This document shows, in pieces, positions 1 to 64,000 of a DNA stretch of 64,000 nt. The position numbers and the translations under genes were made by a program. This DNA is from Arenibacter sp. F26102 (GTDB taxonomy: Bacteria; Bacteroidota; Bacteroidia; Flavobacteriales; Flavobacteriaceae), in contig NZ_JALKBC010000010.1 in the NCBI RefSeq assembly GCF_023015865.1, positions 62,001-126,000 on the forward strand. Reading direction: 5' to 3'. Position 1 is the stretch's first letter. Each line of letters begins with the position of its first letter. The notes beneath the pieces are model-generated. The model was not told where the DNA came from and did no database searches. It saw only the letters and a program-made list of their open reading frames with translations.

Positions 1-386
1 GAGTTATTTTAAAATCAATAGTCCCTTATTTGTGGCTATATAAATTTTTTGCCTTTGTAATTATGCCCAATAAGAACCATAAGGAATCGCGGTCACTTTT
101 TGTTCGCGAGGCCAAGAAATTATATCAAAAGGAATTCATTCGATGGTTTAAGTTGACGTCGGAAATTAATCCGCTACTACATTTTTTCAGGACAGTGGAT
201 ATAAAGATTCCTACACTCTATGTAATGGGTGCAGAGGATTATCTGTTCTTGCCTACCATTAAACAAATAGTAATGGACCATAAAAGCTCTGAGTTGATTG
301 TAGTCCAGAACTGCGGGCATGTGGTGAATGTTGAGCAACCTCAATTTTTTAATGATACGGTAATAGAATATCTTTTAATAAAATAG
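1..386 (+). CDS. alpha/beta hydrolase, C-terminal part (5' end outside window)
   Basis: The reading frame is open from the first base of the window, so only the C-terminal ~127 residues are present. Two late alpha/beta-hydrolase landmarks are visible: a strand followed by GAEDYLFLP, where the catalytic Asp usually sits, and NCGHVVNVEQPQFF, with the catalytic His followed by the usual E-x-P. The nucleophile elbow lies upstream, out of view. A TTG at position 30 could be read as a start, but it would remove the hydrolase core, so I treat the gene as truncated by the window edge. Substrate unknown. A bidirectional hairpin follows the stop. Confidence 0.7.
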   Translation, partial: VILKSIVPYLWLYKFFAFVIMPNKNHKESRSLFVREAKKLYQKEFIRWFKLTSEINPLLHFFRTVDIKIPTLYVMGAEDYLFLPTIKQIVMDHKSSELIVVQNCGHVVNVEQPQFFNDTVIEYLLIK

Positions 387-488
387 ATCAAAGGTATTTT
401 TCCTATAACTTCTGAAATTTTTTTTATTGAAATTATAGCCCTTATGGAAATGGTTTTTAATCTACATTAACTGCTATTAAAACAAAAA

Positions 489-512
489 AAAACCGGTGCT
501 CCCACCGGTTTT
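489..512. terminator. bidirectional intrinsic terminator
   Basis: An 8-bp GC-rich stem (AACCGGTG/CACCGGTT, 491-498 and 503-510) with a CTCC loop is flanked by A and T tracts on either side. It lies between the rightward hydrolase and the leftward DUF4197 gene and can serve both. Confidence 0.8.
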
Positions 513-660
513 AAACTAACTAACTCAAAAAATACTAACTCAAACTTTTATTTTATAATTGTATTGCTACTTGGGCAATTTATAGGCTGTCATCCAGACT
601 TATAATTGTAACGATCATAAAATAGATTTATTGTATCAATTATCTATAAATCAGACACTT

Positions 661-1362
661 TTAATCTTGCAGCGCAAAAACCTTCTTCAAAACAGCTGTG
701 GTTCTAGAAGATGCCTTGGTCCTAATTTCTTTTTCTTCCACCGCGATCATCGTAAAAACACCGTTCAAAGCCTCTTGCGTAACATAATCTGTTAGGTCTG
801 GATTAACATTATTGGTAAGGGGAATATTGTTGTATCTGGTAATCAGATTATTCCATATTTTATCTGCCCCCACTTTTTCAAAGGAATTTTTAATAACAGG
901 ATTAAATTTGTTGTAGAGTTCTGTTTGTGTTGCGTTGGTAAGGTAGATGGTGGCTGCGTTATCTGCGCCCAATAGGATATTTTTAGCATCACTAAAGGTG
1001 ATGCCCTTAACTGCGTTAACGAATATCGGCGTAGCTTCCTTAACGGCATCCTCAGCTGCCCTGTTAAGTATTTTAAGTCCTTCATCCGCTAAATTGGAAA
1101 GTCCTATATCCCGCAGGGTCTTGTCTACTTTTTGTAATTCCTCGGGCAGCATAATTTTCACCAATTCGTTGCCAAAGAAGCCATCGGCTTGGGTTAGTTT
1201 ACTTACCTGTTTATCAATACCCATCGTGAGGGCTTCTCTAAGTCCGTTTGCAATTTCGTCATTGCCAATGGTTCCACCTTGCGGTAATTGATTGACCACC
1301 TGTTGTAATTCCGAACATCCAACGAATTGAAATAGGACTACGGCTAATAATAATTTTTTCAT
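661..1362 (-). CDS. DUF4197 lipoprotein
   Basis: A 233-residue protein with a short hydrophobic signal ending in FVGC, a lipobox-type cleavage site at about residue 16, so it is predicted to be a lipoprotein exported to the periplasm or outer membrane. The mature part matches the DUF4197 family from memory: repeated helical text, with NDEIANGLREALTMGI near the start and a late VTQEALNGVFTMIAVEEKEIR. Length is normal for the family. The function is unknown; no catalytic motif is visible. It is read alone, 55 bases downstream of the purU stop, and ends near a bidirectional terminator. Confidence 0.8.
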   Translation of the reverse strand: MKKLLLAVVLFQFVGCSELQQVVNQLPQGGTIGNDEIANGLREALTMGIDKQVSKLTQADGFFGNELVKIMLPEELQKVDKTLRDIGLSNLADEGLKILNRAAEDAVKEATPIFVNAVKGITFSDAKNILLGADNAATIYLTNATQTELYNKFNPVIKNSFEKVGADKIWNNLITRYNNIPLTNNVNPDLTDYVTQEALNGVFTMIAVEEKEIRTKASSRTTAVLKKVFALQD

Positions 1363-1417
1363 TTCTAAATTTTAAAGTTATAACTATAACTTAAGCTATA
1401 GGAATTTAGTACGTGGA

Positions 1418-2269
1418 CTACGAGAAAATTACAGTCTTGTTGTTGTAGACCATAGTTTTCCTTCTAATATGAAGCTTTACCGCCCTGGATAGTACAATTT
1501 TCTCCAAATCCCGTCCCTTGGTTATAAAATCCTTAATACTATGCGCATGGGTTACGGTAGTAACATCCTGCTCTATTATAGGGCCGGCATCCAGTTCCTC
1601 GGTAACATAATGGCTAGTAGCTCCAATAATTTTAACGCCCCTTTCAAAGGCAGCATGGTAAGGCTTGGCCCCGGCAAATGCAGGGAGAAAGGAATGGTGT
1701 ATATTGATAATTTTATTGGGATAATGGTCTATTACTTTGCCAGTTACAATTTGCATATATCTGGCCAATACTATAAAATCTATTTGATATTCTTTTAGAA
1801 GCGCCAGTTGACGATTTTCAGCTTCATTTTTTGTGCTTTTCGTTACCGGTATGTGGAAAAAGGGAATATCGAATTGTTTGGCAACATATTCCAGATCACT
1901 GTGATTACTAAGAATAAAGGGGATTTCAACTTCCAATTCCCCTGAGTTGTACCTACTTAACAAATCGTATAAACAATGATTGTATTTAGAAACGAATAGT
2001 GCCATTTTTGGCCTAAAAGATCCCAAATGTAAACTCCATTCCATATTATAAGACTGGGCCAATTCCTTTTCGAATTCTTGTTTCAAATTCTTCACCGCCG
2101 GAATGTTCTTTTCAAAATCACTTTCCAGTCTCATAAAAAAGACCCCCGCTTCTTTATCTACGTGTTGGTCTATATAAATAATATTGCCGCCTTTCTTATG
2201 TATAAATCCAGTTACGGAACTTATTATTCCAGATTGGTCCGGGCAATTAATGAGGATGGTTGTCTTCAA
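1418..2269 (-). CDS. purU: formyltetrahydrofolate deformylase
   Basis: PurU hydrolyses 10-formyl-tetrahydrofolate to formate and tetrahydrofolate, balancing the one-carbon pool and supplying formate for purine synthesis. Residues 3-75 form an N-terminal ACT domain (ILINCPDQSGIISSVTGFIH). Residues ~85-270 are the formyltransferase-fold catalytic domain, with NIHHSFLPAF carrying the catalytic Asn-His and HYVTEELDAGPIIEQ carrying the catalytic Asp. Length 283 is typical. The start is a TTG; the ACT domain begins at residue 3, so no downstream start is possible. It is divergent from icmF across 255 bases. Confidence 0.93.
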   Translation of the reverse strand: MKTTILINCPDQSGIISSVTGFIHKKGGNIIYIDQHVDKEAGVFFMRLESDFEKNIPAVKNLKQEFEKELAQSYNMEWSLHLGSFRPKMALFVSKYNHCLYDLLSRYNSGELEVEIPFILSNHSDLEYVAKQFDIPFFHIPVTKSTKNEAENRQLALLKEYQIDFIVLARYMQIVTGKVIDHYPNKIINIHHSFLPAFAGAKPYHAAFERGVKIIGATSHYVTEELDAGPIIEQDVTTVTHAHSIKDFITKGRDLEKIVLSRAVKLHIRRKTMVYNNKTVIFS

Positions 2270-2524
2270 GGTTAATTTGTTTTAAGTCGTAAAATTAGGA
2301 TTTTAGGAATGAAGTACTCTGGTTACAGGGTATTTTTATAATATTCTAATTTTATGGTTGTATAATTTGCGATTTCGTTAAATTGCACCCGTATAATTGT
2401 CCTTTTTTTGTCTATTAAAATGTGTACGACTAGTTATTTCAATTGCTCCAATAACCACTATAGGGAACAATTGTATAAAAGGTGGTTTTCATTTAATTCT
2501 TAAAAGGGAATTAGTATTGTTATT

Positions 2525-5500
2525 ATGAAGCAAAAGCCACCATATACACCAAAGAATAAAGTCCGTATTGTTACTGCAGCCTCCCTTTTTGATGGTCATG
2601 ATGCTGCAATTAATATAATGCGACGTATTATTCAGTCTACCGGTGTGGAAGTAATACATTTAGGTCATGATCGCAGTGTCTCGGAAGTTGTGGATTGTGC
2701 CATTCAGGAAGACGTAAATGCCATAGCCATAACTTCATATCAAGGGGGGCATAATGAGTATTTCAAGTACATGCATGATCTTTTATTGGAAAGAGGAGCA
2801 GACCACATTAAAATTTTTGGCGGAGGCGGCGGGGTTATTTTGCCTGAAGAAATCAAGGAATTGGTGGACTATGGAATAACTCGTATATATTCCCCGGATG
2901 ATGGCAGGACCATGGGTCTGCAGGGGATGATAAATGATTTGGTACGGCAAAGCGATTTTCCAATGCCCTCCTTTAAAATTGAGAAAGGCCACACTTTGGT
3001 CCAATTCCTAAAGGATAAGGATGTAAAGGCAATAGGAAGGCTAATTTCCTTGGCCGAAAATAGGCATGGTGAATTTACTAAGTTATTTTCTGGTGTGAAG
3101 CCATTGGATGGCACTGTGCCGGTATTAGGAGTTACAGGCACCGGAGGGGCAGGAAAATCTAGTTTGGTAGATGAATTGGTCCGAAGATTTTTAATGGATT
3201 TTCCCAATAAAACAATTGGAATAATTTCTGTGGACCCCTCCAAAAGAAAAACAGGTGGTGCCTTGTTGGGAGACCGTATTCGCATGAATGCCATAAACGA
3301 TCCCCGAGTCTACATGCGTTCTTTGGCTACACGGCAATCCAATCTGGCCTTGTCCAAACATGTGGATGAAGCCGTACAGGTTTTAAAGGTGGCAGGGTTC
3401 GACTTAATTATTTTGGAAACTTCGGGAATAGGGCAATCGGATACTGAGATAATTGAACACAGCGATGTTTCGCTTTATGTGATGACACCGGAATTTGGTG
3501 CAGCTACGCAGTTGGAGAAAATAGACATGTTGGATTTTGCCAACATTGTGGCTATTAACAAATTTGATAAAAGAGGGGCTTTGGATGCTTTGAGGGATGT
3601 GAAAAAGCAATATGTACGCAATCATGGGCTTTGGGAGGCAAATCAGGATGAGCTACCTGTCTTCGGAACAATTGCCTCACAATTTAATGACCCCGGAATG
3701 AATCGGCTGTATAAGTTGGTCATGGACAAGTTGGCAGCCAAAACAGGAACGGCATTGAATTCCCTATTCGAAATTGCCAATACCGATCCACAGAAAATTT
3801 TTATAATACCTCCTGCCCGTACTCGCTATTTATCTGAAATAGCTGAAAACAATAGGGCTTATGATAAAAAGGCCATTTATCAAGCAGATCTGGCCCAAAA
3901 ATTATATGGTATTTTTTTAACCATTCAGTCTATATCCGGAGCGGAGGCCAATGTGGATTTTAGTGGGTTTCTGAGGAAAAACGGGATAAACACTGAAGGC
4001 ATTCTAAAGTTGGCAATGCCTGATGATAAAAAACAATTGTTGAAACTCTTGTTCAAAGAATTCGATAAACTTAAAATGAATTTGGATCCCCACAACTGGG
4101 AGCTTATTACGAATTGGAAAAAAAAGGTTCTAGATTACAGGTCAGAAGTCTTCAATTTCAACGTAAGAGGAAAGGAAATTAAAATTGAAACACATACCAA
4201 ATCCCTGGCTCAAACCAATATTCCTAAAATATCGCTGCCAAAATATAAGGCATGGGGAGATATTCTTAGCTGGATTCTTCAGGAAAACGTTCCTGGGGAG
4301 TTTCCCTACACTGCCGGACTTTATCCATTTAAGAGAACAGAAGAGGATCCAGCTAGGATGTTTGCCGGAGAGGGTGGTCCCGAACGAACCAACAGACGTT
4401 TTCATTATGTTAGCTTAGGATTGCCGGCCAAGCGTTTGTCCACCGCCTTTGATTCGGTAACGCTTTATGGACATAATCCCGATTACAGGCCGGATATCTA
4501 TGGTAAAATTGGCAATGCAGGAGTTTCTGTCTGCTGTTTGGACGATGCCAAAAAGTTGTATTCCGGCTTCGATCTGTGCAGTCCTACAACCTCTGTAAGT
4601 ATGACTATAAATGGTCCTGCGCCCATGTTATTGGGCTATTTTCTGAATGCCGCCATTGATCAAAATTGTGAAAAATATATTGTTAAAAATGGACTGGAAA
4701 AAGGGGTTGAACAAAAGATAGAAGCTATTTATAAGGGAAAGGGCATGGGGAGACCAAAATATATAGGTAATCTGCCCGAAGGTAATAATGGTTTGGGGTT
4801 AATGCTTTTAGGTATTACAGGTGATCAGGTTTTGCCGAGCAATGTATACGCTGAAATTAAGGCCAAAACCTTGAATAAAGTTAGGGGCACGGTACAAGCA
4901 GACATCTTAAAGGAAGATCAGGCCCAAAATACCTGTATTTTTTCAACGGAATTTGCCTTGCGACTAATGGGTGATGTGCAGGAATATTTTATACAGAACG
5001 AGGTGCGCAATTTTTATTCTGTATCTATCTCGGGTTATCACATTGCCGAAGCAGGAGCCAATCCAATTACCCAATTGGCATTTACCCTATCCAACGGTTT
5101 TACCTATGTGGAGTATTATCTGAGCAGAGGTATGGATATCAATAAATTTGGACCCAATCTGTCCTTTTTCTTCTCCAATGGGGTTGATCCCGAATATGCC
5201 GTAATTGGCAGGGTTGCCCGTAGAATCTGGGCAAAGGCAATGAACCTTAAATATGGGGCAGATCCAAGGGCTCAAATGTTAAAGTATCATATTCAGACTT
5301 CAGGCCGCAGCTTGCATGCCCAGGAAATAGATTTTAATGATATCCGTACCACTCTACAGGCGCTATATGCCATCTATGATAATTGCAATTCACTGCACAC
5401 CAACGCCTATGATGAGGCAATAACCACTCCAACTGAGGAGTCCGTTCGTAGGGCCATGGCCATTCAATTGATAATAAACAAGGAATTGGGCTTGACAAAA

Positions 5501-5983
5501 AACGAAAATTCATTACAGGGTTCGTTTATAATAGAAGAATTGACAGATCTGGTAGAGGAGGCCGTTCTGTTGGAATTTGACCGTATTACGGAACGCGGGG
5601 GAGTATTGGGAGCTATGGAGACCATGTATCAAAGATCTAAAATTCAGGAAGAGAGCCTGTATTATGAGACTCTAAAGCACAACGGGCAATTTCCTATTAT
5701 AGGGGTGAATACCTTTTTAAGTTCCAAAGGGTCGCCTACAATTTTACCGGCAGAGGTAATCCGGGCCACTGAGGCCGAAAAGAAGGCTCAAATTGGTACT
5801 TTGGAAAATTTACACGCTATAATGGGCGATTCGGCAAGACAGCAATTGGAAGAATTACAGATCGTAGCTGTTAAAAACGATAATATTTTTGAAAAGCTTA
5901 TGGAGGTTACCAAGTTCTGTTCCTTAGGGCAAATAACCAAAGCATTGTTTGGCGTGGGAGGGCAGTATAGGAGGAATATGTGA
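2525..5983 (+). CDS. icmF: fused isobutyryl-CoA mutase (IcmF), B12-dependent
   Basis: A single 1152-residue chain fuses three modules. A B12-binding domain (residues ~12-145) has DGHDAA, with His26 as likely cobalt ligand. A MeaB-type G-protein chaperone (~195-440) has Walker A GTGGAGKS at 205-212. The mutase TIM-barrel subunit covers ~570-1110. The substrate pocket reads TAGLYPFKR (Phe602) and QAQNT (Gln801), where methylmalonyl-CoA mutase has Tyr and Arg; Phe/Gln is the established signature of isobutyryl-CoA mutase. It should interconvert isobutyryl-CoA and n-butyryl-CoA and carry its own GTPase for cofactor loading. The gene stands alone, divergent from purU. Confidence 0.95.
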
Positions 5984-6096
5984 TTTGGTCTATTTAAAAG
6001 AGATTACTGCCAGTTGAAGGATTTCGTAATTCCTTTAAACTCTAGCAATATAGGTGACTGATTTTATTAGTAGGAATATGTTTTGAGGAAGAGATC

Positions 6097-6489
6097 CTAA
6101 CTCCGAATGGATCGTCTCCATACTTTGTACAATCTTCGGAAACTTTTTATTTCGCTTCTCAAAAGATTTAGGTATTCTTTTTCCTTCACCCCATCCTTTT
6201 CCAAACCTGTGCAATAGGAGTTTATGTTTCTTATGATAACATTGATGAAAGTGGCGCTTCTCATTCTAGCAGCTTGACAATCGGAGCGCTCTGCTTCTGC
6301 TATTTGCTGAGGAATTAAAATGGAATCCGTTAATAGGGAGTCTACCATAATATCCCGAAGGCTGTTGGATTGATATAGTTTTAGCAAATCCTTATTATAA
6401 GATAGGTACGAAGCAATTTCCCTGCTCATCTGTAAAAGATCCAAGGATTTGCGATAAATCGGAATCGTACTTAAGTTTTTGTAAGGCAT
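6097..6489 (-). CDS. small helical protein, four-helix-bundle-like
   Basis: A 130-residue, basic, all-helical protein with no signal peptide. The order of features (IYRKSLDLLQMSREIASYL, then DSLLTDSILIPQQIAEAERSD, then a long helix and a basic C-terminal helix) recalls the S23/four-helix-bundle family, whose hallmark is SIPxNIAEG; here the corresponding text is ILIPQQIAEAE. That is a similarity by eye only. No neighbours in an operon: it converges on icmF and diverges from the Lrp regulator. Function unknown. Confidence 0.65.
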   Translation of the reverse strand: MPYKNLSTIPIYRKSLDLLQMSREIASYLSYNKDLLKLYQSNSLRDIMVDSLLTDSILIPQQIAEAERSDCQAARMRSATFINVIIRNINSYCTGLEKDGVKEKEYLNLLRSEIKSFRRLYKVWRRSIRS

Positions 6490-6607
6490 TTTATTATTGC
6501 AACTTTTGTTATATAAAATTACGTAGAAATTAAAGAAAATGAATTTATAATATAAAGTAAAATTGTAAATTAGCTATTGAAAGTTAATAATTTTAATCAT
6601 TTATATA

Positions 6608-7060
6608 TTGAATACAAAGATAGATGTCCTTAATTGGAAGATTTTGAAATTGCTACAGGAAAATGCCAGGGAATCTTTTGCCAATATTGGAAGAAAAGTA
6701 GGGTTAACCCCTCCTGCGGTTGCGGAAAGGGTAAAAAAAATGGAAGATATAGGGGTTATCTCAGGGTACAAAGCAGTGGTATCCCATTCGCATACAGGCT
6801 ATCAGTTAAAAGCCATAATTACCCTACGTGCTTTTATGGGGAAATTACGACCGTTTTTAGAAATTGTAAATACTTATGAGGAAGTCGTTAATTGTTATCG
6901 GATTACCGGAAACGAGAATATTATAATGTTGGTGGTTTTAAAAGATCAATTTCACTTGGAAAAATTTATTGACAAGCTCATTCAATATGGAGAGACTCGG
7001 ACCCATATTATCCTGTCCGATGTGGTTTCCAATGCTCCAATAAGAAAAAGGGAAGCTTAA
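6608..7060 (+). CDS. Lrp/AsnC-family transcriptional regulator
   Basis: The 150-residue length and the N-terminal winged helix-turn-helix (DVLNWKILKLLQENARESFANI, then GLTPPAVAERVKKMEDIGVI) followed by a RAM/ligand-binding domain (~70-145) are characteristic of Lrp/AsnC regulators, which sense amino acids and often control their transport or metabolism. The start is TTG; no ATG lies before the helix-turn-helix. No partner gene is adjacent, so the effector and targets cannot be inferred. Confidence 0.9.
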   Translation: MNTKIDVLNWKILKLLQENARESFANIGRKVGLTPPAVAERVKKMEDIGVISGYKAVVSHSHTGYQLKAIITLRAFMGKLRPFLEIVNTYEEVVNCYRITGNENIIMLVVLKDQFHLEKFIDKLIQYGETRTHIILSDVVSNAPIRKREA

Positions 7061-7155
7061 GGCGGTGTTTAATGCTATTACCAAGGGAATTTTTAACTAA
7101 AACAGCTTTACCCCTTTGGTGCTAAAGTATTTATTATTTAATTTAATGTATTATA

Positions 7156-7180
7156 ACGGACCAATTGGAAAGTTGTCCGT
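7156..7180. repeat. inverted repeat ACGGAC-N13-GTCCGT
   Basis: Perfect 6-bp arms (7156-7161 and 7175-7180) in the 221-base gap between the Lrp gene and the esterase-like gene. It could be a weak terminator for the regulator or an operator upstream of the next gene; there is no T tract to favour the first. Confidence 0.35.
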
Positions 7181-7281
7181 GTTTGAATTTTGCCTAAAAG
7201 ATCAGTTTTCTGAATCTTATATACGTTGGAAGGTTAAGTACACTCTATTAATTTGGCTAGATATTTGATGACAATAAGTCT

Positions 7282-8694
7282 ATGAAGAAATTTATATTAT
7301 TACTGTTCCTTGGAACGGTTTTTTTTGGTAATTCGCAGCAGATAACCTTGAAGAAAGGCATTGTAATGGATTCGATCGCTGTTAAGGATTCCATATCGGA
7401 AAGTTTTTCACTATATCTTCCTACTAGCTTTGAAGTTGAGAAAAATTGGCCTATTCTTTTTGTTTTTGACATGGCAGGAAAGGGTAAACAGGCTATTCGC
7501 ATGTTTAAGGATGCTGCTGAAAAGCAAGGGTATATCTTAGCGGCTTCAAACAATGTTAACGACACTTTGACCACCTCCCAAAATATTCTCATAACCGGGA
7601 GAATGTTCAATGAAATTATCACGCTATTGCCTATTCAAAAGGATAGAACCTATAGTGCGGGATTCGATAGCGGCGCCAGATTTGCCTCCGTCCTGCCAAT
7701 TTTCGTAAAGGGTATTGATGGGGTAATTTCCTGTGGTGCAGGGTATCCAAATTTGGAAATATTGGACGGGAACAATTTATTTCATTTTATAGGAATTGTT
7801 GGTAAGGAAGATTATGCCTATCCCGAAATGTTGATTGGGAAATCCGTACTTGGTAGATTAAAATTCCCTAATCATTTGTTGTTATTTAAAGGAGGTCATG
7901 CATGGCCCGATACCCAATATTTGGAAAAAGCCTTGGAAATATTCACTTTATCTGCCATGGCCAAGGGTAAAATTGGGAAGGATGAGGCTTATGTGGATAG
8001 TGCCTATGCTCAAAATCTGCAGGAAATAAATCGTTTAATTAGGTCTAACAACTTGATTCAGGCCGATAATTTATTGGAGGAAGTTATGTCTGTGTACAGA
8101 GTGTTTAAAGATACCGATTCCTTGAAGAAAATAAAGCGAGAACTGAAAAAGGACAAGGTTTTTAAGACAATGACTCGCAATGAAAACAATACATTGCTAA
8201 AGGAGTCATTTATAAAGGAGGATTATGTCTATTATTTGGAGGAGGATTTAGCCACTTATAATTACAATAATTTGGGCTGGTGGATATACCAAATGGGGGA
8301 ATTAAAGAAGTATGACAAAAGTAAAATTGAGGCTGAAAAGGAAATGGGGAAACGGCTTTTGGGTTACGTTAATGCTTTGATCGAAGATAACATAGATATT
8401 GTTAGTGCGGGGAGTCAGGTAGATCAGGAAGTGCTAAGTCTACTTTGGATGTTAAAAACAATAACAGATCCCGATGACTATAGTTATTATCTAAAAATAA
8501 TAGCCAGCAGCGCCCAAATGGAAGACTATGGAACATCATTGTTTTATCTGGAGGAATTATTGAAAAAGGGGTATGCCGATAAAGCTGAATTATATAGTTT
8601 GGAGGGTACGGCCCTGCTACGGATTACCCCTGAGTTCAATGAGATTGTGGCTAAATATTTAAAGGACGCCCGTTACGATATCATTGAAGAATAG
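7282..8694 (+). CDS. exported alpha/beta-hydrolase-like (esterase-type) protein
   Basis: A 470-residue protein with an N-terminal signal (KKFILLLFLGTVFFGNSQ). Residues ~40-230 look like a feruloyl-esterase/PHB-depolymerase type fold: YLPTSFEVEKNWPILFVFDM, a nucleophile-elbow-like stretch AGFDSGARFAS, and LLLFKGGHAWP with a plausible catalytic His. The elbow is FDSGA rather than a clean G-x-S-x-G, so activity is not assured. Residues ~240-470 are helical and repeat-like. Expected in the periplasm. Substrate unknown. Confidence 0.75.
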   Translation: MKKFILLLFLGTVFFGNSQQITLKKGIVMDSIAVKDSISESFSLYLPTSFEVEKNWPILFVFDMAGKGKQAIRMFKDAAEKQGYILAASNNVNDTLTTSQNILITGRMFNEIITLLPIQKDRTYSAGFDSGARFASVLPIFVKGIDGVISCGAGYPNLEILDGNNLFHFIGIVGKEDYAYPEMLIGKSVLGRLKFPNHLLLFKGGHAWPDTQYLEKALEIFTLSAMAKGKIGKDEAYVDSAYAQNLQEINRLIRSNNLIQADNLLEEVMSVYRVFKDTDSLKKIKRELKKDKVFKTMTRNENNTLLKESFIKEDYVYYLEEDLATYNYNNLGWWIYQMGELKKYDKSKIEAEKEMGKRLLGYVNALIEDNIDIVSAGSQVDQEVLSLLWMLKTITDPDDYSYYLKIIASSAQMEDYGTSLFYLEELLKKGYADKAELYSLEGTALLRITPEFNEIVAKYLKDARYDIIEE

Positions 8695-8820
8695 ACGCTG
8701 CTATTATTGGAGATTTATGGCTATGATCATTGTCTTTGCTCCTGGACTTAGGTTATCTGAAGTCTTTTAATTTACATTCGGTAATGGGGAATAAACCACA
8801 TAAAAAAAATAGTTCTTATG

Positions 8821-8849
8821 TTTCATTCGGAAACCCCATCTGAATGAAA
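8821..8849. repeat. intergenic hairpin TTTCATTC/GAATGAAA
   Basis: Perfect 8-bp arms with a 13-base loop in the 272-base gap after the esterase-like gene. It may end that transcript, but it lacks a T run directly behind the stem. Confidence 0.35.
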
Positions 8850-8966
8850 TTTCCCAAGTTTCCAGTTTGCGGGTTTCCGTTCCGAAAATACCTTAAACTT
8901 GGTCGGTTTCAAGAAATTTTTTATTCAGAAATGCGGAAGTTGTATTTTTATGCCAAAAGCAGGAAA

Positions 8967-9605
8967 ATGAAGCAGTTATTTTTGATTTTGGTGATATTTA
9001 CGTTGGGTTGTAAGGAAAAAAGATATCACGACGAGGAGCAGGGGAAAATGGCCGTAGTGGAATCCAGTTCTTTGGAGGATATAGTGCGATTTCAGAAAAA
9101 AATGAATGAGGAATTCAAAAACCCTGAAACTTCGCCCTTACCGGATAGGTTTAGAAAGGATTTTACGACTTTGGATTTTTATAAACCCGATACTACATAT
9201 AGGATAACCGCAAAATTCACTAGAACACCTGAGGCCTTACCCTTCCTTATGCCAACGACCACTGAAAGACAGACTGAGGAGGTTGTGTATGGGGTAGTGA
9301 CTTTTAGCCTAAATGGACGCAATCATAAATTGGAAGTATATCAAAATCAGGAGTTAATGCAGCAGGAAAAGTATAGGGATTATTTGTTTTTGCCCTTTGC
9401 GGACCTTACCAATGGAGAGGAAACCTATGGTGGAGGTAGGTATTTGGACTTGACTATACCTGACGGTGATACTATTCTGTTGGATTTTAATAGGGCATAT
9501 AATCCAAATTGCGCTTATAATCCCAAATATTCCTGTCCGTTGGTGCCAAAACAAAATAGACTAGATATTGAAATTTTAGCAGGGGTGAAGGCATTTAAAA
9601 AATGA
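8967..9605 (+). CDS. DUF1684 lipoprotein
   Basis: The start is placed at the ATG that gives a lipoprotein signal (KQLFLILVIFTLGC), although the frame is open back to 8844; the extra upstream residues would bury the signal. Residues ~45-212 match DUF1684: YGGGRYLDLTIPDG, DFNRAYNPNCAYNPKYSCP and a C-terminal QNRLDIEILAG. The family has unknown function and usually occurs as a cytoplasmic or lipid-anchored protein. It is read alone and ended by a strong terminator. Confidence 0.85.
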   Translation: MKQLFLILVIFTLGCKEKRYHDEEQGKMAVVESSSLEDIVRFQKKMNEEFKNPETSPLPDRFRKDFTTLDFYKPDTTYRITAKFTRTPEALPFLMPTTTERQTEEVVYGVVTFSLNGRNHKLEVYQNQELMQQEKYRDYLFLPFADLTNGEETYGGGRYLDLTIPDGDTILLDFNRAYNPNCAYNPKYSCPLVPKQNRLDIEILAGVKAFKK

Positions 9606-9616
9606 TAAAAATTAAA

Positions 9617-9637
9617 AGCCCCGCATTAAGCGGGGCT
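9617..9637. terminator. bidirectional intrinsic terminator
   Basis: An 8-bp stem AGCCCCGC/GCGGGGCT with loop ATTAA (9625-9629), preceded by an A run. It lies between the DUF1684 gene and the convergent porin gene. Confidence 0.85.
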
Positions 9638-9660
9638 ATAAATAATAAACTCAATTTTGT

Positions 9661-10728
9661 TTAGAAAGAGTAAACGGCTGCAAGTACAAATGAGGATAAA
9701 CTCTTTTGTGGTGCCAAATCCGTATCTAAGAAACTAAAGGAATCATCAGAAGCACTATCCAATCGCAACTCTGGCTTAATGATTAAATTTCCAATAGTGG
9801 CACTTCCTGTAAGCGTTACTGCAAAAACACTGGAATCTTCAACTCCTGTTCCAATTGCGCCATAATCACCTGTTTCTACGAAATATTCACCTCTTAGTCC
9901 CAAGGTAAAGTTTTCAGAAGTAGCGTATTGCGGATAAAGAGCTGCACCGGCAAAACCAACATCATCATTATCGTACACCGCTGCATTGATTCCTAAAAAG
10001 AATGATTCTGATAAATCAAATCCACCTGTGAAATCGATTTCGAAAGCCCCGTCATCGGCAAGGAAGTTTAGGAACTGACCACTGTAGCCCAATTGAGCGC
10101 CGAAAGCATATTTCTCGGTTGGGTTCAATTCAGTTTGATCAGTTGGGTTCATTATTGCCAACATTAAGCTGAAGTCCTCGGATAGGGTGAAGTCAGCCTT
10201 CAAACCAGTATGTGAGAAAGGACCATATGAAAATAAGTAAGATGTACTATAGTTAAAATTGGCTACAGGAGAAATTACTTCATAACCTAGGAAGGTATTG
10301 AAATTACCAAAGGTTAATTTCACTGATTCACTTACATTCCAGTATACGTACAACTGGTTAACAATGTTTCCGGTAGCTGAATATAAAGGAGAAGCAAAAA
10401 TAGCATCTGTTCCTCTAGGTCCAAAAACAAGGTCGGCTACAAACCCTACATCTTCACCTTCGTATGCGGCTATCACATTGGCCATCCCCAAAGCAAAACC
10501 AGGTAAGTTAGCAAATGACGATCCAGGAGCTGCATTAGGCAGGCCAGAACCATCGTCAAAACCGTTGTCTCCGTTTAAGTTAGTTCTGTAGTAGGCATCC
10601 ACACTTCCACTTAGGCTAAATTTCTTGGCTTCTTCTTCATCTTCTTGGGCGAAAGTTACTGTTGATGCGAGGGCAAATGCAAGTAATAGTAAATTTTTTG
10701 CGTATTTTGTATAAATAATCGTTTTCAT
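9661..10728 (-). CDS. outer-membrane beta-barrel porin linked to ammonium uptake
   Basis: A 355-residue protein with a signal peptide ending at ASTVTFA and a mature chain of alternating amphipathic strands ending in an aromatic (AAVYSF), typical of outer-membrane barrels. It resembles the putative OmpL-like beta-barrel porin-2 family. It is the third gene after glnK and amtB on the same strand, 113 bases downstream of amtB, so it probably admits ammonium or small nitrogenous solutes. A strong hairpin between amtB and this gene may set its relative expression. Confidence 0.8.
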   Translation of the reverse strand: MKTIIYTKYAKNLLLLAFALASTVTFAQEDEEEAKKFSLSGSVDAYYRTNLNGDNGFDDGSGLPNAAPGSSFANLPGFALGMANVIAAYEGEDVGFVADLVFGPRGTDAIFASPLYSATGNIVNQLYVYWNVSESVKLTFGNFNTFLGYEVISPVANFNYSTSYLFSYGPFSHTGLKADFTLSEDFSLMLAIMNPTDQTELNPTEKYAFGAQLGYSGQFLNFLADDGAFEIDFTGGFDLSESFFLGINAAVYDNDDVGFAGAALYPQYATSENFTLGLRGEYFVETGDYGAIGTGVEDSSVFAVTLTGSATIGNLIIKPELRLDSASDDSFSFLDTDLAPQKSLSSFVLAAVYSF

Positions 10729-10800
10729 AATTCAATTGTTTATATCCTAATATTAGGATGTTAGGTATTATATTGAGTTGTTGTGGTTGAAAAGGTAATT

Positions 10801-10828
10801 AACGGAGCGTTCTGCAAAACGCTCCGTT
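10801..10828 (-). promoter_or_regulatory. intercistronic hairpin between amtB and porin
   Basis: An 11-bp perfect stem (AACGGAGCGTT/AACGCTCCGTT) with a 6-base loop. On the leftward transcript it is not followed by a run of U, so it looks like an mRNA-stabilising or partial-termination hairpin rather than a full terminator. Confidence 0.6.
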
Positions 10829-10841
10829 ACCTTTTGTATTA

Positions 10842-12092
10842 TTAGTGTTGGTTCATCCTGAAGTCGGCATAAGCATCCATTCCGTGCTCATGTAAATCCA
10901 AGCCTTCCAATTCTTCTTCTTTGGAAACTCTGATTCCTGAAGTTTTCTTAATTGTGTAAAGGATGATGAATGCGGTAAGGCAACAGAAAATGCCTGTTGC
11001 GGCTACTCCCGATAGTTGGTATAAAAACTGTGATAGTCCGGCCTTAACTCCGAAAATACCCACGGCCAAAGTACCCCAAATACCACAGATAAGGTGAACT
11101 GCAACTGCACCAACTGGATCATCCAATTTTAATCTGTCTATCAAAGCAACGCCTAGGACAATGATTACCCCAGCTATTAGACCTATGATAATAGATTCAA
11201 AAGGTGACATTAAATCCGCACCGGCAGTTATTCCTACTAAACCACCTAGGATACCATTTAACATCATGGTAAGGTCATAGTTCTTGTAAAGAATTGAAGA
11301 GAAGATAAATGATCCCATTCCACCTGCTGCTGCTGCCAAGCAAGTTGTAACCAATACTATTGAAGTCCCAGCTGGATCTGCGGATAAAACCGATCCACCA
11401 TTAAATCCAAACCAGCCTAACCACAGAATAAGTACACCTGCAGCTGCCAATGGAATGTTGTGTCCAGGAATCGCATTAGGTTTTCCGTCTTCGCCAAACT
11501 TGCCAATTCTAGGTCCTAATATATAGATAGCGATCAGCGCAGCCCATCCTCCAACGGAATGCACAAGTGTAGATCCTGCAAAATCATGGAATCCGGCATC
11601 ATCACCTCCAAGTGTGGATAGGAATCCACCGCCCCATTGCCAAGATCCTACAATAGGATAAACCAATCCTACATAGATTATGGTGAAAATCATGAATCCA
11701 CCAAGTTTAATACGTTCAGCCACTGCTCCAGAAACTATAGTAGCTGCTGTTGCGGCAAACATTCCTTGAAAAAGAAAATCTGTCCAATACGTATACCCTT
11801 CGCTATAGGTAAGGTCTAAACTGCCATCTGGTAGTATTGGGGCTTCAATGCCGAATCCCGCAAAACCAAGATATCCGTTGAAATCACCTGGATACATTAG
11901 GTTAAATCCACCTACATAATATATGAGTAACCCCATACAGATGATGAATACATTCTTAAATAAGATATTGATTGTGTTTTTTTGTCTGGTTAGGCCAATT
12001 TCTAAAAGTGAAAATCCTAAATGCATGAAGAATACGAGAGCCGTACATATCATCATCCAAACGTTATTTGCTGTAAATAATCCTACGTCCAT
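10842..12092 (-). CDS. amtB: ammonium transporter
   Basis: A 416-residue, ~11-span Amt/MEP/Rh channel conducting ammonium across the inner membrane. Visible landmarks are LLEIGLTRQKN after the first span, the phenylalanine-gate region FLFQGMFAATAATIVSGAVAER (written here only as a motif), DFAGSTLVHSVGGWAAL with the first pore His, and the second pore His region AVAVHLICGIWG. The N-terminus starts directly with a membrane span, with no cleaved Amt signal. It is 30 bases downstream of glnK, whose product blocks Amt when nitrogen is ample. Confidence 0.97.
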   Translation of the reverse strand: MDVGLFTANNVWMMICTALVFFMHLGFSLLEIGLTRQKNTINILFKNVFIICMGLLIYYVGGFNLMYPGDFNGYLGFAGFGIEAPILPDGSLDLTYSEGYTYWTDFLFQGMFAATAATIVSGAVAERIKLGGFMIFTIIYVGLVYPIVGSWQWGGGFLSTLGGDDAGFHDFAGSTLVHSVGGWAALIAIYILGPRIGKFGEDGKPNAIPGHNIPLAAAGVLILWLGWFGFNGGSVLSADPAGTSIVLVTTCLAAAAGGMGSFIFSSILYKNYDLTMMLNGILGGLVGITAGADLMSPFESIIIGLIAGVIIVLGVALIDRLKLDDPVGAVAVHLICGIWGTLAVGIFGVKAGLSQFLYQLSGVAATGIFCCLTAFIILYTIKKTSGIRVSKEEELEGLDLHEHGMDAYADFRMNQH

Positions 12093-12122
12093 GTTGTAAT
12101 TGTTTGTTGGTTCTTAATTTTT

Positions 12123-12461
12123 TTAGTTAATGCCTGCTTTTCCGCTTTCCTTGGTTCTAATTCGATAGGCTTCCAAAACTTCCGAAATGAAAATTTTACC
12201 ATCACCTACATTACCTGAGTATGCTGTTTCCAGTATGGTGTTAACGGTGCGTTCTAGGTACTCATCCGATATTACAATAGAAAGATACCTGCGTTGAATG
12301 TCGGATGTACTATAAGAAATGCCCCTGTAGACATGGCCTTCTTTTTCATTTCCAACTCCCGTTACGTCCCAGTAACTAAAAAAGTTTACTTCAATTTGAT
12401 GTAGCGCTTTTTTTACGTCATCAAATTTTGATTTCCTAATAATTGCCTCGATTTTTTTCAT
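12123..12461 (-). CDS. glnK: PII nitrogen regulatory protein
   Basis: A 112-residue PII signal protein. It starts MKKIEAIIRKSKFDDVKKAL, has a T-loop ending YRGISYSTS in which the Tyr used for uridylylation in proteobacteria is kept, the B-loop GNVGDGKIF and the C-loop Arg (IRTKESG). It is expected to sense 2-oxoglutarate and ATP/ADP and to bind AmtB. First gene of glnK-amtB-porin. The promoter holds an exact TATTTTTG -7 element and a C6/G6 palindrome. Confidence 0.95.
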   Translation of the reverse strand: MKKIEAIIRKSKFDDVKKALHQIEVNFFSYWDVTGVGNEKEGHVYRGISYSTSDIQRRYLSIVISDEYLERTVNTILETAYSGNVGDGKIFISEVLEAYRIRTKESGKAGIN

Positions 12462-12483
12462 AATTGATTTATTATTTATGAAA

Positions 12484-12491
12484 CAAAAATA
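12484..12491 (-). promoter_or_regulatory. -7 promoter element of glnK-amtB-porin
   Basis: Exact TAnnTTTG (TATTTTTG on the minus strand) 22 bases before the glnK start. No good -33 TTTG is seen; a palindrome sits in its place. Confidence 0.6.
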
Positions 12492-12503
12492 TATATTAAT
12501 TTA

Positions 12504-12529
12504 ATACCCCCCTATTTTTTGGGGGGTAT
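12504..12529. promoter_or_regulatory. C6/G6 palindrome, probable nitrogen operator
   Basis: Perfect 9-bp arms ATACCCCCC/GGGGGGTAT with an 8-base T-rich spacer. It lies 12 bases upstream of the -7 element, over the -33 position, which fits an activator or repressor site controlling the ammonium genes. It also reads as a hairpin, but it is outside the predicted transcript. Confidence 0.55.
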
Positions 12530-12596
12530 ATGCGTCATAATTACATTTTAAATAAAATTAACCTATGTATTTTGTGGGTATTGTGTTTTAAATTTG

Positions 12597-12614
12597 ACAT
12601 ATCTGTTGATATGT
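12597..12614. repeat. short palindrome ACATATC/GATATGT
   Basis: Perfect 7-bp arms, 4-base loop, in the 299-base gap between glnK and crcB. AT-rich and of no clear role; possibly the end of the crcB transcript. The rest of the gap shows no gene. Confidence 0.3.
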
Positions 12615-12760
12615 TAATATAATTAACACTTGTTTGGGCGAAAATCTGAAAGATTCGTGTCTTTTTAGTCTTTTTGCTGTTGATAATGCAGAAAATTGAA
12701 GGAATCTGCCTAATAAAAGGAAATGGTAAGAAATGCTTAATATTGAGTAGAGGGGGTGTA

Positions 12761-13126
12761 TTACTTGGAAAACCAGAATCCTGCGGCCACGGCTAGGACT
12801 CCAATGATGAGACTGGCAAGAGTATAACCGGCCAAATTAACAAAATCACCAGTTTTTAAAAACGAGTGTTGCTCTAGGGCAAAGGTTGAAAAAGTAGTGA
12901 AGCCACCGCAAAAGCCAGTGGTTAGTATTAGGGTCTGATTTGAGGAAAGTAAATTGTTCTTAAATGAAAGTCCAATAATAAAACCAATCAGCAAGCAACC
13001 TATAATGTTTGCAATAAAAGTACCGAGAAAAAAATTGTGAAAGGTGTTGTTGAAAGTTTTGCTCAATAAAAAACGAAGCCCACTTCCTAAGCCCCCTCCC
13101 AAAAAGACGAGTAAAAATTGCTTCAT
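12761..13126 (-). CDS. crcB: fluoride efflux channel
   Basis: A 121-residue, four-span membrane protein of the CrcB/Fluc family, which forms dual-topology dimers that let fluoride leave the cytoplasm. It has GGGLGSGLRFLLSK at the start and the family signature GFCGGFTTFSTFALE with the Phe-box and Na-site residues. Single-gene form. I looked for the fluoride (crcB) riboswitch in the 141 bases upstream and did not find its conserved core; a 10-bp inverted repeat lies there instead. Confidence 0.95.
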   Translation of the reverse strand: MKQFLLVFLGGGLGSGLRFLLSKTFNNTFHNFFLGTFIANIIGCLLIGFIIGLSFKNNLLSSNQTLILTTGFCGGFTTFSTFALEQHSFLKTGDFVNLAGYTLASLIIGVLAVAAGFWFSK

Positions 13127-13206
13127 AGGGTTTTAATTTTTATTCCTTTATTAAAGTAAATAAAAATCACCATATAAAGAGTTCTTAAAAATTTGAAATA
13201 CAGAGT

Positions 13207-13235
13207 CATAAATACTGTAAAAGATAGTATTTATG
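13207..13235. repeat. 10-bp inverted repeat upstream of crcB
   Basis: Perfect arms CATAAATACT/AGTATTTATG with a 9-base spacer. It lies between the end of the small membrane gene and crcB, both leftward. It may be a crcB operator or the end of the previous transcript; no T run favours a terminator. Confidence 0.45.
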
Positions 13236-13267
13236 CAAAGATGCACATATTTCCTTTTAGACTAGAT

Positions 13268-13444
13268 TTAAACTGCCTTTTTATATTTCGAGTTAATTAA
13301 ATCTAGGGGGAAGATTACTGTTGTAGATTCTGAAATATTTTTGACGGACTTTTCTTTCTTTTTTGGACTACTGTTAAAACTAACTAAAAAAAGTAATGCG
13401 TTTATACCAATAAGAACTATTAAAATACTGAAAAAAGTTACCAT
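13268..13444 (-). CDS. small single-span membrane protein
   Basis: A 58-residue protein with one hydrophobic segment (FFSILIVLIGINALLFLVSF) followed by a Lys-rich tail. The ATG at 13444 places the membrane span at the N-terminus; a TTG at 13474 would add ten residues. It lies 116 bases after another small membrane gene on the same strand, an arrangement that supports a real gene, but no family is recognised. Confidence 0.4.
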   Translation of the reverse strand: MVTFFSILIVLIGINALLFLVSFNSSPKKKEKSVKNISESTTVIFPLDLINSKYKKAV

Positions 13445-13560
13445 ACAACTAAACGATTTAGTTACCAAACGCAAAATTACGTCTTTTCGTATATTAAACG
13501 TTGCAAAAATTCATATTGTTGTTGGGGGAAGTGTTTTTTATGGGGAATCAAAAATAAATG

Positions 13561-13749
13561 TTAATTTTTAAGGAAATATTTAATAAGAAATAATATTACT
13601 ATGAATAATGTGAAGAAAAGTCCTACCCATTTAACACCCTTGTAATTTTTTTTGTGTAATTTTTTATCTTTTTGATAGGAAATTATGGTAATTACTACAA
13701 ATGCAACGAAAAATAGGCCTGCAAAAATTAATTGTCCGGTACTGAACAT
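13561..13749 (-). CDS. small two-span membrane protein
   Basis: A 62-residue protein with two hydrophobic helices (GQLIFAGLFFVAFVVITIIS and WVGLFFTLFIVILFLIKYF) joined by a basic loop, KKLHKKNYKGVK. I recall this as a small conserved flavobacterial membrane protein without assigned function. The ATG at 13749 is preferred over 13767 because it puts the membrane helix right after MFSTG. Divergent from the MazG-like gene with only 41 bases between starts. Confidence 0.65.
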   Translation of the reverse strand: MFSTGQLIFAGLFFVAFVVITIISYQKDKKLHKKNYKGVKWVGLFFTLFIVILFLIKYFLKN

Positions 13750-13790
13750 ATTTATATTTTTACGCAAATCTAACTTAAATAATCACAATA

Positions 13791-14180
13791 ATGAAAAGTA
13801 AACTTAGTGCGGTAGAGTTGTTCCATAATTCGTTTGGGTTGGGTGTTTCCAAGGAGATTAAGGCGGATTTGGGAAAGGATAAGAATTTGCTAAGGTTTAA
13901 TTTGATGGATGAGGAGAATAAGGAGTATCTTGAGGCTGCCACCAACAATGACGTAGTGGAAGTTGCGGATGCCCTTGGTGATATGCTCTATATTTTGTGT
14001 GGTACTATACTGGAGCATGGTATGCAATACAAAATTGAGGAAGTTTTTGAGGAAATTCAGCGAAGCAATATGAGTAAATTGGGAAAAGATGGCAAACCAA
14101 TTTACAGGGAGGATGGTAAGGTGCTAAAAGGGCCCAATTATTTTAAGCCCAACATAGTGGATATTTTGGATAAAAAATAG
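13791..14180 (+). CDS. MazG-like nucleoside triphosphate pyrophosphohydrolase
   Basis: A 129-residue all-alpha NTP pyrophosphohydrolase of the PRA-PH/MazG-like fold. The metal-binding pattern is present: DEENKEYLEA (E-E-x-x-E) and, one helix later, EVADALGDMLYILCG (E-x-x-D). Such enzymes hydrolyse (d)NTPs to monophosphate and pyrophosphate, usually as house cleaning; the nucleotide preference cannot be read here. Followed by a strong bidirectional terminator. Confidence 0.85.
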   Translation: MKSKLSAVELFHNSFGLGVSKEIKADLGKDKNLLRFNLMDEENKEYLEAATNNDVVEVADALGDMLYILCGTILEHGMQYKIEEVFEEIQRSNMSKLGKDGKPIYREDGKVLKGPNYFKPNIVDILDKK

Positions 14181-14208
14181 TACATCCAATTTCTCGTAGT
14201 AATGAATC

Positions 14209-14247
14209 AAAAAAGCCCCTCTTCTTTAAAAGATAAGGGGCTTTTTT
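14209..14247. terminator. bidirectional intrinsic terminator
   Basis: A 12-bp stem AAAAAAGCCCCT/AGGGGCTTTTTT with a 15-base loop, between the MazG-like gene and the convergent ilvE. Confidence 0.9.
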
Positions 14248-14264
14248 ATGGTGTACCAGGAATA

Positions 14265-15338
14265 CTACTTTATATTCACTTGATATCTCCAACCAAATTT
14301 ATCTTCGGCCTTATTATATTGAATATCCGTAATGCGCTTTTTTAATAAGGAGGCATAACTATCATTTAATTCTGGTAGATCATAATCCTTGCCCTGGAAA
14401 CCGAAAGTGGAAATAGGTGAAATCACCGCAGCGGTACCTGCGCCGAACATTTCTTTAAGACTGCCGTTCTTTGAGGCTTCAACAACCTCTTTTACAGTAA
14501 TTTTTCTAACCTCCACATTTATTTTTTCATCCTTGGCAATGTCTATAATACTCTTTCTGGTTATACCGTCCAATATCCTATCACTTGTAGGGCTGGTAAT
14601 CAAAGTGTCATTTATTCGAATAAATATATTCATGGCGCCAGCCTCCTCAATATATTCGTGGTTGTTGTCATCGGTCCAAATAACCTGATTGTATCCTTTT
14701 TCAACTGCCAATTGGGTGGGGTAAAATTGTCCGGCGTAATTACCTCCGGCCTTGGCAAATCCAACGCCGCCATTAGCCGATCTGGAGTATTTTTCTTCAA
14801 TCAAAACCTTTACCTTACCTGCAAAATATGAGGCAGACGGCGAACACGCAATAATAAATTTGTATTCGCTTGAAGGTGATGCATGGAAACCTGCTCCTGT
14901 AGCAAACATAAAGGGTCTAATGTACAATGAACTTCCTTCCTCAGTAGGAATCCATTTATGGTCCAATTTTAAAAGGGCCTTTAAGCCATCCATAAAGTAA
15001 TCTTCAGGGAACTCTGGCATTGCAAGTCTTTTGGACGAAATATTAATTCTCTTTTGGTTTTCTAAGGGACGGAAAAGCCAAACATTTTTGTCTTCATCCT
15101 TGTAGGCTTTCATTCCTTCAAAAACAGATTGCCCATAATGGAAAATTTTAGCGGACGGGTCAAGCGTAATGGGTTGATAGGGGACTATTTTTGGTGCTTC
15201 CCAAGCTCCATTCTTGTAATCGCAGACCATCATATGATCTGTAAAATACTTCCCAAACGATAAATTATTAAAATCTACTTTATCAATTTTCGAGGTTTTA
15301 ACTTTCTCAACTATTATTGAATTTGAAACAGTTTGCAT
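14265..15338 (-). CDS. ilvE: branched-chain amino acid aminotransferase
   Basis: A 357-residue class IV PLP aminotransferase of the longer (eukaryote/Bacteroidetes-type) BCAT subfamily. It transfers the amino group between Glu and Val, Leu or Ile, the last step of their synthesis. Landmarks: HYGQSVFEGMKAYK, the PLP lysine in GFAKAGGNYAGQ (Lys196), YIEEAGAMNIF and GITRKSIIDIA. Read alone; upstream on its strand there is a TTGACA-like -35 and a GATATTTG that approximates the -7 element. Confidence 0.95.
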   Translation of the reverse strand: MQTVSNSIIVEKVKTSKIDKVDFNNLSFGKYFTDHMMVCDYKNGAWEAPKIVPYQPITLDPSAKIFHYGQSVFEGMKAYKDEDKNVWLFRPLENQKRINISSKRLAMPEFPEDYFMDGLKALLKLDHKWIPTEEGSSLYIRPFMFATGAGFHASPSSEYKFIIACSPSASYFAGKVKVLIEEKYSRSANGGVGFAKAGGNYAGQFYPTQLAVEKGYNQVIWTDDNNHEYIEEAGAMNIFIRINDTLITSPTSDRILDGITRKSIIDIAKDEKINVEVRKITVKEVVEASKNGSLKEMFGAGTAAVISPISTFGFQGKDYDLPELNDSYASLLKKRITDIQYNKAEDKFGWRYQVNIK

Positions 15339-15443
15339 AAAGATTTAATTTAAAGCAATAAAATTAAGCAAATATCATTAGTAGTGCTTCTTTTTTTGTC
15401 AAAAAAGACCCAGTTTTGTAAAGTGATTTAAATTCTGTCTATT

Positions 15444-15947
15444 ATGAGGCATTTTAACATTTTGATTGCGATTTTTATTGTGTTTTCAGCTTGCAAGCCG
15501 CAAAACAAATCCAAGGAACCAATTAGGGAGCCCTTGGCAGGGGAAACCTATGAATATTTCGGAGCCCAAATAATTGATTCCAACGCCATGACCAATGGTA
15601 TGATGCGAAAAAAATATAAAGGAATGGTTGAGACCGACACTCTTGCTTCCCAATTTTCTGGTAGGGTAACCGAGGTTTGTAAAGCAAAGGGATGTTGGAT
15701 GAAATTGGAATTGGGGAACGGGGAAGAAACTATGGTTAAATTTAGGAATTATAGTTTTTTTGTGCCACGGGACATTGTAGGTAGGGAGGTAATTGTAAAT
15801 GGTGTCGCCTTTGTTGAAGAAAGGAGCGTTGAAGACCAAAGGCATTTTGCGTATGATGGCGGCAAATCCGATGAGGAAATTGCCCTAATAACCGAAGTGA
15901 AGAGAACCTATGCCTTTGTAGCGGATGGAGTATTACTAAAGAAATAA
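15444..15947 (+). CDS. DUF4920 lipoprotein
   Basis: A 167-residue protein with a lipoprotein signal (LIAIFIVFSAC). The mature part has the DUF4920 pattern: LAGETYEYFGAQI, then the OB-like core FSGRVTEVCKAKGCWMKLE with two Cys seven apart, VKFRNYSFFVPRD and a C-terminal YAFVADGVLLK. The conserved Cys pair suggests metal or redox binding, but function is unknown. It is one base from mnmD, so the two are likely co-transcribed. Confidence 0.85.
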   Translation: MRHFNILIAIFIVFSACKPQNKSKEPIREPLAGETYEYFGAQIIDSNAMTNGMMRKKYKGMVETDTLASQFSGRVTEVCKAKGCWMKLELGNGEETMVKFRNYSFFVPRDIVGREVIVNGVAFVEERSVEDQRHFAYDGGKSDEEIALITEVKRTYAFVADGVLLKK

Positions 15948-15948
15948 T

Positions 15949-16614
15949 GTGAAAAGAAAAATAATTACAACTGCAGATGGTTCCAAAACAATTCAAATTG
16001 AAGAGTGGAACGAACAGTACCATTCAATTCACGGTGCTGTGCAGGAAGCGTATCATGTCTTTATAAAGAATGGATTGTCCTTGTTCCAAGATAGGTCTTT
16101 GTCTATTTTGGAAATTGGCTTCGGTACGGGATTGAACGCCCTTATAACTTTATTGGAATCGGAGAAGCAAGGTTTGCAGGTGTCTTATAATGGAGTTGAG
16201 GCCTATCCGGTACTCCCGAAAGAATTGGAGCAATTGGGATATAGTGCAGCGCTGGAGGCAAAGGATTTTGAACAGTATTTTTTTAAGATGCACCAAACTT
16301 CCTGGGGTAAAATACATCAAATTACCCCTGGTTTTTCCTTGACAAAGCAGCAGTTGGATTTTAAGGAAATTTCCGATGTCAATAACTTTGATCTTATCTA
16401 TTTTGATGCCTTTGGTGCCAGGGTACAACCAGAGCTTTGGACAGAGGAAATTTTTGAAATAATGTACAAGGCTTTGAAAAAAGATGGTGTGCTGGTTACT
16501 TATTCTGCCAAGGGAAGTGTAAGGAGGGCTATGCAGGCTGTAGGGTTTGTCGTGGAACGGTTGCCCGGGCCGCCAGGTAAAAGAGAAATGCTCCGTGCCT
16601 TAAAAATTTCATAA
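15949..16614 (+). CDS. mnmD: tRNA 5-methylaminomethyl-2-thiouridine methyltransferase
   Basis: A 221-residue SAM-dependent methyltransferase corresponding to the stand-alone methyltransferase half of MnmC, which methylates nm5s2U to mnm5s2U at the wobble position of tRNA. Motif I is LEIGFGTGLNAL; later come IYFDAFGARVQPELWTEE and GVLVTYSAKGSVRRAM and a LPGPPGKREMLRA end typical of the family. The FAD-dependent oxidase half of MnmC is absent. Start is GTG, one base after the DUF4920 stop. Confidence 0.88.
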   Translation: MKRKIITTADGSKTIQIEEWNEQYHSIHGAVQEAYHVFIKNGLSLFQDRSLSILEIGFGTGLNALITLLESEKQGLQVSYNGVEAYPVLPKELEQLGYSAALEAKDFEQYFFKMHQTSWGKIHQITPGFSLTKQQLDFKEISDVNNFDLIYFDAFGARVQPELWTEEIFEIMYKALKKDGVLVTYSAKGSVRRAMQAVGFVVERLPGPPGKREMLRALKIS

Positions 16615-16744
16615 ATATTTGTCCTTTATTATGGATTACTTAACAACTAAGGTCCTAGGACTGTTAAACCTAAACTAAAGTCAACTACTTCAATATTAAA
16701 AACCCATATATTTATATCCAAGTTGATGGAAAGATAGAAAGGGT

Positions 16745-17707
16745 ATGAAGGTTCTAGTAACAGGTGCAACAGGTTTGGTGGGGAGTGAAATTGTAAATTT
16801 GTGTACACAGAATAATATTTCTGTAAATTACTTGACCACCAGTAAGGATAAAATCGTTTCTCAAACGGGCTATAATGGTTTTTATTGGAATCCCAACAAG
16901 AATGAAATAGATATAAATTGTTTTAAAGGGGTTACTGCAATAATCAATCTGGCGGGTTCAAGTATTTCCAAGAGATGGACCAAGAATAATAAAAAGAAGA
17001 TACTAAATAGTAGGGTAAATTCCTTAAGAACTTTATTGGGGGCTATACCCAAAGAAGGTATGCATAGTATTAAAACACTTGTATCCGCATCCGCAATAGG
17101 CATCTATCCTAATTCCTTATCCCACTATTATAGGGAAGATGAAGAAGCGGTGGATGACAGTTTTTTGGGGGAGGTAGTATCCATTTGGGAGAAGGAGGTA
17201 GATGCATTTGAAAAAGTCAATATTAAAACCGCCAAAATTCGGATAGGTTTGGTTATGTCCAATAAAGGAGGAGCTTTGCCCGAAATGGCCAAGCCTATAA
17301 AATATTATCTTGGGGCAGCCATGGGTTCTGGGAACCAATGGCAATCCTGGATTCACCTACAGGACCTGGGCAGGATATTTCTACAAGTTATGACCAAGGA
17401 GCTGACCGGGATATATAACGGTGTGGCACCAAATCCCGTAACCAATGTTAAGCTAACAAAAGAACTGGCAAGGGTTTTGGATAGGCCCCTATTTCTGCCC
17501 AATATTCCGAAGTCGATGATGCGTTTAATTTTGGGAGAAATGTCTTATTTGTTATTTGTTAGTCAGCGGGTAAGTTGTAAAAAAATTCAAGATTCGGGAT
17601 TTGATTTTATCTACCCAAACATATGTAGGGCCCTGGAAAATATTTATGGGGACATGGGTGAACAATTGCCCAGTGATACACTTTATAGAAATGAGTTTGT
17701 TTCCTAG
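16745..17707 (+). CDS. TIGR01777-family SDR epimerase
   Basis: A 320-residue atypical short-chain dehydrogenase (SDR39U1/YfcH-like). The Rossmann motif VTGATGLVGSEIV is at the N-terminus, followed by INLAGSSISKRWT, LVSASAIGIYP and the catalytic-region Tyr displaced as usual in this family, then SWIHLQDLGRIF and GIYNGVAPNPVT. NADP-dependent activity on a nucleotide sugar or similar has been proposed for the family, but the true substrate is unknown. Alone, ended by a strong terminator. Confidence 0.88.
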   Translation: MKVLVTGATGLVGSEIVNLCTQNNISVNYLTTSKDKIVSQTGYNGFYWNPNKNEIDINCFKGVTAIINLAGSSISKRWTKNNKKKILNSRVNSLRTLLGAIPKEGMHSIKTLVSASAIGIYPNSLSHYYREDEEAVDDSFLGEVVSIWEKEVDAFEKVNIKTAKIRIGLVMSNKGGALPEMAKPIKYYLGAAMGSGNQWQSWIHLQDLGRIFLQVMTKELTGIYNGVAPNPVTNVKLTKELARVLDRPLFLPNIPKSMMRLILGEMSYLLFVSQRVSCKKIQDSGFDFIYPNICRALENIYGDMGEQLPSDTLYRNEFVS

Positions 17708-17734
17708 AAGTTATTAGGGAATAGGAGAATTGTG

Positions 17735-17764
17735 AACATCCGTCATTGACGGATGTTTTTTTTA
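17735..17764 (+). terminator. intrinsic terminator of the epimerase gene
   Basis: A 10-bp stem AACATCCGTC/GACGGATGTT with a 3-base loop followed by eight T residues. Confidence 0.9.
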
Positions 17765-17799
17765 TAAAGTTTAATGACATTATGACATTTTTAAAGAAT

Positions 17800-17816
17800 T
17801 GGCAGTACTTTTGCCA
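17800..17816. promoter_or_regulatory. grpE-dnaJ promoter with overlapping inverted repeat
   Basis: An exact -7 element TACTTTTG lies at 17806-17813, 36 bases before the grpE start. It is enclosed in TGGCA-N7-TGCCA (17800-17804, 17812-17816). The repeat could be an operator over the -7 box. The CIRCE heat-shock element is not present. Confidence 0.5.
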
Positions 17817-17848
17817 CTTCAAATCGGAAGTATATAAATATATTTTAA

Positions 17849-18421
17849 ATGAGCAACGAAAATAAAACAGAAGAAATGGAAGATGATGTTCTGAATAATA
17901 TAGAAAGTCAAGAAGTGGAACAGGACAATTCATCTGTTGGGAACGAAGATTTAGAAAAAGAGGAAGAACTTAGCCTGGAAGAGCAATTACAGGAAGATCT
18001 TAATAAGGAAAAAGACAAATTTTTACGTCTTTTTGCGGAATTCGAGAATTATAAAAGGCGTACCTCGAAGGAAAGAATGGACTTGTTTAAAACTGCAGGC
18101 CAAGAAGTTATTGTATCATTATTGCCAGTAATCGATGATTTTGACCGTGCACTAAAGGAAGTCTCCAAATCTGAAAATCAGGAGATGTTCAAGGGAGTGG
18201 AATTAATAAGCAATAAGTTCAAGGAAACATTGAAAAATAAGGGACTTCAAGAAATTGAAGTAAAGCAAGGAGATGCCTTTGATGCGGAATTACATGATGC
18301 CATTACCCAAATTCCAGCTCCTAGTAAAAAGTTGAAAGGCAAAATAGTAGATGTAGTAGAAAAAGGTTTTAAACTGGGCGATAAAATTATACGCCATCCA
18401 AAAGTAGTTGTTGGAAATTAA
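17849..18421 (+). CDS. grpE: nucleotide exchange factor GrpE
   Basis: A 190-residue GrpE, the dimeric exchange factor that releases ADP from DnaK. It has a long acidic N-terminal tail (residues 1-45), a coiled-coil (~45-90) with FLRLFAEFENYKRRTSKER, and the C-terminal beta-wing ending GFKLGDKIIRHPKVVVGN, the family's hallmark. dnaJ follows after nine bases. DnaK itself is not in the window. Confidence 0.97.
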   Translation: MSNENKTEEMEDDVLNNIESQEVEQDNSSVGNEDLEKEEELSLEEQLQEDLNKEKDKFLRLFAEFENYKRRTSKERMDLFKTAGQEVIVSLLPVIDDFDRALKEVSKSENQEMFKGVELISNKFKETLKNKGLQEIEVKQGDAFDAELHDAITQIPAPSKKLKGKIVDVVEKGFKLGDKIIRHPKVVVGN

Positions 18422-18430
18422 AAATATTTT

Positions 18431-19555
18431 ATGAAGGAGGATTATTATGACATCTTGGGCATTGGAAAAAATGCCACAGCGGCTGAAGTAAAAAAGGCTT
18501 ATCGCAAAAAGGCAATAGAGTATCATCCTGACAAAAACCCGGGTGACGCTAAGGCTGAGGAAATGTTTAAAAAAGCGGCAGAGGCTTATGAGGTTCTAAG
18601 TGACCCCAATAAGAAGGCCCGTTATGATCAATACGGACATGCAGCCTTTGATGGCAGCGGCGGTTTTGGCGGCGGCGGAATGAACATGGATGACATTTTT
18701 AGTCAGTTCGGGGATATATTTGGTGGTGCCTTTGGCGGCGGTGGCTTTAGTGGTTTTTCCGGATTTGGCGGTGGTGGTGGTCAGCGACGTGTAAAAGGAA
18801 GCAACTTAAGAATTAGGGTTAAATTAACCTTGGAGGAAATTGCCAATGGTGTAGAAAAGAAAATTAAGGTAAGGAGAAAGATTCAGGCAGAAGGTGTTAC
18901 ATACCAGACCTGCGGTACCTGTGGTGGTCGTGGCCAAGTAACCAAAATTACCAATACAATTTTAGGTAGAATGCAGACCGCAGCTACTTGTAGCAACTGT
19001 GGGGGTAGTGGACAGGTGATCGATAAAAAACCCAGCGATGCGGATGCCAATGGATTAAAGGTTGCAGAGGAAACTGTTAGTATTAATATTCCTGCAGGAG
19101 TAGAGGATGGCATGCAGTTGAAAGTACCTAATAAAGGAAACGATGCCCCAGGAAATGGAGTTCCAGGAGATTTGTTGGTTGCAATAGAAACTGAAGAGCA
19201 TGAAACTTTAAAGAGGGAAGGAGATAATCTTCATTACGATCTATATATCAGTATCTCCGAAGCCGTATTGGGTACCTCAAAAGAGATTGACGCCGTGGGC
19301 GGTAAGGTAAGAATCAAATTGGAGGCCGGTATACAATCCGGTAAAATCCTTAGATTAAGAGGTAAAGGTATTTCTAGCCTTAATGGGTATGGCAGTGGGG
19401 ATTTACTGGTTCATGTAAATGTCTGGACGCCCAAGGAGTTGAATAAAGAGCAAAAAGATTTTTTTGAACGCATGCAGAATAACGAGAATTTTGAGCCTAG
19501 ACCAGAAAAATCAGATAAGTCTTTCTTTGAAAAGGTTAAGGATATGTTCTCCTAA
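18431..19555 (+). CDS. dnaJ: chaperone DnaJ with a single zinc centre
   Basis: A 374-residue class A J-protein. The J domain (1-70) holds the HPD motif in YHPDKNP; a Gly/Phe-rich linker (~75-125) and two C-terminal substrate domains follow. The zinc-finger region carries only two CxxCxGxG repeats (CGTCGGRG and CSNCGGSG, around residues 158-200) instead of four, so only one Zn site can form. This may be usual among Flavobacteriia, but it departs from E. coli DnaJ. Co-transcribed with grpE. Confidence 0.96.
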   Translation: MKEDYYDILGIGKNATAAEVKKAYRKKAIEYHPDKNPGDAKAEEMFKKAAEAYEVLSDPNKKARYDQYGHAAFDGSGGFGGGGMNMDDIFSQFGDIFGGAFGGGGFSGFSGFGGGGGQRRVKGSNLRIRVKLTLEEIANGVEKKIKVRRKIQAEGVTYQTCGTCGGRGQVTKITNTILGRMQTAATCSNCGGSGQVIDKKPSDADANGLKVAEETVSINIPAGVEDGMQLKVPNKGNDAPGNGVPGDLLVAIETEEHETLKREGDNLHYDLYISISEAVLGTSKEIDAVGGKVRIKLEAGIQSGKILRLRGKGISSLNGYGSGDLLVHVNVWTPKELNKEQKDFFERMQNNENFEPRPEKSDKSFFEKVKDMFS

Positions 19556-19648
19556 ATAGCGTGCAAATTTAGGTTTTAAATAAAAAACGTATATTTGAGA
19601 TAATATTGGGAAACCAGTATTATTTTCTTTTTCATAGCAATTTTTTTT

Positions 19649-19686
19649 CCCATCCTTGATTCGTTAAGGGTGGGTTTTGTTTTTTA
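19649..19686 (+). terminator. intrinsic terminator after dnaJ
   Basis: A 9-bp stem CCCATCCTT/AAGGGTGGG (one G-U pair) with an 8-base loop, followed by a T-rich tract. Confidence 0.8.
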
Positions 19687-19694
19687 GTGAAACC

Positions 19695-19767
19695 CCGTGT
19701 TTATAAGCTCCAAAGTGGCACAATGAACACGGCAGGTTGAACTAATCCCGCCTTTTTTATTTTTTTT
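19695..19767 (+). other. folded intergenic element ending in a T tract, possible small RNA
   Basis: The 494-base gap between dnaJ and the ABC genes holds no gene. After the dnaJ terminator it contains a 7-bp inverted repeat (CCGTGTT 19695-19701, AACACGG 19726-19732) and then a second stem (GGCAGG 19731-19736, CCCGCC 19747-19752, one mismatch) followed by T runs at 19753-19767. This looks like a second terminator and may end a short transcript. No promoter was identified for it. Confidence 0.3.
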
Positions 19768-20027
19768 GGCGATTTAATCCACGTTAAGGTTTTTTGTTGA
19801 AACCCGATTTTTAGGTTGGTATTTTTTTAATGAAACATTGTATAGTTAGCCATTTTTAATGGGGATATGCATCGTAGAGGCTTTATTTGTCTTCTTTTTT
19901 ATGGATATATTATTTTAATATTTCACTTGGGCCTTGGCTCATAATACTATCATGGTAAAATTATGTGAAAAAGCTTAAAAAGGAATAATTTATAAAATTC
20001 CAGCCTATCTCTTACATGGCAATTATA

Positions 20028-20035
20028 TATCTTTG
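20028..20035 (+). promoter_or_regulatory. -7 promoter element of the ABC exporter operon
   Basis: Exact TATCTTTG, 14 bases before the ATG at 20050, implying a very short leader. No clear -33 TTG. Confidence 0.55.
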
Positions 20036-20049
20036 AGGAAATTGCGTGC

Positions 20050-20973
20050 ATGAATAATATATTGGTCGCTAAAGAGGTTTCCAAGCAGTTTGGGAACCAT
20101 ATAGCTCTCAACAAAGTTTCATTGGAAATTCCCAAAAACAGTATCTACGGTCTGTTAGGTCCTAACGGAGCAGGGAAGACTACTTTAATACGGATAATTA
20201 ATCAAATTATATATCCAGATCAAGGGGCAATTTATTTTGATGGCAAGCCTTTACAGCCCCACCACATATCCATGATTGGATATTTACCTGAGGAAAGGGG
20301 GCTTTATAAAAGTATGAAAGTAGGGGAGCAGGCCCTATACCTTGCCCAATTAAAAGGACTTTCCAAGGCTGATGCAAAAAGCAGATTAAAATATTGGTTC
20401 GATCGCTTGGAGATCGGGGATTGGTGGAATAAGAAAATACAGGAACTTTCGAAGGGAATGGCTCAAAAGATTCAGTTTATCGTCACGGTTTTGCATGAGC
20501 CAAAGCTTTTGATTTTTGATGAACCGTTTAGTGGGTTCGATCCCATAAATGCCAATCTTATTAAGGATGAAATTCTTCAACTAAGGGATAAGGGTACCAC
20601 CATTATATTTTCTACCCATAGAATGGAATCGGTGGAGGAATTATGTGAATATATTGCACTCATACACAAGTCGGAAAAACTTTTGGATGGAAAACTTAGT
20701 GATATAAAAAAAGCTTATAAGAACAATATTTATAAAGTGGGACTGGGTGTTCAAAGTACCAATGGGCTATTGGAAGATTTAAAAGATAAATTTCATATTC
20801 TTTCTTCGGAATATGTGGATGGAGGTATTCAGTTAAATTTTACAGTTCAATTGCCTTCTGATGATACAGGCCCTTTTCTTTCCCATTTGTCCGGTAAGGC
20901 AAATGTTAATAATTTCACGGAAACAATTCCATCGGCCAACGATATATTTATTAGAACCGTTCAAACTAAATAA
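20050..20973 (+). CDS. ABC transporter ATP-binding protein (NatA-like)
   Basis: A 307-residue ABC ATPase. Walker A is GPNGAGKTT (~residues 38-46), the signature is ELSKGMAQK (a divergent C-loop, LSKGM for LSGGQ), Walker B LLIFDEPFSGFD, and the switch His is in STHRMES. A C-terminal DUF4162-type extension (~215-307) is typical of NatA/gliding-related ABC subunits. The permease follows after five bases. The pair probably exports a hydrophobic or ionic compound; substrate unknown. Confidence 0.92.
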   Translation: MNNILVAKEVSKQFGNHIALNKVSLEIPKNSIYGLLGPNGAGKTTLIRIINQIIYPDQGAIYFDGKPLQPHHISMIGYLPEERGLYKSMKVGEQALYLAQLKGLSKADAKSRLKYWFDRLEIGDWWNKKIQELSKGMAQKIQFIVTVLHEPKLLIFDEPFSGFDPINANLIKDEILQLRDKGTTIIFSTHRMESVEELCEYIALIHKSEKLLDGKLSDIKKAYKNNIYKVGLGVQSTNGLLEDLKDKFHILSSEYVDGGIQLNFTVQLPSDDTGPFLSHLSGKANVNNFTETIPSANDIFIRTVQTK

Positions 20974-20978
20974 TATTT

Positions 20979-22316
20979 ATGGGTAAGTTATCACTCATCA
21001 TAAAACGGGAGTATTTAGCAAAGGTTCGAAATAAATCCTTTGTGGTCATGACGTTTTTAAGTCCAATCCTTATGGTCGGTATGGTTGCTCTTGTTGTTTA
21101 TTTAACCAAGATAAATGATAATGAAATAAGGACTATTGGAGTCTTGAATGAGAGCAATTATTTTTCAACCGATTTTCAGGGTACGGAAAGTACCTCCTTT
21201 GTTAAGATCAGGGATATTGATTTGGAGGCTGCCAAAGATTCAGTCCAAAAAATTGGGTTTTATGGTCTGCTATATATCCCTGACGAGCCGGACTTGGAAA
21301 AGGTAGCCAGTAGGTCTTTCTTTTATACCAAGGATTCTCCGGGATCTAATATTTTGGACAATTTGGAAGATGTCTTTGAGGATCGTTTGAGATTGAGAAG
21401 ATTACAGGAATTAGGAGTTTCTGTATCCGATTTTGAAAGCGTAGGTAATAACTTTGAAATTAATACGGCCAATTTTTCCGGCGAACAGAATCTGAAAGGT
21501 ATAACTGAAATAAAAGCGTTTATAGGTGGGGCATTTGGGTACCTGATCATGATGTTCATCATTATATATGGTGGATTTGTTATGCGAAGTGTGATAGAGG
21601 AAAAAACAACTAGGATAATAGAGGTTATCATCTCTTCGGTGAAGCCTTTTCAGCTTATGTTGGGGAAAATTATAGGAACTTCCTTGGCAGGGGTCACCCA
21701 GTTTGCTATTTGGATCATTTCCGCCATTTTAATGTTTGGAGTGTTAATTCTGGTTTTCGATATTGATCCATCGGGATTGAATTCAGGGGCCTCCAATGCT
21801 CCTGGCTTGGTTGGGGGTGCAGCGTATATGGCAGCATCAGATTCCGCCATGCAATTATATGCCAATGAACTTTTTAGGATACCTTGGATTATGCTTATCA
21901 CTTTTTTTCTGATCTATTTTATATTGGGGTATTTAATTTATAGTTCAATATATGCGGCAATAGGGGCTGCGGTAGATAATGAAACTGATACACAACAGTT
22001 TATTTTTCCTATTATTCTCCCCTTAATGTTAGCCATTTATGTGGGTTTCTTTTCTGTTTTTAATAACCCCCATGGCCCAATAGCTGTGGCATTCTCTTTA
22101 TTTCCTCTAACATCGCCCATTGTAATGCTGATGCGACTGCCGGGAGGTATAGGAGAAGGTGGCGTGCCAATTTGGGAGGTGGCAGTGTCCATTCTTTTGT
22201 TGATCGTTACCTTTATAGGTATAGTTTGGCTGGCGGCAAAAATTTATAGGGTAGGGATTTTGATGTACGGGAAAAAGCCATCCTATAGGGATTTGCTTAA
22301 ATGGCTGAAATATTAG
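20979..22316 (+). CDS. ABC-2 type permease (NatB-like)
   Basis: A 445-residue permease with the NatB/ABC-2 layout: one N-terminal span (FVVMTFLSPILMVGMVALVV), a large extracytoplasmic domain (~45-180), then five to six spans including the family motif RSVIEEKTTRIIEVIISSVKP. It is the membrane partner of the ATPase just upstream. The stop is followed after one base by the MscS-like gene, so all are likely one transcript. Confidence 0.9.
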   Translation: MGKLSLIIKREYLAKVRNKSFVVMTFLSPILMVGMVALVVYLTKINDNEIRTIGVLNESNYFSTDFQGTESTSFVKIRDIDLEAAKDSVQKIGFYGLLYIPDEPDLEKVASRSFFYTKDSPGSNILDNLEDVFEDRLRLRRLQELGVSVSDFESVGNNFEINTANFSGEQNLKGITEIKAFIGGAFGYLIMMFIIIYGGFVMRSVIEEKTTRIIEVIISSVKPFQLMLGKIIGTSLAGVTQFAIWIISAILMFGVLILVFDIDPSGLNSGASNAPGLVGGAAYMAASDSAMQLYANELFRIPWIMLITFFLIYFILGYLIYSSIYAAIGAAVDNETDTQQFIFPIILPLMLAIYVGFFSVFNNPHGPIAVAFSLFPLTSPIVMLMRLPGGIGEGGVPIWEVAVSILLLIVTFIGIVWLAAKIYRVGILMYGKKPSYRDLLKWLKY

Positions 22317-22317
22317 T

Positions 22318-23212
22318 ATGGTAGAAATAAAGAATATTGTCAAGGCCTTAAATGATTTTCTTGCCTATAAAATTTTGGACGGTGATAAGGTAGATATTAC
22401 TGCAGGCACATTTTTAACGATTATTATTTCTGTAATTGTTGTAACCTACACACTAAAATTGGTCCACAAATTGGTTACGTCAAAGTTGCCAGAGGAGCAT
22501 CAAAATAAGTTTATCAGTATTTTTGGATTTTTGAGGCACCTATTTTATATCATGGTGGTATTGGTTGTCCTGCGTACCTCCGAGGGTAATCTTACTGTAC
22601 TGTTGACCGTCTCTGCTGCGCTGTTTGTGGGCTTGGGGTTTACCTTGCAATATTTGTTTCAGGATATCATTTCTGGTATTTGGATAAATATGGATCAGTC
22701 CCTACTTGTAGGGGATATTGTTGAGGTAAATCAAAAAGTAGGGCAGGTTTTTGAAATACGGCTAAGGACTACCAGGGCACTTACCAGGGATGACAAGGTA
22801 ATCATAGTTCCAAACCACCAATTTTTAACAGATAGTATTTATAATTATACCCAAAATCATAAAAGCACTAAAGAGAGCGTTAAGATTGGGGTGGTGCATG
22901 GGAACAATGTCAATTTGGTGACCAAAATATTGGAAAATATCGCCAGTGATCAAAAAGGAGTTTTAAAAATCCCAAACCATTTATCCTCTTTGAGGATTTT
23001 GGGGATACCGCTTATTGTTTTCCATTAATTTTTATGTTAACGACAGTTATGGATATCCAAAAATTAAAAGTGCTATGAGGTATAGAATAGATACCAAATT
23101 TAGGGAACACGAAATAAGTATACCCTTTCCGCAAAGGGATATTCATTTGTTTCAATCCCGTCCATTACAAACAACACAGGTAGAAAAAAATAGTGCAGGG
23201 AATGAGAATTAA
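22318..23212 (+). pseudogene. MscS-family mechanosensitive channel, frameshifted
   Basis: The first 221 codons encode a normal small-conductance mechanosensitive channel: three spans, the pore helix region LFVGLGFTLQYLFQDIISG, and the beta domain through KIPNH. The frame is then lost. Reading ILFEDFGDTAYCF requires a shift at a T run (22980-22982) and FSINFYVNDSYGYPK requires a second at a T run (23018-23021). One extra T at each site would restore one continuous protein ending IPFPQRDIHLFQ. As written the product stops at 23028 after 236 residues. This is either a decayed gene or two homopolymer sequencing errors. Confidence 0.88.
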
Positions 23213-24080
23213 AATAGAAAAATTAGGATTTATATTTGGATTCCTTTTGTTGGTGAATTTTAGTCCTGCGCAGACACCTGATGTTTTTAGGCTGGAGTAT
23301 ATGTTGATGCCCAGAAATACAGCTGAAGCAAAATTATCACGAATAAAATTGGTGGCCAACTTGCCTATTAAAGTTGGTAAGAACGACAATATTATTGTTG
23401 GAGCAGAATACAATCGTATAGCCTTTGATCTTAATCGTGGGGCGCCATATGAAGATGAAATAACAGAAACATTTCATGTGGCCGATTTAAATATGGCTTA
23501 CATATTGCAGTACAATCAGGACTGGCGCTTTGTAGGAGTCGTTACTCCTCGATTGTCGTCTACATTGACCAACGATATAGGTGATGGCGATGTGTCCTTG
23601 AACGTTACCGTTGGGGCATTACGGGATAGGCCGAATATAGAAAAACCAACGCGATTAGTATTGGGAGTGGCTTATAATTCAACTGTGGCGGTAAGAATTC
23701 CATTGCCTTTGGTTTATTTTGAAAAGAGGTTTCATCCCAATTGGGCATACGTTGTTGGAGCGCCCAAGAGTGGAATGAAATACTTTTTTAATGACAAACA
23801 TATGCTTCAAACAGAATTTATAGTGGACGGATATTATGTAAATTTACAGAATACGGTGATTAGCTCCGATTCCGGGATTGCTTCTTCCATTTCAACTTCT
23901 GTTGCCTTGTTTACTTTGGGGTATCAATACGCTGTGGCCAAAAATATATTCTTTTACGGTTATGCCGGGCATACCTTGTTTCAAGCAGGGGTATTGAGGG
24001 ATGATGATCGAAATAATATTTTTACATTGAACGACCAACCTAGTTTCTATTTTAGAACGGGTTTTAGAATTGGAATTTAA
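23202..24080 (+). CDS. DUF6268 outer-membrane barrel protein
   Basis: A 292-residue protein with a signal peptide (LGFIFGFLLLVNFSPAQ) and alternating beta strands ending in an aromatic-rich RTGFRIGI, consistent with an outer-membrane barrel. I recall the DUF6268 family. The ATG at 23202 is preferred over a GTG at 23193; it overlaps the end of the channel gene by 11 bases, indicating translational coupling in the same operon. Function unknown. Confidence 0.75.
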   Translation: MRIKIEKLGFIFGFLLLVNFSPAQTPDVFRLEYMLMPRNTAEAKLSRIKLVANLPIKVGKNDNIIVGAEYNRIAFDLNRGAPYEDEITETFHVADLNMAYILQYNQDWRFVGVVTPRLSSTLTNDIGDGDVSLNVTVGALRDRPNIEKPTRLVLGVAYNSTVAVRIPLPLVYFEKRFHPNWAYVVGAPKSGMKYFFNDKHMLQTEFIVDGYYVNLQNTVISSDSGIASSISTSVALFTLGYQYAVAKNIFFYGYAGHTLFQAGVLRDDDRNNIFTLNDQPSFYFRTGFRIGI

Positions 24081-24091
24081 AATACTTAGTT

Positions 24092-25255
24092 ATGTCTAGA
24101 ATATTGGTTATTGAGGATGAATCGGCTATTAGAAGGGTTTTGGTTAAAATTCTTTCTGAAGAGAATGAAAACTATAAAGTAGAGGAGGCTGAAGATGGTT
24201 TGATAGGGTTGGAAACCATAAAAAAAGATGATTTTGACCTTGTTTTATGCGATATAAAAATGCCCAAAATGGATGGTGTAGAGGTTTTGGAAGCCGCACG
24301 TAAAATAAAACCTGAAATTCCTTTTATCATGATTTCCGGACATGGGGATCTGGATACGGCAGTGAACACCATGAGGATCGGAGCCTTTGATTATATTTCC
24401 AAACCACCAGATTTAAACAGGTTATTGACTACGGTACGCAATGCTTTGGACAGAAAGGAATTGGTAGTAGAGAACAAGATCTTAAAGAAAAAGGTCAGTA
24501 AGAACTATGAAATGATTGGGGAGAGCAAGGAAATCTCAGCAATCAAGGAGATGATAGAGAAGGTGGCTCCTACAGATGCCAGAGTCCTTATTACGGGAGC
24601 CAATGGTACGGGAAAGGAACTTGTGGCACATTGGATCCATGAAAAAAGCGAGAGAAATGCCCACCCTTTGATAGAAGTAAATTGTGCGGCAATTCCGTCC
24701 GAATTAATTGAAAGTGAGCTTTTTGGGCATGTCAAAGGAGCTTTTACATCAGCGGTCAAGGATAGGGCCGGTAAGTTTGAAGCGGCCAATAATGGCACCA
24801 TATTTTTAGACGAGATAGGGGATATGAGCCTGTCGGCACAAGCAAAAGTACTACGTGCATTACAAGAAAATAAAATAAGTAGGGTTGGTTCCGATAAAGA
24901 TATTAAGGTAAATGTTAGGGTGGTCGCCGCTACAAATAAGAACCTAAAGAAGGAAATAGAAAGCGGAAAGTTTCGTGAGGATTTATACCACAGACTGGCA
25001 GTTATTTTAATAAAGGTTCCTGATCTAAACGAGAGAAGGGACGATATTCCATTGCTTATAGAGCATTTTTCCGAAAAAATTGCCTCCGAACAAGGAAGCG
25101 CACCCAAGAAATTTTCTTCAAAGGCTATTTCCTTATTAAAGGGATATGATTGGACGGGAAATATTCGCGAATTAAGGAATGTTGTGGAACGACTTATAAT
25201 TCTTGGAGGAAATGAAGTAACCGAAGAGGACGTAAAGTTGTTTGCGAGTAAGTAG
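24092..25255 (+). CDS. NtrC-like response regulator lacking a DNA-binding domain
   Basis: A 387-residue protein with a receiver domain (1-120, phospho-acceptor Asp54, switch Thr/Ser in MISGHGD, Lys104) and a sigma-54 AAA+ domain (~140-380; Walker A GANGTGKE at 169-176, Walker B IFLDEIGDM, arginine-finger region REDLYHRL). The sigma-54 contact loop reads GAFTSA (216-221) rather than GAFTGA. The chain ends right after the AAA+ lid; there is no Fis-type helix-turn-helix. It therefore probably acts without binding an enhancer. Last gene of the exporter operon; no histidine kinase is adjacent. Confidence 0.92.
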   Translation: MSRILVIEDESAIRRVLVKILSEENENYKVEEAEDGLIGLETIKKDDFDLVLCDIKMPKMDGVEVLEAARKIKPEIPFIMISGHGDLDTAVNTMRIGAFDYISKPPDLNRLLTTVRNALDRKELVVENKILKKKVSKNYEMIGESKEISAIKEMIEKVAPTDARVLITGANGTGKELVAHWIHEKSERNAHPLIEVNCAAIPSELIESELFGHVKGAFTSAVKDRAGKFEAANNGTIFLDEIGDMSLSAQAKVLRALQENKISRVGSDKDIKVNVRVVAATNKNLKKEIESGKFREDLYHRLAVILIKVPDLNERRDDIPLLIEHFSEKIASEQGSAPKKFSSKAISLLKGYDWTGNIRELRNVVERLIILGGNEVTEEDVKLFASK

Positions 25256-25275
25256 GTCGCATATTTTGGTAACTT

Positions 25276-25306
25276 AATTCATCCTTTACGTCTTTAAAGG
25301 TGAATT
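25276..25306. terminator. intergenic hairpin between convergent genes
   Basis: Near-perfect 12-bp arms (AATTCA..CCTTTA/TAAAGGTGAATT, one bulge), 20 bases after the regulator stop. AT-rich and without a T run, so only a weak terminator candidate. Confidence 0.4.
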
Positions 25307-25429
25307 GAAATTCAAGAATGAAAACTTGCCGTAGCTTACCAAAGCGTTGATACTGCTATATCTTTGCAATATGGGGTTGCCCAGATCAAGTTTATGGAAT
25401 GCTTTGTGATCAATGCATAGGGACAGTTG

Positions 25430-26119
25430 CTATTTTTTGCAGTCACCAAGTCGCTCAAGGGCCTTGGCTGCAATTTCCTTGGTTTTCAGATTATAGTATT
25501 TTTTGCCTTCGGAAAGGTTTGGTTTCAAAAGTTGCTGTTCACAGATATCATAAACGTTTTGTGTGAATGCCAAGGCTTCTTTACAATCCACCGACTCCAC
25601 TACCTTGGCCAAGGATACTTTAAACTTTTCCAAGGCGATATCTACTTTGTTTTCAAGGGTTTTATTGTCCAAAGGTTGATGGGATTTTTTTTCTGCTATT
25701 GAAGTCTTGGTATTCATGGCCAAAACATCATTATTGTATCTACTATCATGGGAGTCGTGTTCATCCAGGGCTTCTAAGCTTCCAGAGGCGTTGTCCAATG
25801 CTTTTTTAAGTAATATTTTGGCACTTGCTAGGGAAGTCGCCTTGGTGGCGTTGGTTAAATTAACAGAACTCTCATGGATAAGCTCCATGGCATGATCACA
25901 GCCGCAATCTTCCAATTGGGACTTGGATTTAACTATGGCATTCAATGCCTTATAAGCAAAATACTTGGACATATTAATGTCTTCGGTGGCTATTGCCTTT
26001 TCAGTTTGTGATTGAATGTAGCCAATATTGGAACCTGCGTATTCGCAGGCTTTATTATTCTTAAATGAGGAGAAAATAAGCATTGCAAAAGAACAAACAG
26101 CTATAACGGAAAGTCTCAT
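25430..26119 (-). CDS. exported helical protein of unknown function
   Basis: A 229-residue protein with a signal segment (LSVIAVCSFAMLIFSSF) and an otherwise helical mature chain holding several Cys, including EDCGCDH and two Cys near the C-terminus (GDCKK). It resembles a conserved flavobacterial hypothetical protein from memory, with no family function. It converges on the regulator gene. A TACCTTTA close to the -7 consensus lies ~38 bases upstream of the start. Confidence 0.7.
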   Translation of the reverse strand: MRLSVIAVCSFAMLIFSSFKNNKACEYAGSNIGYIQSQTEKAIATEDINMSKYFAYKALNAIVKSKSQLEDCGCDHAMELIHESSVNLTNATKATSLASAKILLKKALDNASGSLEALDEHDSHDSRYNNDVLAMNTKTSIAEKKSHQPLDNKTLENKVDIALEKFKVSLAKVVESVDCKEALAFTQNVYDICEQQLLKPNLSEGKKYYNLKTKEIAAKALERLGDCKK

Positions 26120-26535
26120 AAAGTAGGTTTTAGTTTCTTGATATACTGGGAAATATAACCTTGTAAAGGTAATCCTACGACTTTATTTTTCCATGTTTTT
26201 TCGACGAAGTACCTTAGTAGGTTTTATTTTTAGACGAACTGAAGCTTTCTTCGGATATATGGTGAATTTATTTTCATCTTTTTCCGATGGTCAATCGATA
26301 AAATCCTTAATCTCTCTTCAATAGTCTACTAATAAGGTAAAGTAATTCCTTAAATTTTAGTTCTCTATGATTAGCTTTCTGTTGCCATAATGTTTTAGGC
26401 AGTCTTCAAATTTGTTTCAAATATCATGGAAAACCGGTTTCCTTAGAAATTGAAGCTTTAACTTTTAGGTAAATTGAATAATTTCATATATTTTTTGTTT
26501 TTAATTGCTCATAATGTGAGCACTAAACATTATCC
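26120..26535. other. 416-base intergenic region, no gene seen
   Basis: Divergent gap between the exported helical protein and ppk2. AT-rich, with no coding frame, no tRNA and no strong hairpin. It must hold both promoters, but apart from the TACCTTTA near 26150 I cannot place them. Confidence 0.5.
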
Positions 26536-27414
26536 ATGAAAAATATAGAGGTAGGGACTTATAGGGTTGATAGCGAAATTAATTTGGTGAATTTAGATAC
26601 TAGGGAAGATTTAGACTCGTCTGATAAAAAATTGGGGAGGGCACTGAAAAATATTAGGATTGAGCTGGGGGAGTTTCAGGATACCATGTATGCCCATGGC
26701 AAATACAGCGTGCTAATTTGTTTGCAGGGTACTGATACAGCAGGGAAGGACAGCCTAATTCGGGAGGTATTTAAAGATTTTAATGCTAGGGGAGTGGTGG
26801 TCCATAGTTTTAAGGTGCCAACTGAGTTGGAATTAAAACACGATTATATTTGGCGACACTACATAGCCCTTCCGGCCAAGGGTAAATTTGGGGTCTTTAA
26901 TCGCACACATTATGAGAACGTATTGGTGACAAGGGTGCATCCGGAGTATATTATGAATGAACATATCCCTGGAATCCACAATGTGTCGGATATAGACCAA
27001 AGTTTTTGGGACAAACGTTTTGAACAAATAAATAATTTTGAGCGCCACATTGCAGAAAACGGAACTATTATTTTTAAATTTTTTCTGCATCTATCCAAAG
27101 AAGAGCAGCGACAGCGTTTGTTGCGTAGGTTGGCATTAAGAAAGAAAAATTGGAAGTTTTCCCCGGCCGATCTAAAGGAAAGACTAATATGGGATAAATA
27201 CCAAAAGTGTTATGAAGAGGCAATAAACAATACCTCAAAGCCTCATGCCCCTTGGTTTGTGGTTCCTTCTGACAATAAAAAGGCTGCCCGGGTCATTGTT
27301 GCCGCTATTTTGCTGGAAGAGTTAAAAAAATACAAAGATATAAGGGAACCGGAACTGGATGATAAAATAAAGGCTAATTTAGAAGAATATAAAAAACAAT
27401 TGGAAAACGAATGA
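26536..27414 (+). CDS. ppk2: polyphosphate kinase 2 family protein
   Basis: A 292-residue P-loop kinase of the PPK2 family, which uses polyphosphate to phosphorylate nucleoside mono- or diphosphates (or the reverse). Walker A is LQGTDTAGKDSLI (~residues 62-74); Walker B/lid landmarks are FNRTHYENVLVTRVHP, FFLHLSKEEQRQRL and a WKFSPADLKER lid. Single-domain form; which nucleotide it uses cannot be read from sequence by eye. Its stop overlaps the peptidase start by four bases. Confidence 0.93.
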   Translation: MKNIEVGTYRVDSEINLVNLDTREDLDSSDKKLGRALKNIRIELGEFQDTMYAHGKYSVLICLQGTDTAGKDSLIREVFKDFNARGVVVHSFKVPTELELKHDYIWRHYIALPAKGKFGVFNRTHYENVLVTRVHPEYIMNEHIPGIHNVSDIDQSFWDKRFEQINNFERHIAENGTIIFKFFLHLSKEEQRQRLLRRLALRKKNWKFSPADLKERLIWDKYQKCYEEAINNTSKPHAPWFVVPSDNKKAARVIVAAILLEELKKYKDIREPELDDKIKANLEEYKKQLENE

Positions 27415-28784
27415 GGTATTTATTGATAGTATTTTTACTTATTGCAACACATATAGAAGCGCAGAATAATGATCAAAATAAGATTGAGGAAATTTATAAT
27501 TCGGCCCTTACCAATGGTAACGGTTATGCTTGGTTAAATTATCTGTCCAACCAAATAGGCGGGCGACTTTCCGGTTCGTTACAGGCACAGCAGGCGGTAG
27601 ATTACACCAAAAAAATCTTGGATTCCATGGGCCTGGATCGGGTTTGGCTCCAGCCCGTAAAGGTACCTAAATGGGTAAGGGGTACTCCCGAATTTGCCTA
27701 TATAGAAAGTGACCCGGGATTAACTAATAATGTTCCTATTTGCGCATTGGGAGGGTCTGTTGCTACACCTTTTGGAGGTATTAAGGCTGGGGTAGTGGAA
27801 GTAGATGGTATTGAAGGATTAAAAGCTTTTGGGAAAGAAAAAATACAAGGGAAGATCGTGTTTTTTAATAAACCTATGGACCCTATCAATATTAACACCT
27901 TTCAGTCTTATAAAGGTTGCGCGGACCAGCGCTATTCAGGTGCTGCCGAAGCCGCTAAATATGGTGCCGTAGGAGTAATTGTTAGATCTTTAAATCTGAG
28001 GTTGGACGATTTTCCCCATACTGGGGCAATGAGTTATGGGGATACTCCAATGGGAGATAGGATTCCCGCAGCGGCCATCAGTACAAACGGGGCCGAATTG
28101 CTCAGTACCACCCTAAAATTGAATCCCAGTATAAATTTTTTCTTTAGACAAAATTGTAAAATATTACCGGACACAGATTCCTTTAATGTAATAGGGGAGA
28201 TAAAGGGGAGTACTTATCCGAATGAGGTTTTAGTGGTAGGTGGCCATTTGGATTCCTGGGATTTGGGAGATGGTTCGCATGATGATGGTGCTGGATGTGT
28301 TCAAAGTATGGAAGTCCTAAGGTTGTTAAAAGCTACCGGATATAAGCCTAAACGGACCATAAGAGTGGTACTCTTCATGAACGAGGAAAACGGACTTCGC
28401 GGGGGTAAAACTTATGCGGAGCAGGCCGCCAAGAATAATGAAAAACATATTTTTGCCTTGGAAAGTGATTCTGGTGGATTCACCCCCCGTGGCTTTTCAT
28501 TTGATTGTGACCAGGCTAATTTTAGTCAGGTAGAAAGCTGGAAAAGTTTGTTTGAACCCTATTTGGTGCATTTGTTCATTAAAGGAGGGAGTGGTGCGGA
28601 TATTGGACCTTTAAAAAATGACAATATTGTTTTAGCAGGCCTAAGACCTGATTCCCAACGTTATTTTGACCACCACCATTCGGCAAATGACACCTTTGCT
28701 CATGTAAATAAAAGGGAACTGGAGCTTGGAGCGGCTTCTATGGCCAGCTTAATCTATCTCTTTGATCAATATGGGATTAAATAA
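27411..28784 (+). CDS. exported M28-family metallopeptidase with PA domain
   Basis: A 457-residue protein with a signal peptide (YLLIVFLLIATHIEAQ), a protease-associated insert (~130-240), and an M28 catalytic domain. The zinc ligands are visible as GGHLDSWD, GSHDDGAG, NEENGLRGG, LESDSG and a late His in YFDHHHSAND. These are amino- or carboxypeptidases of the periplasm or surface. It is translationally coupled (ATGA overlap) to ppk2, which has no obvious functional reason. Confidence 0.93.
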   Translation: MRYLLIVFLLIATHIEAQNNDQNKIEEIYNSALTNGNGYAWLNYLSNQIGGRLSGSLQAQQAVDYTKKILDSMGLDRVWLQPVKVPKWVRGTPEFAYIESDPGLTNNVPICALGGSVATPFGGIKAGVVEVDGIEGLKAFGKEKIQGKIVFFNKPMDPININTFQSYKGCADQRYSGAAEAAKYGAVGVIVRSLNLRLDDFPHTGAMSYGDTPMGDRIPAAAISTNGAELLSTTLKLNPSINFFFRQNCKILPDTDSFNVIGEIKGSTYPNEVLVVGGHLDSWDLGDGSHDDGAGCVQSMEVLRLLKATGYKPKRTIRVVLFMNEENGLRGGKTYAEQAAKNNEKHIFALESDSGGFTPRGFSFDCDQANFSQVESWKSLFEPYLVHLFIKGGSGADIGPLKNDNIVLAGLRPDSQRYFDHHHSANDTFAHVNKRELELGAASMASLIYLFDQYGIK

Positions 28785-28911
28785 TTGCTGACGGCAGCCA
28801 AACAATTATTTAAGATATTCATGAGGAACCCTAGATTTCTTTTAATTAAAATAGGAGTTCCTATTGTACTTTCTATGTTCCCTAGATTTTTCTAAACAGA
28901 AAACTTATCCT

Positions 28912-28919
28912 TACCTTTG
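28912..28919 (+). promoter_or_regulatory. -7 promoter element of the cyclophilin-FKBP gene
   Basis: Exact TACCTTTG, 24 bases before the ATG at 28943. Confidence 0.6.
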
Positions 28920-28942
28920 CAGACTAATAAAAAAACAGCGAT

Positions 28943-29875
28943 ATGCAAGACGGAATTTACGCAAAATTCAATACTTCGAAAGGAGAAATACTGGTAAAGC
29001 TTTCTCATGATAAAACACCTGGGACGGTTGGTAACTTTGTAGCCTTGGCAGAGGGCAATTTGGAGAATAGTATCAAAGCACAAGGTAAGCCATATTATGA
29101 TGGTTTAAAATTCCATAGGGTTATTCCAGATTTCATGATTCAAGGTGGGTGTCCACTTGGAACAGGAACTGGCGATGGTGGTTATAAATTTGACGATGAA
29201 TTCCATCCAGATCTTACACATGACGCACCTGGAGTACTTTCAATGGCCAATGCAGGTCCTGGAACAAATGGAACCCAATTTTTTATAACCCATGTGGCTA
29301 CTCCTTGGTTAGACAACAAGCATACTGTTTTTGGACATGTTATTGAAGGGCAGGATATAGTGGATGCCATTAAACAAGGTGATAAAATTGAAAGTTTAAC
29401 TATTGAAAGAGTTGGGGCCGAAGCAGAAAAATGGAATGCGGTTGAAGCATTTAGAACTTTTGAAGGCTCTAGGGAAAAGCGACTGGCGGAAGAAAAGAAA
29501 AAAATGGCTGCCGAATTGGACAAAGTAGCGGCTGGTTTTAGCGAAACTGAAACTGGACTTAGGTATAAAATTGTTCAAGAGGGAAAAGGAACCAAGGCTG
29601 TAAGTGGAAAAAATGTTTCCGTTCATTATGAAGGGTCTTTGTTGGACGGACAAGTTTTTGATTCTTCTTATAAGAGAAAGGAGCCTATAAGCTTTCAGTT
29701 AGGTGTTGGTCAGGTAATTCCAGGATGGGACGAAGGTATAAGCTTATTGAAAGTAGGGGACAAAGCCAGGTTTGTTATTCCATCTAATTTGGGCTACGGT
29801 AGTGCTGGAGCAGGAGGGGTAATTCCACCAAATGCGACCCTGATATTCGATGTTGAATTAATGGGGATTGGTTAA
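28943..29875 (+). CDS. dual-family immunophilin: cyclophilin-FKBP fusion
   Basis: A 310-residue cytosolic peptidyl-prolyl isomerase with two unrelated isomerase folds. The cyclophilin domain (~4-155) shows FHRVIPDFMIQGG, NGTQFFITHVATPWLD and HTVFGHVIEG. A charged helix (~160-200) links it to an FKBP domain (~205-310) with VSVHYEGSLLDGQVFDSS, QVIPGWDEGISLLKVGDKA and IPPNATLIFDVELMGI. Such CFBP proteins are known from Flavobacterium, with the reverse order (FCBP) in some protists. No signal peptide. Alone, with its own promoter and terminator. Confidence 0.95.
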   Translation: MQDGIYAKFNTSKGEILVKLSHDKTPGTVGNFVALAEGNLENSIKAQGKPYYDGLKFHRVIPDFMIQGGCPLGTGTGDGGYKFDDEFHPDLTHDAPGVLSMANAGPGTNGTQFFITHVATPWLDNKHTVFGHVIEGQDIVDAIKQGDKIESLTIERVGAEAEKWNAVEAFRTFEGSREKRLAEEKKKMAAELDKVAAGFSETETGLRYKIVQEGKGTKAVSGKNVSVHYEGSLLDGQVFDSSYKRKEPISFQLGVGQVIPGWDEGISLLKVGDKARFVIPSNLGYGSAGAGGVIPPNATLIFDVELMGIG

Positions 29876-29900
29876 AAACCTAAGCTATATAAATTTGAAA

Positions 29901-29927
29901 GGTTCTAAGAAATTAGAGCCTTTTTTT
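29901..29927 (+). terminator. intrinsic terminator of the cyclophilin-FKBP gene
   Basis: An 8-bp stem GGTTCTAA/TTAGAGCC (one wobble), GAAA loop, then seven T residues. Confidence 0.85.
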
Positions 29928-30024
29928 GTGGCCAAAGGTAGGGAGATCATAGGCCGATATAAGACATTAACCCCGTTGGCTTAGAATGGGATGGAGCAAA
30001 GAAGTTACTTTGTTAAATCTATTT

Positions 30025-30111
30025 TTATCTTTTGGTCCTATTAAGACTTAATACCAATAGTGCAATATTTATTACCAACAAGGACAATAGGATGGTGAAA
30101 AAAGTGGTCAT
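30025..30111 (-). CDS. candidate 28-residue single-span microprotein
   Basis: ATG to TAA encodes 28 residues consisting of one hydrophobic helix (TTFFTILLSLLVINIALLVL) ending in a basic SLNRTKR, the classic inside-positive layout of small membrane proteins. It lies in the 636-base gap between the immunophilin and cspA. Too short for statistical support; the composition is the only evidence, and no exact promoter was found. Confidence 0.3.
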   Translation of the reverse strand: MTTFFTILLSLLVINIALLVLSLNRTKR

Positions 30112-30295
30112 GATATAGTTATTTATAATGGTGTATACTCAGTGTTTTTTTTGGTAGATGATAAAAGGTTTGAAAGGTTGCGTAAAAAAAATATATATTA
30201 CCTGGGCTGGAGATAAATCTGTAGTGTTTGATCTGGAAGGGAATAATTTTGAGTACCGTTGTTATTCAACTTTACTCACTAAGTGAGATTTGAAT

Positions 30296-30385
30296 GTTCC
30301 GGCGATTGACCGCCTGAACGGAACGGGCAGGGGCCCACCTAGAAAGGGTCCGGAAGGCCCGGCCACACGATCAGCCCGGAGGCGA
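30296..30385. ncRNA. GC-rich structured element, candidate non-coding RNA
   Basis: About 90 bases of roughly 70% G+C in otherwise AT-rich DNA. Nested complementary segments are visible: GTTCC/GGAAC (30296-30300, 30320-30324) enclosing GGCG/CGCC (30301-30304, 30311-30314), then CGGGC/GCCCG (30324-30328, 30374-30378) enclosing GGGCC/GGCCC (30331-30335, 30356-30360). No reading frame explains it. It resembles none of tRNA, tmRNA, RNase P or SRP RNA cores as I know them; a GTCCGGAAGG stretch recalls the SRP tip loop, but the matching AGCAG side is missing. Strand not decided. Confidence 0.4.
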
Positions 30386-30460
30386 AATGTTATCGGTAGT
30401 TTCTTTCATATGCCAAATGGGCATGCCTTGAGGTAATTGACTTTCGTTTCAATAAAAAAA

Positions 30461-30478
30461 CCCATCCTAGTGGATGGG
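30461..30478 (-). terminator. intrinsic terminator of cspA
   Basis: A 7-bp stem CCCATCC/GGATGGG with a TAGT loop; on the minus strand it is followed by a run of T. It may act in the other direction too. Confidence 0.85.
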
Positions 30479-30511
30479 CTCTATTTTTTAAAAAAAATTG
30501 TACCGTAATTA

Positions 30512-30703
30512 TTAAATCACTTTTACATTTACTGCGTTCAATCCTTTTTTACCTTGTTGTAATTCAAATTCTACAACATCACCTTCGCGAATTTCGTCGA
30601 TTAAACCAGAAATGTGTACAAAGTGATCTTCGCTTGAGCCATCTTCAGTGATAAATCCGAAACCTTTGGAGTCATTGAAGAATTTTACTGTTCCTTTATT
30701 CAT
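30512..30703 (-). CDS. cspA: cold-shock protein
   Basis: A 63-residue single cold-shock domain that binds single-stranded RNA and melts secondary structure. RNP1 is KGFGFITED and RNP2 is HFVHIS, both complete; the start is GTVKFFNDSKG. Alone, with a terminator 34 bases beyond the stop. A TATCTTCG, one base off the -7 consensus, lies ~31 bases upstream of the start at 30741-30734. The leader itself is short, unlike E. coli cspA. Confidence 0.95.
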   Translation of the reverse strand: MNKGTVKFFNDSKGFGFITEDGSSEDHFVHISGLIDEIREGDVVEFELQQGKKGLNAVNVKVI

Positions 30704-31009
30704 TATAAAAAATTAAAAAAATTAAATTATGTGCGAAGATAGGGTTTAATTATTTAACTACATGATTTTTTGATAGTTATATTTATTTGATAGGGTCGGG
30801 ATATGTCCGGGTATTAAAATTAAACAGCTAATTAACTGTGCGTTAATGGTCTTGGTCCAATACTTTTTTCTCAAACCAATCAAATTTTATGTTGTACTTC
30901 TTCCTTATTTGAATGATAATGAAACATGCTTAAATGTTTCTGGCGATAGTGCTATATATTAATATCTTGCTGTCTTCAATTAAATATTGTCGAGAATCTA
31001 GTGTTCTTA

Positions 31010-31050
31010 AACAATAAAGTCCTCCTTAATTATTGGAAGACTTCATTGTT
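31010..31050 (-). terminator. long hairpin after the peroxiredoxin gene
   Basis: 16-base arms (31010-31025, 31035-31050). On the minus-strand RNA all 16 positions pair, two as G-U; on the plus strand those two would be mismatches, which indicates that the leftward transcript is the one under selection. No U tract follows, so it may protect the 3' end rather than terminate. Confidence 0.55.
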
Positions 31051-31077
31051 CTAAAATTATTACTAGGTGTTGAGAAA

Positions 31078-31716
31078 TTAAATATTTGGCTGCGGTGTCA
31101 TCCTTAAATAAGGTTTAATTTCTTCCACCCCTTTCGTAAATATTTTTTTCGCATCTTCTGTATTTATGGAAGGACTTATTACAACCCTATCGCCATTTTC
31201 CCAGTTCGCAGGAGTAGCTACCTTGTGATAGGCCGTTAATTGAAGCGAATCTATGACTCTTAGCAATTCGTGAAAATTACGACCTGTAGATGCGGGATAC
31301 GTAATTATTAGTTTAACCGTTTTGTCCGGACCTATAATATAAACGGAACGTACTGTTAAGCTGTCATTTGCATTTGGATGAATCATATCGTACAAGGTGG
31401 AAACCTTTTTGTTCTCATCGGCAATAATAGGAAAGTTAACAGTGGTGTGTTGTGTTTCATTAATGTCTTTTATCCATTCTCCGTGCGATGCCACTCCGTC
31501 AACACTAAGAGCCAACATTTTAACGTTTCGTTTGTCAAATTCTGCTTTAAATTTTGCAGCTGTTCCCAACTCGGTTGTACAAACAGGAGTGAAATCTGCA
31601 GGATGTGAAAATAAGATACCCCATCCATCGCCTAAATAATCATATAAATTGATCATTCCCATCGAACTATCTGCTGTAAAATCAGGGGCCGCATCGCCCA
31701 ATCGTATAGTTGCCAT
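31078..31716 (-). CDS. 1-Cys peroxiredoxin (Prx6 type)
   Basis: A 212-residue peroxiredoxin reducing hydrogen peroxide and organic peroxides. The peroxidatic Cys46 is in SHPADFTPVCTTELG; Cys46 is the only Cys in the protein, so no resolving Cys exists. The extended C-terminal dimerisation part (NWENGDRVVISP) is typical of Prx6. Cytosolic, no signal peptide. Upstream on its strand a TTG (31775-31777) and TAATTTTA (31750-31757) are separated by 17 bases, close to the Bacteroidetes promoter. Confidence 0.95.
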   Translation of the reverse strand: MATIRLGDAAPDFTADSSMGMINLYDYLGDGWGILFSHPADFTPVCTTELGTAAKFKAEFDKRNVKMLALSVDGVASHGEWIKDINETQHTTVNFPIIADENKKVSTLYDMIHPNANDSLTVRSVYIIGPDKTVKLIITYPASTGRNFHELLRVIDSLQLTAYHKVATPANWENGDRVVISPSINTEDAKKIFTKGVEEIKPYLRMTPQPNI

Positions 31717-31749
31717 ATTTTAGTGATTTAATTAAAGATTAATATCCTA

Positions 31750-31777
31750 TAAAATTAGTAGATTACATCGGAATCAA
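31750..31777 (-). promoter_or_regulatory. probable promoter of the peroxiredoxin gene
   Basis: -33 TTG and a one-off -7 TAATTTTA with 17-base spacing on the minus strand. The remainder of the 366-base divergent gap to the DinB-family gene is AT-rich and holds nothing else I can support. Confidence 0.4.
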
Positions 31778-32082
31778 CTTTTTTAAAAGGTTAAAAAAGT
31801 ATTAAAATTTAACAAAAATGAATAGTCCTTTAAGTATTATTAAAATCAATTTTGTTTCATTTTTTGATGGCTTATAACATTTTAAAAATCAAGGCGTAGT
31901 GTATTTATTTTGATTTATTTTTTTATAAAATATATCTACAAAAGAAGTAATTGGGATCAAATAAGAAACCAAATTTAAGGTCATACCTGGGAACCGGATC
32001 AAAAGGGGAATATTTATAATATCAACACAGTTATTTAATTGGACATCTATTAATTTGAACCAAACTTCTTTAATTTTATGGT

Positions 32083-32634
32083 ATGGAAGAAAAAACTTTA
32101 GAAGAATTGAAATATCCCATTGGACATTTTGTTTTTACCCAAAAAGTAAGTGATGTAATTTTGTCCGATTGGATCTCTGAATTGGAGGCACTGCCTACCC
32201 GGTTGGAAGACTTGGTAATTGATTTAAATCAGGAGCAATTGAATACTACTTACCGTCCAGATGGGTGGACTATAAGACAAGTGGTCCATCATCTTGCGGA
32301 TAGCCATCATCACAGTTATACCAGGTTTAAATGGGCTTTGACGGAGAATAGACCAGTGATCAAAGCCTATGATGAAAAAGAATGGAGTAATTTATTTGAT
32401 GCCAATCATGCACCAATTATTTTGTCGTTGAATTACCTTAAGGCACTGCATGCAAAATTGGTTTACCTTTTAAAGGGTTTGTCCAAGGTAGATTTGGAAA
32501 GGGTTTACATTCATCCCGATGGCAATGTAGAGGTAAGCCTTATGGAAAATATTGGAAAATATGCTTGGCATGGCAATCATCATTTGGCACATATAGAAAG
32601 TTTAATAGACCGGAAAGGTTGGAATATTCCATAA
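32083..32634 (+). CDS. YfiT/DinB-family metal-dependent hydrolase or thiol transferase
   Basis: A 183-residue four-helix DinB-superfamily protein close to YfiT (annotated as putative metal-dependent hydrolase or bacillithiol transferase). The three metal-binding His are visible: one in IRQVVHHLADSHHHSY and two in WHGNHHLAHIESL. The N-terminal YPIGHFVF also matches YfiT. Bacteroidetes are known to make bacillithiol, but the thiol used here is an inference. Alone. Confidence 0.88.
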   Translation: MEEKTLEELKYPIGHFVFTQKVSDVILSDWISELEALPTRLEDLVIDLNQEQLNTTYRPDGWTIRQVVHHLADSHHHSYTRFKWALTENRPVIKAYDEKEWSNLFDANHAPIILSLNYLKALHAKLVYLLKGLSKVDLERVYIHPDGNVEVSLMENIGKYAWHGNHHLAHIESLIDRKGWNIP

Positions 32635-32721
32635 ATTCTGTTGGAATTGTACAATTTATAACTATGCTAAACCTATTTGCAATCCATTACAAGATAAGAT
32701 AATGTAGAAGTCTAATTGGGG

Positions 32722-33282
32722 TTATTGTTTTTTCCACTTTATGTTGCAACCCATACTTGGTTTTTGGTTTGCGTTTATTTCCTTTCCTTCCAATAGGGAG
32801 TCCATGGCAGCTTTTAGATCATTTCCGGTCACAGGAATTCCGTTTCCAGGACGGGAGTCATCAAACTGACCACGATATACCAATTTTAAATTAGCGTCGA
32901 ATAGGTAGAAATCAGGTGTACAGGCTGCCTCATAAGCTTGGGCTACCTCTTGTGTCTCATCATACAGATAAGGAAAAGAATACTTTTGCTCCACACTGAT
33001 CAATTTCATTAAATGTGGAGCGTCTTGCGGATAATTTTCAGCGTCGTTACTGGATATTGCAATGAATGAAATATCTTTAGTTTGATATTCCGTTGCGGTT
33101 TTAACGATTTCTGTGTTCAAATGCTTAACAAAAGGACAATGGTTGCAAATAAACATAATAACAGTGCCCTTGGAGCCCTTTAATTCTTGAAGGCTTATGT
33201 ATTTTTCCAATGTAGTATCGAGCAATTTAAAGTTAGGGGCTATTGTGCCCAAGGGCAACATATTACTTGGTGTATTCGCCAT
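32722..33282 (-). CDS. thioredoxin-fold (AhpC/TSA-like) redox protein
   Basis: The frame is open to 33540, but the ATG at 33282 starts the protein proper (PLGTIAPNFKLLD) and an exact -7 element TAACTTTG lies only 31 bases upstream of it, so the upstream residues are not translated. The 186-residue product has an AhpC/TSA-thioredoxin fold with CxxC in FICNHCPFVKHL, cis-Pro region ACTPDFYLFD and a C-terminal SMGCNIKWK. Cytosolic. Related to the thioredoxin family proteins often annotated as putative peroxiredoxins; partner unknown. Confidence 0.88.
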   Translation of the reverse strand: MANTPSNMLPLGTIAPNFKLLDTTLEKYISLQELKGSKGTVIMFICNHCPFVKHLNTEIVKTATEYQTKDISFIAISSNDAENYPQDAPHLMKLISVEQKYSFPYLYDETQEVAQAYEAACTPDFYLFDANLKLVYRGQFDDSRPGNGIPVTGNDLKAAMDSLLEGKEINANQKPSMGCNIKWKKQ

Positions 33283-33312
33283 GACTTTAATATTTTGAGG
33301 ATAGATCCTATA

Positions 33313-33320
33313 CAAAGTTA
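33313..33320 (-). promoter_or_regulatory. -7 promoter element of the thioredoxin-fold gene
   Basis: Exact TAACTTTG on the minus strand, 31 bases upstream of the chosen start; it decides the start codon of that gene. Confidence 0.6.
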
Positions 33321-33589
33321 AAGGAAATTGTAGATTTTTGTATAAGGATTGTGCATTAGTTGTTTTTAAATGAACCTTCATGAAAGGGACTGGAAGATAT
33401 TTTATGCAACAATATGGGACCACAAGGAATTTTAATGTAGTTGAATGCTGCAGGCAGAAGGAATAATTTTGCACAGTCCTATGTGTCTTTGAATCCTCAT
33501 GCTGAGAAATGAGGCCTTTTGAGAGACGCCTATGGTTCATTTTTAGGTAATCTGCCCAAGGATATTAATGATAAAGTCAGAATTGTTAA

Positions 33590-33928
33590 ATGAACGAAAC
33601 TATTACATGGCCCGATTTCTCCAAAATAGATATGAGAGTGGGCACCATTATTGAAATAAACGATTTTCCAAAAGCCAAAAATCCTGCCTACCAGATACAC
33701 GTGGATTTTGGTGCGAATCTGGGGATAAGGAAATCTTCGGCCCAAATCACGCAAAGGTATACCAAGGAAGAACTTTTGGGAAAACAGGTAATTGCGGTGG
33801 TAAATTTTCCTAAAAAACAAATTGCAAATTTTATGAGCGAATGTCTTATATTAGGGGCTGTTGACGGTTCCGATGTAATATTGTTGCAGCCGGAGGCCAA
33901 AGTGGACAATGGACTTAAAATTTCTTAA
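33590..33928 (+). CDS. csaA: CsaA-like tRNA-binding domain protein
   Basis: A 112-residue stand-alone tRNA-binding (EMAP/Trbp111-like OB) domain, CsaA family, reported to have chaperone or secretion-related activity in Bacillus. Landmarks: FSKIDMRVGTIIE, HVDFGANLGIRKSSAQIT, LLGKQVIAVVNFPKKQIANFMSE and VILLQPE. First of three tightly spaced genes (3-base gap, then a 4-base overlap) whose functions do not obviously connect. Confidence 0.92.
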   Translation: MNETITWPDFSKIDMRVGTIIEINDFPKAKNPAYQIHVDFGANLGIRKSSAQITQRYTKEELLGKQVIAVVNFPKKQIANFMSECLILGAVDGSDVILLQPEAKVDNGLKIS

Positions 33929-33931
33929 TAT

Positions 33932-34852
33932 TTGACATCTATCCCCCTGGACAAGATCCTTATAGACTTTAATGAGCAATCTCTTTGGGTGCTGAACATA
34001 GCTCTGGCCCTCGTGATGTTTGGGATTGCTTTGGATATTTCCCTGGATGATTTTAGACGATTGGCAAGGAAACCAAAACCTCTTTTCGTAGGTGTTTTGA
34101 GTCAGTTTGTATTGTTGCCCGCTATAACTTTTGTTTTGGTGATACTGATAGAGCCTTTGCCCAGTATTGCATTGGGCATGTTTATGGTAGCTGCTTGTCC
34201 AGGTGGCAATATTTCCAATTTTATTACGCATTTGGCCAAAGGCAATACGGCCTTGTCCGTTAGCTTAACAGCTGTAGCTACTTTATTGGCAGTGGTGATG
34301 ACTCCTTTGAATCTTCAATTATGGGGTTCCTTTTATGGTCCAACAGCCGTCCTATTACAGGAAGTGGCCATTTCACCTTTTGCTATGGTAAAACTGGTGG
34401 CTTTACTCTTGGGGTTGCCACTAATTTTGGGCATGTGGATAAATCATATAAGTCCAATTTGGGCCTTCAAAACTGCTAGAGTTTTGAAGGTGCTCTCCCT
34501 AATGTTCTTTGTTATGCTCATTTTCGTGGCCTTATATGACAATAGGGATACTTTTATGGAGTATGTTCTCTACGTATTCTGGATCGTGCTCTTACACAAT
34601 CTGTTGGCTTTTGTTACAGGTTATTCAGTGGCAAATCTTATGGGGCTGACACAAAGGAACAAAAGGACCATAGCCATTGAAACGGGAATCCAGAATTCAG
34701 GATTGGGCCTGCTCCTGATATTTACTTTTTTTGAGGGTATGGGAGGGATGGCCCTTTTGGCAGCTTTTTGGGGAATTTGGCACCTGGTGTCCGGATTAAC
34801 ATTAGCTACTTTATGGGGATATAGACCAATTGATAAAGAGGAATTTGTTTGA
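33932..34852 (+). CDS. bile acid:sodium symporter family transporter
   Basis: A 306-residue, nine- to ten-span SBF-family transporter. Family motifs are ALALVMFGIALDISLDDF in the first spans, AACPGGNISNFITHLAKGN at the crossover and TGIQNSGLGLLL in the second crossover. In bacteria such carriers move organic anions with sodium; bile acids are unlikely here and the substrate is unknown. The start is TTG, three bases after csaA. Confidence 0.9.
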   Translation: MTSIPLDKILIDFNEQSLWVLNIALALVMFGIALDISLDDFRRLARKPKPLFVGVLSQFVLLPAITFVLVILIEPLPSIALGMFMVAACPGGNISNFITHLAKGNTALSVSLTAVATLLAVVMTPLNLQLWGSFYGPTAVLLQEVAISPFAMVKLVALLLGLPLILGMWINHISPIWAFKTARVLKVLSLMFFVMLIFVALYDNRDTFMEYVLYVFWIVLLHNLLAFVTGYSVANLMGLTQRNKRTIAIETGIQNSGLGLLLIFTFFEGMGGMALLAAFWGIWHLVSGLTLATLWGYRPIDKEEFV

Positions 34853-35889
34853 GGAAAATTGGATATCATTTTTTTAGGGTTTGGTTGCGTACGGCATTGA
34901 CCTTCTATTTTGCCAAAATAAAAATTGAAGGCTTGCATCACTTACCTACAGGGAAGCCTATTATGTTCTTGGCAAATCACCAAAATGCTTTGCTTGATGC
35001 CCTTTTAGTAGCAACCCATTGCAATCGGAAGCCTTATTTTTTAACCCGATCCGATGTGTTTAAAACGACGGCATTAATGATGCTTTTCGAATTTTTGAGG
35101 ATGATTCCCGTTTATAGGATAAGGGATGGTAAGGATTCCTTAAAAAGGAATACGGCCATTTTTGAACGTTGTTCCAATCTATTGCGAAGGGGAGAGGCTA
35201 TACTTGTTTTTCCAGAAGGGAACCATTCTTTAAAACGTAGGGTCCGACCTTTAAGTAAAGGCTTTACCCGTATTTTGTTTTTGGCTTTGGAAAGTAATCC
35301 TTCAATGGAGATAGGTATTGTACCTATTGGGGTGAACTATGCAAATGGGGCAGAATTCCCTGACAAAGCGGCATTGTATTATGGTAAAGAAATAAAGGTT
35401 CAGGATTTTTTTGACAAAGACGATATATCTGGATCTACAAGCCGTTTGAAGGAGGAAGTATATCATCAATTAAAAGAACTTACTACACACATTGAAGAAG
35501 AGGCTAGGTATGATGATATAGTACAAAAATTGGACCGCTCCGATGTGGATTATTTAAATCCCAAAGCGGTTAATCTAGTTTTGGAAAACGAGGCAATACT
35601 CAATCCTAAATCCAAAGGAAAAGTATCGCCATTTAAGTACTTGTGGAAAGCGTTCTTTATGGTGTTGAATTTTCCCATGATAATCTTATGGTCACAATTT
35701 ATTAAACCCAAAGTAACAGATAAGGAATTTTTGAGTACTACCCGCTTTATGTTTGCCTTATTGATTTATCCTTTGCAGTGTCTCGTTTTGCTGGTTGGGT
35801 TGTTGATGCTCTTTAGTTGGCCGGCAGCCTCAATGATTTGTTTGACTTACCTAATCCTAAATGTAGTTCTTGTAAAATTGCAGTGGTAA
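34849..35889 (+). CDS. lysophospholipid (glycerol-3-phosphate) acyltransferase-like
   Basis: A 346-residue membrane acyltransferase of the PlsC/LPLAT superfamily. The catalytic box is ANHQNALLDALL, an H-x5-D spacing instead of the common H-x4-D; the acceptor box VFPEGNHS and the block IGIVPIGVNY follow. C-terminal hydrophobic spans (~260-345) anchor it. It should acylate lysophosphatidic acid or a related lipid in the inner membrane. TTG start overlapping the transporter stop by four bases. Confidence 0.85.
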   Translation: MRKIGYHFFRVWLRTALTFYFAKIKIEGLHHLPTGKPIMFLANHQNALLDALLVATHCNRKPYFLTRSDVFKTTALMMLFEFLRMIPVYRIRDGKDSLKRNTAIFERCSNLLRRGEAILVFPEGNHSLKRRVRPLSKGFTRILFLALESNPSMEIGIVPIGVNYANGAEFPDKAALYYGKEIKVQDFFDKDDISGSTSRLKEEVYHQLKELTTHIEEEARYDDIVQKLDRSDVDYLNPKAVNLVLENEAILNPKSKGKVSPFKYLWKAFFMVLNFPMIILWSQFIKPKVTDKEFLSTTRFMFALLIYPLQCLVLLVGLLMLFSWPAASMICLTYLILNVVLVKLQW

Positions 35890-35989
35890 TGTTGGCCCAT
35901 AAGTTTAATTATGTGTTTTTATAAAGTAGACATGCAAGGAATAGCAGAATACAGGGCTACCGGATAAATAATCTGGGGAGTGATAAAAT

Positions 35990-36021
35990 AAAAACGGCCA
36001 CTGAATACAGGGGCCGTTTTT
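35990..36021. terminator. bidirectional intrinsic terminator
   Basis: A 10-bp stem AAAAACGGCC/GGCCGTTTTT with an inner CTG/CAG stem, between the acyltransferase and the convergent PUR-domain gene. Confidence 0.9.
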
Positions 36022-36043
36022 ATTTTATTAAAACACGATTAAA

Positions 36044-36415
36044 TTAAATATCGTCGAAGCTTACATCTGTAAAACTGTCTGTGGAATTTATAGATCCATT
36101 TCCCTCAGAATCTTCCTTCTTAAAATCTTTTTGATGACGTTCGGAAATTACTTCAGAACCCTTTTCATCAATAATGTAATCCATCATCTCATCCAAATTC
36201 TCCTTAAAGGCGGTAAAGTCTTCTTTGTATAAATAAATCTTGTGTTTCTTATAATGAAAAGAACCATCATCATGGGTGAACTTTTTGCTCTCAGTAACAG
36301 TTAAATAATAATCTCCTGCCTTTGTACTTCTAACATCGAAAAAATAAGTTCTTCTTCCTGCTCGTAAAACTTTTGAATAAATTTCTTCTTGGTCCATTAA
36401 ATCTTTATCGCTCAT
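36044..36415 (-). CDS. DUF3276 PUR-domain nucleic-acid-binding protein
   Basis: A 123-residue protein of the Bacteroidetes/spirochaete DUF3276 family with a PUR-alpha-like repeat: KVLRAGRRTYFFDVRSTKAG, then YYLTVTESKK and HKIYLYKEDFTAFKENLDEM. PUR proteins bind single-stranded purine-rich DNA or RNA. An acidic, Ser-rich tail (~95-123) follows. No signal peptide. It lies 80 bases from the end of the ABC exporter gene on the same strand. Confidence 0.9.
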   Translation of the reverse strand: MSDKDLMDQEEIYSKVLRAGRRTYFFDVRSTKAGDYYLTVTESKKFTHDDGSFHYKKHKIYLYKEDFTAFKENLDEMMDYIIDEKGSEVISERHQKDFKKEDSEGNGSINSTDSFTDVSFDDI

Positions 36416-36495
36416 TTCGTCTAGTGTATAGTTAATTTTTCATAGGTATATATCTGTCAAAAGTGGAAAAAAAAACCTAATCTAACAACATTTTT

Positions 36496-38250
36496 CTATT
36501 TTTCTTTCTCAGAAAGTTGGTGCATATACAGCTCTTTGTAGTATCCGTCAACAGAATTTAATTCTTCGTGTGTCCCTTCCTGCATTAATTTTCCGTTCTC
36601 CAAAACTATAATTTTATCGGCATTTTTGGCAGATGAGACCCTATGGCTTACTATTAGAGTGGTTTTATTTTTAGATTCGTTTTTTAATTGATTCAAAATT
36701 TCCTCCTCGGTTTCCGTGTCAACGGCAGAAAGGCAATCGTCAAAAAGGTAAATCTGTGGGTCCTTGAGGAGTGCGCGGGCAATGGAAACACGTTGTTTTT
36801 GGCCTCCACTTAGGGTAATGCCCCTTTCTCCCAAGATGGTTTCGTACTGTTTGTTAAAACCCATTATGTTTTCATGTACTACCGCTTTCTTGGCTACGGT
36901 AATAATTTCCTCATCCGTGGAATTTTCCTTACCAAACTTAATATTGTTCTTAATGGTGTCGGAAAATAGAAAAGCATCCTGAGGAACAGCTCCTATTGAT
37001 TTTCGTAAGCTTTGAAGATTTAATTTTTTGATAGGAACATCATCAATCAGAATTTCACCAGAGTCGATATCGTACAAGCGGGCAATTAAATCCAATATCG
37101 TGGATTTACCAGATCCAGTTTTTCCTAGAATGGCAACCGTCTCCCCTTTGTTGATGGTAAATGATATATTGTTTAGGGCCGTAATGTTGGTATCCTCATA
37201 AGTGAAGGTTACATTCTTAAACTCTATTTTTCCTTCTATGGGGGTTTCCTTATCTACCGTACTGACTATATTGGGCTCTTCCTGCAAAAACTGATTTATC
37301 CTTTTTTGCGAGGCTTCTGCCCGCTGAACAATGGAGGTAACCCAACCTACGACTGCTACAGGCCATGTCAGCATATTTACATAGAGAATAAATTCTGCAA
37401 TAATTCCAATCGATGCTATTTCACCATCAATGTATTGTTTACCGCCGACGTAGATCACGAAAATATTGCTTATTCCAATTAAAAGGATCATTAGTGGAAA
37501 AAACCAGGCATTCACCTTGGCAAGGTCCATACTTTTATTTTTTCCATCAATTGCTAAATTTTCCAGTTCGGTGTTTACCTGAGGTTCCAAGGCGTAGGCT
37601 TTAATAACCGAAATTCCTGAAAAGGATTCTTGGGTAAAGGTCGAAAGGGTTGATAAAAACTCTTGTACAATGGTACTTCGTTTATGAATAATCTTGCTGA
37701 TCTGGTAAATTAATACAGATAGGACGGGTAAGGGTAACAATGCGTATAGTGCCAAAACTGGCGCTTTTATAAACATGAGCGGAACCAGGCACACGAAAAG
37801 TGTTAGTGTTTGAATACCGTACATTATGGCCGGACCGCCGTATAACCTTACCTGGTTGACATCTTCACTGATTCTGTTCATTAAATCGCCAGTTCTATTC
37901 TTTTTGTAGAAATTAAGGCTTAAAAGTTGGTAGTGATCAAATACTTCATTCTTTAAATCGTATTCAATATATCTGGAAACATTAATGATAGTCTGGCGCA
38001 TTAGAAATGTAAAAAAGCCAGATAGCAAAGCCGCTCCCACAATAATTAGTATGTATTCCAGAAGCATTTCCTTTGCTTCGGCCTTCAAAATATCATTGCC
38101 TATAAAACCTTCCACGACCTCAATTGATTTCTTCACATAGGAAGGCATAACCAATTGAAAAATACGGGCTATCATGGTAATTACAATACCGACAAGCAGT
38201 TTAAATCGGTACTTTTTAAAATATTTATTTAGATGTTTAAGTTCTTTCAT
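36496..38250 (-). CDS. ABC exporter, fused permease-ATPase (MsbA/MdlB-like)
   Basis: A 584-residue half-transporter. Six membrane spans occupy ~15-310, then an ABC ATPase: Walker A ILGKTGSGKSTI, Q-loop VPQDAFLF, signature ITLSGGQKQR, Walker B IYLFDDCLSAVD, switch SHRVSS. It should homodimerise and flip lipids or drugs outward; substrate cannot be read. An exact -7 TATCTTTG lies 44 bases upstream of the start. Confidence 0.94.
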   Translation of the reverse strand: MKELKHLNKYFKKYRFKLLVGIVITMIARIFQLVMPSYVKKSIEVVEGFIGNDILKAEAKEMLLEYILIIVGAALLSGFFTFLMRQTIINVSRYIEYDLKNEVFDHYQLLSLNFYKKNRTGDLMNRISEDVNQVRLYGGPAIMYGIQTLTLFVCLVPLMFIKAPVLALYALLPLPVLSVLIYQISKIIHKRSTIVQEFLSTLSTFTQESFSGISVIKAYALEPQVNTELENLAIDGKNKSMDLAKVNAWFFPLMILLIGISNIFVIYVGGKQYIDGEIASIGIIAEFILYVNMLTWPVAVVGWVTSIVQRAEASQKRINQFLQEEPNIVSTVDKETPIEGKIEFKNVTFTYEDTNITALNNISFTINKGETVAILGKTGSGKSTILDLIARLYDIDSGEILIDDVPIKKLNLQSLRKSIGAVPQDAFLFSDTIKNNIKFGKENSTDEEIITVAKKAVVHENIMGFNKQYETILGERGITLSGGQKQRVSIARALLKDPQIYLFDDCLSAVDTETEEEILNQLKNESKNKTTLIVSHRVSSAKNADKIIVLENGKLMQEGTHEELNSVDGYYKELYMHQLSEKEK

Positions 38251-38293
38251 CCGATAGGAAACAGGAATTGTAGCATTATGGATTACAATTCGG

Positions 38294-38301
38294 CAAAGAT
38301 A
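38294..38301 (-). promoter_or_regulatory. -7 promoter element of the ABC exporter gene
   Basis: Exact TATCTTTG on the minus strand. Confidence 0.55.
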
Positions 38302-38381
38302 GTTTTTTGAATCTTAAACAAATGTTATAAATCACATAAGATAATACCGAAAAAGGTAGCTAGGATTAAAAAATATAATCC

Positions 38382-38389
38382 TACTTTTG
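38382..38389 (+). promoter_or_regulatory. -7 promoter element of nusB
   Basis: Exact TACTTTTG, 41 bases before the nusB ATG. Confidence 0.6.
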
Positions 38390-38429
38390 TACCCGAAAGT
38401 TATATTTATTTTACTAAAGTTCTTTAAAA

Positions 38430-39377
38430 ATGCTTACAAGAAGGCACATTAGGGTTAAAGTTATGCAATGTATTTATGCATTGACACAATCGAAGGATGA
38501 TTCGCTTGCAAAACAAGAAAAATTTTTGAGAGTAAGCATAGAAAACATGTATACCCTGTACTTGTTAATGCTGAGTCTTTTTATAGAATTGCATGAAAGG
38601 GCACAGGATCAGGTAAATCTTTCTTCCAAAAAATATTTAAAGAACACCTCCGATTCCTATCCAAACAAGGAAAAATTCCTGGGTAATAAATTACTTCTCC
38701 AAATTTCTGGTAACAAATCTCTAAAGGATGAGTTGTCCAAAAGAAAACTGAACAACTGGTATTTAAACGAAGAATACATTAAGATTATTTACAAAGAGGT
38801 AATGGAAAGTGAAATATATAATAAATATATGTCCATTGCCGACAGTACTTATGAGGAAGACAAAAAGCTTGTTATAGAGTTGTTCCGGGAGATTATTGCA
38901 CCTAATGAAAAGATCTATGATTATTTCGAAGATGACAAGTTAACCTGGGTAGATGATATTCCCATAGTGAACACCTATCTCTTAAAGCAGTTTAAAAAAG
39001 TAAAGGAAAGCAGTGTTCCATCTTATTTTTTACCACCGCTTTTTAAAGATGAGGATGATATGGTGTATGCCAACAAACTTCTGACAAAAACGCTGTTGAA
39101 CAATTCCAAATTGGAACAAGAAATTGAAGGTAAAACGCCTAATTGGGACAAAGATCGTATTGCAGACATTGACGCCATATTATTAAAAATGGCAATTTGC
39201 GAACTTCTGAACTTTCCGTCGATACCGGAGAGGGTTACCATAAACGAGTTTTTGGAAATTGCCAAGGAATATTCAACACCCAAAAGCAGCATATTTATAA
39301 ATGGAATTTTGGATAAGCTGGTTAGGGAGTATAAGGAGGATGGCAAACTAAAAAAAGTTGGCAGAGGTTTATTATAA
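38430..39377 (+). CDS. nusB: transcription antitermination factor NusB, long form
   Basis: NusB binds boxA RNA with NusE (S10) and promotes full transcription of rRNA operons. The protein is 315 residues against ~140 in E. coli: it opens with the NusB-like LTRRHIRVKVMQCIYALTQS, has a long inserted helical region, and the conserved C-terminal core DRIADIDAILLKMAICELLNFPSIPERVTINEFLEIAKEYS (motif split here only for description) ending FINGILDKLVREY. The long form is the norm in Flavobacteriia. A DUF1573 gene and yajC follow, a common flavobacterial order. Confidence 0.93.
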   Translation: MLTRRHIRVKVMQCIYALTQSKDDSLAKQEKFLRVSIENMYTLYLLMLSLFIELHERAQDQVNLSSKKYLKNTSDSYPNKEKFLGNKLLLQISGNKSLKDELSKRKLNNWYLNEEYIKIIYKEVMESEIYNKYMSIADSTYEEDKKLVIELFREIIAPNEKIYDYFEDDKLTWVDDIPIVNTYLLKQFKKVKESSVPSYFLPPLFKDEDDMVYANKLLTKTLLNNSKLEQEIEGKTPNWDKDRIADIDAILLKMAICELLNFPSIPERVTINEFLEIAKEYSTPKSSIFINGILDKLVREYKEDGKLKKVGRGLL

Positions 39378-39389
39378 GTAAATATTCCT

Positions 39390-39397
39390 TAATTTTG
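39390..39397 (+). promoter_or_regulatory. -7 promoter element of the DUF1573-yajC pair
   Basis: Exact TAATTTTG, giving a leader of ~105 bases before the DUF1573 start. The leader contains a two-codon reading frame (ATGAAATGA) preceded by the same AACAGATGAAA text as the true start. Confidence 0.5.
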
Positions 39398-39508
39398 CGC
39401 AAATAAAAATTAAAACAGATGAAATGAGCCACAGTAATTCTTGAAATAAACCAAGATTTTTGATGGCGATTAATATCTGATTTTTAAAAAACAATTAAAT
39501 ATAAACAG

Positions 39509-39982
39509 ATGAAAAGATTATTCTTATCCCTAAGTGTTTTTTCTGTCCTTGTGCTTTTTTCGTGTAAAGAAAAAGCCTCCAGTAAAATCGAATCTTCCAA
39601 TGTTGAAGTTGCAGCCGAAAGAGATGCAGCCTCAAAAAGTCTTCCAGTTATGGAGTTCGATAAAATAGAGCACGATTTTGGGTCAATTGATCAAAACGCA
39701 CCACAAGAAACTATTTTTACCTTTACAAATACTGGTGATGCTCCATTGATTATTACTGATGCAAAGAGTAGCTGTGGATGTACTATTCCGGAATTTCCAA
39801 AAAATACTCCGATAGCTCCAGGTGAAAAAGGTGAAATGTTGGTGAAGTTTAACGGTTCTGGCCAAAACCAGGTTACCAAAACGATTACTGTTACGGCCAA
39901 TACCAGTAAAGGAACTGAAACACTTAGAATAAAAGCATTTGTAACTCCAAAAGGAGCTGGTCCTGTAGGTCCTGTTAAATAA
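39509..39982 (+). CDS. DUF1573 lipoprotein
   Basis: A 157-residue lipoprotein (signal LSVFSVLVLFSC) with one DUF1573 domain, an immunoglobulin-like fold related to ASH/MSP domains: EHDFGSIDQNAPQETIFTF, then NTGDAPLIITDAKSSCGCT with the conserved SCGCT, and TVTANTSKGTETLRIKAFV. Function unknown; frequent in Bacteroidetes. yajC follows 12 bases later. Confidence 0.92.
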   Translation: MKRLFLSLSVFSVLVLFSCKEKASSKIESSNVEVAAERDAASKSLPVMEFDKIEHDFGSIDQNAPQETIFTFTNTGDAPLIITDAKSSCGCTIPEFPKNTPIAPGEKGEMLVKFNGSGQNQVTKTITVTANTSKGTETLRIKAFVTPKGAGPVGPVK

Positions 39983-39994
39983 GTAGATAAAATT

Positions 39995-40282
39995 ATGTTA
40001 GAACAATATCCATATCTTCCGCTCATATTGATGTTTGTAGTGGTGTATTTTTTTATGATCGCGCCACAAAGAAAACGTCAAAAGCAAGAGAAGAAATTTG
40101 TCGAGGAGTTAAAAAGGGGAGATAAAGTTGTTACCAAGAGTGGTATGCACGGAAAAATCGCCGAGTTGAACGATAATGACTTTTCTTGTGTTATAGAAAC
40201 CATGGCCGGGAAAATTAAATTTGATCGTTCCTCTATTTCTATGGAGATGAGCAAAAAATTAAACGCACCCGAAAAGAAATAA
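39995..40282 (+). CDS. yajC: preprotein translocase subunit YajC
   Basis: A 95-residue SecDF-YajC component. One N-terminal span (LPLILMFVVVYFFMIAPQRK) with the family motif PQRKRQKQEKKF, then a small cytoplasmic domain LKRGDKVVTKSGMHGKIAE. secD and secF are not next to it here. Confidence 0.96.
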   Translation: MLEQYPYLPLILMFVVVYFFMIAPQRKRQKQEKKFVEELKRGDKVVTKSGMHGKIAELNDNDFSCVIETMAGKIKFDRSSISMEMSKKLNAPEKK

Positions 40283-40306
40283 ATTTATTCTTCAATAGTA
40301 TTAAGG

Positions 40307-40333
40307 GCACCAACCAAAAGTTGGTGCTTTTTT
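40307..40333 (+). terminator. intrinsic terminator after yajC
   Basis: An 8-bp stem GCACCAAC/GTTGGTGC, CAAAA loop, six T residues. Confidence 0.92.
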
Positions 40334-40378
40334 GTTATAATATTTTGTACATTCAGGGTTTATAAATTCCATATTACC

Positions 40379-41698
40379 ATGATACAAAATAGAAGAAAAT
40401 TCATAAAAAGGAGCTCGCTTTTGGCTATGGGCACTGGGGCTGCATTTTTAATTCCAATGGACCTATTGGCTTCCATTAGAAGGAATATTAGTCCCAACGA
40501 TAAAATCGGGGTGGGCCTGATCGGTTGTAATGGTATGGGGTTTAGCGATTTAAGCTCCATGCTTAAAATGAGTGAAATTGAGGTTGTAGCCCTATGTGAT
40601 GTGGATGATAGTGTATTAAAAAAGAGAACATCCGATTTGGAAAAGGCCGGAATAAAAAAACCAAAGTTATATAAGGACTATAGAAAATTATTGGAGGATA
40701 AAGATGTTGATGTGGTAATTATTGGTACTCCTGATCACTGGCATTGCCTACAACTTTCCGATGCCGTAAAGGCAGGAAAGGATGTGTATTGCGAAAAACC
40801 TCTGGCCAATTCCATAGAGGAATGTAACCTTATGTTAAATTCTGTACAGGCAAGTGATCGAATGGTTCAAATAGGGCAATGGCAAAGGAGTCAGCCCCAT
40901 TTTGTGGATGCTATAGACTTTGTCCATTCCGGAAAATTGGGGGAAATTCGCTTGGCAAAAGCCTGGGCCTATCAAGGTTGGATGGGTTCTATTCCTGTTC
41001 TTCCCGATACCGCTACTCCTGCCGGAGTTGATTATGATATGTGGTTGGGGCCAGCACCCAAGAAACCTTTTAATGCCAATAGGTTCCATTTTAATTTTAG
41101 ATGGTACTGGGATTATGCAGGTGGATTAATGACAGATTGGGGTGTGCACCTCATGGATTATGCATTATATGGAATGAAAGCCAACACACCAAAATCGGTG
41201 ATGGCTTTGGGGGGTAAATTTGCCTATCCCAATGATGCTTCAGAAACTCCGGATACATTGCAGACCGTTTATGAATATGATGGTTTTTCAATTCTATGGG
41301 AACATGCCACAGGGATAGATAATGGTAATTACGGACGCAATCACGGAATCTCGTTTATTGGTAATAATGGTACCCTTGTTTTGGACCGCAATGGTTGGGA
41401 GGTAATTGCCGAAAAGGATAAAATGCAAAGCATAACGTTACAGCAAAACCAAGGCAACGGTCTAGACAAACACACCGTAAATTTTATTGAGGCAGTACAA
41501 TCCCGTGATGCTTCCAAGTTAAAAGCCCCTTTAAAAGTTGGCTATGATGCGGCCTTGGTGTGCCATATGGGAAATATTGCTTTTAAAACCGGCAACAGAA
41601 TTTATTGGGATAATTATGAGGGCAAATTTTCAGATGACAGTTCAAATGCTTTGATAAATGCCCATTACCACAACGGTTGGGAGTTGCCAATGGGATAA
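40379..41698 (+). CDS. Tat-exported Gfo/Idh/MocA-family oxidoreductase
   Basis: A 439-residue NAD(P)-dependent oxidoreductase with a twin-arginine signal (NRRKFIKRSSLLAMGTGAAF). The Rossmann motif is IGVGLIGCNGMG, the cofactor/substrate motif DVYCEKPLA, and the active-site His/Asp region DWGVHLMDYALYG. Exported members of this family act on glycosides in the periplasm, some as glycoside 3-oxidoreductases, with tightly bound cofactor. It heads the flavin redox island but is 167 bases from the next gene, so it may have its own transcript. Confidence 0.9.
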   Translation: MIQNRRKFIKRSSLLAMGTGAAFLIPMDLLASIRRNISPNDKIGVGLIGCNGMGFSDLSSMLKMSEIEVVALCDVDDSVLKKRTSDLEKAGIKKPKLYKDYRKLLEDKDVDVVIIGTPDHWHCLQLSDAVKAGKDVYCEKPLANSIEECNLMLNSVQASDRMVQIGQWQRSQPHFVDAIDFVHSGKLGEIRLAKAWAYQGWMGSIPVLPDTATPAGVDYDMWLGPAPKKPFNANRFHFNFRWYWDYAGGLMTDWGVHLMDYALYGMKANTPKSVMALGGKFAYPNDASETPDTLQTVYEYDGFSILWEHATGIDNGNYGRNHGISFIGNNGTLVLDRNGWEVIAEKDKMQSITLQQNQGNGLDKHTVNFIEAVQSRDASKLKAPLKVGYDAALVCHMGNIAFKTGNRIYWDNYEGKFSDDSSNALINAHYHNGWELPMG

Positions 41699-41865
41699 AT
41701 AGTATTAGGGAAGAAATAAGATGAATTTATGCAAGGTTATTATGCTAATAAAAAATCATTTAATAGATTGGTTATCTATGTCTTTTTGGAATTGGTCCGT
41801 AACCAATAATTACTGTTTCGATTTAAATATCAAATAAACACAACTAAGAAACTGGGGTAAAATTC

Positions 41866-43026
41866 ATGTCAAAAGCTCAAATTTCTATTGGTCTTAAAAG
41901 GTTTGTCAAGTTCTTGCATTCTTTTAAGCTTTTGGTGCTTTTCATTATCCTTTGGCTTTTTATGTCCTTGGAATTACAAAATCCAACCCCTGGAAAAGAA
42001 AGGGCATTTGTAATCTACACTAAAGATTCCGTGCAACTGGAAGTTGATTTGATTTTTAATTCCAGCAATGAGCCAATTCAGTATTACTGTTATGTAGTTA
42101 CCCCGGTTTGTGAGGAAGGCGTATGTTATAATTTGCTCGCCGAAGTATATTGGGATCTTTTAGGCAATTTCGTGGATTATACAGAAGTGCCATTAGATCC
42201 ATTTACAAAATTTGATCATATCAAGTTTACTGCGGACGATCATGTTATAATGAAAGAAATACTAAAGGACAAAACCTCTCTACTTGCAAATTATAAGGCC
42301 GAGGACTTGGTAGATCACAGTATTCAAATTAAATCGGATGTTATAGATGGTGTTGCAGGAGCCACCTATAAATCACTTAGTGGAGCCGTGGTACGCGGAG
42401 CGGTCTACAGTTCACATACCCTGTGGCACATAGTAAATGGAGACGTGGCGGATAAAATTGTGGCCCATACCGAATCTTTGATGAATGAGGAATTATTGGT
42501 TTCAATGTTAAATTCCGATAATTACCATCTTCAATTCTATGCCTTGAACAAGATTGCTTCCGAGGATGAAAAGTTTACACCCTACCTTATTGGTTTGATA
42601 TCTAAGGGCAGTTCATATGTCCCGTATTTCGCTATTGAAAAAATACCGGACTGGGCATGGTCATCAGTCAAATATCAATCGCAAATAATAAGTCTTTTAA
42701 AAAAGGTGGAATTTAAAATGCAAAATGAAATACTTAATAGGCTTGTAGATAGAGACTTGGAAGGGGAGTCACTGACTGTTTTGGCCTCTAATTTAGGTTC
42801 TTTGGATAAATCCCAATTAAAGAAGGCATTTAAAATACTTGACCGCAATAAAGACAAACTTACATCTTTATCAATTAAGGAAATTTTATTACTATTGGAT
42901 TCCGAGGATAAGGAGATTTCCAAGGAGGCATATCAATTTTTGAATACCCATGAACACCAATTTAGGCCTGTTTCCAAAAAATTGAATGATTATAGAAAAA
43001 CATTAATGTCAAATTATAATAATTAA
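41866..43026 (+). CDS. membrane-anchored PVCxxGxC/GAT protein, copy 1 (possible flavin carrier)
   Basis: A 386-residue protein with one N-terminal anchor (FKLLVLFIILWLFMSLEL, ~20-37) and an extracytoplasmic remainder. Residues 75-87 hold three Cys in YCYVVTPVCEEGVC; YWDLLG follows. Residues 160-169 read IDGVAGATYK, resembling the [S/A]GAT flavin-attachment site of FMN-binding domains (Thr167 would be the acceptor). A C-terminal helical, HEAT-like half (~205-380) follows. It shares all these features with the gene at 47146. The stop is 4 bases from the FAD enzyme. No established function; flavin binding is my inference. Confidence 0.75.
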   Translation: MSKAQISIGLKRFVKFLHSFKLLVLFIILWLFMSLELQNPTPGKERAFVIYTKDSVQLEVDLIFNSSNEPIQYYCYVVTPVCEEGVCYNLLAEVYWDLLGNFVDYTEVPLDPFTKFDHIKFTADDHVIMKEILKDKTSLLANYKAEDLVDHSIQIKSDVIDGVAGATYKSLSGAVVRGAVYSSHTLWHIVNGDVADKIVAHTESLMNEELLVSMLNSDNYHLQFYALNKIASEDEKFTPYLIGLISKGSSYVPYFAIEKIPDWAWSSVKYQSQIISLLKKVEFKMQNEILNRLVDRDLEGESLTVLASNLGSLDKSQLKKAFKILDRNKDKLTSLSIKEILLLLDSEDKEISKEAYQFLNTHEHQFRPVSKKLNDYRKTLMSNYNN

Positions 43027-43030
43027 AACA

Positions 43031-44968
43031 ATGACAAAAAGAAGAGGATTTATGAAAACCATCGGATTGGGATCCGGTGCTTTTTTAATGGGCCCTATAT
43101 CTGTCTTTGGCAAAGACGCCGTGGACGGTGCGGAATTATTTGGAAAGCATGCTGAAAATTCGAATAAAGCTCAAACTCTTGTAGATACAGATGTCTACAG
43201 GAAAAAGTTTTACGAAACCGATGTGTTGATCGCTGGAGGTGGTATGGCAGGCATATGCGCCGCTTTGGCCGCCGCCAGGAATGGCAGCAAGGTAATTCTT
43301 ATCCAAGATAGATCAAGGTTGGGAGGGAACGCCAGTAGCGAAATAAGAATGCATATTTCTGGAGCCAGCCAGTTAAATCAAATATGGAGGGAAACCGGTA
43401 TTTTGGAAGAACTTGTATTGACCGAAGCCGTTCAAAACCCTCAACGCTCCTATGAAATGTGGGATTTTATTTTGTACGATAAGTTAATTTCTGAAGAGAA
43501 TATAACCCTATTGCTGGATACAGCACTATACGATGCTGAGGTAGTAGATGGAAAAATTAATCAGATTATGGCCCTTTGTTCACCTACCGAGGAGATTTCC
43601 GTAATTAAGGCTAAATTTTATGCTGACTGTACCGGTGATGCCACTTTGGCGGCTCAAGCGGGCGCACAATATATGCGTGGAAGGGAAGCAAAATCAAAAT
43701 GGGGTGAATCTCTGGCCGTAGATGTTGAAGATCAAAAAACAATGGGCAACAGTCTTTTGTTTACGGCAAAGAAATATGATAAAAGTATGCCCTACACGCC
43801 TCCAAAATGGGCTAGAAAGTATACGACAAAGGATTTTTTGCATCGCAATATTTCAACCTATGAATACGGTTATTGGTGGTTGGAATTAGGTGGTGAAATT
43901 GATATTGTACGTGATGGCCAACAGAATAGAAAGGATTTATTGGCAGTTCTTTTTGGGGTTTGGGATTATATTAAGAATTCGGGGAATCACCCAGATTCTG
44001 AAAATTGGGCATTGGATTCCATAGGGATGATTCCAGGTAAAAGGGAAAGTAGACGTGTGGAAGGTGATTATATCATGAAACAGGAAGACGTACAAGCAGC
44101 TACACTTTTTGAAGATAGAGTAGCCTATGGAGGATGGCCTTTGGATGATCACCCCCCAGGTGGAATGGACACCACTGGAGAAGTACCATATGTTTCCATT
44201 CCACTAAAAGGCCCATATTCTATTCCGTTTAGGTCGTTATACAGTAAAAATATAAATAATCTGCTGGTTGCCGGTCGAAATATAAGTGTTTCACACGTGG
44301 CCCTATCTTCCACCCGGGTAATGGCTACATGCAGCACTCTTGGCCAGGCCATTGGAACTGCAATGGACTATTGCAATAAAAATGGGATACTGCCTACTGA
44401 GCTAGGAAATAGTGCTGAGCATATAAAAATACTTCAACAAATATTACTTAGACAGGACCAGGCACTTCTTGGTGTGAAAAATGAGGATAAAAATGATTTG
44501 GCCAGATCTGCCAAGATTTCAGCTTCATCTGAAACTGAGGATGGCCGAGCTATAAATATAATCGATGGGTATAATAGGGAAGTTGGCGATGGCAATACCC
44601 ATAAATGGTGTGCTAATATTGAAAATGGTGAGCAATGGATATTGCTGAGTTGGAAAAAACCAGTCAAAATCAATAAAATCCAGCTAATGTTTGATACCGG
44701 ATTAGATCGCTTTTTACGCCTTTCTGCACAAGACTGGGTAAATGACGACCAAATTAGGGGCCAACAGCCTGAAACTGTGGCGGATTATAGTATTGAAGTA
44801 AAGGGCAAAAATATTGACAAAGTACTCCTTAACAATGAAAATAATTTTTTAAGACTTGTTAATCATAGTTTCGATCCCATTGAAATAAAGCAATTAAAAA
44901 TTAGGGTGACAAGGACCAATGGAGACCCTCTGGCCAAAATATTTGAAGTGCGTTGTTATCTTGAATAA
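43031..44968 (+). CDS. Tat-exported FAD-dependent oxidoreductase with discoidin-like domain
   Basis: A 645-residue enzyme. A Tat signal (KRRGFMKTIGLGSGAFLMG) leads to an FAD-binding fold: VLIAGGGMAGICAALAAA (66-83), RLGGNASSEIRMH (97-108), GKRESRRVEGDY, and the C-terminal FAD motif LLVAGRNISVSHVA. GGNASSE is the mark of the FAD_oxidored (PF12831) family. Residues ~495-645 form an F5/8 (discoidin)-like beta domain (SAKISASSETEDGRAINIID, then IKQLKIRVTRTNGDP). The domain suggests carbohydrate binding. Substrate unknown. Tightly coupled to the PVCxxGxC protein upstream. Confidence 0.9.
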   Translation: MTKRRGFMKTIGLGSGAFLMGPISVFGKDAVDGAELFGKHAENSNKAQTLVDTDVYRKKFYETDVLIAGGGMAGICAALAAARNGSKVILIQDRSRLGGNASSEIRMHISGASQLNQIWRETGILEELVLTEAVQNPQRSYEMWDFILYDKLISEENITLLLDTALYDAEVVDGKINQIMALCSPTEEISVIKAKFYADCTGDATLAAQAGAQYMRGREAKSKWGESLAVDVEDQKTMGNSLLFTAKKYDKSMPYTPPKWARKYTTKDFLHRNISTYEYGYWWLELGGEIDIVRDGQQNRKDLLAVLFGVWDYIKNSGNHPDSENWALDSIGMIPGKRESRRVEGDYIMKQEDVQAATLFEDRVAYGGWPLDDHPPGGMDTTGEVPYVSIPLKGPYSIPFRSLYSKNINNLLVAGRNISVSHVALSSTRVMATCSTLGQAIGTAMDYCNKNGILPTELGNSAEHIKILQQILLRQDQALLGVKNEDKNDLARSAKISASSETEDGRAINIIDGYNREVGDGNTHKWCANIENGEQWILLSWKKPVKINKIQLMFDTGLDRFLRLSAQDWVNDDQIRGQQPETVADYSIEVKGKNIDKVLLNNENNFLRLVNHSFDPIEIKQLKIRVTRTNGDPLAKIFEVRCYLE

Positions 44969-45312
44969 ATGAATTTTTATATTTAAACTTGTTTTTGGAT
45001 TATTGTACTAAGAATTACAAATTAGTATTTATTAAGGTACTTTCTCAACTCTACAAATGTTATAAAAGAACTTTAACTTTTGAATAATAATAAGCAATGT
45101 TAAAGGTTAAAAAAGGTATTTATTATGTCTTGTGAGTAATTTGTTATTTTGTTTTAACTTATCCCGTAGACGAGAAAAATAATAATGTAACTTAGAAGAA
45201 ATGAATATATCCACATTTCGCCATTTATAAATTTACCAAGAAAATATAACTAAAATTTAAGCTGCTATCGCCCTAGGGGCAAACCCATGTTTTAAAAATC
45301 AATTAAAATAAT
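44969..45312. other. 344-base gap inside the flavin island
   Basis: AT-rich, no gene, no strong hairpin and no exact -7 element. Motifs near 45090 and 45140 only approximate TAnnTTTG. Its length suggests the second module has its own promoter. Confidence 0.4.
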
Positions 45313-47100
45313 ATGAAATATCTGATTTTAACTTTGTGCTTTTTCAGTATAAATTTAACGATATCCCAAGATTTGTTGCTGGAAGCGGAAAGTTTTGACG
45401 ATAAAGGGGGGTGGGTCGTTGACCCCCAATTTATTGAACAAATGGGTTCTTCCTATCTTCAGGCCCATGGCATGGGTGAACCAGTGCAAAATGCGCAAAC
45501 CCAGGTGAACTTTAAAAAGAATGGTGAATATAAGGTTTGGGTACGAACCAAGAATTGGGTACCGGGAGAATGGGAAGCACCGGGAAAATTCCAGATAAAG
45601 GTAAATTCCTTGGTGTTGGAAAATACACTAGGCCTCCGTTCTGGTTGGGGTTGGGAATATGCAGGAGCTGTTCAGATAACGAATAAAAAGAATACTTTGG
45701 AACTTGTAGACCTTACAGGTTTCAACGGTCGCTGTGATGCCATCTATTTCACTACTTCCGACGTGGAACCACCTTCATCCATGAATAAGTTGGCCACTTG
45801 GAGGAAAACTGTTGTTATGGAGCCGTTGGCACCCAAAGTTACCAAGAAATATGACCTAGTTGTTGTAGGTGGAGGAATTGCTGGTTGCGCAGCGGCTATA
45901 GCGGCCGCAGAGCAAGGGCTTCAGGTTGCGTTGATCCACGATAGGCCTGTTTTGGGAGGTAATGCCAGTAGCGAAATTAGGGTACATACCCTGGGTATAT
46001 ATGGTAATTTTGAACGGATTCTTAAAAAGTTGGATACGGAACATTATCCCAATGGATCTCCCGAAGCACATAAAGACCAAATAAAAAGAGATAACAATGT
46101 AAAAAGTTATGATAATATTTCCCTCTATTTAAATTGGAGGGCGTATGATGCAAAAGCTGTTGAAAGTAAAATCAGTTATGTAGATGCTCGTCAAACAGCA
46201 TCAGGAGAACGTATACGCTTTGAGGCGCCACTTTTTGTGGATTCAACGGGAGATGGTTGGATAGGTTTTTGGGCTGGTGCAAAATTTTCTTATGGACGTG
46301 AAAGTGTTGATCAATATGGGGAAGAATGGAAAGAGCATGGGGAATTATGGAGTCCAAAACAACCCGACAATGCTGTAATGGGATCTTCGGTGCTTTGGCG
46401 TTCCTATGAAGCGGACCAGCTGGAAGAATTCCCAGAGGTACCTTGGGCCATGCCTGTGGCCAGGGATTATGCAAAGGTAAAAGGGGAATGGCAGTGGGAG
46501 TTTAGTCGTAATGACCTTAATCAAATAGACGATGCCGAGGAAATTCGCGATCATATGCTGAGGGCTATTTATGGTTCTTTCGGCAATGCAAAAAAATTAC
46601 CTGAAAATGCCAATCGAAAATTGGAATGGGTATCCTATCTAGTTGGTAAACGCGAATCCAGAAGATTGGTCGGGGATTATATATTTACATTGAACGATGC
46701 CAAATCCGGCCGCTCTTTCCCCGATGGGGTTGTGGAGGAAACTAGGGAAGTGGATGTTCATTATCAAACGGTGTTGGAGGATGAGAAAAATCCTGACTTT
46801 ATTTCAGAGGCGCTTTTTTATAAAACTCCTAAATATTATATCCCTTACCGAAGCTTGTATTCAAAAAATATAAGTAACTTATTTATGGCCGGTAGAAATT
46901 TTAGTACCTCCCACGTTGGCCTGGGTGGACCAAGGGTAATGAGGACCACGGGGCAAATGGGTGCCGCTGTAGGTTTTGCGGCATCACTTTGTAAAAAGTA
47001 CGATGTAAATCCTAGGGATATTTATACAGGGTATTTGGATGAATATATGGATCTAATAGAAAAACAAAAATATATACCTATTCCAGAATCCAAGAAATAG
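45313..47100 (+). CDS. exported FAD-dependent oxidoreductase with carbohydrate-binding-like domain
   Basis: A 595-residue paralogue of the enzyme at 43031, but with a Sec signal (YLILTLCFFSINLTISQ). Residues ~20-150 are a beta-sandwich resembling CBM6/35-type modules (LLLEAESFDDKGGW, YKVWVRTKNW, GWGWEYAG, LVDLTGFNGRCDAIYF). The FAD fold follows: DLVVVGGGIAGCAAAIAAA (181-199), VLGGNASSEIRVH (213-225), GKRESRRLVGDYIF and LFMAGRNFSTSHVGLGG. Extracytoplasmic; substrate probably a sugar or polysaccharide-derived compound by inference from the accessory domain. A PVCxxGxC protein follows 45 bases later. Confidence 0.9.
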   Translation: MKYLILTLCFFSINLTISQDLLLEAESFDDKGGWVVDPQFIEQMGSSYLQAHGMGEPVQNAQTQVNFKKNGEYKVWVRTKNWVPGEWEAPGKFQIKVNSLVLENTLGLRSGWGWEYAGAVQITNKKNTLELVDLTGFNGRCDAIYFTTSDVEPPSSMNKLATWRKTVVMEPLAPKVTKKYDLVVVGGGIAGCAAAIAAAEQGLQVALIHDRPVLGGNASSEIRVHTLGIYGNFERILKKLDTEHYPNGSPEAHKDQIKRDNNVKSYDNISLYLNWRAYDAKAVESKISYVDARQTASGERIRFEAPLFVDSTGDGWIGFWAGAKFSYGRESVDQYGEEWKEHGELWSPKQPDNAVMGSSVLWRSYEADQLEEFPEVPWAMPVARDYAKVKGEWQWEFSRNDLNQIDDAEEIRDHMLRAIYGSFGNAKKLPENANRKLEWVSYLVGKRESRRLVGDYIFTLNDAKSGRSFPDGVVEETREVDVHYQTVLEDEKNPDFISEALFYKTPKYYIPYRSLYSKNISNLFMAGRNFSTSHVGLGGPRVMRTTGQMGAAVGFAASLCKKYDVNPRDIYTGYLDEYMDLIEKQKYIPIPESKK

Positions 47101-47145
47101 TTTGTAAAACGCCTCTGTATCCATGAAAGAAGTATGTAAATCATC

Positions 47146-48261
47146 ATGAAAATAATAATTGCTACTTTACTATTTTGTGGATTGGGACTTGTATGGACTC
47201 AAAAAACAGACGTGACTCTTAATGGTGTTTCCCAACATAAAACGCTCAGTAAAAAACCGGAGTTCTTTGCCTTGGAATGGCAGGAAGGTTTGGTGTTAAA
47301 AAATAAACCAACCCCATATTTTATAGAAGTAGAGACCTTGGGCAATCAGAACGTTGATATCCTTGTTACCGCGCAGAATAGACCAGTACTATATACAGTT
47401 GATATTTGTACTCCGGTCTGTGCAGATGGCGAATGCAGGTTAATGTATCTTACACTTTATTGGAATTTATTGGGAGCATATGCTGGTTATGATAAGGTGG
47501 AAGGCCAGACATTGACGAAACATGATCATGAGGAATTCTTGGAACAGGATTATGAAAAATTGCATCACTTATTAATGGATGACAATTCAATTCTGAAAAG
47601 AAAGAAGATTGATGAGTTGGTGGAAAAACCCGAAGATTCAGAACTCGACGGTGCAGACGCCAAAGCGGGGGCTACAATAACCGAGGTAAAGGAATCTGTA
47701 GTAGATGGGGCTCTTTATTCCTGTTATGTAGCTTGGAATATAGCGCACGGAACCATTAAGGGAGAACTACAGGATTATACCACATCCAACTTTGATAAAG
47801 AAATGAAGGGCTATATGCTCATGAGCAACGAGCAGGATTATCAAATGTATGCGCTTAAGTCTTTGAATGATGAAGAGTATATTGATTATGAGGACCGAAT
47901 AGTACAAATTTTCAATAAGGGTATTCCCTTGGTCCGTACGTATATTGTACAAAATCTTCCTAAATTGTTCTGGGAAACCGAAGATCTCCAAATGCCTTTT
48001 TGGGAAAGCTTTGCTGCAGTAGATATTAACAATAGAAGTTTGTTGTTAAATCATATTCAACAGGCTCCCGTTGAGGTTTTGGTTTTATTGGGCGGCAATT
48101 TGGAGCTAATGACAAAAAATCAGCTCAAAGCTTACCTGGCGGCAATTGAAAAAAATGAAATGGCTAATCCACAAATTAACGCACAGCTTTTGCGGTTTAC
48201 AAATTCGGGTAACCATACTTACGCCTATATTGTAGCCGAATTTTTGGAAGAATTTGAATAA
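47146..48261 (+). CDS. exported PVCxxGxC/GAT protein, copy 2 (possible flavin carrier)
   Basis: A 371-residue paralogue of the gene at 41866, with a signal peptide (IIIATLLFCGLGLVWTQ) instead of an anchor. Three Cys at 88, 92 and 97 lie in DICTPVCADGEC; YWNLLG, KHDHEEF and DDNSIL align with the same text in copy 1, and DGADAKAGATITE (168-180) keeps the GAT motif. The helical C-terminal half (~215-371) is also shared. The two copies lie on the outer sides of the two FAD enzymes. No known function. Confidence 0.75.
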   Translation: MKIIIATLLFCGLGLVWTQKTDVTLNGVSQHKTLSKKPEFFALEWQEGLVLKNKPTPYFIEVETLGNQNVDILVTAQNRPVLYTVDICTPVCADGECRLMYLTLYWNLLGAYAGYDKVEGQTLTKHDHEEFLEQDYEKLHHLLMDDNSILKRKKIDELVEKPEDSELDGADAKAGATITEVKESVVDGALYSCYVAWNIAHGTIKGELQDYTTSNFDKEMKGYMLMSNEQDYQMYALKSLNDEEYIDYEDRIVQIFNKGIPLVRTYIVQNLPKLFWETEDLQMPFWESFAAVDINNRSLLLNHIQQAPVEVLVLLGGNLELMTKNQLKAYLAAIEKNEMANPQINAQLLRFTNSGNHTYAYIVAEFLEEFE

Positions 48262-48319
48262 AGGGGGTAGGGGAATGGGCCTACAATAAATTTAAAATAG
48301 TAAATAAAACATAATTTAA

Positions 48320-49759
48320 ATGATATCATTCCTATTATCAATTGTAGCTTTAATACTTGGTTATTTTACGTACGGAAAATTTGTGGAACGTATTTTTGGC
48401 GTGGATAAGGATAGGGAGACTCCGGCCGTTAGGCTTAGGGATGATGTAGATTTTATGACATTGCCCACTTGGAAGGTTTTTTTGATCCAATTTTTAAATA
48501 TAGCGGGTTTGGGGCCAATTTTTGGTGCTATCGCAGGTGCCATGTTCGGACCTGCAGCCTTTTTGTGGATTGTACTGGGGAGTATTTTTGCAGGGGCAGT
48601 TCACGACTATTTTTCAGGAATGCTGTCTATAAGGCACGATGGACTGAGCATTAGCGAAGTGGTGGGGATTTATCTCGGTACCACCGCTAAACAATTTATG
48701 CGTTTTTTCTCTGTAGTACTTTTGATATTCGTAGGGACCGTTTTTTTGGTGGGACCCGCAAAAATAATCGATGGTATGACCGGGAATATCTTGAGCGTTT
48801 GGATTTGGGTAGCCATCATTTTGGTTTATTATATTCTTTCCACATTATTGCCCATAGATAAATTAATAAGCAAGCTTTACCCCATATTTGGTGTGGCCAT
48901 GTTACTTATGGCCGTTGGACTATTAATAGCCCTTTTTTTTGGGGATTATAATATTCCTGAATTGGTGCCCAGTAATTTAAGAAATATGACCAATGACCCT
49001 GAGGCAACTCCATTGTTTCCAATTCTCTTTATAACCATTGCCTGTGGTGCCATTTCCGGATTCCATGCTACCCAGTCTCCATTAATGGCACGCTGTATGA
49101 ATAACGAAACGCTAGGAAGAAAGATTTTTTACGGAACAATGGTAACGGAGGGCATTGTAGCATTGATCTGGGCTGCAGCCGCTATGACCTTCTTTGGAAA
49201 TGTGGAAGAATTAAATGGGGCAATGCTCGCCAACAACAACAACGCAGCTTGGGCGGCCAATGAAATATCACTTAACATGTTGGGTAAGATTGGAGGGGTA
49301 TTGGCTTTGTTGGGAATTGTAGCGGCTCCGATTACTTCAGGAGATACTGCCTTTAGGTCTGCTCGTTTAATACTATCCGATATTTTCAAGTCCAACCAAA
49401 AAAAAATATTGAACAGGCTACTTATTAGCTTGCCGCTATTTATCATAGCCTTCGCACTTACACAGATTGACTTTGGAATAATATGGCGCTATTTTGCTTG
49501 GAGCAACCAAACCTTGGCCATGATCGTGCTTTGGACAATTACGGCTTATTTGATCTATGAAAATAAGGCTTATTGGGTTACGCTATTACCTGCAATTTTT
49601 ATGACTATGGTATGTAGTACCTATATTTTAATTGCCCCGGAAGGTTTCCAATTGCCAAACGAAATTTCTTATATAGGAGGTACTCTAATAACATTGACCA
49701 TTACAATTGCATTTTGGGTATATACTTCCCAAAAGAAAAAAGTCTTTGTTGGGGTATGA
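48320..49759 (+). CDS. CstA-family carbon starvation transporter (short form)
   Basis: A 479-residue, ~12-span membrane protein with the CstA signature near the N-terminus: FLIQFLNIAGLGPIFGAIAG, FLWIVLGSIFAGAVHDYFSG, and SGFHATQSPLMARCM later. E. coli CstA (701 residues) is linked to peptide and pyruvate uptake; the shorter form here is common outside proteobacteria. It closes the flavin island (58 bases after copy 2) and may import its product. A hairpin follows. Confidence 0.9.
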   Translation: MISFLLSIVALILGYFTYGKFVERIFGVDKDRETPAVRLRDDVDFMTLPTWKVFLIQFLNIAGLGPIFGAIAGAMFGPAAFLWIVLGSIFAGAVHDYFSGMLSIRHDGLSISEVVGIYLGTTAKQFMRFFSVVLLIFVGTVFLVGPAKIIDGMTGNILSVWIWVAIILVYYILSTLLPIDKLISKLYPIFGVAMLLMAVGLLIALFFGDYNIPELVPSNLRNMTNDPEATPLFPILFITIACGAISGFHATQSPLMARCMNNETLGRKIFYGTMVTEGIVALIWAAAAMTFFGNVEELNGAMLANNNNAAWAANEISLNMLGKIGGVLALLGIVAAPITSGDTAFRSARLILSDIFKSNQKKILNRLLISLPLFIIAFALTQIDFGIIWRYFAWSNQTLAMIVLWTITAYLIYENKAYWVTLLPAIFMTMVCSTYILIAPEGFQLPNEISYIGGTLITLTITIAFWVYTSQKKKVFVGV

Positions 49760-49777
49760 AGCAGAAAAATAGAACGC

Positions 49778-49796
49778 TACCCCTTAAAAGAGGGTA
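49778..49796. terminator. weak bidirectional hairpin
   Basis: TACCC/GGGTA arms with an inner CTT/AAG, between the CstA gene and the convergent acyltransferase. Confidence 0.4.
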
Positions 49797-49808
49797 TAAA
49801 TATTAATT

Positions 49809-50990
49809 TCACAAATAACTCAGCCACCATTTATCCCGATTATTTGCTTTATAATTCATGTATTTTTTGCTTAAGGGATAGAGGGCAAGTATTAGTCCAA
49901 CCCAAACCAAATATACGATCCATAGAGAATATCCATAGGTAGCCAGTTTTTCATTCATAAATACATCGGCAGTTAGTATCATGTCTTTCCAATTACCGCC
50001 AAAAATTAGAATCCCGGCTATGGCCACTAGATGAATTACCAATACATGTAGAAAATAATAGAAGAAGGGAACTCTTCCAAAAACCATGAAGAAATTGGAA
50101 ATGGAGTTTTTTACATTTTCTATGGCATATAGGAAAAGAAGGGCCGGCCCAATCGTAATTAGGAGAAAAGCCAGTGAAGGTGGGTATTTTGTTACATTGA
50201 GAAAGGATATAATAGTTTTTGTATTTGTGTTCTGCGTGGTCCAGGGCACTAAATCTCCATAGATATTTAATCCTCTCAATACAAAGAATAATCCCAAAGC
50301 CCCTATTCCTATTCGCAATAACCATGATCGTCTTAGTTTTGCATCAAAGTCATTTACGTAAAGCTGTCCGAAACAATAACCCAAGGCCATTAATCCAATC
50401 CAAGGGATAACGGGGTAATGAAACAAAATCATTTTATCGGGTCCGAGTACTAATGTTTGATTTTGGTGCAATAGATATCAGGTTATAGATTGCAGGCTGT
50501 TGCCCTGCATAACAATACCATCCAAAAGATTATGTCCTAAAATAATTACCAAACCAATAACAAGAATAATCTTTTTTGGTAAATAAATAAGAAATGATAA
50601 ACAGATCATACTAAAGCCTATGGCCCAAATAACTTGAAGAATGGGGAAACTGTAAGTAAGATCAAACGTCCAGATTAGGTTGTTGACCACGATTTCCATG
50701 AAAATTAACCAAACACCCCTGGTTAGCAAAAATATTGAGAGTTGTGCACTGGTTTTATTTCTGCCGTACAAAAAAGCAGAAGTTCCGGCAAGAAATATAA
50801 ATACCGGGGCACAATAATGGGTTATAAAGCGTGTAAAAAATAGAATGGGAGTAGTAGTTTCCACATCTGTGGGGTCAATAAAAAATGAGCCGTAGTTAAA
50901 ATAGTCCCTAACATGGTCCAAAGCCATAATAACCATGACCAAACCCCTTAATATATCAATAGATTCTATTCGGTTGGTTTTTGGTTTCAT
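49809..50990 (-). pseudogene. DUF1624/heparan-alpha-glucosaminide acyltransferase-like protein, interrupted by TGA
   Basis: Two halves in the same frame are separated by one TGA at 50480-50478. The first half (50990-50481) has RIESIDILRGLVMVIMALDH and the N-terminal spans of the DUF1624/HGSNAT family, with the catalytic-type His in ALDHVRDYF. The second half (50477-49809) continues LLHQNQTLVLG then YPVIPWIGLMALGYCFG and the rest of the spans. Text around the stop (SIT-stop-YLLHQ) fits a Trp codon changed to TGA. Full length would be 393 residues, normal for the family. Decay, sequencing error or a true split cannot be separated here. Confidence 0.85.
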
Positions 50991-51073
50991 AGATAAATTG
51001 CCAAATTAAATTATATATACCCTACTACATAAAATGCGTAAGCTTTGTGCATATTACAATTGGTACTCTCAAT

Positions 51074-52111
51074 TTATTTTATGGCTATCGCCGCACTTGT
51101 TGGTCCTTTCAACGGCATCAATGAAGTTGATTTAAATCCTGCCTCGAGAGCCATTTTATTAAAATCCGAAAAGGAGAAATCATATCCTTCGGCGGTTTCA
51201 ATGAGCATGTTCAGGGACATTAAAAGTCCAAAGGTATTCTTGTTTCTTTCGGTGTCGATAATGTTTTCAATAACTACAAAGGCACCACCTTTAGGTAGGG
51301 CGGCATAGGCTTTTTTGATTAGCATCTTTTTGTCGTTGGTGCCCCAGTCATGTAAAATGTTGCCCATGGTAATGACATCGGATTTTGGAAAATCTTCGGT
51401 AAAGAAATCCCCTGATGTTATTTTTACCTTATCCTTTAAACCCATATTCTGAATGTTTTCCTTTGCAATTGGTTCTACTTGGGGCAGGTCCATGGATGTA
51501 CATTGCATATGTTTATTGTTCATGGCAACGTGTGCCGCTAAAAATCCTCCCGCCCCACCAATATCGCACAGGGTCTTGTAATTGGAAAAATTAAATACAT
51601 TGGCAAATTCCATAAAATTCCCCATTTGTACCCCGGCCATAGCTCCAACAAATTCCCGAAGTTTTTTAGGATCGGCATAGACCGCTTCAAAGATAGGCTT
51701 CCCACCATTTTTGGTTTCATTTTGCGGTAACCCTGTTTTTAGCCCATCCTCCAAATCGTTCCAAAAAGGGTACAAACGGTTGTTGCACATTTCCAAAATT
51801 CCACCTATGTAGCTAGGTTTGTTCTTGTCCAGAAAGAAATCGGCATCCTCCGCATTGCTGTAAAGAGCAGTTTCCTTTATTCCTTTTCTTTTTAAAAAGC
51901 CCAAGGCTACCAATGCATCCAAAAAATCATATAGGCTTCGCGAATGCAAACCTAGCCTGGATTGAATGTCCTTACCTGATAATTCCCGTTTCGCAAGAAT
52001 GGTGAAAAGGTCCATGTTTACTGCAGTAAGCAGGGTCTTGGTGCCAAAAAAACCGGTACCGACCTGCATGATTTTTGAGGGATCTAGCGTTATCTGTGTT
52101 GTTGTCTCCAT
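51074..52111 (-). CDS. SAM-dependent O-methyltransferase-like protein
   Basis: A 345-residue protein of the plant-caffeate/acetylserotonin-type O-methyltransferase family. An N-terminal winged-helix dimerisation domain (~15-100, LSGKDIQSRLGLHSRSLYDF) precedes the SAM fold: TLCDIGGAGGFLAAHVA (motif I), MDLPQVEP, ITSGDFFTEDFPKSDVITMG and NILHDWGTNDKKMLIKKA with the catalytic-type His-Asp. Such enzymes methylate hydroxyls of small aromatic compounds. It ends the leftward island and is 12 bases after the thioesterase-like gene, so both are co-transcribed. Confidence 0.88.
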   Translation of the reverse strand: METTTQITLDPSKIMQVGTGFFGTKTLLTAVNMDLFTILAKRELSGKDIQSRLGLHSRSLYDFLDALVALGFLKRKGIKETALYSNAEDADFFLDKNKPSYIGGILEMCNNRLYPFWNDLEDGLKTGLPQNETKNGGKPIFEAVYADPKKLREFVGAMAGVQMGNFMEFANVFNFSNYKTLCDIGGAGGFLAAHVAMNNKHMQCTSMDLPQVEPIAKENIQNMGLKDKVKITSGDFFTEDFPKSDVITMGNILHDWGTNDKKMLIKKAYAALPKGGAFVVIENIIDTERNKNTFGLLMSLNMLIETAEGYDFSFSDFNKMALEAGFKSTSLMPLKGPTSAAIAIK

Positions 52112-52123
52112 GATGCATAGTAA

Positions 52124-52669
52124 TTAGGTTAATATGTCAGTTGTATTTTTTAAAAGTTGGTAATCACTATTAAATATGTCATCTATTTCCGCTGAAATTT
52201 TCATTTCATTAATTGTAACGCCGCAATTTTTAAATATCATTTCTAAATCCTGTGCCTTCTTGTCTTTCCAAAAAGCGGCTTTTGTATAGCCAATGGCACA
52301 TACTTGGTTATTTTGTTCAAAAACCTGACTGTGATATACCCATTTGTCATCCCATCCTTCCAGGATAAGGGTAATTGTAAAAGTTGACCAAATTTTTAAA
52401 GGTTTTTTATATATGATTTTTTGAGACCCCAAAACGGCATACATCCCTTTTTTTACAGTATTATCAAATAGTTTTGACCGAAACATTTTTTCAAATCGAA
52501 TGAAGTCCATATAATAAGCGTACTTGGCATTGGACATATACCTGAAGGTGTCGCAATCTAAAATGCTTACCCTTCGTTTTCTTGTTTGATTAGAAGTAAG
52601 ATCAACTTCCTTCCAAAATAATTTGGAACCTATAAAAACATATAATAGATGTAACCAGTAATAGACCAT
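52124..52669 (-). CDS. hotdog-fold acyl-CoA thioesterase-like protein
   Basis: A 181-residue protein with an N-terminal hydrophobic segment (VYYWLHLLYVFIGSKLFW) and a 4HBT/hotdog domain with DCDTFRYMSNAKYAYYMDFIR, the pattern of THEM6-like and PlsC-like thioesterases (D-x-D-x-x-x-H region, here with Met-Ser in place of the usual His). The usual HMN is YMS, so catalysis is doubtful. Upstream gap 142 bases, downstream 12 bases to the methyltransferase. Confidence 0.75.
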   Translation of the reverse strand: MVYYWLHLLYVFIGSKLFWKEVDLTSNQTRKRRVSILDCDTFRYMSNAKYAYYMDFIRFEKMFRSKLFDNTVKKGMYAVLGSQKIIYKKPLKIWSTFTITLILEGWDDKWVYHSQVFEQNNQVCAIGYTKAAFWKDKKAQDLEMIFKNCGVTINEMKISAEIDDIFNSDYQLLKNTTDILT

Positions 52670-52811
52670 TAAAATTTTGTTGATTTTTTTTCTATTCTAG
52701 TGGGTTCAGTTGTGGATTTTATTTTTATTCTATGGGGGAGCGTAATGTAATCTCTTTCAATTTATTGCCCTGCCTTTAAATAAAGAATAGAAATGGGGTT
52801 TAAGGTCCGTT

Positions 52812-53081
52812 TTACAGCGCTATTTGTAATGATAATATGATTGGTTCCAATACGGTATGTTTATCTTTAATGGACTTGTTCTTTGGGTCGTTAATAATAG
52901 CACCAAGCTTATCCATGTCAGCATCCTCAAAAACCAAAACCACGGAATTAGGGTCATTTGTGTCCTGAAATGTCCTAAAACTGGATACAACAGGTGAAAA
53001 TAATTTTTCTCGGTCTTTATGACCCTTAAGCCAAGTATCAATGTTACCTACCTTATGTCGTGTTACTATTGTTTGTTTCAT
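52812..53081 (-). CDS. small cytosolic alpha/beta-barrel-like protein
   Basis: An 89-residue protein without signal. The order strand (KQTIVTRHKV), helix (NIDTWLKGHKDREKLF), strand (SSFRTFQDTNDPNSVVLVFE), helix (MDKLGAIINDPK) and strand suggests a dimeric ferredoxin-like barrel as in ABM monooxygenases and related cyclase-like proteins. No catalytic residues are evident. It belongs to the leftward island, which contains three exported relatives of the same general fold. Confidence 0.7.
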   Translation of the reverse strand: MKQTIVTRHKVGNIDTWLKGHKDREKLFSPVVSSFRTFQDTNDPNSVVLVFEDADMDKLGAIINDPKNKSIKDKHTVLEPIILSLQIAL

Positions 53082-53237
53082 TTTAATTGTTTTTAACTCT
53101 TTTTTTGTGAATATTGATTACCTTATTTTTTAAATGATTTACAAATATTTTAGATTCGCAACCATTTGGTTTTTAGAATGCTATATAGTCGGATAGCACA
53201 GTTAATTTGATTGTGATTTTATTGGTTTGCCTTATTA

Positions 53238-53747
53238 TTATTCCGCTTTATGCACTTCCATTTCAATTTCGATCATAAATTCAGGAAGAGCCAATTCTTT
53301 TACCCCTAGCCAGGAACCTGTTGGGAATTGCTTTTTGTAAACTTCGTTTCTATAAGCGGCAATTTCAAGAAACTTGGGCATATTGGTGGTGAACACATTT
53401 TCTACAACCACATCATCGAAGGTGCAACCGTAGTGCTGTAATATTTTTTCCAGATCGGAGTAACAATTTTTCATTTGTTGTTCCAGATCTCCAATGGCCG
53501 TTGGATTGCCTTCGTCATCCATGCTCACTGCTCCTGAAATCTTTATTTCGTTCCCGATTTTTACGGCATGTGAGTAGCCATAGGCCTTCTCTACCTCTGG
53601 ACGAAGCAGAAAATACTTTGGAGCTTCCATCTCAATAGTAGGTTTTGGCTGTTCAGCTTCTTCAATGTTAATTTTTTCTTTGCAACTTAAGCTTGTTGTC
53701 AAGGCAACTATTAAGAACCCGACGGTTAAATTCCATTTTGCATTCAT
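53238..53747 (-). CDS. lipid-anchored RidA/YjgF-family protein
   Basis: A 169-residue protein: lipoprotein signal (LTVGFLIVALTTSLSC) followed by a RidA domain (~50-167). RidA normally hydrolyses reactive enamines or imines in the cytosol. Here the family pattern is seen in HAVKIGNEIKISGAVSMD, DLEQQMKNCYSDLEKIL, and the C-terminal LPEFMIEIEMEVHK. The conserved Arg of true RidA deaminases is not evident at the expected place (VVVENVFTTNMPKF), so it may be a non-deaminase member. Exported forms are uncommon. Confidence 0.85.
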   Translation of the reverse strand: MNAKWNLTVGFLIVALTTSLSCKEKINIEEAEQPKPTIEMEAPKYFLLRPEVEKAYGYSHAVKIGNEIKISGAVSMDDEGNPTAIGDLEQQMKNCYSDLEKILQHYGCTFDDVVVENVFTTNMPKFLEIAAYRNEVYKKQFPTGSWLGVKELALPEFMIEIEMEVHKAE

Positions 53748-53781
53748 GCTCGTTTTAGGCTAAGTGGTTATAATTTTATAA

Positions 53782-54702
53782 TTATTTTGGCATAGGCATT
53801 GAATACCCCAACTGTTCGTATACTACTAGATTGTCATAAAAGGCGTCTTCGCGTACGGCTTTTCCTTCGGTGTCGAACATCCAAACACTAAAACCGTGGG
53901 TTTCAATTTTTTTGTTGGTAGGTGGATTTCCCATGAATTCCCCTTTGTTGGTGCCGGTACATGTCCAGTTGAGATAGGCCTTATTGCCATCAATTACCGT
54001 TTTGTCCAAGCTTACCTTAAAATCAGGAAATGCATTGTGGTAGATATCCATAAAGTCGCCGTAATCGGATTGTTTTTTAGCAATGGGGACACCATTGGCC
54101 GTTCTTATGACATTTTTGGCCAAATTGGCATACATTAATTCCTTATCATTCGCATTCCAAGCTTTGGTTACATTATCTATAGTGGCCTGTATAGCTTTTT
54201 CATCGGCAGACATGCTGTTTTTCATTTCGATTTCTTGGACGGCAAGGACCACAGCCGTGGGATCCCACATCCCAACTTCCCGAACAATTTTGCCATCTGC
54301 GAAACGATAGGTGAGGTGTATGGGAATGTTGACTACCTGACCATTTCCGGTTAGGGTACCTTGCCAATCCAACCAACAGTTTACCCATGTTTCCCCATCA
54401 TCCGTAAGCACCATTTCATATTCTTGGTCCTTATCAAGGAAACTTCTATTGGAGTATGCCATATCCCTTTCTTTGTGATAAGAAATAACCTCCTCAGGTG
54501 TTAGGGCCGTCTCCTTGCTATTGTAATATGTCTTTGAAGTATCGGCATAGATACTGGTGTCATATGTTTTATTATTATAATTATCGATCAATTTCTTGAC
54601 GGTATTAATTTCAGGTGAACTTTGAGTATACCGCTGAGGTGCCTTTTCTTGACATGCAGTTATAAAAGCTATTGCCAGCCCAATAATTAGTAATTTCTTC
54701 AT
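53782..54702 (-). CDS. lipoprotein with two SnoaL-like domains
   Basis: A 306-residue lipoprotein (signal KKLLIIGLAIAFITAC) containing two NTF2/SnoaL-like cone-shaped domains. The first covers ~30-165 (TPEEVISYHKERDMAYSN, HLTYRFADGKIVREVGMWD). The second covers ~170-300 (VTKAWNANDKELMYANL, IYHNAFPDFKVSLDKTVI, FYDNLVVYEQLGYSMP). The second resembles ester-cyclase-like SnoaL proteins and closely matches the gene at 57014. Such domains bind or isomerise small hydrophobic molecules. 34 bases before the RidA gene. Confidence 0.85.
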   Translation of the reverse strand: MKKLLIIGLAIAFITACQEKAPQRYTQSSPEINTVKKLIDNYNNKTYDTSIYADTSKTYYNSKETALTPEEVISYHKERDMAYSNRSFLDKDQEYEMVLTDDGETWVNCWLDWQGTLTGNGQVVNIPIHLTYRFADGKIVREVGMWDPTAVVLAVQEIEMKNSMSADEKAIQATIDNVTKAWNANDKELMYANLAKNVIRTANGVPIAKKQSDYGDFMDIYHNAFPDFKVSLDKTVIDGNKAYLNWTCTGTNKGEFMGNPPTNKKIETHGFSVWMFDTEGKAVREDAFYDNLVVYEQLGYSMPMPK

Positions 54703-54724
54703 AATGTTTAAGTTTTTTATTAGT

Positions 54725-54753
54725 TCCTGACGGGATAAAAATTCCCGTCAGGA
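54725..54753 (-). promoter_or_regulatory. intercistronic hairpin before the double-SnoaL gene
   Basis: A perfect 11-bp stem TCCTGACGGGA/TCCCGTCAGGA with a 7-base loop in the 63-base gap. On the leftward RNA it is followed by A-rich sequence, not U, so it is more likely an mRNA-stability or processing hairpin than a terminator. Confidence 0.6.
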
Positions 54754-54765
54754 TTTGTACCAAGG

Positions 54766-55200
54766 CTATTTTTTGGTTAATTCCGGAATTTCTTGATATA
54801 TCTCGTCGGAATGGGTAACTACGTATTTATTCCACGACTTCATAAAGGCCATGCGTTCTTCTTCATTGGGCCACGCAGTTTTCATCAATTCATTCTGCAT
54901 ATTGGATGCGGCTTCAATATCGTTCCAATTGGCATACTCACTAATGACAACCAAATCGCGTAAGTCGGCACCTGATATATGGTGGAACACTTTTTCACTG
55001 ATTACCTTGTCGTTTTTGAAGGTTATTTTTTCAGAAAATTCTTTTAAATGGGCATTGAGCTCTGCCCTGGATCCATTTTCGGGTATACTAAGCGTCCAGG
55101 TGGTTACAGTATAATAATGTCCCTCCTGTGCAGATGCAGATGTTGGGATAAATAAGGCAAAGACGATTAGGGCACCGATAATTGATTTCATTGTTGTCAT
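54766..55200 (-). CDS. exported small alpha/beta-barrel-like protein
   Basis: The start is set at the ATG at 55200, which gives TTMKSIIGALIVFALFIPTSASA as a signal; ATGs at 55230 and 55191 are alternatives. The ~120-residue mature protein has strand-helix-strand pattern YYTVTTWTLSIPENGSRAE, then ISGADLRDLVVISEYANWNDIEAA, typical of one ferredoxin-like unit. Function unknown. Part of the island of exported barrel and SnoaL proteins. Confidence 0.75.
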   Translation of the reverse strand: MTTMKSIIGALIVFALFIPTSASAQEGHYYTVTTWTLSIPENGSRAELNAHLKEFSEKITFKNDKVISEKVFHHISGADLRDLVVISEYANWNDIEAASNMQNELMKTAWPNEEERMAFMKSWNKYVVTHSDEIYQEIPELTKK

Positions 55201-55247
55201 AATGTTGAATTTAATTGTTACTATTTTCATTTTTATTCTTTCTAAAA

Positions 55248-55369
55248 AACAGGTAGGGGGGGCTGTAGCAATGGTTTGGTTTATTTTCTTTTAAAAAGTG
55301 CTAATTCAAATTGAAAATTTCAAATTACTTTTACCGTAAGGTTTCTTTGAAACCAAGTTCCTACCTGTT
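55248..55369. repeat. 10-bp inverted repeat bracketing an intergenic region
   Basis: AACAGGTAGG (55248-55257) and CCTACCTGTT (55360-55369) are perfect complements 102 bases apart. Between them is a perfect small hairpin GGTTTC-TTT-GAAACC (55340-55354). The gap follows the stop of the gene at 55377 and may fold as a whole at the end or within the leftward transcript. Confidence 0.45.
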
Positions 55370-55376
55370 TGTGAAT

Positions 55377-56144
55377 TTAATTTGATGGTGTATAGGCTAA
55401 ATCGGGATGCATTTCTCCAGTCTCCGTTTCATATTTTAGGACGTAACTGAACACTTCATCAAATAGTTTTTTTCCTTCTTCGCCCAATAATGCTTCATTT
55501 TCCTTGGATTTTTTAGCGTAGTCCTCGGCGTCTATTGCCGAAATTACAGCGAGATAGTAATCGCCCATATTACCAAACCCATTGTGGTATATGCGATAGT
55601 ACTCTTTGGATCCTTTTGAAGTATAAAGGGCTTTTAATTCCTTCAGCTTTCCCTTAAGATTTTGAATGTTGCTAGGGGTAACATGTAAGAAATGCCATTT
55701 TCTGTAGTTTTGCCCTTCTGTAGTTGTACTAATCCCTTCAGGCATATAAGTGAGTTCTTTGTTAAGGTAAATCATATAATCGCCATGTTTGTCATAGCAT
55801 TCATTATACCGCTTAAAAAGATTTCTAAAGGCTTCCTCTCCCATTTTTTCAGACAAGGGAGCCATAACGTTCTTGTCTAGTTCTGCCATGTTTTCTATAG
55901 GGGAAATGTTGAAATACCTTCCGGTAGAGGTCGATGCCACTTGCCAGCTAATGTCCTGTAGATTATGCTTTTTACAGGCTTCCATAAAATCTTTGGATAC
56001 CTCGTTGTATTTTTGAATCATGGAAGGTTTTACCTGGTCTTCATGGACATAATAGGCCTGATTTTTCTCCGCTTGTGCCAATGCAGGGCAGGGAGTCAAC
56101 AGTACCAATAATACAAAGACAAATAATTGATTAAAGTTTTTCAT
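55377..56144 (-). CDS. exported two-unit alpha/beta-barrel-like protein, paralogue A
   Basis: A 255-residue protein with signal peptide (LFVFVLLVLLTPCPALAQ). The mature part is two ferredoxin-like halves: YYVHEDQVKPSMIQKYNEVS to ~130, and FLHVTPSNIQNLKGKLKELK to the end, including YRIYHNGFGNMGDYYLAVIS. It is a tandem paralogue of the next gene upstream (56186) and shares order and spacing throughout (HEDxVKPSM, LSEKMG, YMPxGI, GQxYRK, YRxYHxGFGN). No family function known to me. Confidence 0.8.
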   Translation of the reverse strand: MKNFNQLFVFVLLVLLTPCPALAQAEKNQAYYVHEDQVKPSMIQKYNEVSKDFMEACKKHNLQDISWQVASTSTGRYFNISPIENMAELDKNVMAPLSEKMGEEAFRNLFKRYNECYDKHGDYMIYLNKELTYMPEGISTTTEGQNYRKWHFLHVTPSNIQNLKGKLKELKALYTSKGSKEYYRIYHNGFGNMGDYYLAVISAIDAEDYAKKSKENEALLGEEGKKLFDEVFSYVLKYETETGEMHPDLAYTPSN

Positions 56145-56185
56145 AATTTTTAAATTTTAGTTTATAGTGTTGCTCTTAAAATTTC

Positions 56186-56953
56186 TTATTTGGGAGAATA
56201 GGCCATATCGGGCCTCATTCGGCCTTCAACAAGCTCATATTGTATCAAGCTGCCCATAAAATCATTAAAGGTACTTTGCCATTCCGGCCCCATTAATGTA
56301 TTGTTCTCGGTAATTTTGTTGGCGTAATCCGCAGCATCCTTGGCAGCAATGGCCACCATATAATAGGCGCCTCTGTTTCCAAAGCCACTATGGTAAACCC
56401 TATAATGTAGTTTAGACCCTTTGCTTTGAAATAATTTCTTTATAGCTTGAGCTTTTTCCTTAACCATTGTGGCGTTTCCTGGTGTATAGTAGTAATAATG
56501 AAACTTTCGATATTCTTGTCCTTCAGGGGTTTGGGTAATTCCGTCGGGCATATAGGACAACTCCTTATCCATTTGAATAATGTAATCGTGTTCAACGTCG
56601 TAACACTTGTTCATTTTATTGAACATGGCAGTCATATTTTCAGGGCCCATTTTTTCGGATAATGTTTGGAAAACCGGACGGTCCACATCAGCTATGGTAT
56701 TTATTGGACTGATCCACATGTAACGGTTGTCCACGGTATTCGACACTATTACCTGAAGACCCTGGATATTGTGTTTTTTCATATTATCGGTTAGTTCTTT
56801 GCAAACAGTTTCATATTGCATTACCATGCTCGGTTTTACAACATCTTCATGCACCCAATAAGCCTGAAATTGGTCATTGCCCTGAGCAATACCTGTTCCT
56901 AGCCAAAATATGCAGAGCGCGGCCGTAATTAAATTATTCCTAAGTGTTCTCAT
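56186..56953 (-). CDS. exported two-unit alpha/beta-barrel-like protein, paralogue B
   Basis: A 255-residue tandem paralogue of the gene at 55377: signal NLITAALCIFWLGTGIAQ, then YWVHEDVVKPSMVMQYE, LSEKMGPENMT, ELSYMPDGITQTPEGQ, YRVYHSGFGNRGAYYMVAIA and a C-terminal RMRPDMAYSP. Equal length and the 41-base gap indicate a recent tandem duplication that has since diverged. The fold implies small-ligand binding or oxygenase-type chemistry; neither is shown. Confidence 0.8.
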   Translation of the reverse strand: MRTLRNNLITAALCIFWLGTGIAQGNDQFQAYWVHEDVVKPSMVMQYETVCKELTDNMKKHNIQGLQVIVSNTVDNRYMWISPINTIADVDRPVFQTLSEKMGPENMTAMFNKMNKCYDVEHDYIIQMDKELSYMPDGITQTPEGQEYRKFHYYYYTPGNATMVKEKAQAIKKLFQSKGSKLHYRVYHSGFGNRGAYYMVAIAAKDAADYANKITENNTLMGPEWQSTFNDFMGSLIQYELVEGRMRPDMAYSPK

Positions 56954-57013
56954 GACATTTATTATTTAATGGTTCGTACATATTGCTTGTGCAGGGAACA
57001 TTTAGTTACTACA

Positions 57014-57553
57014 TTATTCTAGAATTGGAGCTACTAGGGAGTATCCCAATTGTTGTAAAAATTCCAATTCATTGTAAAAGATATCCTCTTGATATATTTG
57101 TCCTTCTTCGTTAAAATACAGATGTGAAAATCCGTTTATTTTAACTTTTTTTCCAGTAGCAGTTACATCGGCAAATTGACCTGTATGGGTTCCATAAAAG
57201 ACCCAGTTGACATAACCCTCATTTTCACATACATTACTGTTGCTCAATGAAATATTATGGTCTGGGAATCCGGTTGTATATAGGTTTATTCTTGCCTTTA
57301 ATTCTGATTTATTGGTAACTACAGGTATGCCGTTCATGTTTCTTATATAATTGTCCGTTACCATCCCATTAATTTCCTCTTCATCCTTAATGTTTAGATA
57401 TGCATCTATAGATGATTGAAGCTTATTTTTTTCAGTAATCTCCTGGCTATCATTATTTTCTGTTATTATTTCATTGCCCACAGTTTTTGAGTCGTTTTTG
57501 CAGGAAATACAACCCATAACCATAAACATAAAAAGTATTACTGGTGATTTCAT
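57014..57553 (-). CDS. SnoaL-like lipoprotein, first gene of the leftward island
   Basis: A 179-residue lipoprotein (signal VILFMFMVMGCISC) with one SnoaL/NTF2-like domain (~50-175). It matches the second domain of the protein at 53782: RNMNGIPVVTNKSE, LYTTGFPDHNISLSN, YVNWVFYGTHTGQF, EDIFYNELEFLQQLGYS. It is divergent from the TPR histidine kinase across 183 bases, which contain the inverted repeat GGAC-N17-GTCC. Confidence 0.85.
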   Translation of the reverse strand: MKSPVILFMFMVMGCISCKNDSKTVGNEIITENNDSQEITEKNKLQSSIDAYLNIKDEEEINGMVTDNYIRNMNGIPVVTNKSELKARINLYTTGFPDHNISLSNSNVCENEGYVNWVFYGTHTGQFADVTATGKKVKINGFSHLYFNEEGQIYQEDIFYNELEFLQQLGYSLVAPILE

Positions 57554-57619
57554 GACTATTAAATAACTACATACCTGAAACTAATTAATTGGTTTTTGGG
57601 TTGATAATCAATCCATTTA

Positions 57620-57644
57620 GGACGGAGGGCTTGATTTTTTGTCC
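57620..57644. promoter_or_regulatory. proposed LytTR operator 1, GGAC-N17-GTCC
   Basis: Inverted repeat GGAC (57620-57623) and GTCC (57641-57644), 21 bases centre to centre, i.e. two helical turns. It lies between the divergent SnoaL gene (67 bases away) and the kinase gene (93 bases away). The same arrangement and flanks (GTCC-T/G-AAC) occur at 60468-60492. Confidence 0.5.
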
Positions 57645-57736
57645 GAACAAGCGGTTTTAATTACCCTATGATTTATGTAAATAATATTCGTATATTTAAG
57701 AACCCCGGCTTTTAAAGTATATCATAGATTTAAAAA

Positions 57737-59689
57737 ATGGGTAAACACTACTACATAGCAATTTTCATTACTATCTTCTTTAGCTCATTGTTATCTGGTC
57801 AACTTATAGATTTTGATAGGGAGATTCCTTACCAAAAGGTGTTTGTGGATACTGATAATTTTGGAGCCTCCTATTTGGAACACTTGGAGAAATTTTATGA
57901 AAGCGCTCCTACGGATACACTAAAATTCGAGATTCTAAACGATCTTGCCTATTACTGGCATACCAGAAATCTGATAAAGGCCTTAAAATATACCAAGTTG
58001 GGATTGGAGCGTACCCTTGAAATGGAAAATAGGTTATGGTATGGCCGATTTCAGATTACCCAAGGGGCTATTCTTTTACGTATGGAAAAATTGGACAGTG
58101 CCCAAATAGTATTGGAAAGCGCCAAAAGTAAGGTGTTGACCAAGGACCTTGCTTTTTTAAATACACAACTGGGGTATGTTTATGAACGCCGGGGACAATT
58201 GGACAAGGCTGCCGATTATGCCATGGAAGCTTTGAGATTTGGGGAGGAGCAAAATGACAAAAAGGCTATTGCGCTTGCTTATAGCGACTTAAGCAATATT
58301 TTCTGGAAACAGGCCAAATATGATAAAGGATTAAAATATGGTATTAAATCCATAGTCCTTTTTGAAGAACGCGGGATTACTGATCTTGATTATGATTTTA
58401 CCCTTTATGTTGTAGCCAACAACTATCTTAAATTAAATAGGTATGAGGAAGCACTAAAATATTTTGAGCATTCTTTGGCCATTGGGGAACGTTACGGATT
58501 CTATAATAATTTGAGTGATGTTTATATCTCATTGGTGGATTTATATGCCTATTTAAACAATTACAAGAAAGCTGAAAAGGCCGGACAAAATGCCGTTAAA
58601 TATGCCGAATTGTTGGAGAACCGATTTATGCTGATGCGTTCCTGGCTATCCATTGGAAAAATGCAGAATCTACAGGGAAAATATAAAAAAGCAATAGAAA
58701 GTCTTCAAAAATCACTTAATGTAGCGACTGATGATTTTGGCGATGAATATTATTTGAGTCAGGCATATGAAGCCTTGGGGAAAGCGTATGCAGGCGACCA
58801 TAACTATATGGAGGCTTACAAAGCATTTTCAAAATATGACGGGCTAAAAAAAGAAATCTTCACGGCAGAATCCGATCAAAGAATTGCCTTGTTGCAAACG
58901 GAATTTGAGGTTGCACAAAAAGAAGATACCATACTTCTACAACAGGGAACTATAAAAAAGCAACAGACCAACCAGATCTTGACCTCGATTATTACCGGAT
59001 TATTATTGTTTCTATTGATCTTGGGCTTTGTAGCCATTAAAAACAACCGAAGAAAGAATGTATTGTTGCAACATCAGAACAATGAAAAAGAATTCCTAAT
59101 AAAAGAGATTCATCACCGGGTTAAGAATAATCTTGAGGTGGTTTCCAGTTTGCTGTCTCTCCAATCTACCCACATTGGCGACCAAAAAATAAAGGAAAAC
59201 ATGCACCAAATCCAAAATCGGATCCAGAGTATGAGTATGATACATCAAAATTTATATCAGGGAAAAAATTTGGCAAGTATAGAGATGAAGAATTACTTCA
59301 AAATTTTAGGAGATTATGTACTACACTCCTACGGTTGCGGACAAAGAATCAATATGGTTTATGAAATGCAAGAGATCGAACTAAATGTTGATATAGCAAC
59401 GCCTATAGGATTAATAGTTAATGAATTGATTACAAATGCCTTAAAATATGCTTTCCCAAACAATCTTAAAGGAACTATTACTATAGGACTTGTACAGAAA
59501 TCCGATCATTTAGAACTCAAGGTTAACGACAATGGCATTGGTATCAAGAATGGAAATATGGCAAATGGAACAGGGTTTGGTACGCAGTTGATAGCACTTT
59601 TAACCAAGCAATTGGATGGTAAAATGGTGTTACGCCAAAAGAAAGGAACTTCAGTTTCATTTGAATTTCAACATCATAAAGCAGCCTGA
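57737..59689 (+). CDS. TPR-containing sensor histidine kinase (HisKA_2 type)
   Basis: A 650-residue membrane kinase. A signal peptide (IAIFITIFFSSLLSGQ) and extracytoplasmic TPR repeats (~60-400) precede one transmembrane helix (~414-434, LTSIITGLLLFLLILGFVAI). Then come a HisKA_2 phospho-acceptor helix EIHHRVKNNLEVVSSLLSLQ (His ~459) and an HATPase with N box NELITNALKYAFP, DNGIG and GTGFGTQL. It should phosphorylate the LytTR regulator encoded two bases downstream. The TPR domain suggests sensing a protein or peptide in the periplasm. Confidence 0.94.
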   Translation: MGKHYYIAIFITIFFSSLLSGQLIDFDREIPYQKVFVDTDNFGASYLEHLEKFYESAPTDTLKFEILNDLAYYWHTRNLIKALKYTKLGLERTLEMENRLWYGRFQITQGAILLRMEKLDSAQIVLESAKSKVLTKDLAFLNTQLGYVYERRGQLDKAADYAMEALRFGEEQNDKKAIALAYSDLSNIFWKQAKYDKGLKYGIKSIVLFEERGITDLDYDFTLYVVANNYLKLNRYEEALKYFEHSLAIGERYGFYNNLSDVYISLVDLYAYLNNYKKAEKAGQNAVKYAELLENRFMLMRSWLSIGKMQNLQGKYKKAIESLQKSLNVATDDFGDEYYLSQAYEALGKAYAGDHNYMEAYKAFSKYDGLKKEIFTAESDQRIALLQTEFEVAQKEDTILLQQGTIKKQQTNQILTSIITGLLLFLLILGFVAIKNNRRKNVLLQHQNNEKEFLIKEIHHRVKNNLEVVSSLLSLQSTHIGDQKIKENMHQIQNRIQSMSMIHQNLYQGKNLASIEMKNYFKILGDYVLHSYGCGQRINMVYEMQEIELNVDIATPIGLIVNELITNALKYAFPNNLKGTITIGLVQKSDHLELKVNDNGIGIKNGNMANGTGFGTQLIALLTKQLDGKMVLRQKKGTSVSFEFQHHKAA

Positions 59690-59691
59690 TT

Positions 59692-60426
59692 ATGAACCAA
59701 AAAACACGTATTTTAATTGTTGAGGATGATATGATCATCGCTGCAAATATATCTGTCCAACTTTCCAATTTGGGATATGAAGTCATGGGCATTGAAACGA
59801 GGGGAGAGGAGGCCATTTTACACGCTAAGGCAAATACCCCTGATATCATTTTATTGGATATTAACCTAAAGGGAGCAATTAATGGAATTGAAGCGGCAAT
59901 TGAGATTCAGAAATCCAAAAGGATTCCCATAATATACCTTACGGCCAATAGCGATGAAGCTACTTTTACCAAGGCTAAGGCTACACACCCTTATGCCTTT
60001 ATTTCAAAACCCTTTAATAATTTGGATTTGCAGAGAACCATTGCCTTGGTCGTAGATCAAATACATGAAAATAGAGCAGAGGTAAAAGATATCTCTGAAC
60101 ATTTTGAAGTTATGGTAGACCGAATTTTCGTTAGACATAATGGACGAATGGTGAAGTTACTGTTAGACGAAATTCTTTATATAGAGGCCGATAGAAATTA
60201 CAGTAATATAATAACATCTAGTGGGAACTACTTGATCAGTACAACCCTTAAGGTTGTTGAAAAGGAAATTAAGAGCCATATGTTTATTAGGGTTCATAGA
60301 TCTTATATGGTCAACATTGCCAAATTGGATGTGGTTGCCGATAACCATTTGGAAATTAATAGAAAAGTTATACCCATAAGTAAATCTTTTAAAGAACATC
60401 TTCTCAAACACTTACATACTATTTAA
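59692..60426 (+). CDS. LytTR-family response regulator
   Basis: A 244-residue regulator: receiver domain (1-120; acidic EDD at 11-13, phospho-Asp56 in LLDINLKG, Thr in YLTANSD, Lys in SKPF) and a LytTR DNA-binding domain (~140-240; VKLLLDEILYIEADRNYSNI, FIRVHRSYMVNI). Two bases after the kinase stop, so a cognate pair. LytTR proteins bind pairs of short sites one or two turns apart; two copies of an inverted repeat with 21-base spacing flank this locus. Confidence 0.95.
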   Translation: MNQKTRILIVEDDMIIAANISVQLSNLGYEVMGIETRGEEAILHAKANTPDIILLDINLKGAINGIEAAIEIQKSKRIPIIYLTANSDEATFTKAKATHPYAFISKPFNNLDLQRTIALVVDQIHENRAEVKDISEHFEVMVDRIFVRHNGRMVKLLLDEILYIEADRNYSNIITSSGNYLISTTLKVVEKEIKSHMFIRVHRSYMVNIAKLDVVADNHLEINRKVIPISKSFKEHLLKHLHTI

Positions 60427-60467
60427 TATAGTTGGTTCAATGCTTTGGTAATTTTAAGCCTGCCTAC

Positions 60468-60492
60468 GGACAATAATAACTTCTATTCGTCC
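60468..60492. promoter_or_regulatory. proposed LytTR operator 2, GGAC-N17-GTCC
   Basis: GGAC (60468-60471) and GTCC (60489-60492), the same spacing and the same GTCC-T-AAC flank as operator 1. It is 147 bases upstream of the exported barrel-like gene at 60640 and 42 bases after the regulator stop. Confidence 0.5.
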
Positions 60493-60639
60493 TAACTTCT
60501 TGATTATTATTAAATTATTTGGTTAATATAACATTCCATTTTGTTCAAGCGAGCCAATGAATGGATTTTAATTTGGGTTGTGATTTTGAAGAAGATTTAT
60601 ATCCGAAAGAGTAGCATTAACCAATAACACCTAATAATC

Positions 60640-61428
60640 ATGAAAAAAATTTTGATTCTATTCGCATTGTTGTTAATGGGCAATTTGGCTATTGCTCAAG
60701 AAAAATTGTATTTGGTATTTGAATTTATGCAAGTGGACAATGAACAGGAAATGGAGTATAGCGCCACGGAAGAGTTTTGGGAAAAAATTCAGTTACAACG
60801 TGTAAAAGCAGGTGATATTATCGGCTGGGACCTATGGGCGCTGAGTCCAGGGGGCGAACAGCAGGGATTTCAGTACTTGACCGTTTCGCTATATAACGAC
60901 CAGGTAAAGATGATGGACGGTAGCAGTTGGGCACATTTGATGGACAGGGCCAAGGCAGCGTATCCGAAAATGTCGGAAACCGATCTTGACAAAAAATTAA
61001 ACCATTCCTCGACAACCCGAGACTTGGCGGTAAGAATATTTGCAGAAGAAATTGCCACTACCAAAGGGGAGTTCAATATGTCTTTGGGTACGGTAGCCCA
61101 AATAGATTTAATGAAGGTCGACTTAATGAATTACGATTCATATGAAAAGGCTGAGATGGAAATCTTTCAGCCCATCCACCAAAAAGTTGTAGATGCTGGT
61201 GGAAAAGGCAATTGGGGTTTAATACGCTTTATTAGCCCTATAGGAAGTGATACCTACGCTTCCCATATGACCGTAAGTATGTTTAAGGATTATGAGCAGG
61301 CATTGAACCAAAATATTAATTGGACAGAGGGGGCAACCCCTGCATCAACCAAAGCCATGGAAGAAGGTATTGGGCTAAGGGACATGAAATATGTATATAT
61401 GGCCAAATTGATCAGAAAAGCACGTTGA
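60640..61428 (+). CDS. exported two-unit alpha/beta-barrel-like protein
   Basis: A 262-residue protein with signal peptide (KKILILFALLLMGNLAIAQ). Two ferredoxin-like halves are visible: LYLVFEFMQVDNEQEMEYSA to ~110, and AQIDLMKVDLMNYDSYEKAE to the end with HMTVSMFKDYEQAL. Similar architecture to the genes at 55377 and 56186, but too diverged to align by eye over its length. It follows the two-component pair and has the proposed LytTR operator in its promoter region. Confidence 0.8.
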   Translation: MKKILILFALLLMGNLAIAQEKLYLVFEFMQVDNEQEMEYSATEEFWEKIQLQRVKAGDIIGWDLWALSPGGEQQGFQYLTVSLYNDQVKMMDGSSWAHLMDRAKAAYPKMSETDLDKKLNHSSTTRDLAVRIFAEEIATTKGEFNMSLGTVAQIDLMKVDLMNYDSYEKAEMEIFQPIHQKVVDAGGKGNWGLIRFISPIGSDTYASHMTVSMFKDYEQALNQNINWTEGATPASTKAMEEGIGLRDMKYVYMAKLIRKAR

Positions 61429-61454
61429 GCAATTTTCCTGATTATTTTATTATA

Positions 61455-61497
61455 ATACAGAAGAACCTATAACGTAATTTTATAGGTTCTTCTGTAT
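61455..61497. terminator. bidirectional long hairpin
   Basis: Perfect 17-bp arms (61455-61471, 61481-61497) with a 9-base loop, between the exported barrel gene and the convergent rpiA. Confidence 0.75.
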
Positions 61498-61530
61498 ATG
61501 GTGGCCAAGAAAGTCTAGTTGTCCGGAATA

Positions 61531-61556
61531 GCGTTACATTAAAGCGTTACATTAAA
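61531..61556. repeat. tandem duplication of a 13-mer
   Basis: GCGTTACATTAAA occurs twice without a gap, in the convergent gap before the rpiA stop. Probably a slippage duplication. Confidence 0.7.
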
Positions 61557-61570
61557 TAGCACAAACTTTA

Positions 61571-62245
61571 TTATTTTTTAATAGAAACGGAGGTTTCACC
61601 TTTCCCGACAATAATGATATCGGCCATATCCAGGAATAGCCCGGTTTCTACAATACCAGGAATTTGATTTAGGCGGCTTTCCAAGGAGGGAATATTGGTA
61701 ATATGCGCAATGTCAAGATCTAGAATAAAATTACCTTCATCCGTGATAAAATTTTTACCATCCTTTATTCTTAATTTAGGCTGAAGCCCCATTTTGTTCA
61801 ACAACTGCTCAATTTTCTGTGTGGCGAATGGAATGGTTTCCACTGGTAGTTTATAATTGCCCAATCTTTTTACCTCTTTTTGCGAATCTGCAATTATGAT
61901 GACCAAATCGGAATTATAGGTCAATATTTTCTCCCTTAAAAGGGCGCCTCCACCTCCTTTTATAAGTTGCATATAGGGGTCAAATTCATCGGCACCATCA
62001 ATATAGACATCAATTGAACTGGCATTTTCCAAAGTGACAAGTGGTATTCCCTTTTCAGTTGCTAATTTTTTTGTGCTTTCCGAGGAGGGTACTCCGACTA
62101 TTTTTAGTCCGTTTAAAACTAGTTTCCCCAATTCATTAACCATATGGGCTGCAGTAGAACCTGTTCCCAATCCCACAGTCATGCCACTTTTAATATATTT
62201 CACTGCTTCTTTGGCAGCTATTAGTTTTTCTTGATCTAGGCTCAT
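61571..62245 (-). CDS. rpiA: ribose-5-phosphate isomerase A
   Basis: A 224-residue RpiA, interconverting ribose-5-phosphate and ribulose-5-phosphate in the pentose phosphate pathway. Landmarks: GLGTGSTAAHMVNELG (phosphate loop), IDGADEFDPYMQLIKGGGGA with the catalytic Asp and Lys, and LREKILTYNSDLVIIIADSQK. Length and start are normal. It is 42 bases after the PaiB-like gene on the same strand. Confidence 0.97.
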   Translation of the reverse strand: MSLDQEKLIAAKEAVKYIKSGMTVGLGTGSTAAHMVNELGKLVLNGLKIVGVPSSESTKKLATEKGIPLVTLENASSIDVYIDGADEFDPYMQLIKGGGGALLREKILTYNSDLVIIIADSQKEVKRLGNYKLPVETIPFATQKIEQLLNKMGLQPKLRIKDGKNFITDEGNFILDLDIAHITNIPSLESRLNQIPGIVETGLFLDMADIIIVGKGETSVSIKK

Positions 62246-62287
62246 GTATCAATATTTTTGAATGCGAATAATAAATACTTTTGGGTT

Positions 62288-62899
62288 TTACTTTTTCATA
62301 TGTTTCATGCAACTGGCAATTGCCAAGGAACCAGGCTTATTGGTTTTCTGTAGTTCTTCCAATATTTTTGGATGGTCCTGTTGCCTTGTTTGAGACAATT
62401 TATAGGTAGCTTGAATATCGGTAATACTGATTTGGAATCCTACGATACCCTTAATTTGTTTCATGGTATTCTTGGATAGATTATTTATGGAAATGGGATC
62501 TGAGGATTCTTTTTCATATTTGTCCACTAATTTATGTAGGGAGGCGAGGACGGCAGCTTCCTCCAATATTTTTATTTTCCCGTATACATGAACAGCAATA
62601 TAGTTCCAGGTGGGTACTTCCTCTTCCTTATACCAAGATGAGGAGACATAGCTGTGTGGACCATTAAAGATGGTAAGGACTTCTTCGTCAACCTTAAAGG
62701 CCTTCCATTGGGGATTTGCTTTGGAGATATGCCCCACCAGAATATCCTTTCCTTCCTGGTCCAAATCCAACTCTAGGGGGATATGTGTGGCCCAAGGCTT
62801 CCCATTGGTTTGGTTCACCAATATTCCAAAACTGTTTTGCTTTATGAATTCCTTTACTTCTGTTAGGCCTTTATTTTTATAATGCGATGGGGTGTACAT
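62288..62899 (-). CDS. PaiB-like FMN-binding protein
   Basis: A 203-residue protein of the PaiB/FMN-binding split-barrel family: MYTPSHYKNK at the start, ATHIPLELD, VGHISKANPQWKAF, FNGPHSYVSSSWYKEEEVPTWNYIAVHVYG and a C-terminal KIVxF-type helix (IKGIVGFQISI). In Bacillus PaiB affects protease and sporulation genes; biochemically such proteins bind flavin or haem-degradation-like ligands. Role here unknown. Between the phosphatase-like gene (8 bases) and rpiA (42 bases) in an operon. Confidence 0.93.
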   Translation of the reverse strand: MYTPSHYKNKGLTEVKEFIKQNSFGILVNQTNGKPWATHIPLELDLDQEGKDILVGHISKANPQWKAFKVDEEVLTIFNGPHSYVSSSWYKEEEVPTWNYIAVHVYGKIKILEEAAVLASLHKLVDKYEKESSDPISINNLSKNTMKQIKGIVGFQISITDIQATYKLSQTRQQDHPKILEELQKTNKPGSLAIASCMKHMKK

Positions 62900-62907
62900 A
62901 TCATCAA

Positions 62908-63750
62908 CTAATTGGCAATGGTCATTAGAATAGGCAAATGGTCCGAAATATGTTTGTTATTGGGCATCCTGTCATCAATATGGGTATAGGATAGGACGTC
63001 AACATTTTGTACAAAAAAGTAGTCTATTCTATTTTCCATAATTCTGTCCTGATCAAATCCATTAAAGGTGCCAATAGGACCATAGAATGGTTTTTGTGAT
63101 ACTTCCATGGCATCTGTAAGGTTATCTTTTAAATATTGAATAGGCTCGGTGTCAGGGGTTAAATTTAAATCGCCCATTACGATTACAGGAAGCTTGGAGG
63201 TATTTATTTCATTTATTTTTTTATAAATGAGTTGTGCGGAGTTGACCCTGGCCTGCATTCCCCGATGATCAAAATGGGTATTGAAGACCCAAAATTGTTT
63301 TTTGGTCTTTATATTTTCAAACAGGGCATAGGTACAGATTCGCTCCAAAGAGGCATCCCATCCTACCGATACTTTTTCGGGTGTTTCGGACAACCAAAAA
63401 GTATTCGTTTTAAGTATTTTGAATTTATCGGTATTATAGAAAATTGCCGAATATTCGCCTTTTTCTTGACCATCATCTCGGCCAACTCCCACATAGGAAT
63501 AGCCGTTTAGGGCAGTATTTAAGTAGTCCACCTGATGGTGCAGTCCCTCCTGGATACCTACAATATCCGCCTCATAATGCCGAATGAGTTTCGCCAATGA
63601 CGCTTTACGGTCGTTCCAATTGTTGATGGTATCTCCAGTATTGTCATACTTAATGTTATAACTGATGATGTTTGTAGTTTGGGATAGTAAGGGTAGTGGA
63701 ATAGCAAAAAGGACCAAACCAATTAGGAGCGTAGTATATAACTTATTCAT
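62908..63750 (-). CDS. exported endonuclease/exonuclease/phosphatase-family protein
   Basis: A 280-residue protein with a signal peptide (TTLLIGLVLFAIPLPLLSQ) and the EEP fold: ISYNIKYDNTG, DIVGIQEGLHHQVDYL with the metal Glu, FNTHFDHRGMQAR, VIVMGDLNLTPDTEP and the final HISDHLPILM. Periplasmic members act on phosphodiesters of sugars, lipids or nucleic acids; substrate unknown. A 19-bp perfect inverted repeat ends only two bases from its start codon. Confidence 0.93.
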   Translation of the reverse strand: MNKLYTTLLIGLVLFAIPLPLLSQTTNIISYNIKYDNTGDTINNWNDRKASLAKLIRHYEADIVGIQEGLHHQVDYLNTALNGYSYVGVGRDDGQEKGEYSAIFYNTDKFKILKTNTFWLSETPEKVSVGWDASLERICTYALFENIKTKKQFWVFNTHFDHRGMQARVNSAQLIYKKINEINTSKLPVIVMGDLNLTPDTEPIQYLKDNLTDAMEVSQKPFYGPIGTFNGFDQDRIMENRIDYFFVQNVDVLSYTHIDDRMPNNKHISDHLPILMTIAN

Positions 63751-63752
63751 TT

Positions 63753-63799
63753 GATATTTATTCTTTTAAAAATTAGGTTGTTTTAAAAGAATAAATATC
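63753..63799. promoter_or_regulatory. 19-bp perfect inverted repeat next to a start codon
   Basis: Arms 63753-63771 and 63781-63799 are perfect complements with a 9-base loop. AT-rich. It lies in the 130-base gap between the probable helicase stop and the EEP gene start, both leftward. It could end the helicase transcript or occlude initiation of the EEP gene when both are read through. Confidence 0.55.
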
Positions 63800-63880
63800 T
63801 TGAATTTTTTAAATACCTGCTAATTATCGGGGATTTATATCAATAATCAATATGGCCAAAAACCGATTAATTTTTAAATA

Positions 63881-64000
63881 TTAATCCCTTTTTGGTCTGT
63901 TATTGCCATTCCTATTATGGTTGTTATTTCTACCGCCCCTTGGATTGGAATGACCTGTTCTTGGTTTTTGCCTATTATTGTGATGTTTTTTTTCTACCAA
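63881..64000 (-). CDS. basic C-terminal tail, probably a DEAD-box RNA helicase (partial)
   Basis: The frame is open from the right edge to a TAA at 63883-63881, giving 39 residues rich in Arg, Asn, Gly, His and Lys (for example RGGRNNNHNRNGNNRPKRD). Such tails are typical of flavobacterial RhlE-like DEAD-box helicases and bind RNA non-specifically. Another RNA-binding protein could have the same tail, so the identity is an inference. Confidence 0.5.
   Translation of the reverse strand: MVEKKHHNNRQKPRTGHSNPRGGRNNNHNRNGNNRPKRD

Follow-up and report, generated by a model that had tools for sequence, protein, structure and literature searches.

Extracytoplasmic sugar dehydrogenases of the GMC and PQQ types carry out their oxidation outside the cytoplasm and hand the electrons to a carrier, usually a cytochrome. 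In two surveys, flavinylation by ApbE appears chiefly in connection with respiration and metal redox reactions. The ApbE flavinylation motif is defined, in the accessible part of one study, as D-x-x-[S/T]-G-A-[S/T], with FMN bound to the last residue (PMC12052999). Newer classes of ApbE substrates, which include DUF2271, DUF3570, Flavodoxin_4 and FMN_red, were tested by co-expression, according to the accessible parts of PMC8238504 and PMC11334425. The accessible text of a paper on ApbE in Flavobacteriaceae only counts ApbE genes (PMC4164334), and that of a paper on a carrageenan regulon lists FR/SR and UNK genes in related loci (PMC5698469), for which no match to the module described here was established from that text; PMC5613140 and PMC11345257 shed no further light on it. 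The open-access subset of the literature that was searched, supplements excluded, yielded no paper that connects flavinylation with the use of polysaccharides, which does not imply absence from print, and no natural electron partner of PF12831 enzymes was found in the literature searched.

The window, a stretch of 64,000 nucleotides from Arenibacter sp. F26102, contains two PF12831 enzymes, FAD1 and FAD2, and two copies of a putative carrier, CAR1 and CAR2. The four open reading frames are all on the forward strand, at the place and in the order given in a preliminary description of this DNA: CAR1 (41866..43026, 386 aa), FAD1 (43031..44968, 645 aa), FAD2 (45313..47100, 595 aa) and CAR2 (47146..48261, 371 aa). 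A promoter scan of the cluster is at chance level (30 found, 28.0 expected) and a terminator scan is slightly above it (10 found, 6.9 expected). With a probability of about 0.8, each enzyme and carrier form a unit made by an extracytoplasmic FAD enzyme and a covalently flavinylated FMN carrier, which is used in polysaccharide-utilisation clusters. Judged from the sequences, the homology, pairing, co-inheritance and motif are well supported; the attachment of FMN, the passage of electrons between carrier and enzyme, their direction and the substrate are inferred.

Each half of the cluster would be one two-protein extracytoplasmic redox unit, in which the PF12831 enzyme (FAD1 or FAD2) would oxidise or reduce its substrate, which is most probably a sugar or an oligosaccharide freed by the polysaccharide-utilisation locus. 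The sugar-like nature of this substrate is suggested by the context of the module, which lies in sugar clusters with GH2, GH97, GH127 and sulfatases. CAR1 and CAR2 would be dedicated electron carriers, in which a HEAT-like half, perhaps for docking, is fused to a diverged FMN_bind domain, and an ApbE transferase would link FMN covalently to the last threonine of D-x-x-[S/T/A]-G-A-T. The favoured direction would be from the substrate to FAD, to the FMN of the carrier and to the respiratory chain; the clusters yielded no electron acceptor in the membrane. That two differing enzyme/carrier units lie side by side points to two redox steps, on one substrate or on related ones.

FAD1 matches the PFAM models PF12831 (E 4.3e-86), PF24135 (E 5.4e-8) and PF00754 (E 9.4e-7) and has a C-terminal F5/8-type domain, while FAD2 matches PF12831 (E 1.5e-64) at residues 181-572, after about 160 residues that precede the FAD domain. 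Both pass the curated PF12831 cut-off of 27 bits, with 290 and 219 bits, and cover positions 1-415 and 1-409 of the 416 of the profile, respectively. The GGNASSEIR and GKRESRR motifs are present in both enzymes, as previously noted. Reading of the N-termini agrees with the earlier prediction that all four proteins are exported or anchored outside the membrane: FAD1 has a Tat-like leader (RRGFMK), FAD2 and CAR2 have Sec-like leaders and CAR1 has a hydrophobic segment. A hydropathy check adds weak support to export, being passed by 92/92 carriers and 79/92 FAD enzymes, yet also by 308/477 other ORFs.

The reverse flow, from the carrier to the FAD enzyme, would make the enzyme an extracytoplasmic reductase, like those for fumarate and urocanate that are flavinylated, except that the FMN domain would be a chain of its own. 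Of the solved sequences, those closest to the FAD profile belong to periplasmic flavocytochrome c3 fumarate reductases (E 3e-13, for the Rossmann part only), and FMN_bind domains pass electrons to PF00890 reductases, according to the accessible part of Meheust 2021 (PMC8238504). PF12831, however, is not PF00890, a difference that does not settle the direction. Nor is it settled by the presence of the module in sugar clusters of organisms whose named representatives we take to be mostly aerobic, although this also speaks against a reductase, which we consider possible but rather unlikely.

CAR1 and CAR2 are homologous (28% identity over 308 residues, E 9e-38) and match no PFAM or NCBIfam family above cut-off. 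They share the PVCxxGxC, YW[DN]LLG and GAT motifs reported before, and the GAT motif of both appears to fit the ApbE flavinylation signature in the form D-x-x-[S/T/A]-G-A-[S/T]. The electron-transfer pair proposed in the preliminary description is better grounded because this motif agrees with a site of covalent FMN attachment. By alignment, and with the motif definition from the accessible part of PMC12052999, the predicted motif of CAR1 is DGVAGAT (42346..42366, forward strand), with FMN on T167, and the aligned motif of CAR2 is DAKAGAT (47656..47676, forward strand), with FMN on T177. The pattern D..[STA]GA[ST], which the carrier profile itself includes, is found in 83/84 carriers and in 0/649 other mechanically called ORFs of at least 250 aa, in 80 loci, the best of 183 relatives. 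Among 53 ORFs of at least 150 aa in the window, only CAR1 and CAR2 have it, which goes beyond chance. The carriers collected are 97, of which 94 are distinct, since three loci are present twice (L024/L096, L026/L085 and L028/L095); 57 of the distinct ones have the strict published motif, 34 have alanine at the fourth position and three deviate. Both carriers of the window have the alanine form, which is also found in the NqrC of the same genome (DALAGAT), a classic FMN-threonine subunit.

Two cysteines, C82 and C87 of CAR1 (CEEGVC, 42109..42126, forward strand) and C92 and C97 of CAR2 (CADGEC, 47419..47436, forward strand), were located by alignment and their columns are conserved in 93/94 and 94/94 distinct relatives. 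A heme or thioredoxin-like motif is rejected, as there is no CxxCH or CxxC and the spacing is C-x4-C, which looks more like a disulfide.

The N-terminal domain of the carriers is probably a highly diverged FMN_bind domain of the RnfG/NqrC type, followed by the HEAT-like half. In the model of CAR2 the first half is rich in beta structure and the second consists of helical repeats, in line with the helical half described earlier. The FMN_bind-like domain of CAR2 (47257..47823) was modelled alone with AlphaFold2 (pLDDT 86.4), and that of CAR1 (41959..42513) was delimited by alignment to it; the HEAT-like half of CAR2 (47794..48258), whose residues 217-371 match ARM/HEAT repeat structures, likewise delimits that of CAR1 (42484..43023), all on the forward strand. 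Rows of VIA-align for the full carrier model concern mainly the HEAT-like half, so the domain was modelled alone, and its six best rows are then RnfG/NqrC chains (Z 6.6 to 4.8, 121-140 residues), with every Z below 8 and the NqrC row at 4.8 tying with an unrelated row at 4.7, from which only the aligned length distinguishes it. Foldseek found nothing significant with the CAR2 domain, either in the PDB, where NqrC has rank 9 (E 1.6), or among viral models, nor with the full carrier model.

At the sequence level, CAR1 and CAR2 have no match to FMN_bind (PF04205, curated cut-off 22 bits), even with E allowed up to 10. After filtering at 85% identity, 66 of the 97 carriers remain, of which 65 are in the domain alignment, L052 being left out; the weak PFAM match seen most often among them is FMN_bind, in 18/65 members (best E 0.0056), and it is absent in the other 47/65 even at E 1. 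Alignment of the carrier and FMN_bind profiles with hhalign gives P 2e-4 and Prob 45%, with the confident part outside the motif and with an FMN_bind side made of nine proteins from 20 loci, selected by a rule that required the motif. The default setting aligns 29 columns outside the motif, and GAT is placed on GAT only under a relaxed setting; Prob is below 1% for a reversed control and for each of five profiles that are unrelated. Searched against PDB sequences, the carrier profile found nothing significant, and the only suggestive of the six rows is a Clostridiaceae FMN domain (8p2b, E 1.6) in the motif region.

ApbE genes lie at most 2.5 kb away, on the same strand, from 22/25 pairs with the order CAR-FAD and from 0/58 with the order FAD-CAR, in the same best 80 loci of 183. 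ApbE is in the operon of L029, between the FAD enzyme and the carrier (E 1.8e-77), and of L031 (E 1.6e-78), and that it shares the operon in one large subclade is computationally well supported. The genome of the window has four ApbE genes, none of them in the cluster, and flavinylation there would therefore need an unlinked ApbE. A carrier that acts as chaperone, anchor or substrate-binding subunit of the FAD enzyme, with the GAT motif as a structural coincidence, is improbable in view of these operons, the FMN_bind-like domain and the lack of the motif in all 649 other ORFs, even if the HEAT-like half and the conserved cysteine pair could serve docking and 34 of the 94 distinct carriers have alanine in the motif.

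The pairing of carrier and PF12831 enzyme recurs in relatives across the phylum. In the 80 named loci, taken as the best of 183 relatives and related among themselves, so that counts are not independent, 83/84 carriers have a PF12831 neighbour on the same strand; the one scored as a miss (L052) begins 56 bases from a contig end. Neighbours were called by home-built profiles of about two to 17 proteins each, with PFAM confirmation on samples only. In whole-genome samples, the three carriers of the window's own genome included, 12/13 have a PF12831 neighbour, and the exception is an orphan (G191, locus L032), in a genome that has no full-length PF12831 protein; matches in G396 (E 1.4e-4) and G145 (E 8.2e-4) cover the helical half only and were excluded from the carriers. 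CAR1 adjoins FAD1 in 8/8 genomes that hold FAD1, five of which were not used to build the query.

The trees of carriers and enzymes, whose comparison had been suggested before, agree, with a Mantel r of 0.76 for 96 pairs against 0.19 for the best of 2000 permutations; the comparisons of paralogues within genomes are positive in 16/16 cases and one pair, L077_2, has discordant positions. At one syntenic slot of Arenibacter, enzyme/carrier pairs come and go as units: both are present in the window, only FAD2-CAR2 in L043-L047 and only CAR1-FAD1 in L172 and L173. These congruent trees and joint gains and losses, together with a median gap of -4 bp and with 65/83 pairs overlapping or at most 30 bp apart, leave little room for the two genes merely riding together in polysaccharide-utilisation loci with no joint function, although a sulfatase lies between carrier and FAD enzyme in one plasmid relative (L179; in the other, L178, they are adjacent) and some PF12831 genes have no carrier (4/7 full-length ones in the window genome).

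A partner of its own for each FAD enzyme, as the preliminary description proposed, thus holds in the genomes sampled, where carriers are neither mostly away from FAD enzymes nor unrelated to them in phylogeny. The mirror-image order noted before is not kept, since Membranihabitans has FAD2-CAR2-CAR1-FAD1 and Dyadobacter has CAR-FAD-ApbE-CAR1-FAD1. The idea that it is functionally meaningless and stems from a recent duplication, tandem or inverted, is refuted, in spite of the homology of the two modules, by the identities of FAD1 to its counterparts in Dyadobacter (66%) and Membranihabitans (60%) and of FAD2 to those in Membranihabitans, Flavilitoribacter and Flagellimonas (69-76%), which make them separate old lineages, with only 32% identity to each other (402 residues, E 1e-47).

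The flanking genes had been taken as part of the same pathway, and they are recurrent neighbours, though not constant ones. The Gfo/Idh/MocA oxidoreductase (40379..41698, forward strand; PF19051 E 1.7e-23, PF01408 E 6.3e-18), predicted to be exported (Tat-like by reading), is a neighbour of the module in Arenibacter, with its gene in the same slot in L043, L046, L080, L172 and L173, and is near 8/58 FAD-CAR pairs; its 173 bits are far below the cut-off of 750 of the NCBIfam BT_2158 glycoside 3-dehydrogenase model (NF058561). The CstA-type transporter (48320..49759, forward strand), a recurrent neighbour of FAD2-CAR2, is on the same strand within 2.5 kb of 20/58 FAD-CAR pairs; it passes the PF02554 cut-off (E 4.2e-59, 201 vs 27 bits) and falls short of the pyruvate symporter equivalog NF011590 (86 of 1188 bits).

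PF12831 enzymes recur in the Bacteroidota sugar clusters examined, and the proposed unit, if true, would name their electron partner there, give a chemistry to an unannotated carrier family and link ApbE flavinylation to the degradation of polysaccharides from algae and plants. In a broader picture, to which we give even odds, an undescribed class of flavinylated carriers, with an FMN_bind-like domain and a HEAT-like dock, would serve the PF12831 enzymes in polysaccharide-utilisation loci of Bacteroidota. Sugars or oligosaccharides would then undergo oxidation on the outer side of the cytoplasmic membrane and deliver electrons to respiration ahead of their uptake. Plug-in enzyme/carrier cassettes of differing specificity would be swapped between loci.

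Among known systems, the flavinylated fumarate and urocanate reductases (PF00890 with FMN_bind, as presented in the accessible part of PMC8238504) also combine a FAD catalytic protein with an extracytoplasmic covalent FMN domain, whereas here the enzyme is PF12831, FMN would be on the product of a separate gene and the context is polysaccharide utilisation instead of anaerobic respiration. The DUF2271, DUF3570, Flavodoxin_4 and FMN_red classes were found by the same logic, from co-localisation with apbE and a [S/T]GA[S/T]-like motif, but they have other domains and were tested by co-expression, while the flavinylation of this carrier family is a prediction. GMC-type and PQQ-type sugar dehydrogenases, as generally described, resemble the proposed unit in external sugar oxidation with a carrier and differ in fold and in their cytochrome carriers. 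The carriers, predicted to be an unannotated variant of ApbE-flavinylated electron carriers, resemble NqrC and RnfG (PF04205), which are extracytoplasmic, as the carriers are predicted to be, have an ApbE-type motif ending in the FMN threonine, to which that of the carriers probably corresponds, and have a fold predicted to be similar, and the NqrC of the window genome shares the alanine variant with CAR1 and CAR2. Unlike them, CAR1 and CAR2 are not recognised by PFAM or NCBIfam models, have the additional HEAT-like half and the conserved C-x4-C pair, and would have as partner a soluble PF12831 FAD enzyme, while NqrC and RnfG belong with the NQR and RNF membrane complexes.

The preliminary description proposed the order carrier, FAD enzyme, FAD enzyme, carrier, and these four genes are present in the window as stated: CAR1 (41866-43026), FAD1 (43031-44968), FAD2 (45313-47100) and CAR2 (47146-48261), all on the forward strand and followed by CstA (48320-49759). 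FAD1 and FAD2 belong to PF12831 and are 32% identical. CAR1 and CAR2, which are PVCxxGxC proteins, are 28% identical and reached no family cut-off in searches against Pfam and NCBIfam. Gaps of 4, 45 and 58 bp separate CAR1 from FAD1, FAD2 from CAR2 and CAR2 from CstA, respectively, and the FAD1-FAD2 spacing is 344 bp. CAR2 is 92% identical to its counterparts in A. arenosicollis and A. hampyeongensis, and with the shared gene order this places the window very probably in Arenibacter.

A genome scan with seven carriers as queries found 183 relatives, and the best 80 loci, all from Bacteroidota, were kept; they are the closest relatives, are phylogenetically clumped, and had their neighbours counted with home-built profiles. 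In these loci, 83 of 84 carriers adjoin a PF12831 gene on the same strand, with a median gap of -4 bp and a maximum of 376, and 65 pairs overlap or lie at most 30 bp apart. The enzyme precedes the carrier (FAD-CAR) in 58 pairs and follows it (CAR-FAD) in 25, and the single unpaired carrier (L052) starts 56 bases from a contig end. Genome samples of the class and the phylum gave carrier matches in 4 of 295 and 10 of 395 genomes, respectively, both counts including the window genome; two of the ten phylum matches are weak and cover only the helical half, outside the N-domain. Twelve of the 13 carriers of these samples, which include three from the window genome and overlap with the 80 loci in three cases, have PF12831 in their cluster. 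The proposed pairing of each FAD enzyme with its own Cys/GAT partner is supported in the genomes sampled. The unpaired sample carrier (L032, G191:C27, 9734-11044; motif DGVTGAT) belongs to a genome with no full-length PF12831 anywhere, so that any redox partner it has would have to be of another kind. Sampling covered Bacteroidota and a plasmid search, whose two matches are also from this phylum. On a Flammeovirga plasmid, NCBI annotates an FAD-dependent oxidoreductase, a hypothetical protein and a sulfatase consecutively, and the hypothetical protein is a carrier with the motif DGRSGAT; in Persicobacter, a sulfatase intervenes between carrier and FAD gene. The carrier-paired PF12831 protein of L030 (6322-9492) has 1056 aa and three matched stretches, and is perhaps fused or doubled.

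The phylogenies of the two families, whose comparison had been suggested, correlate: tree distances over 96 pairs gave a Mantel r of 0.76, and the best of 2000 permutations reached 0.19. Paralogues were also compared within ten genomes to lessen the effect of species history, and 16 of 16 comparisons, which are not independent, were positive, one being near zero (0.02). In the discordant pair L077_2 (L077:2984-6086), which possibly reflects a partner swap, the carrier is near CAR1 and the FAD enzyme falls among the CAR-FAD-ApbE type. Of 51 genomes searched, eight have FAD1 proper (>1200 bits); three of these eight served as query sources, and CAR1 adjoins FAD1 in all eight (window, L102, L082 and L169-L173). 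In Arenibacter, the content of one slot, flanked by Gfo/Idh/MocA and CstA, varies: both pairs in the window, FAD2-CAR2 only in L043-L047 (type checked by BLAST in L043 and L046) and CAR1-FAD1 only in L172 and L173. Enzyme/carrier pairs come and go as whole units. Five FAD1 genomes (window, L082, L102, L169 and L171) have both units together or at most about 10.4 kb apart on one strand; of the other three, two have them on different contigs, and in the last the contig is only 4.7 kb. The paired modules once described as a mirror image do recur together, but the mirror order is incidental, since the order of the two units differs among FAD1 genomes.

A review (PMC12052999) gives the ApbE flavinylation signature as D-x-x-[S/T]-G-A-[S/T], the final residue being the one that bears FMN. 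The GAT motif claimed for the carriers is real and fits this signature if Ala is allowed at position 4, where both CAR1 and CAR2 have it. Among 94 distinct carriers, 57 have the strict motif, 34 have Ala at position 4, and the remaining three depart from it in other ways (HAVSGAS, DALSGST and DAVTGET). The NqrC of the window genome (NCBIfam NF003753, E 1.7e-125) also has the Ala form, DALAGAT. With Ala allowed, the motif occurs in 83 of 84 carriers, a figure that is not fully independent because the carrier-defining profile covers the motif region. The other mechanical ORFs of the 80 loci, 649 with a length of 250 aa or more, all lack it, and in the window it occurs in 2 of 53 ORFs of at least 150 aa, namely CAR1 and CAR2. 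The two Cys are conserved in 93 and 94 of the 94 distinct carriers, and YW[DN]LLG keeps its Trp and its Gly in all 94.

In the full CAR2 model (pLDDT 81.9), the N-domain is rich in beta structure, and the C-terminal half is similar to HEAT/ARM repeats (residues 217-371). Modelled alone from 65 sequences, the N-domain reached pLDDT 86.4, with the motif loop below 50. Its best six VIA-align rows (Z 6.6 to 4.8, 121-140 residues) are five RNF G-subunits from three organisms (7zc6, 8rb8, 8ahx, 8rb9 and 9eri) and NqrC 4xhf. Row 7, which is unrelated, has Z 4.7, in effect tied with the NqrC row, and covers only 66 residues; a second NqrC, 3lwx, gave Z 3.4 over 134. Foldseek alone found nothing significant for this model. 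Weak Pfam matches of 65 members were most commonly to FMN_bind (18 members, best E 0.0056), followed by NigD_N-like (8). hhalign of the carrier with nine FMN_bind proteins gave P 2e-4 and Prob 45%, with motif on motif only when the alignment was relaxed, and five unrelated profiles and a reversed control all stayed below 1%. Taken together, fold rows, Pfam matches and hhalign indicate that the N-domain is probably, though not provenly, a highly diverged FMN_bind domain.

Of the 25 CAR-FAD pairs in the 80 loci, 22 have ApbE on the same strand at a distance of up to 2.5 kb, against 0 of 58 FAD-CAR pairs; CstA is near 20 of 58 FAD-CAR pairs against 1 of 25 CAR-FAD pairs. Sulfatases are near 15 and Gfo/Idh/MocA genes near 8 of the 58 FAD-CAR pairs, so the Gfo/Idh/MocA and CstA flanks noted earlier are recurrent in relatives but inconstant. 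In L029, which is outside the 80 loci, the genes run FAD, ApbE, carrier; Pfam confirmed the ApbE genes of both L029 and L031. The window genome has an ApbE gene (G000:C1:57392-58228) on the module's contig, about 4 kb before the window and 46 kb from the module. It also has a third carrier/PF12831 pair (G000:C3:109703-112086; L007:7701-10237), which has the strict motif DAVSGAT, an adjoining sulfatase and a Gfo/Idh/MocA gene nearby.

The fetched stretches contain sulfatases, GH2, GH97, GH127, fucosidase and, by reading, SusC/SusD-like genes. L060 has a 2-keto-3-deoxygalactonate kinase, a KDPG aldolase, a mandelate-racemase-type enzyme and an aldehyde dehydrogenase, a combination suggestive of red-algal galactan catabolism. 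These clusters also contain a third PF12831 type, longer than the others at about 760-770 aa (L056:10791-13079, L175:14673-16991, L176:8694-10985 and L177:15423-17723), which recurs behind a transporter (in L056 a sodium:solute symporter by Pfam) and has no carrier partner. Large module-adjacent proteins of 826-842 aa (L042:3527-6055 and L107:5356-7836) share SGIYP[HQ]LAMYN and have no Pfam family.

Among solved sequences, flavocytochrome c3 fumarate reductases come closest to the FAD enzyme profile, matched over the Rossmann part only. This likeness fits an extracytoplasmic FAD enzyme with a separate redox centre and is silent on direction. The favoured direction is oxidation: the PF12831 enzyme would oxidise a sugar-like substrate, and electrons would pass from its FAD to the predicted FMN of the carrier and then to respiration. 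The main rival is the reverse direction, in which the FAD enzyme would be a reductase. In the Zobellia locus L024 (the same as L096), a DUF7133-cytochrome c protein two genes off FAD2 is possibly a further electron acceptor or a parallel sugar dehydrogenase. This protein (L024:15491-17752; both domains by Pfam) is near FAD2-CAR2-CstA, and ORFs of equal length (753 aa) are found in L064, L071 and L072.

Flavinylated classes are covered by Meheust 2021 (PMC8238504) and Huang 2024 (PMC11334425). Neither PF12831 nor polysaccharide occurs in the main texts of these accounts, supplements aside, and a search of an open-access literature subset returned no paper with both flavinylation and polysaccharide utilization. 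On this basis, the carrier/PF12831 module would be a new and unannotated variant within a known class, the ApbE-flavinylated electron carriers, and not a novel chemistry.
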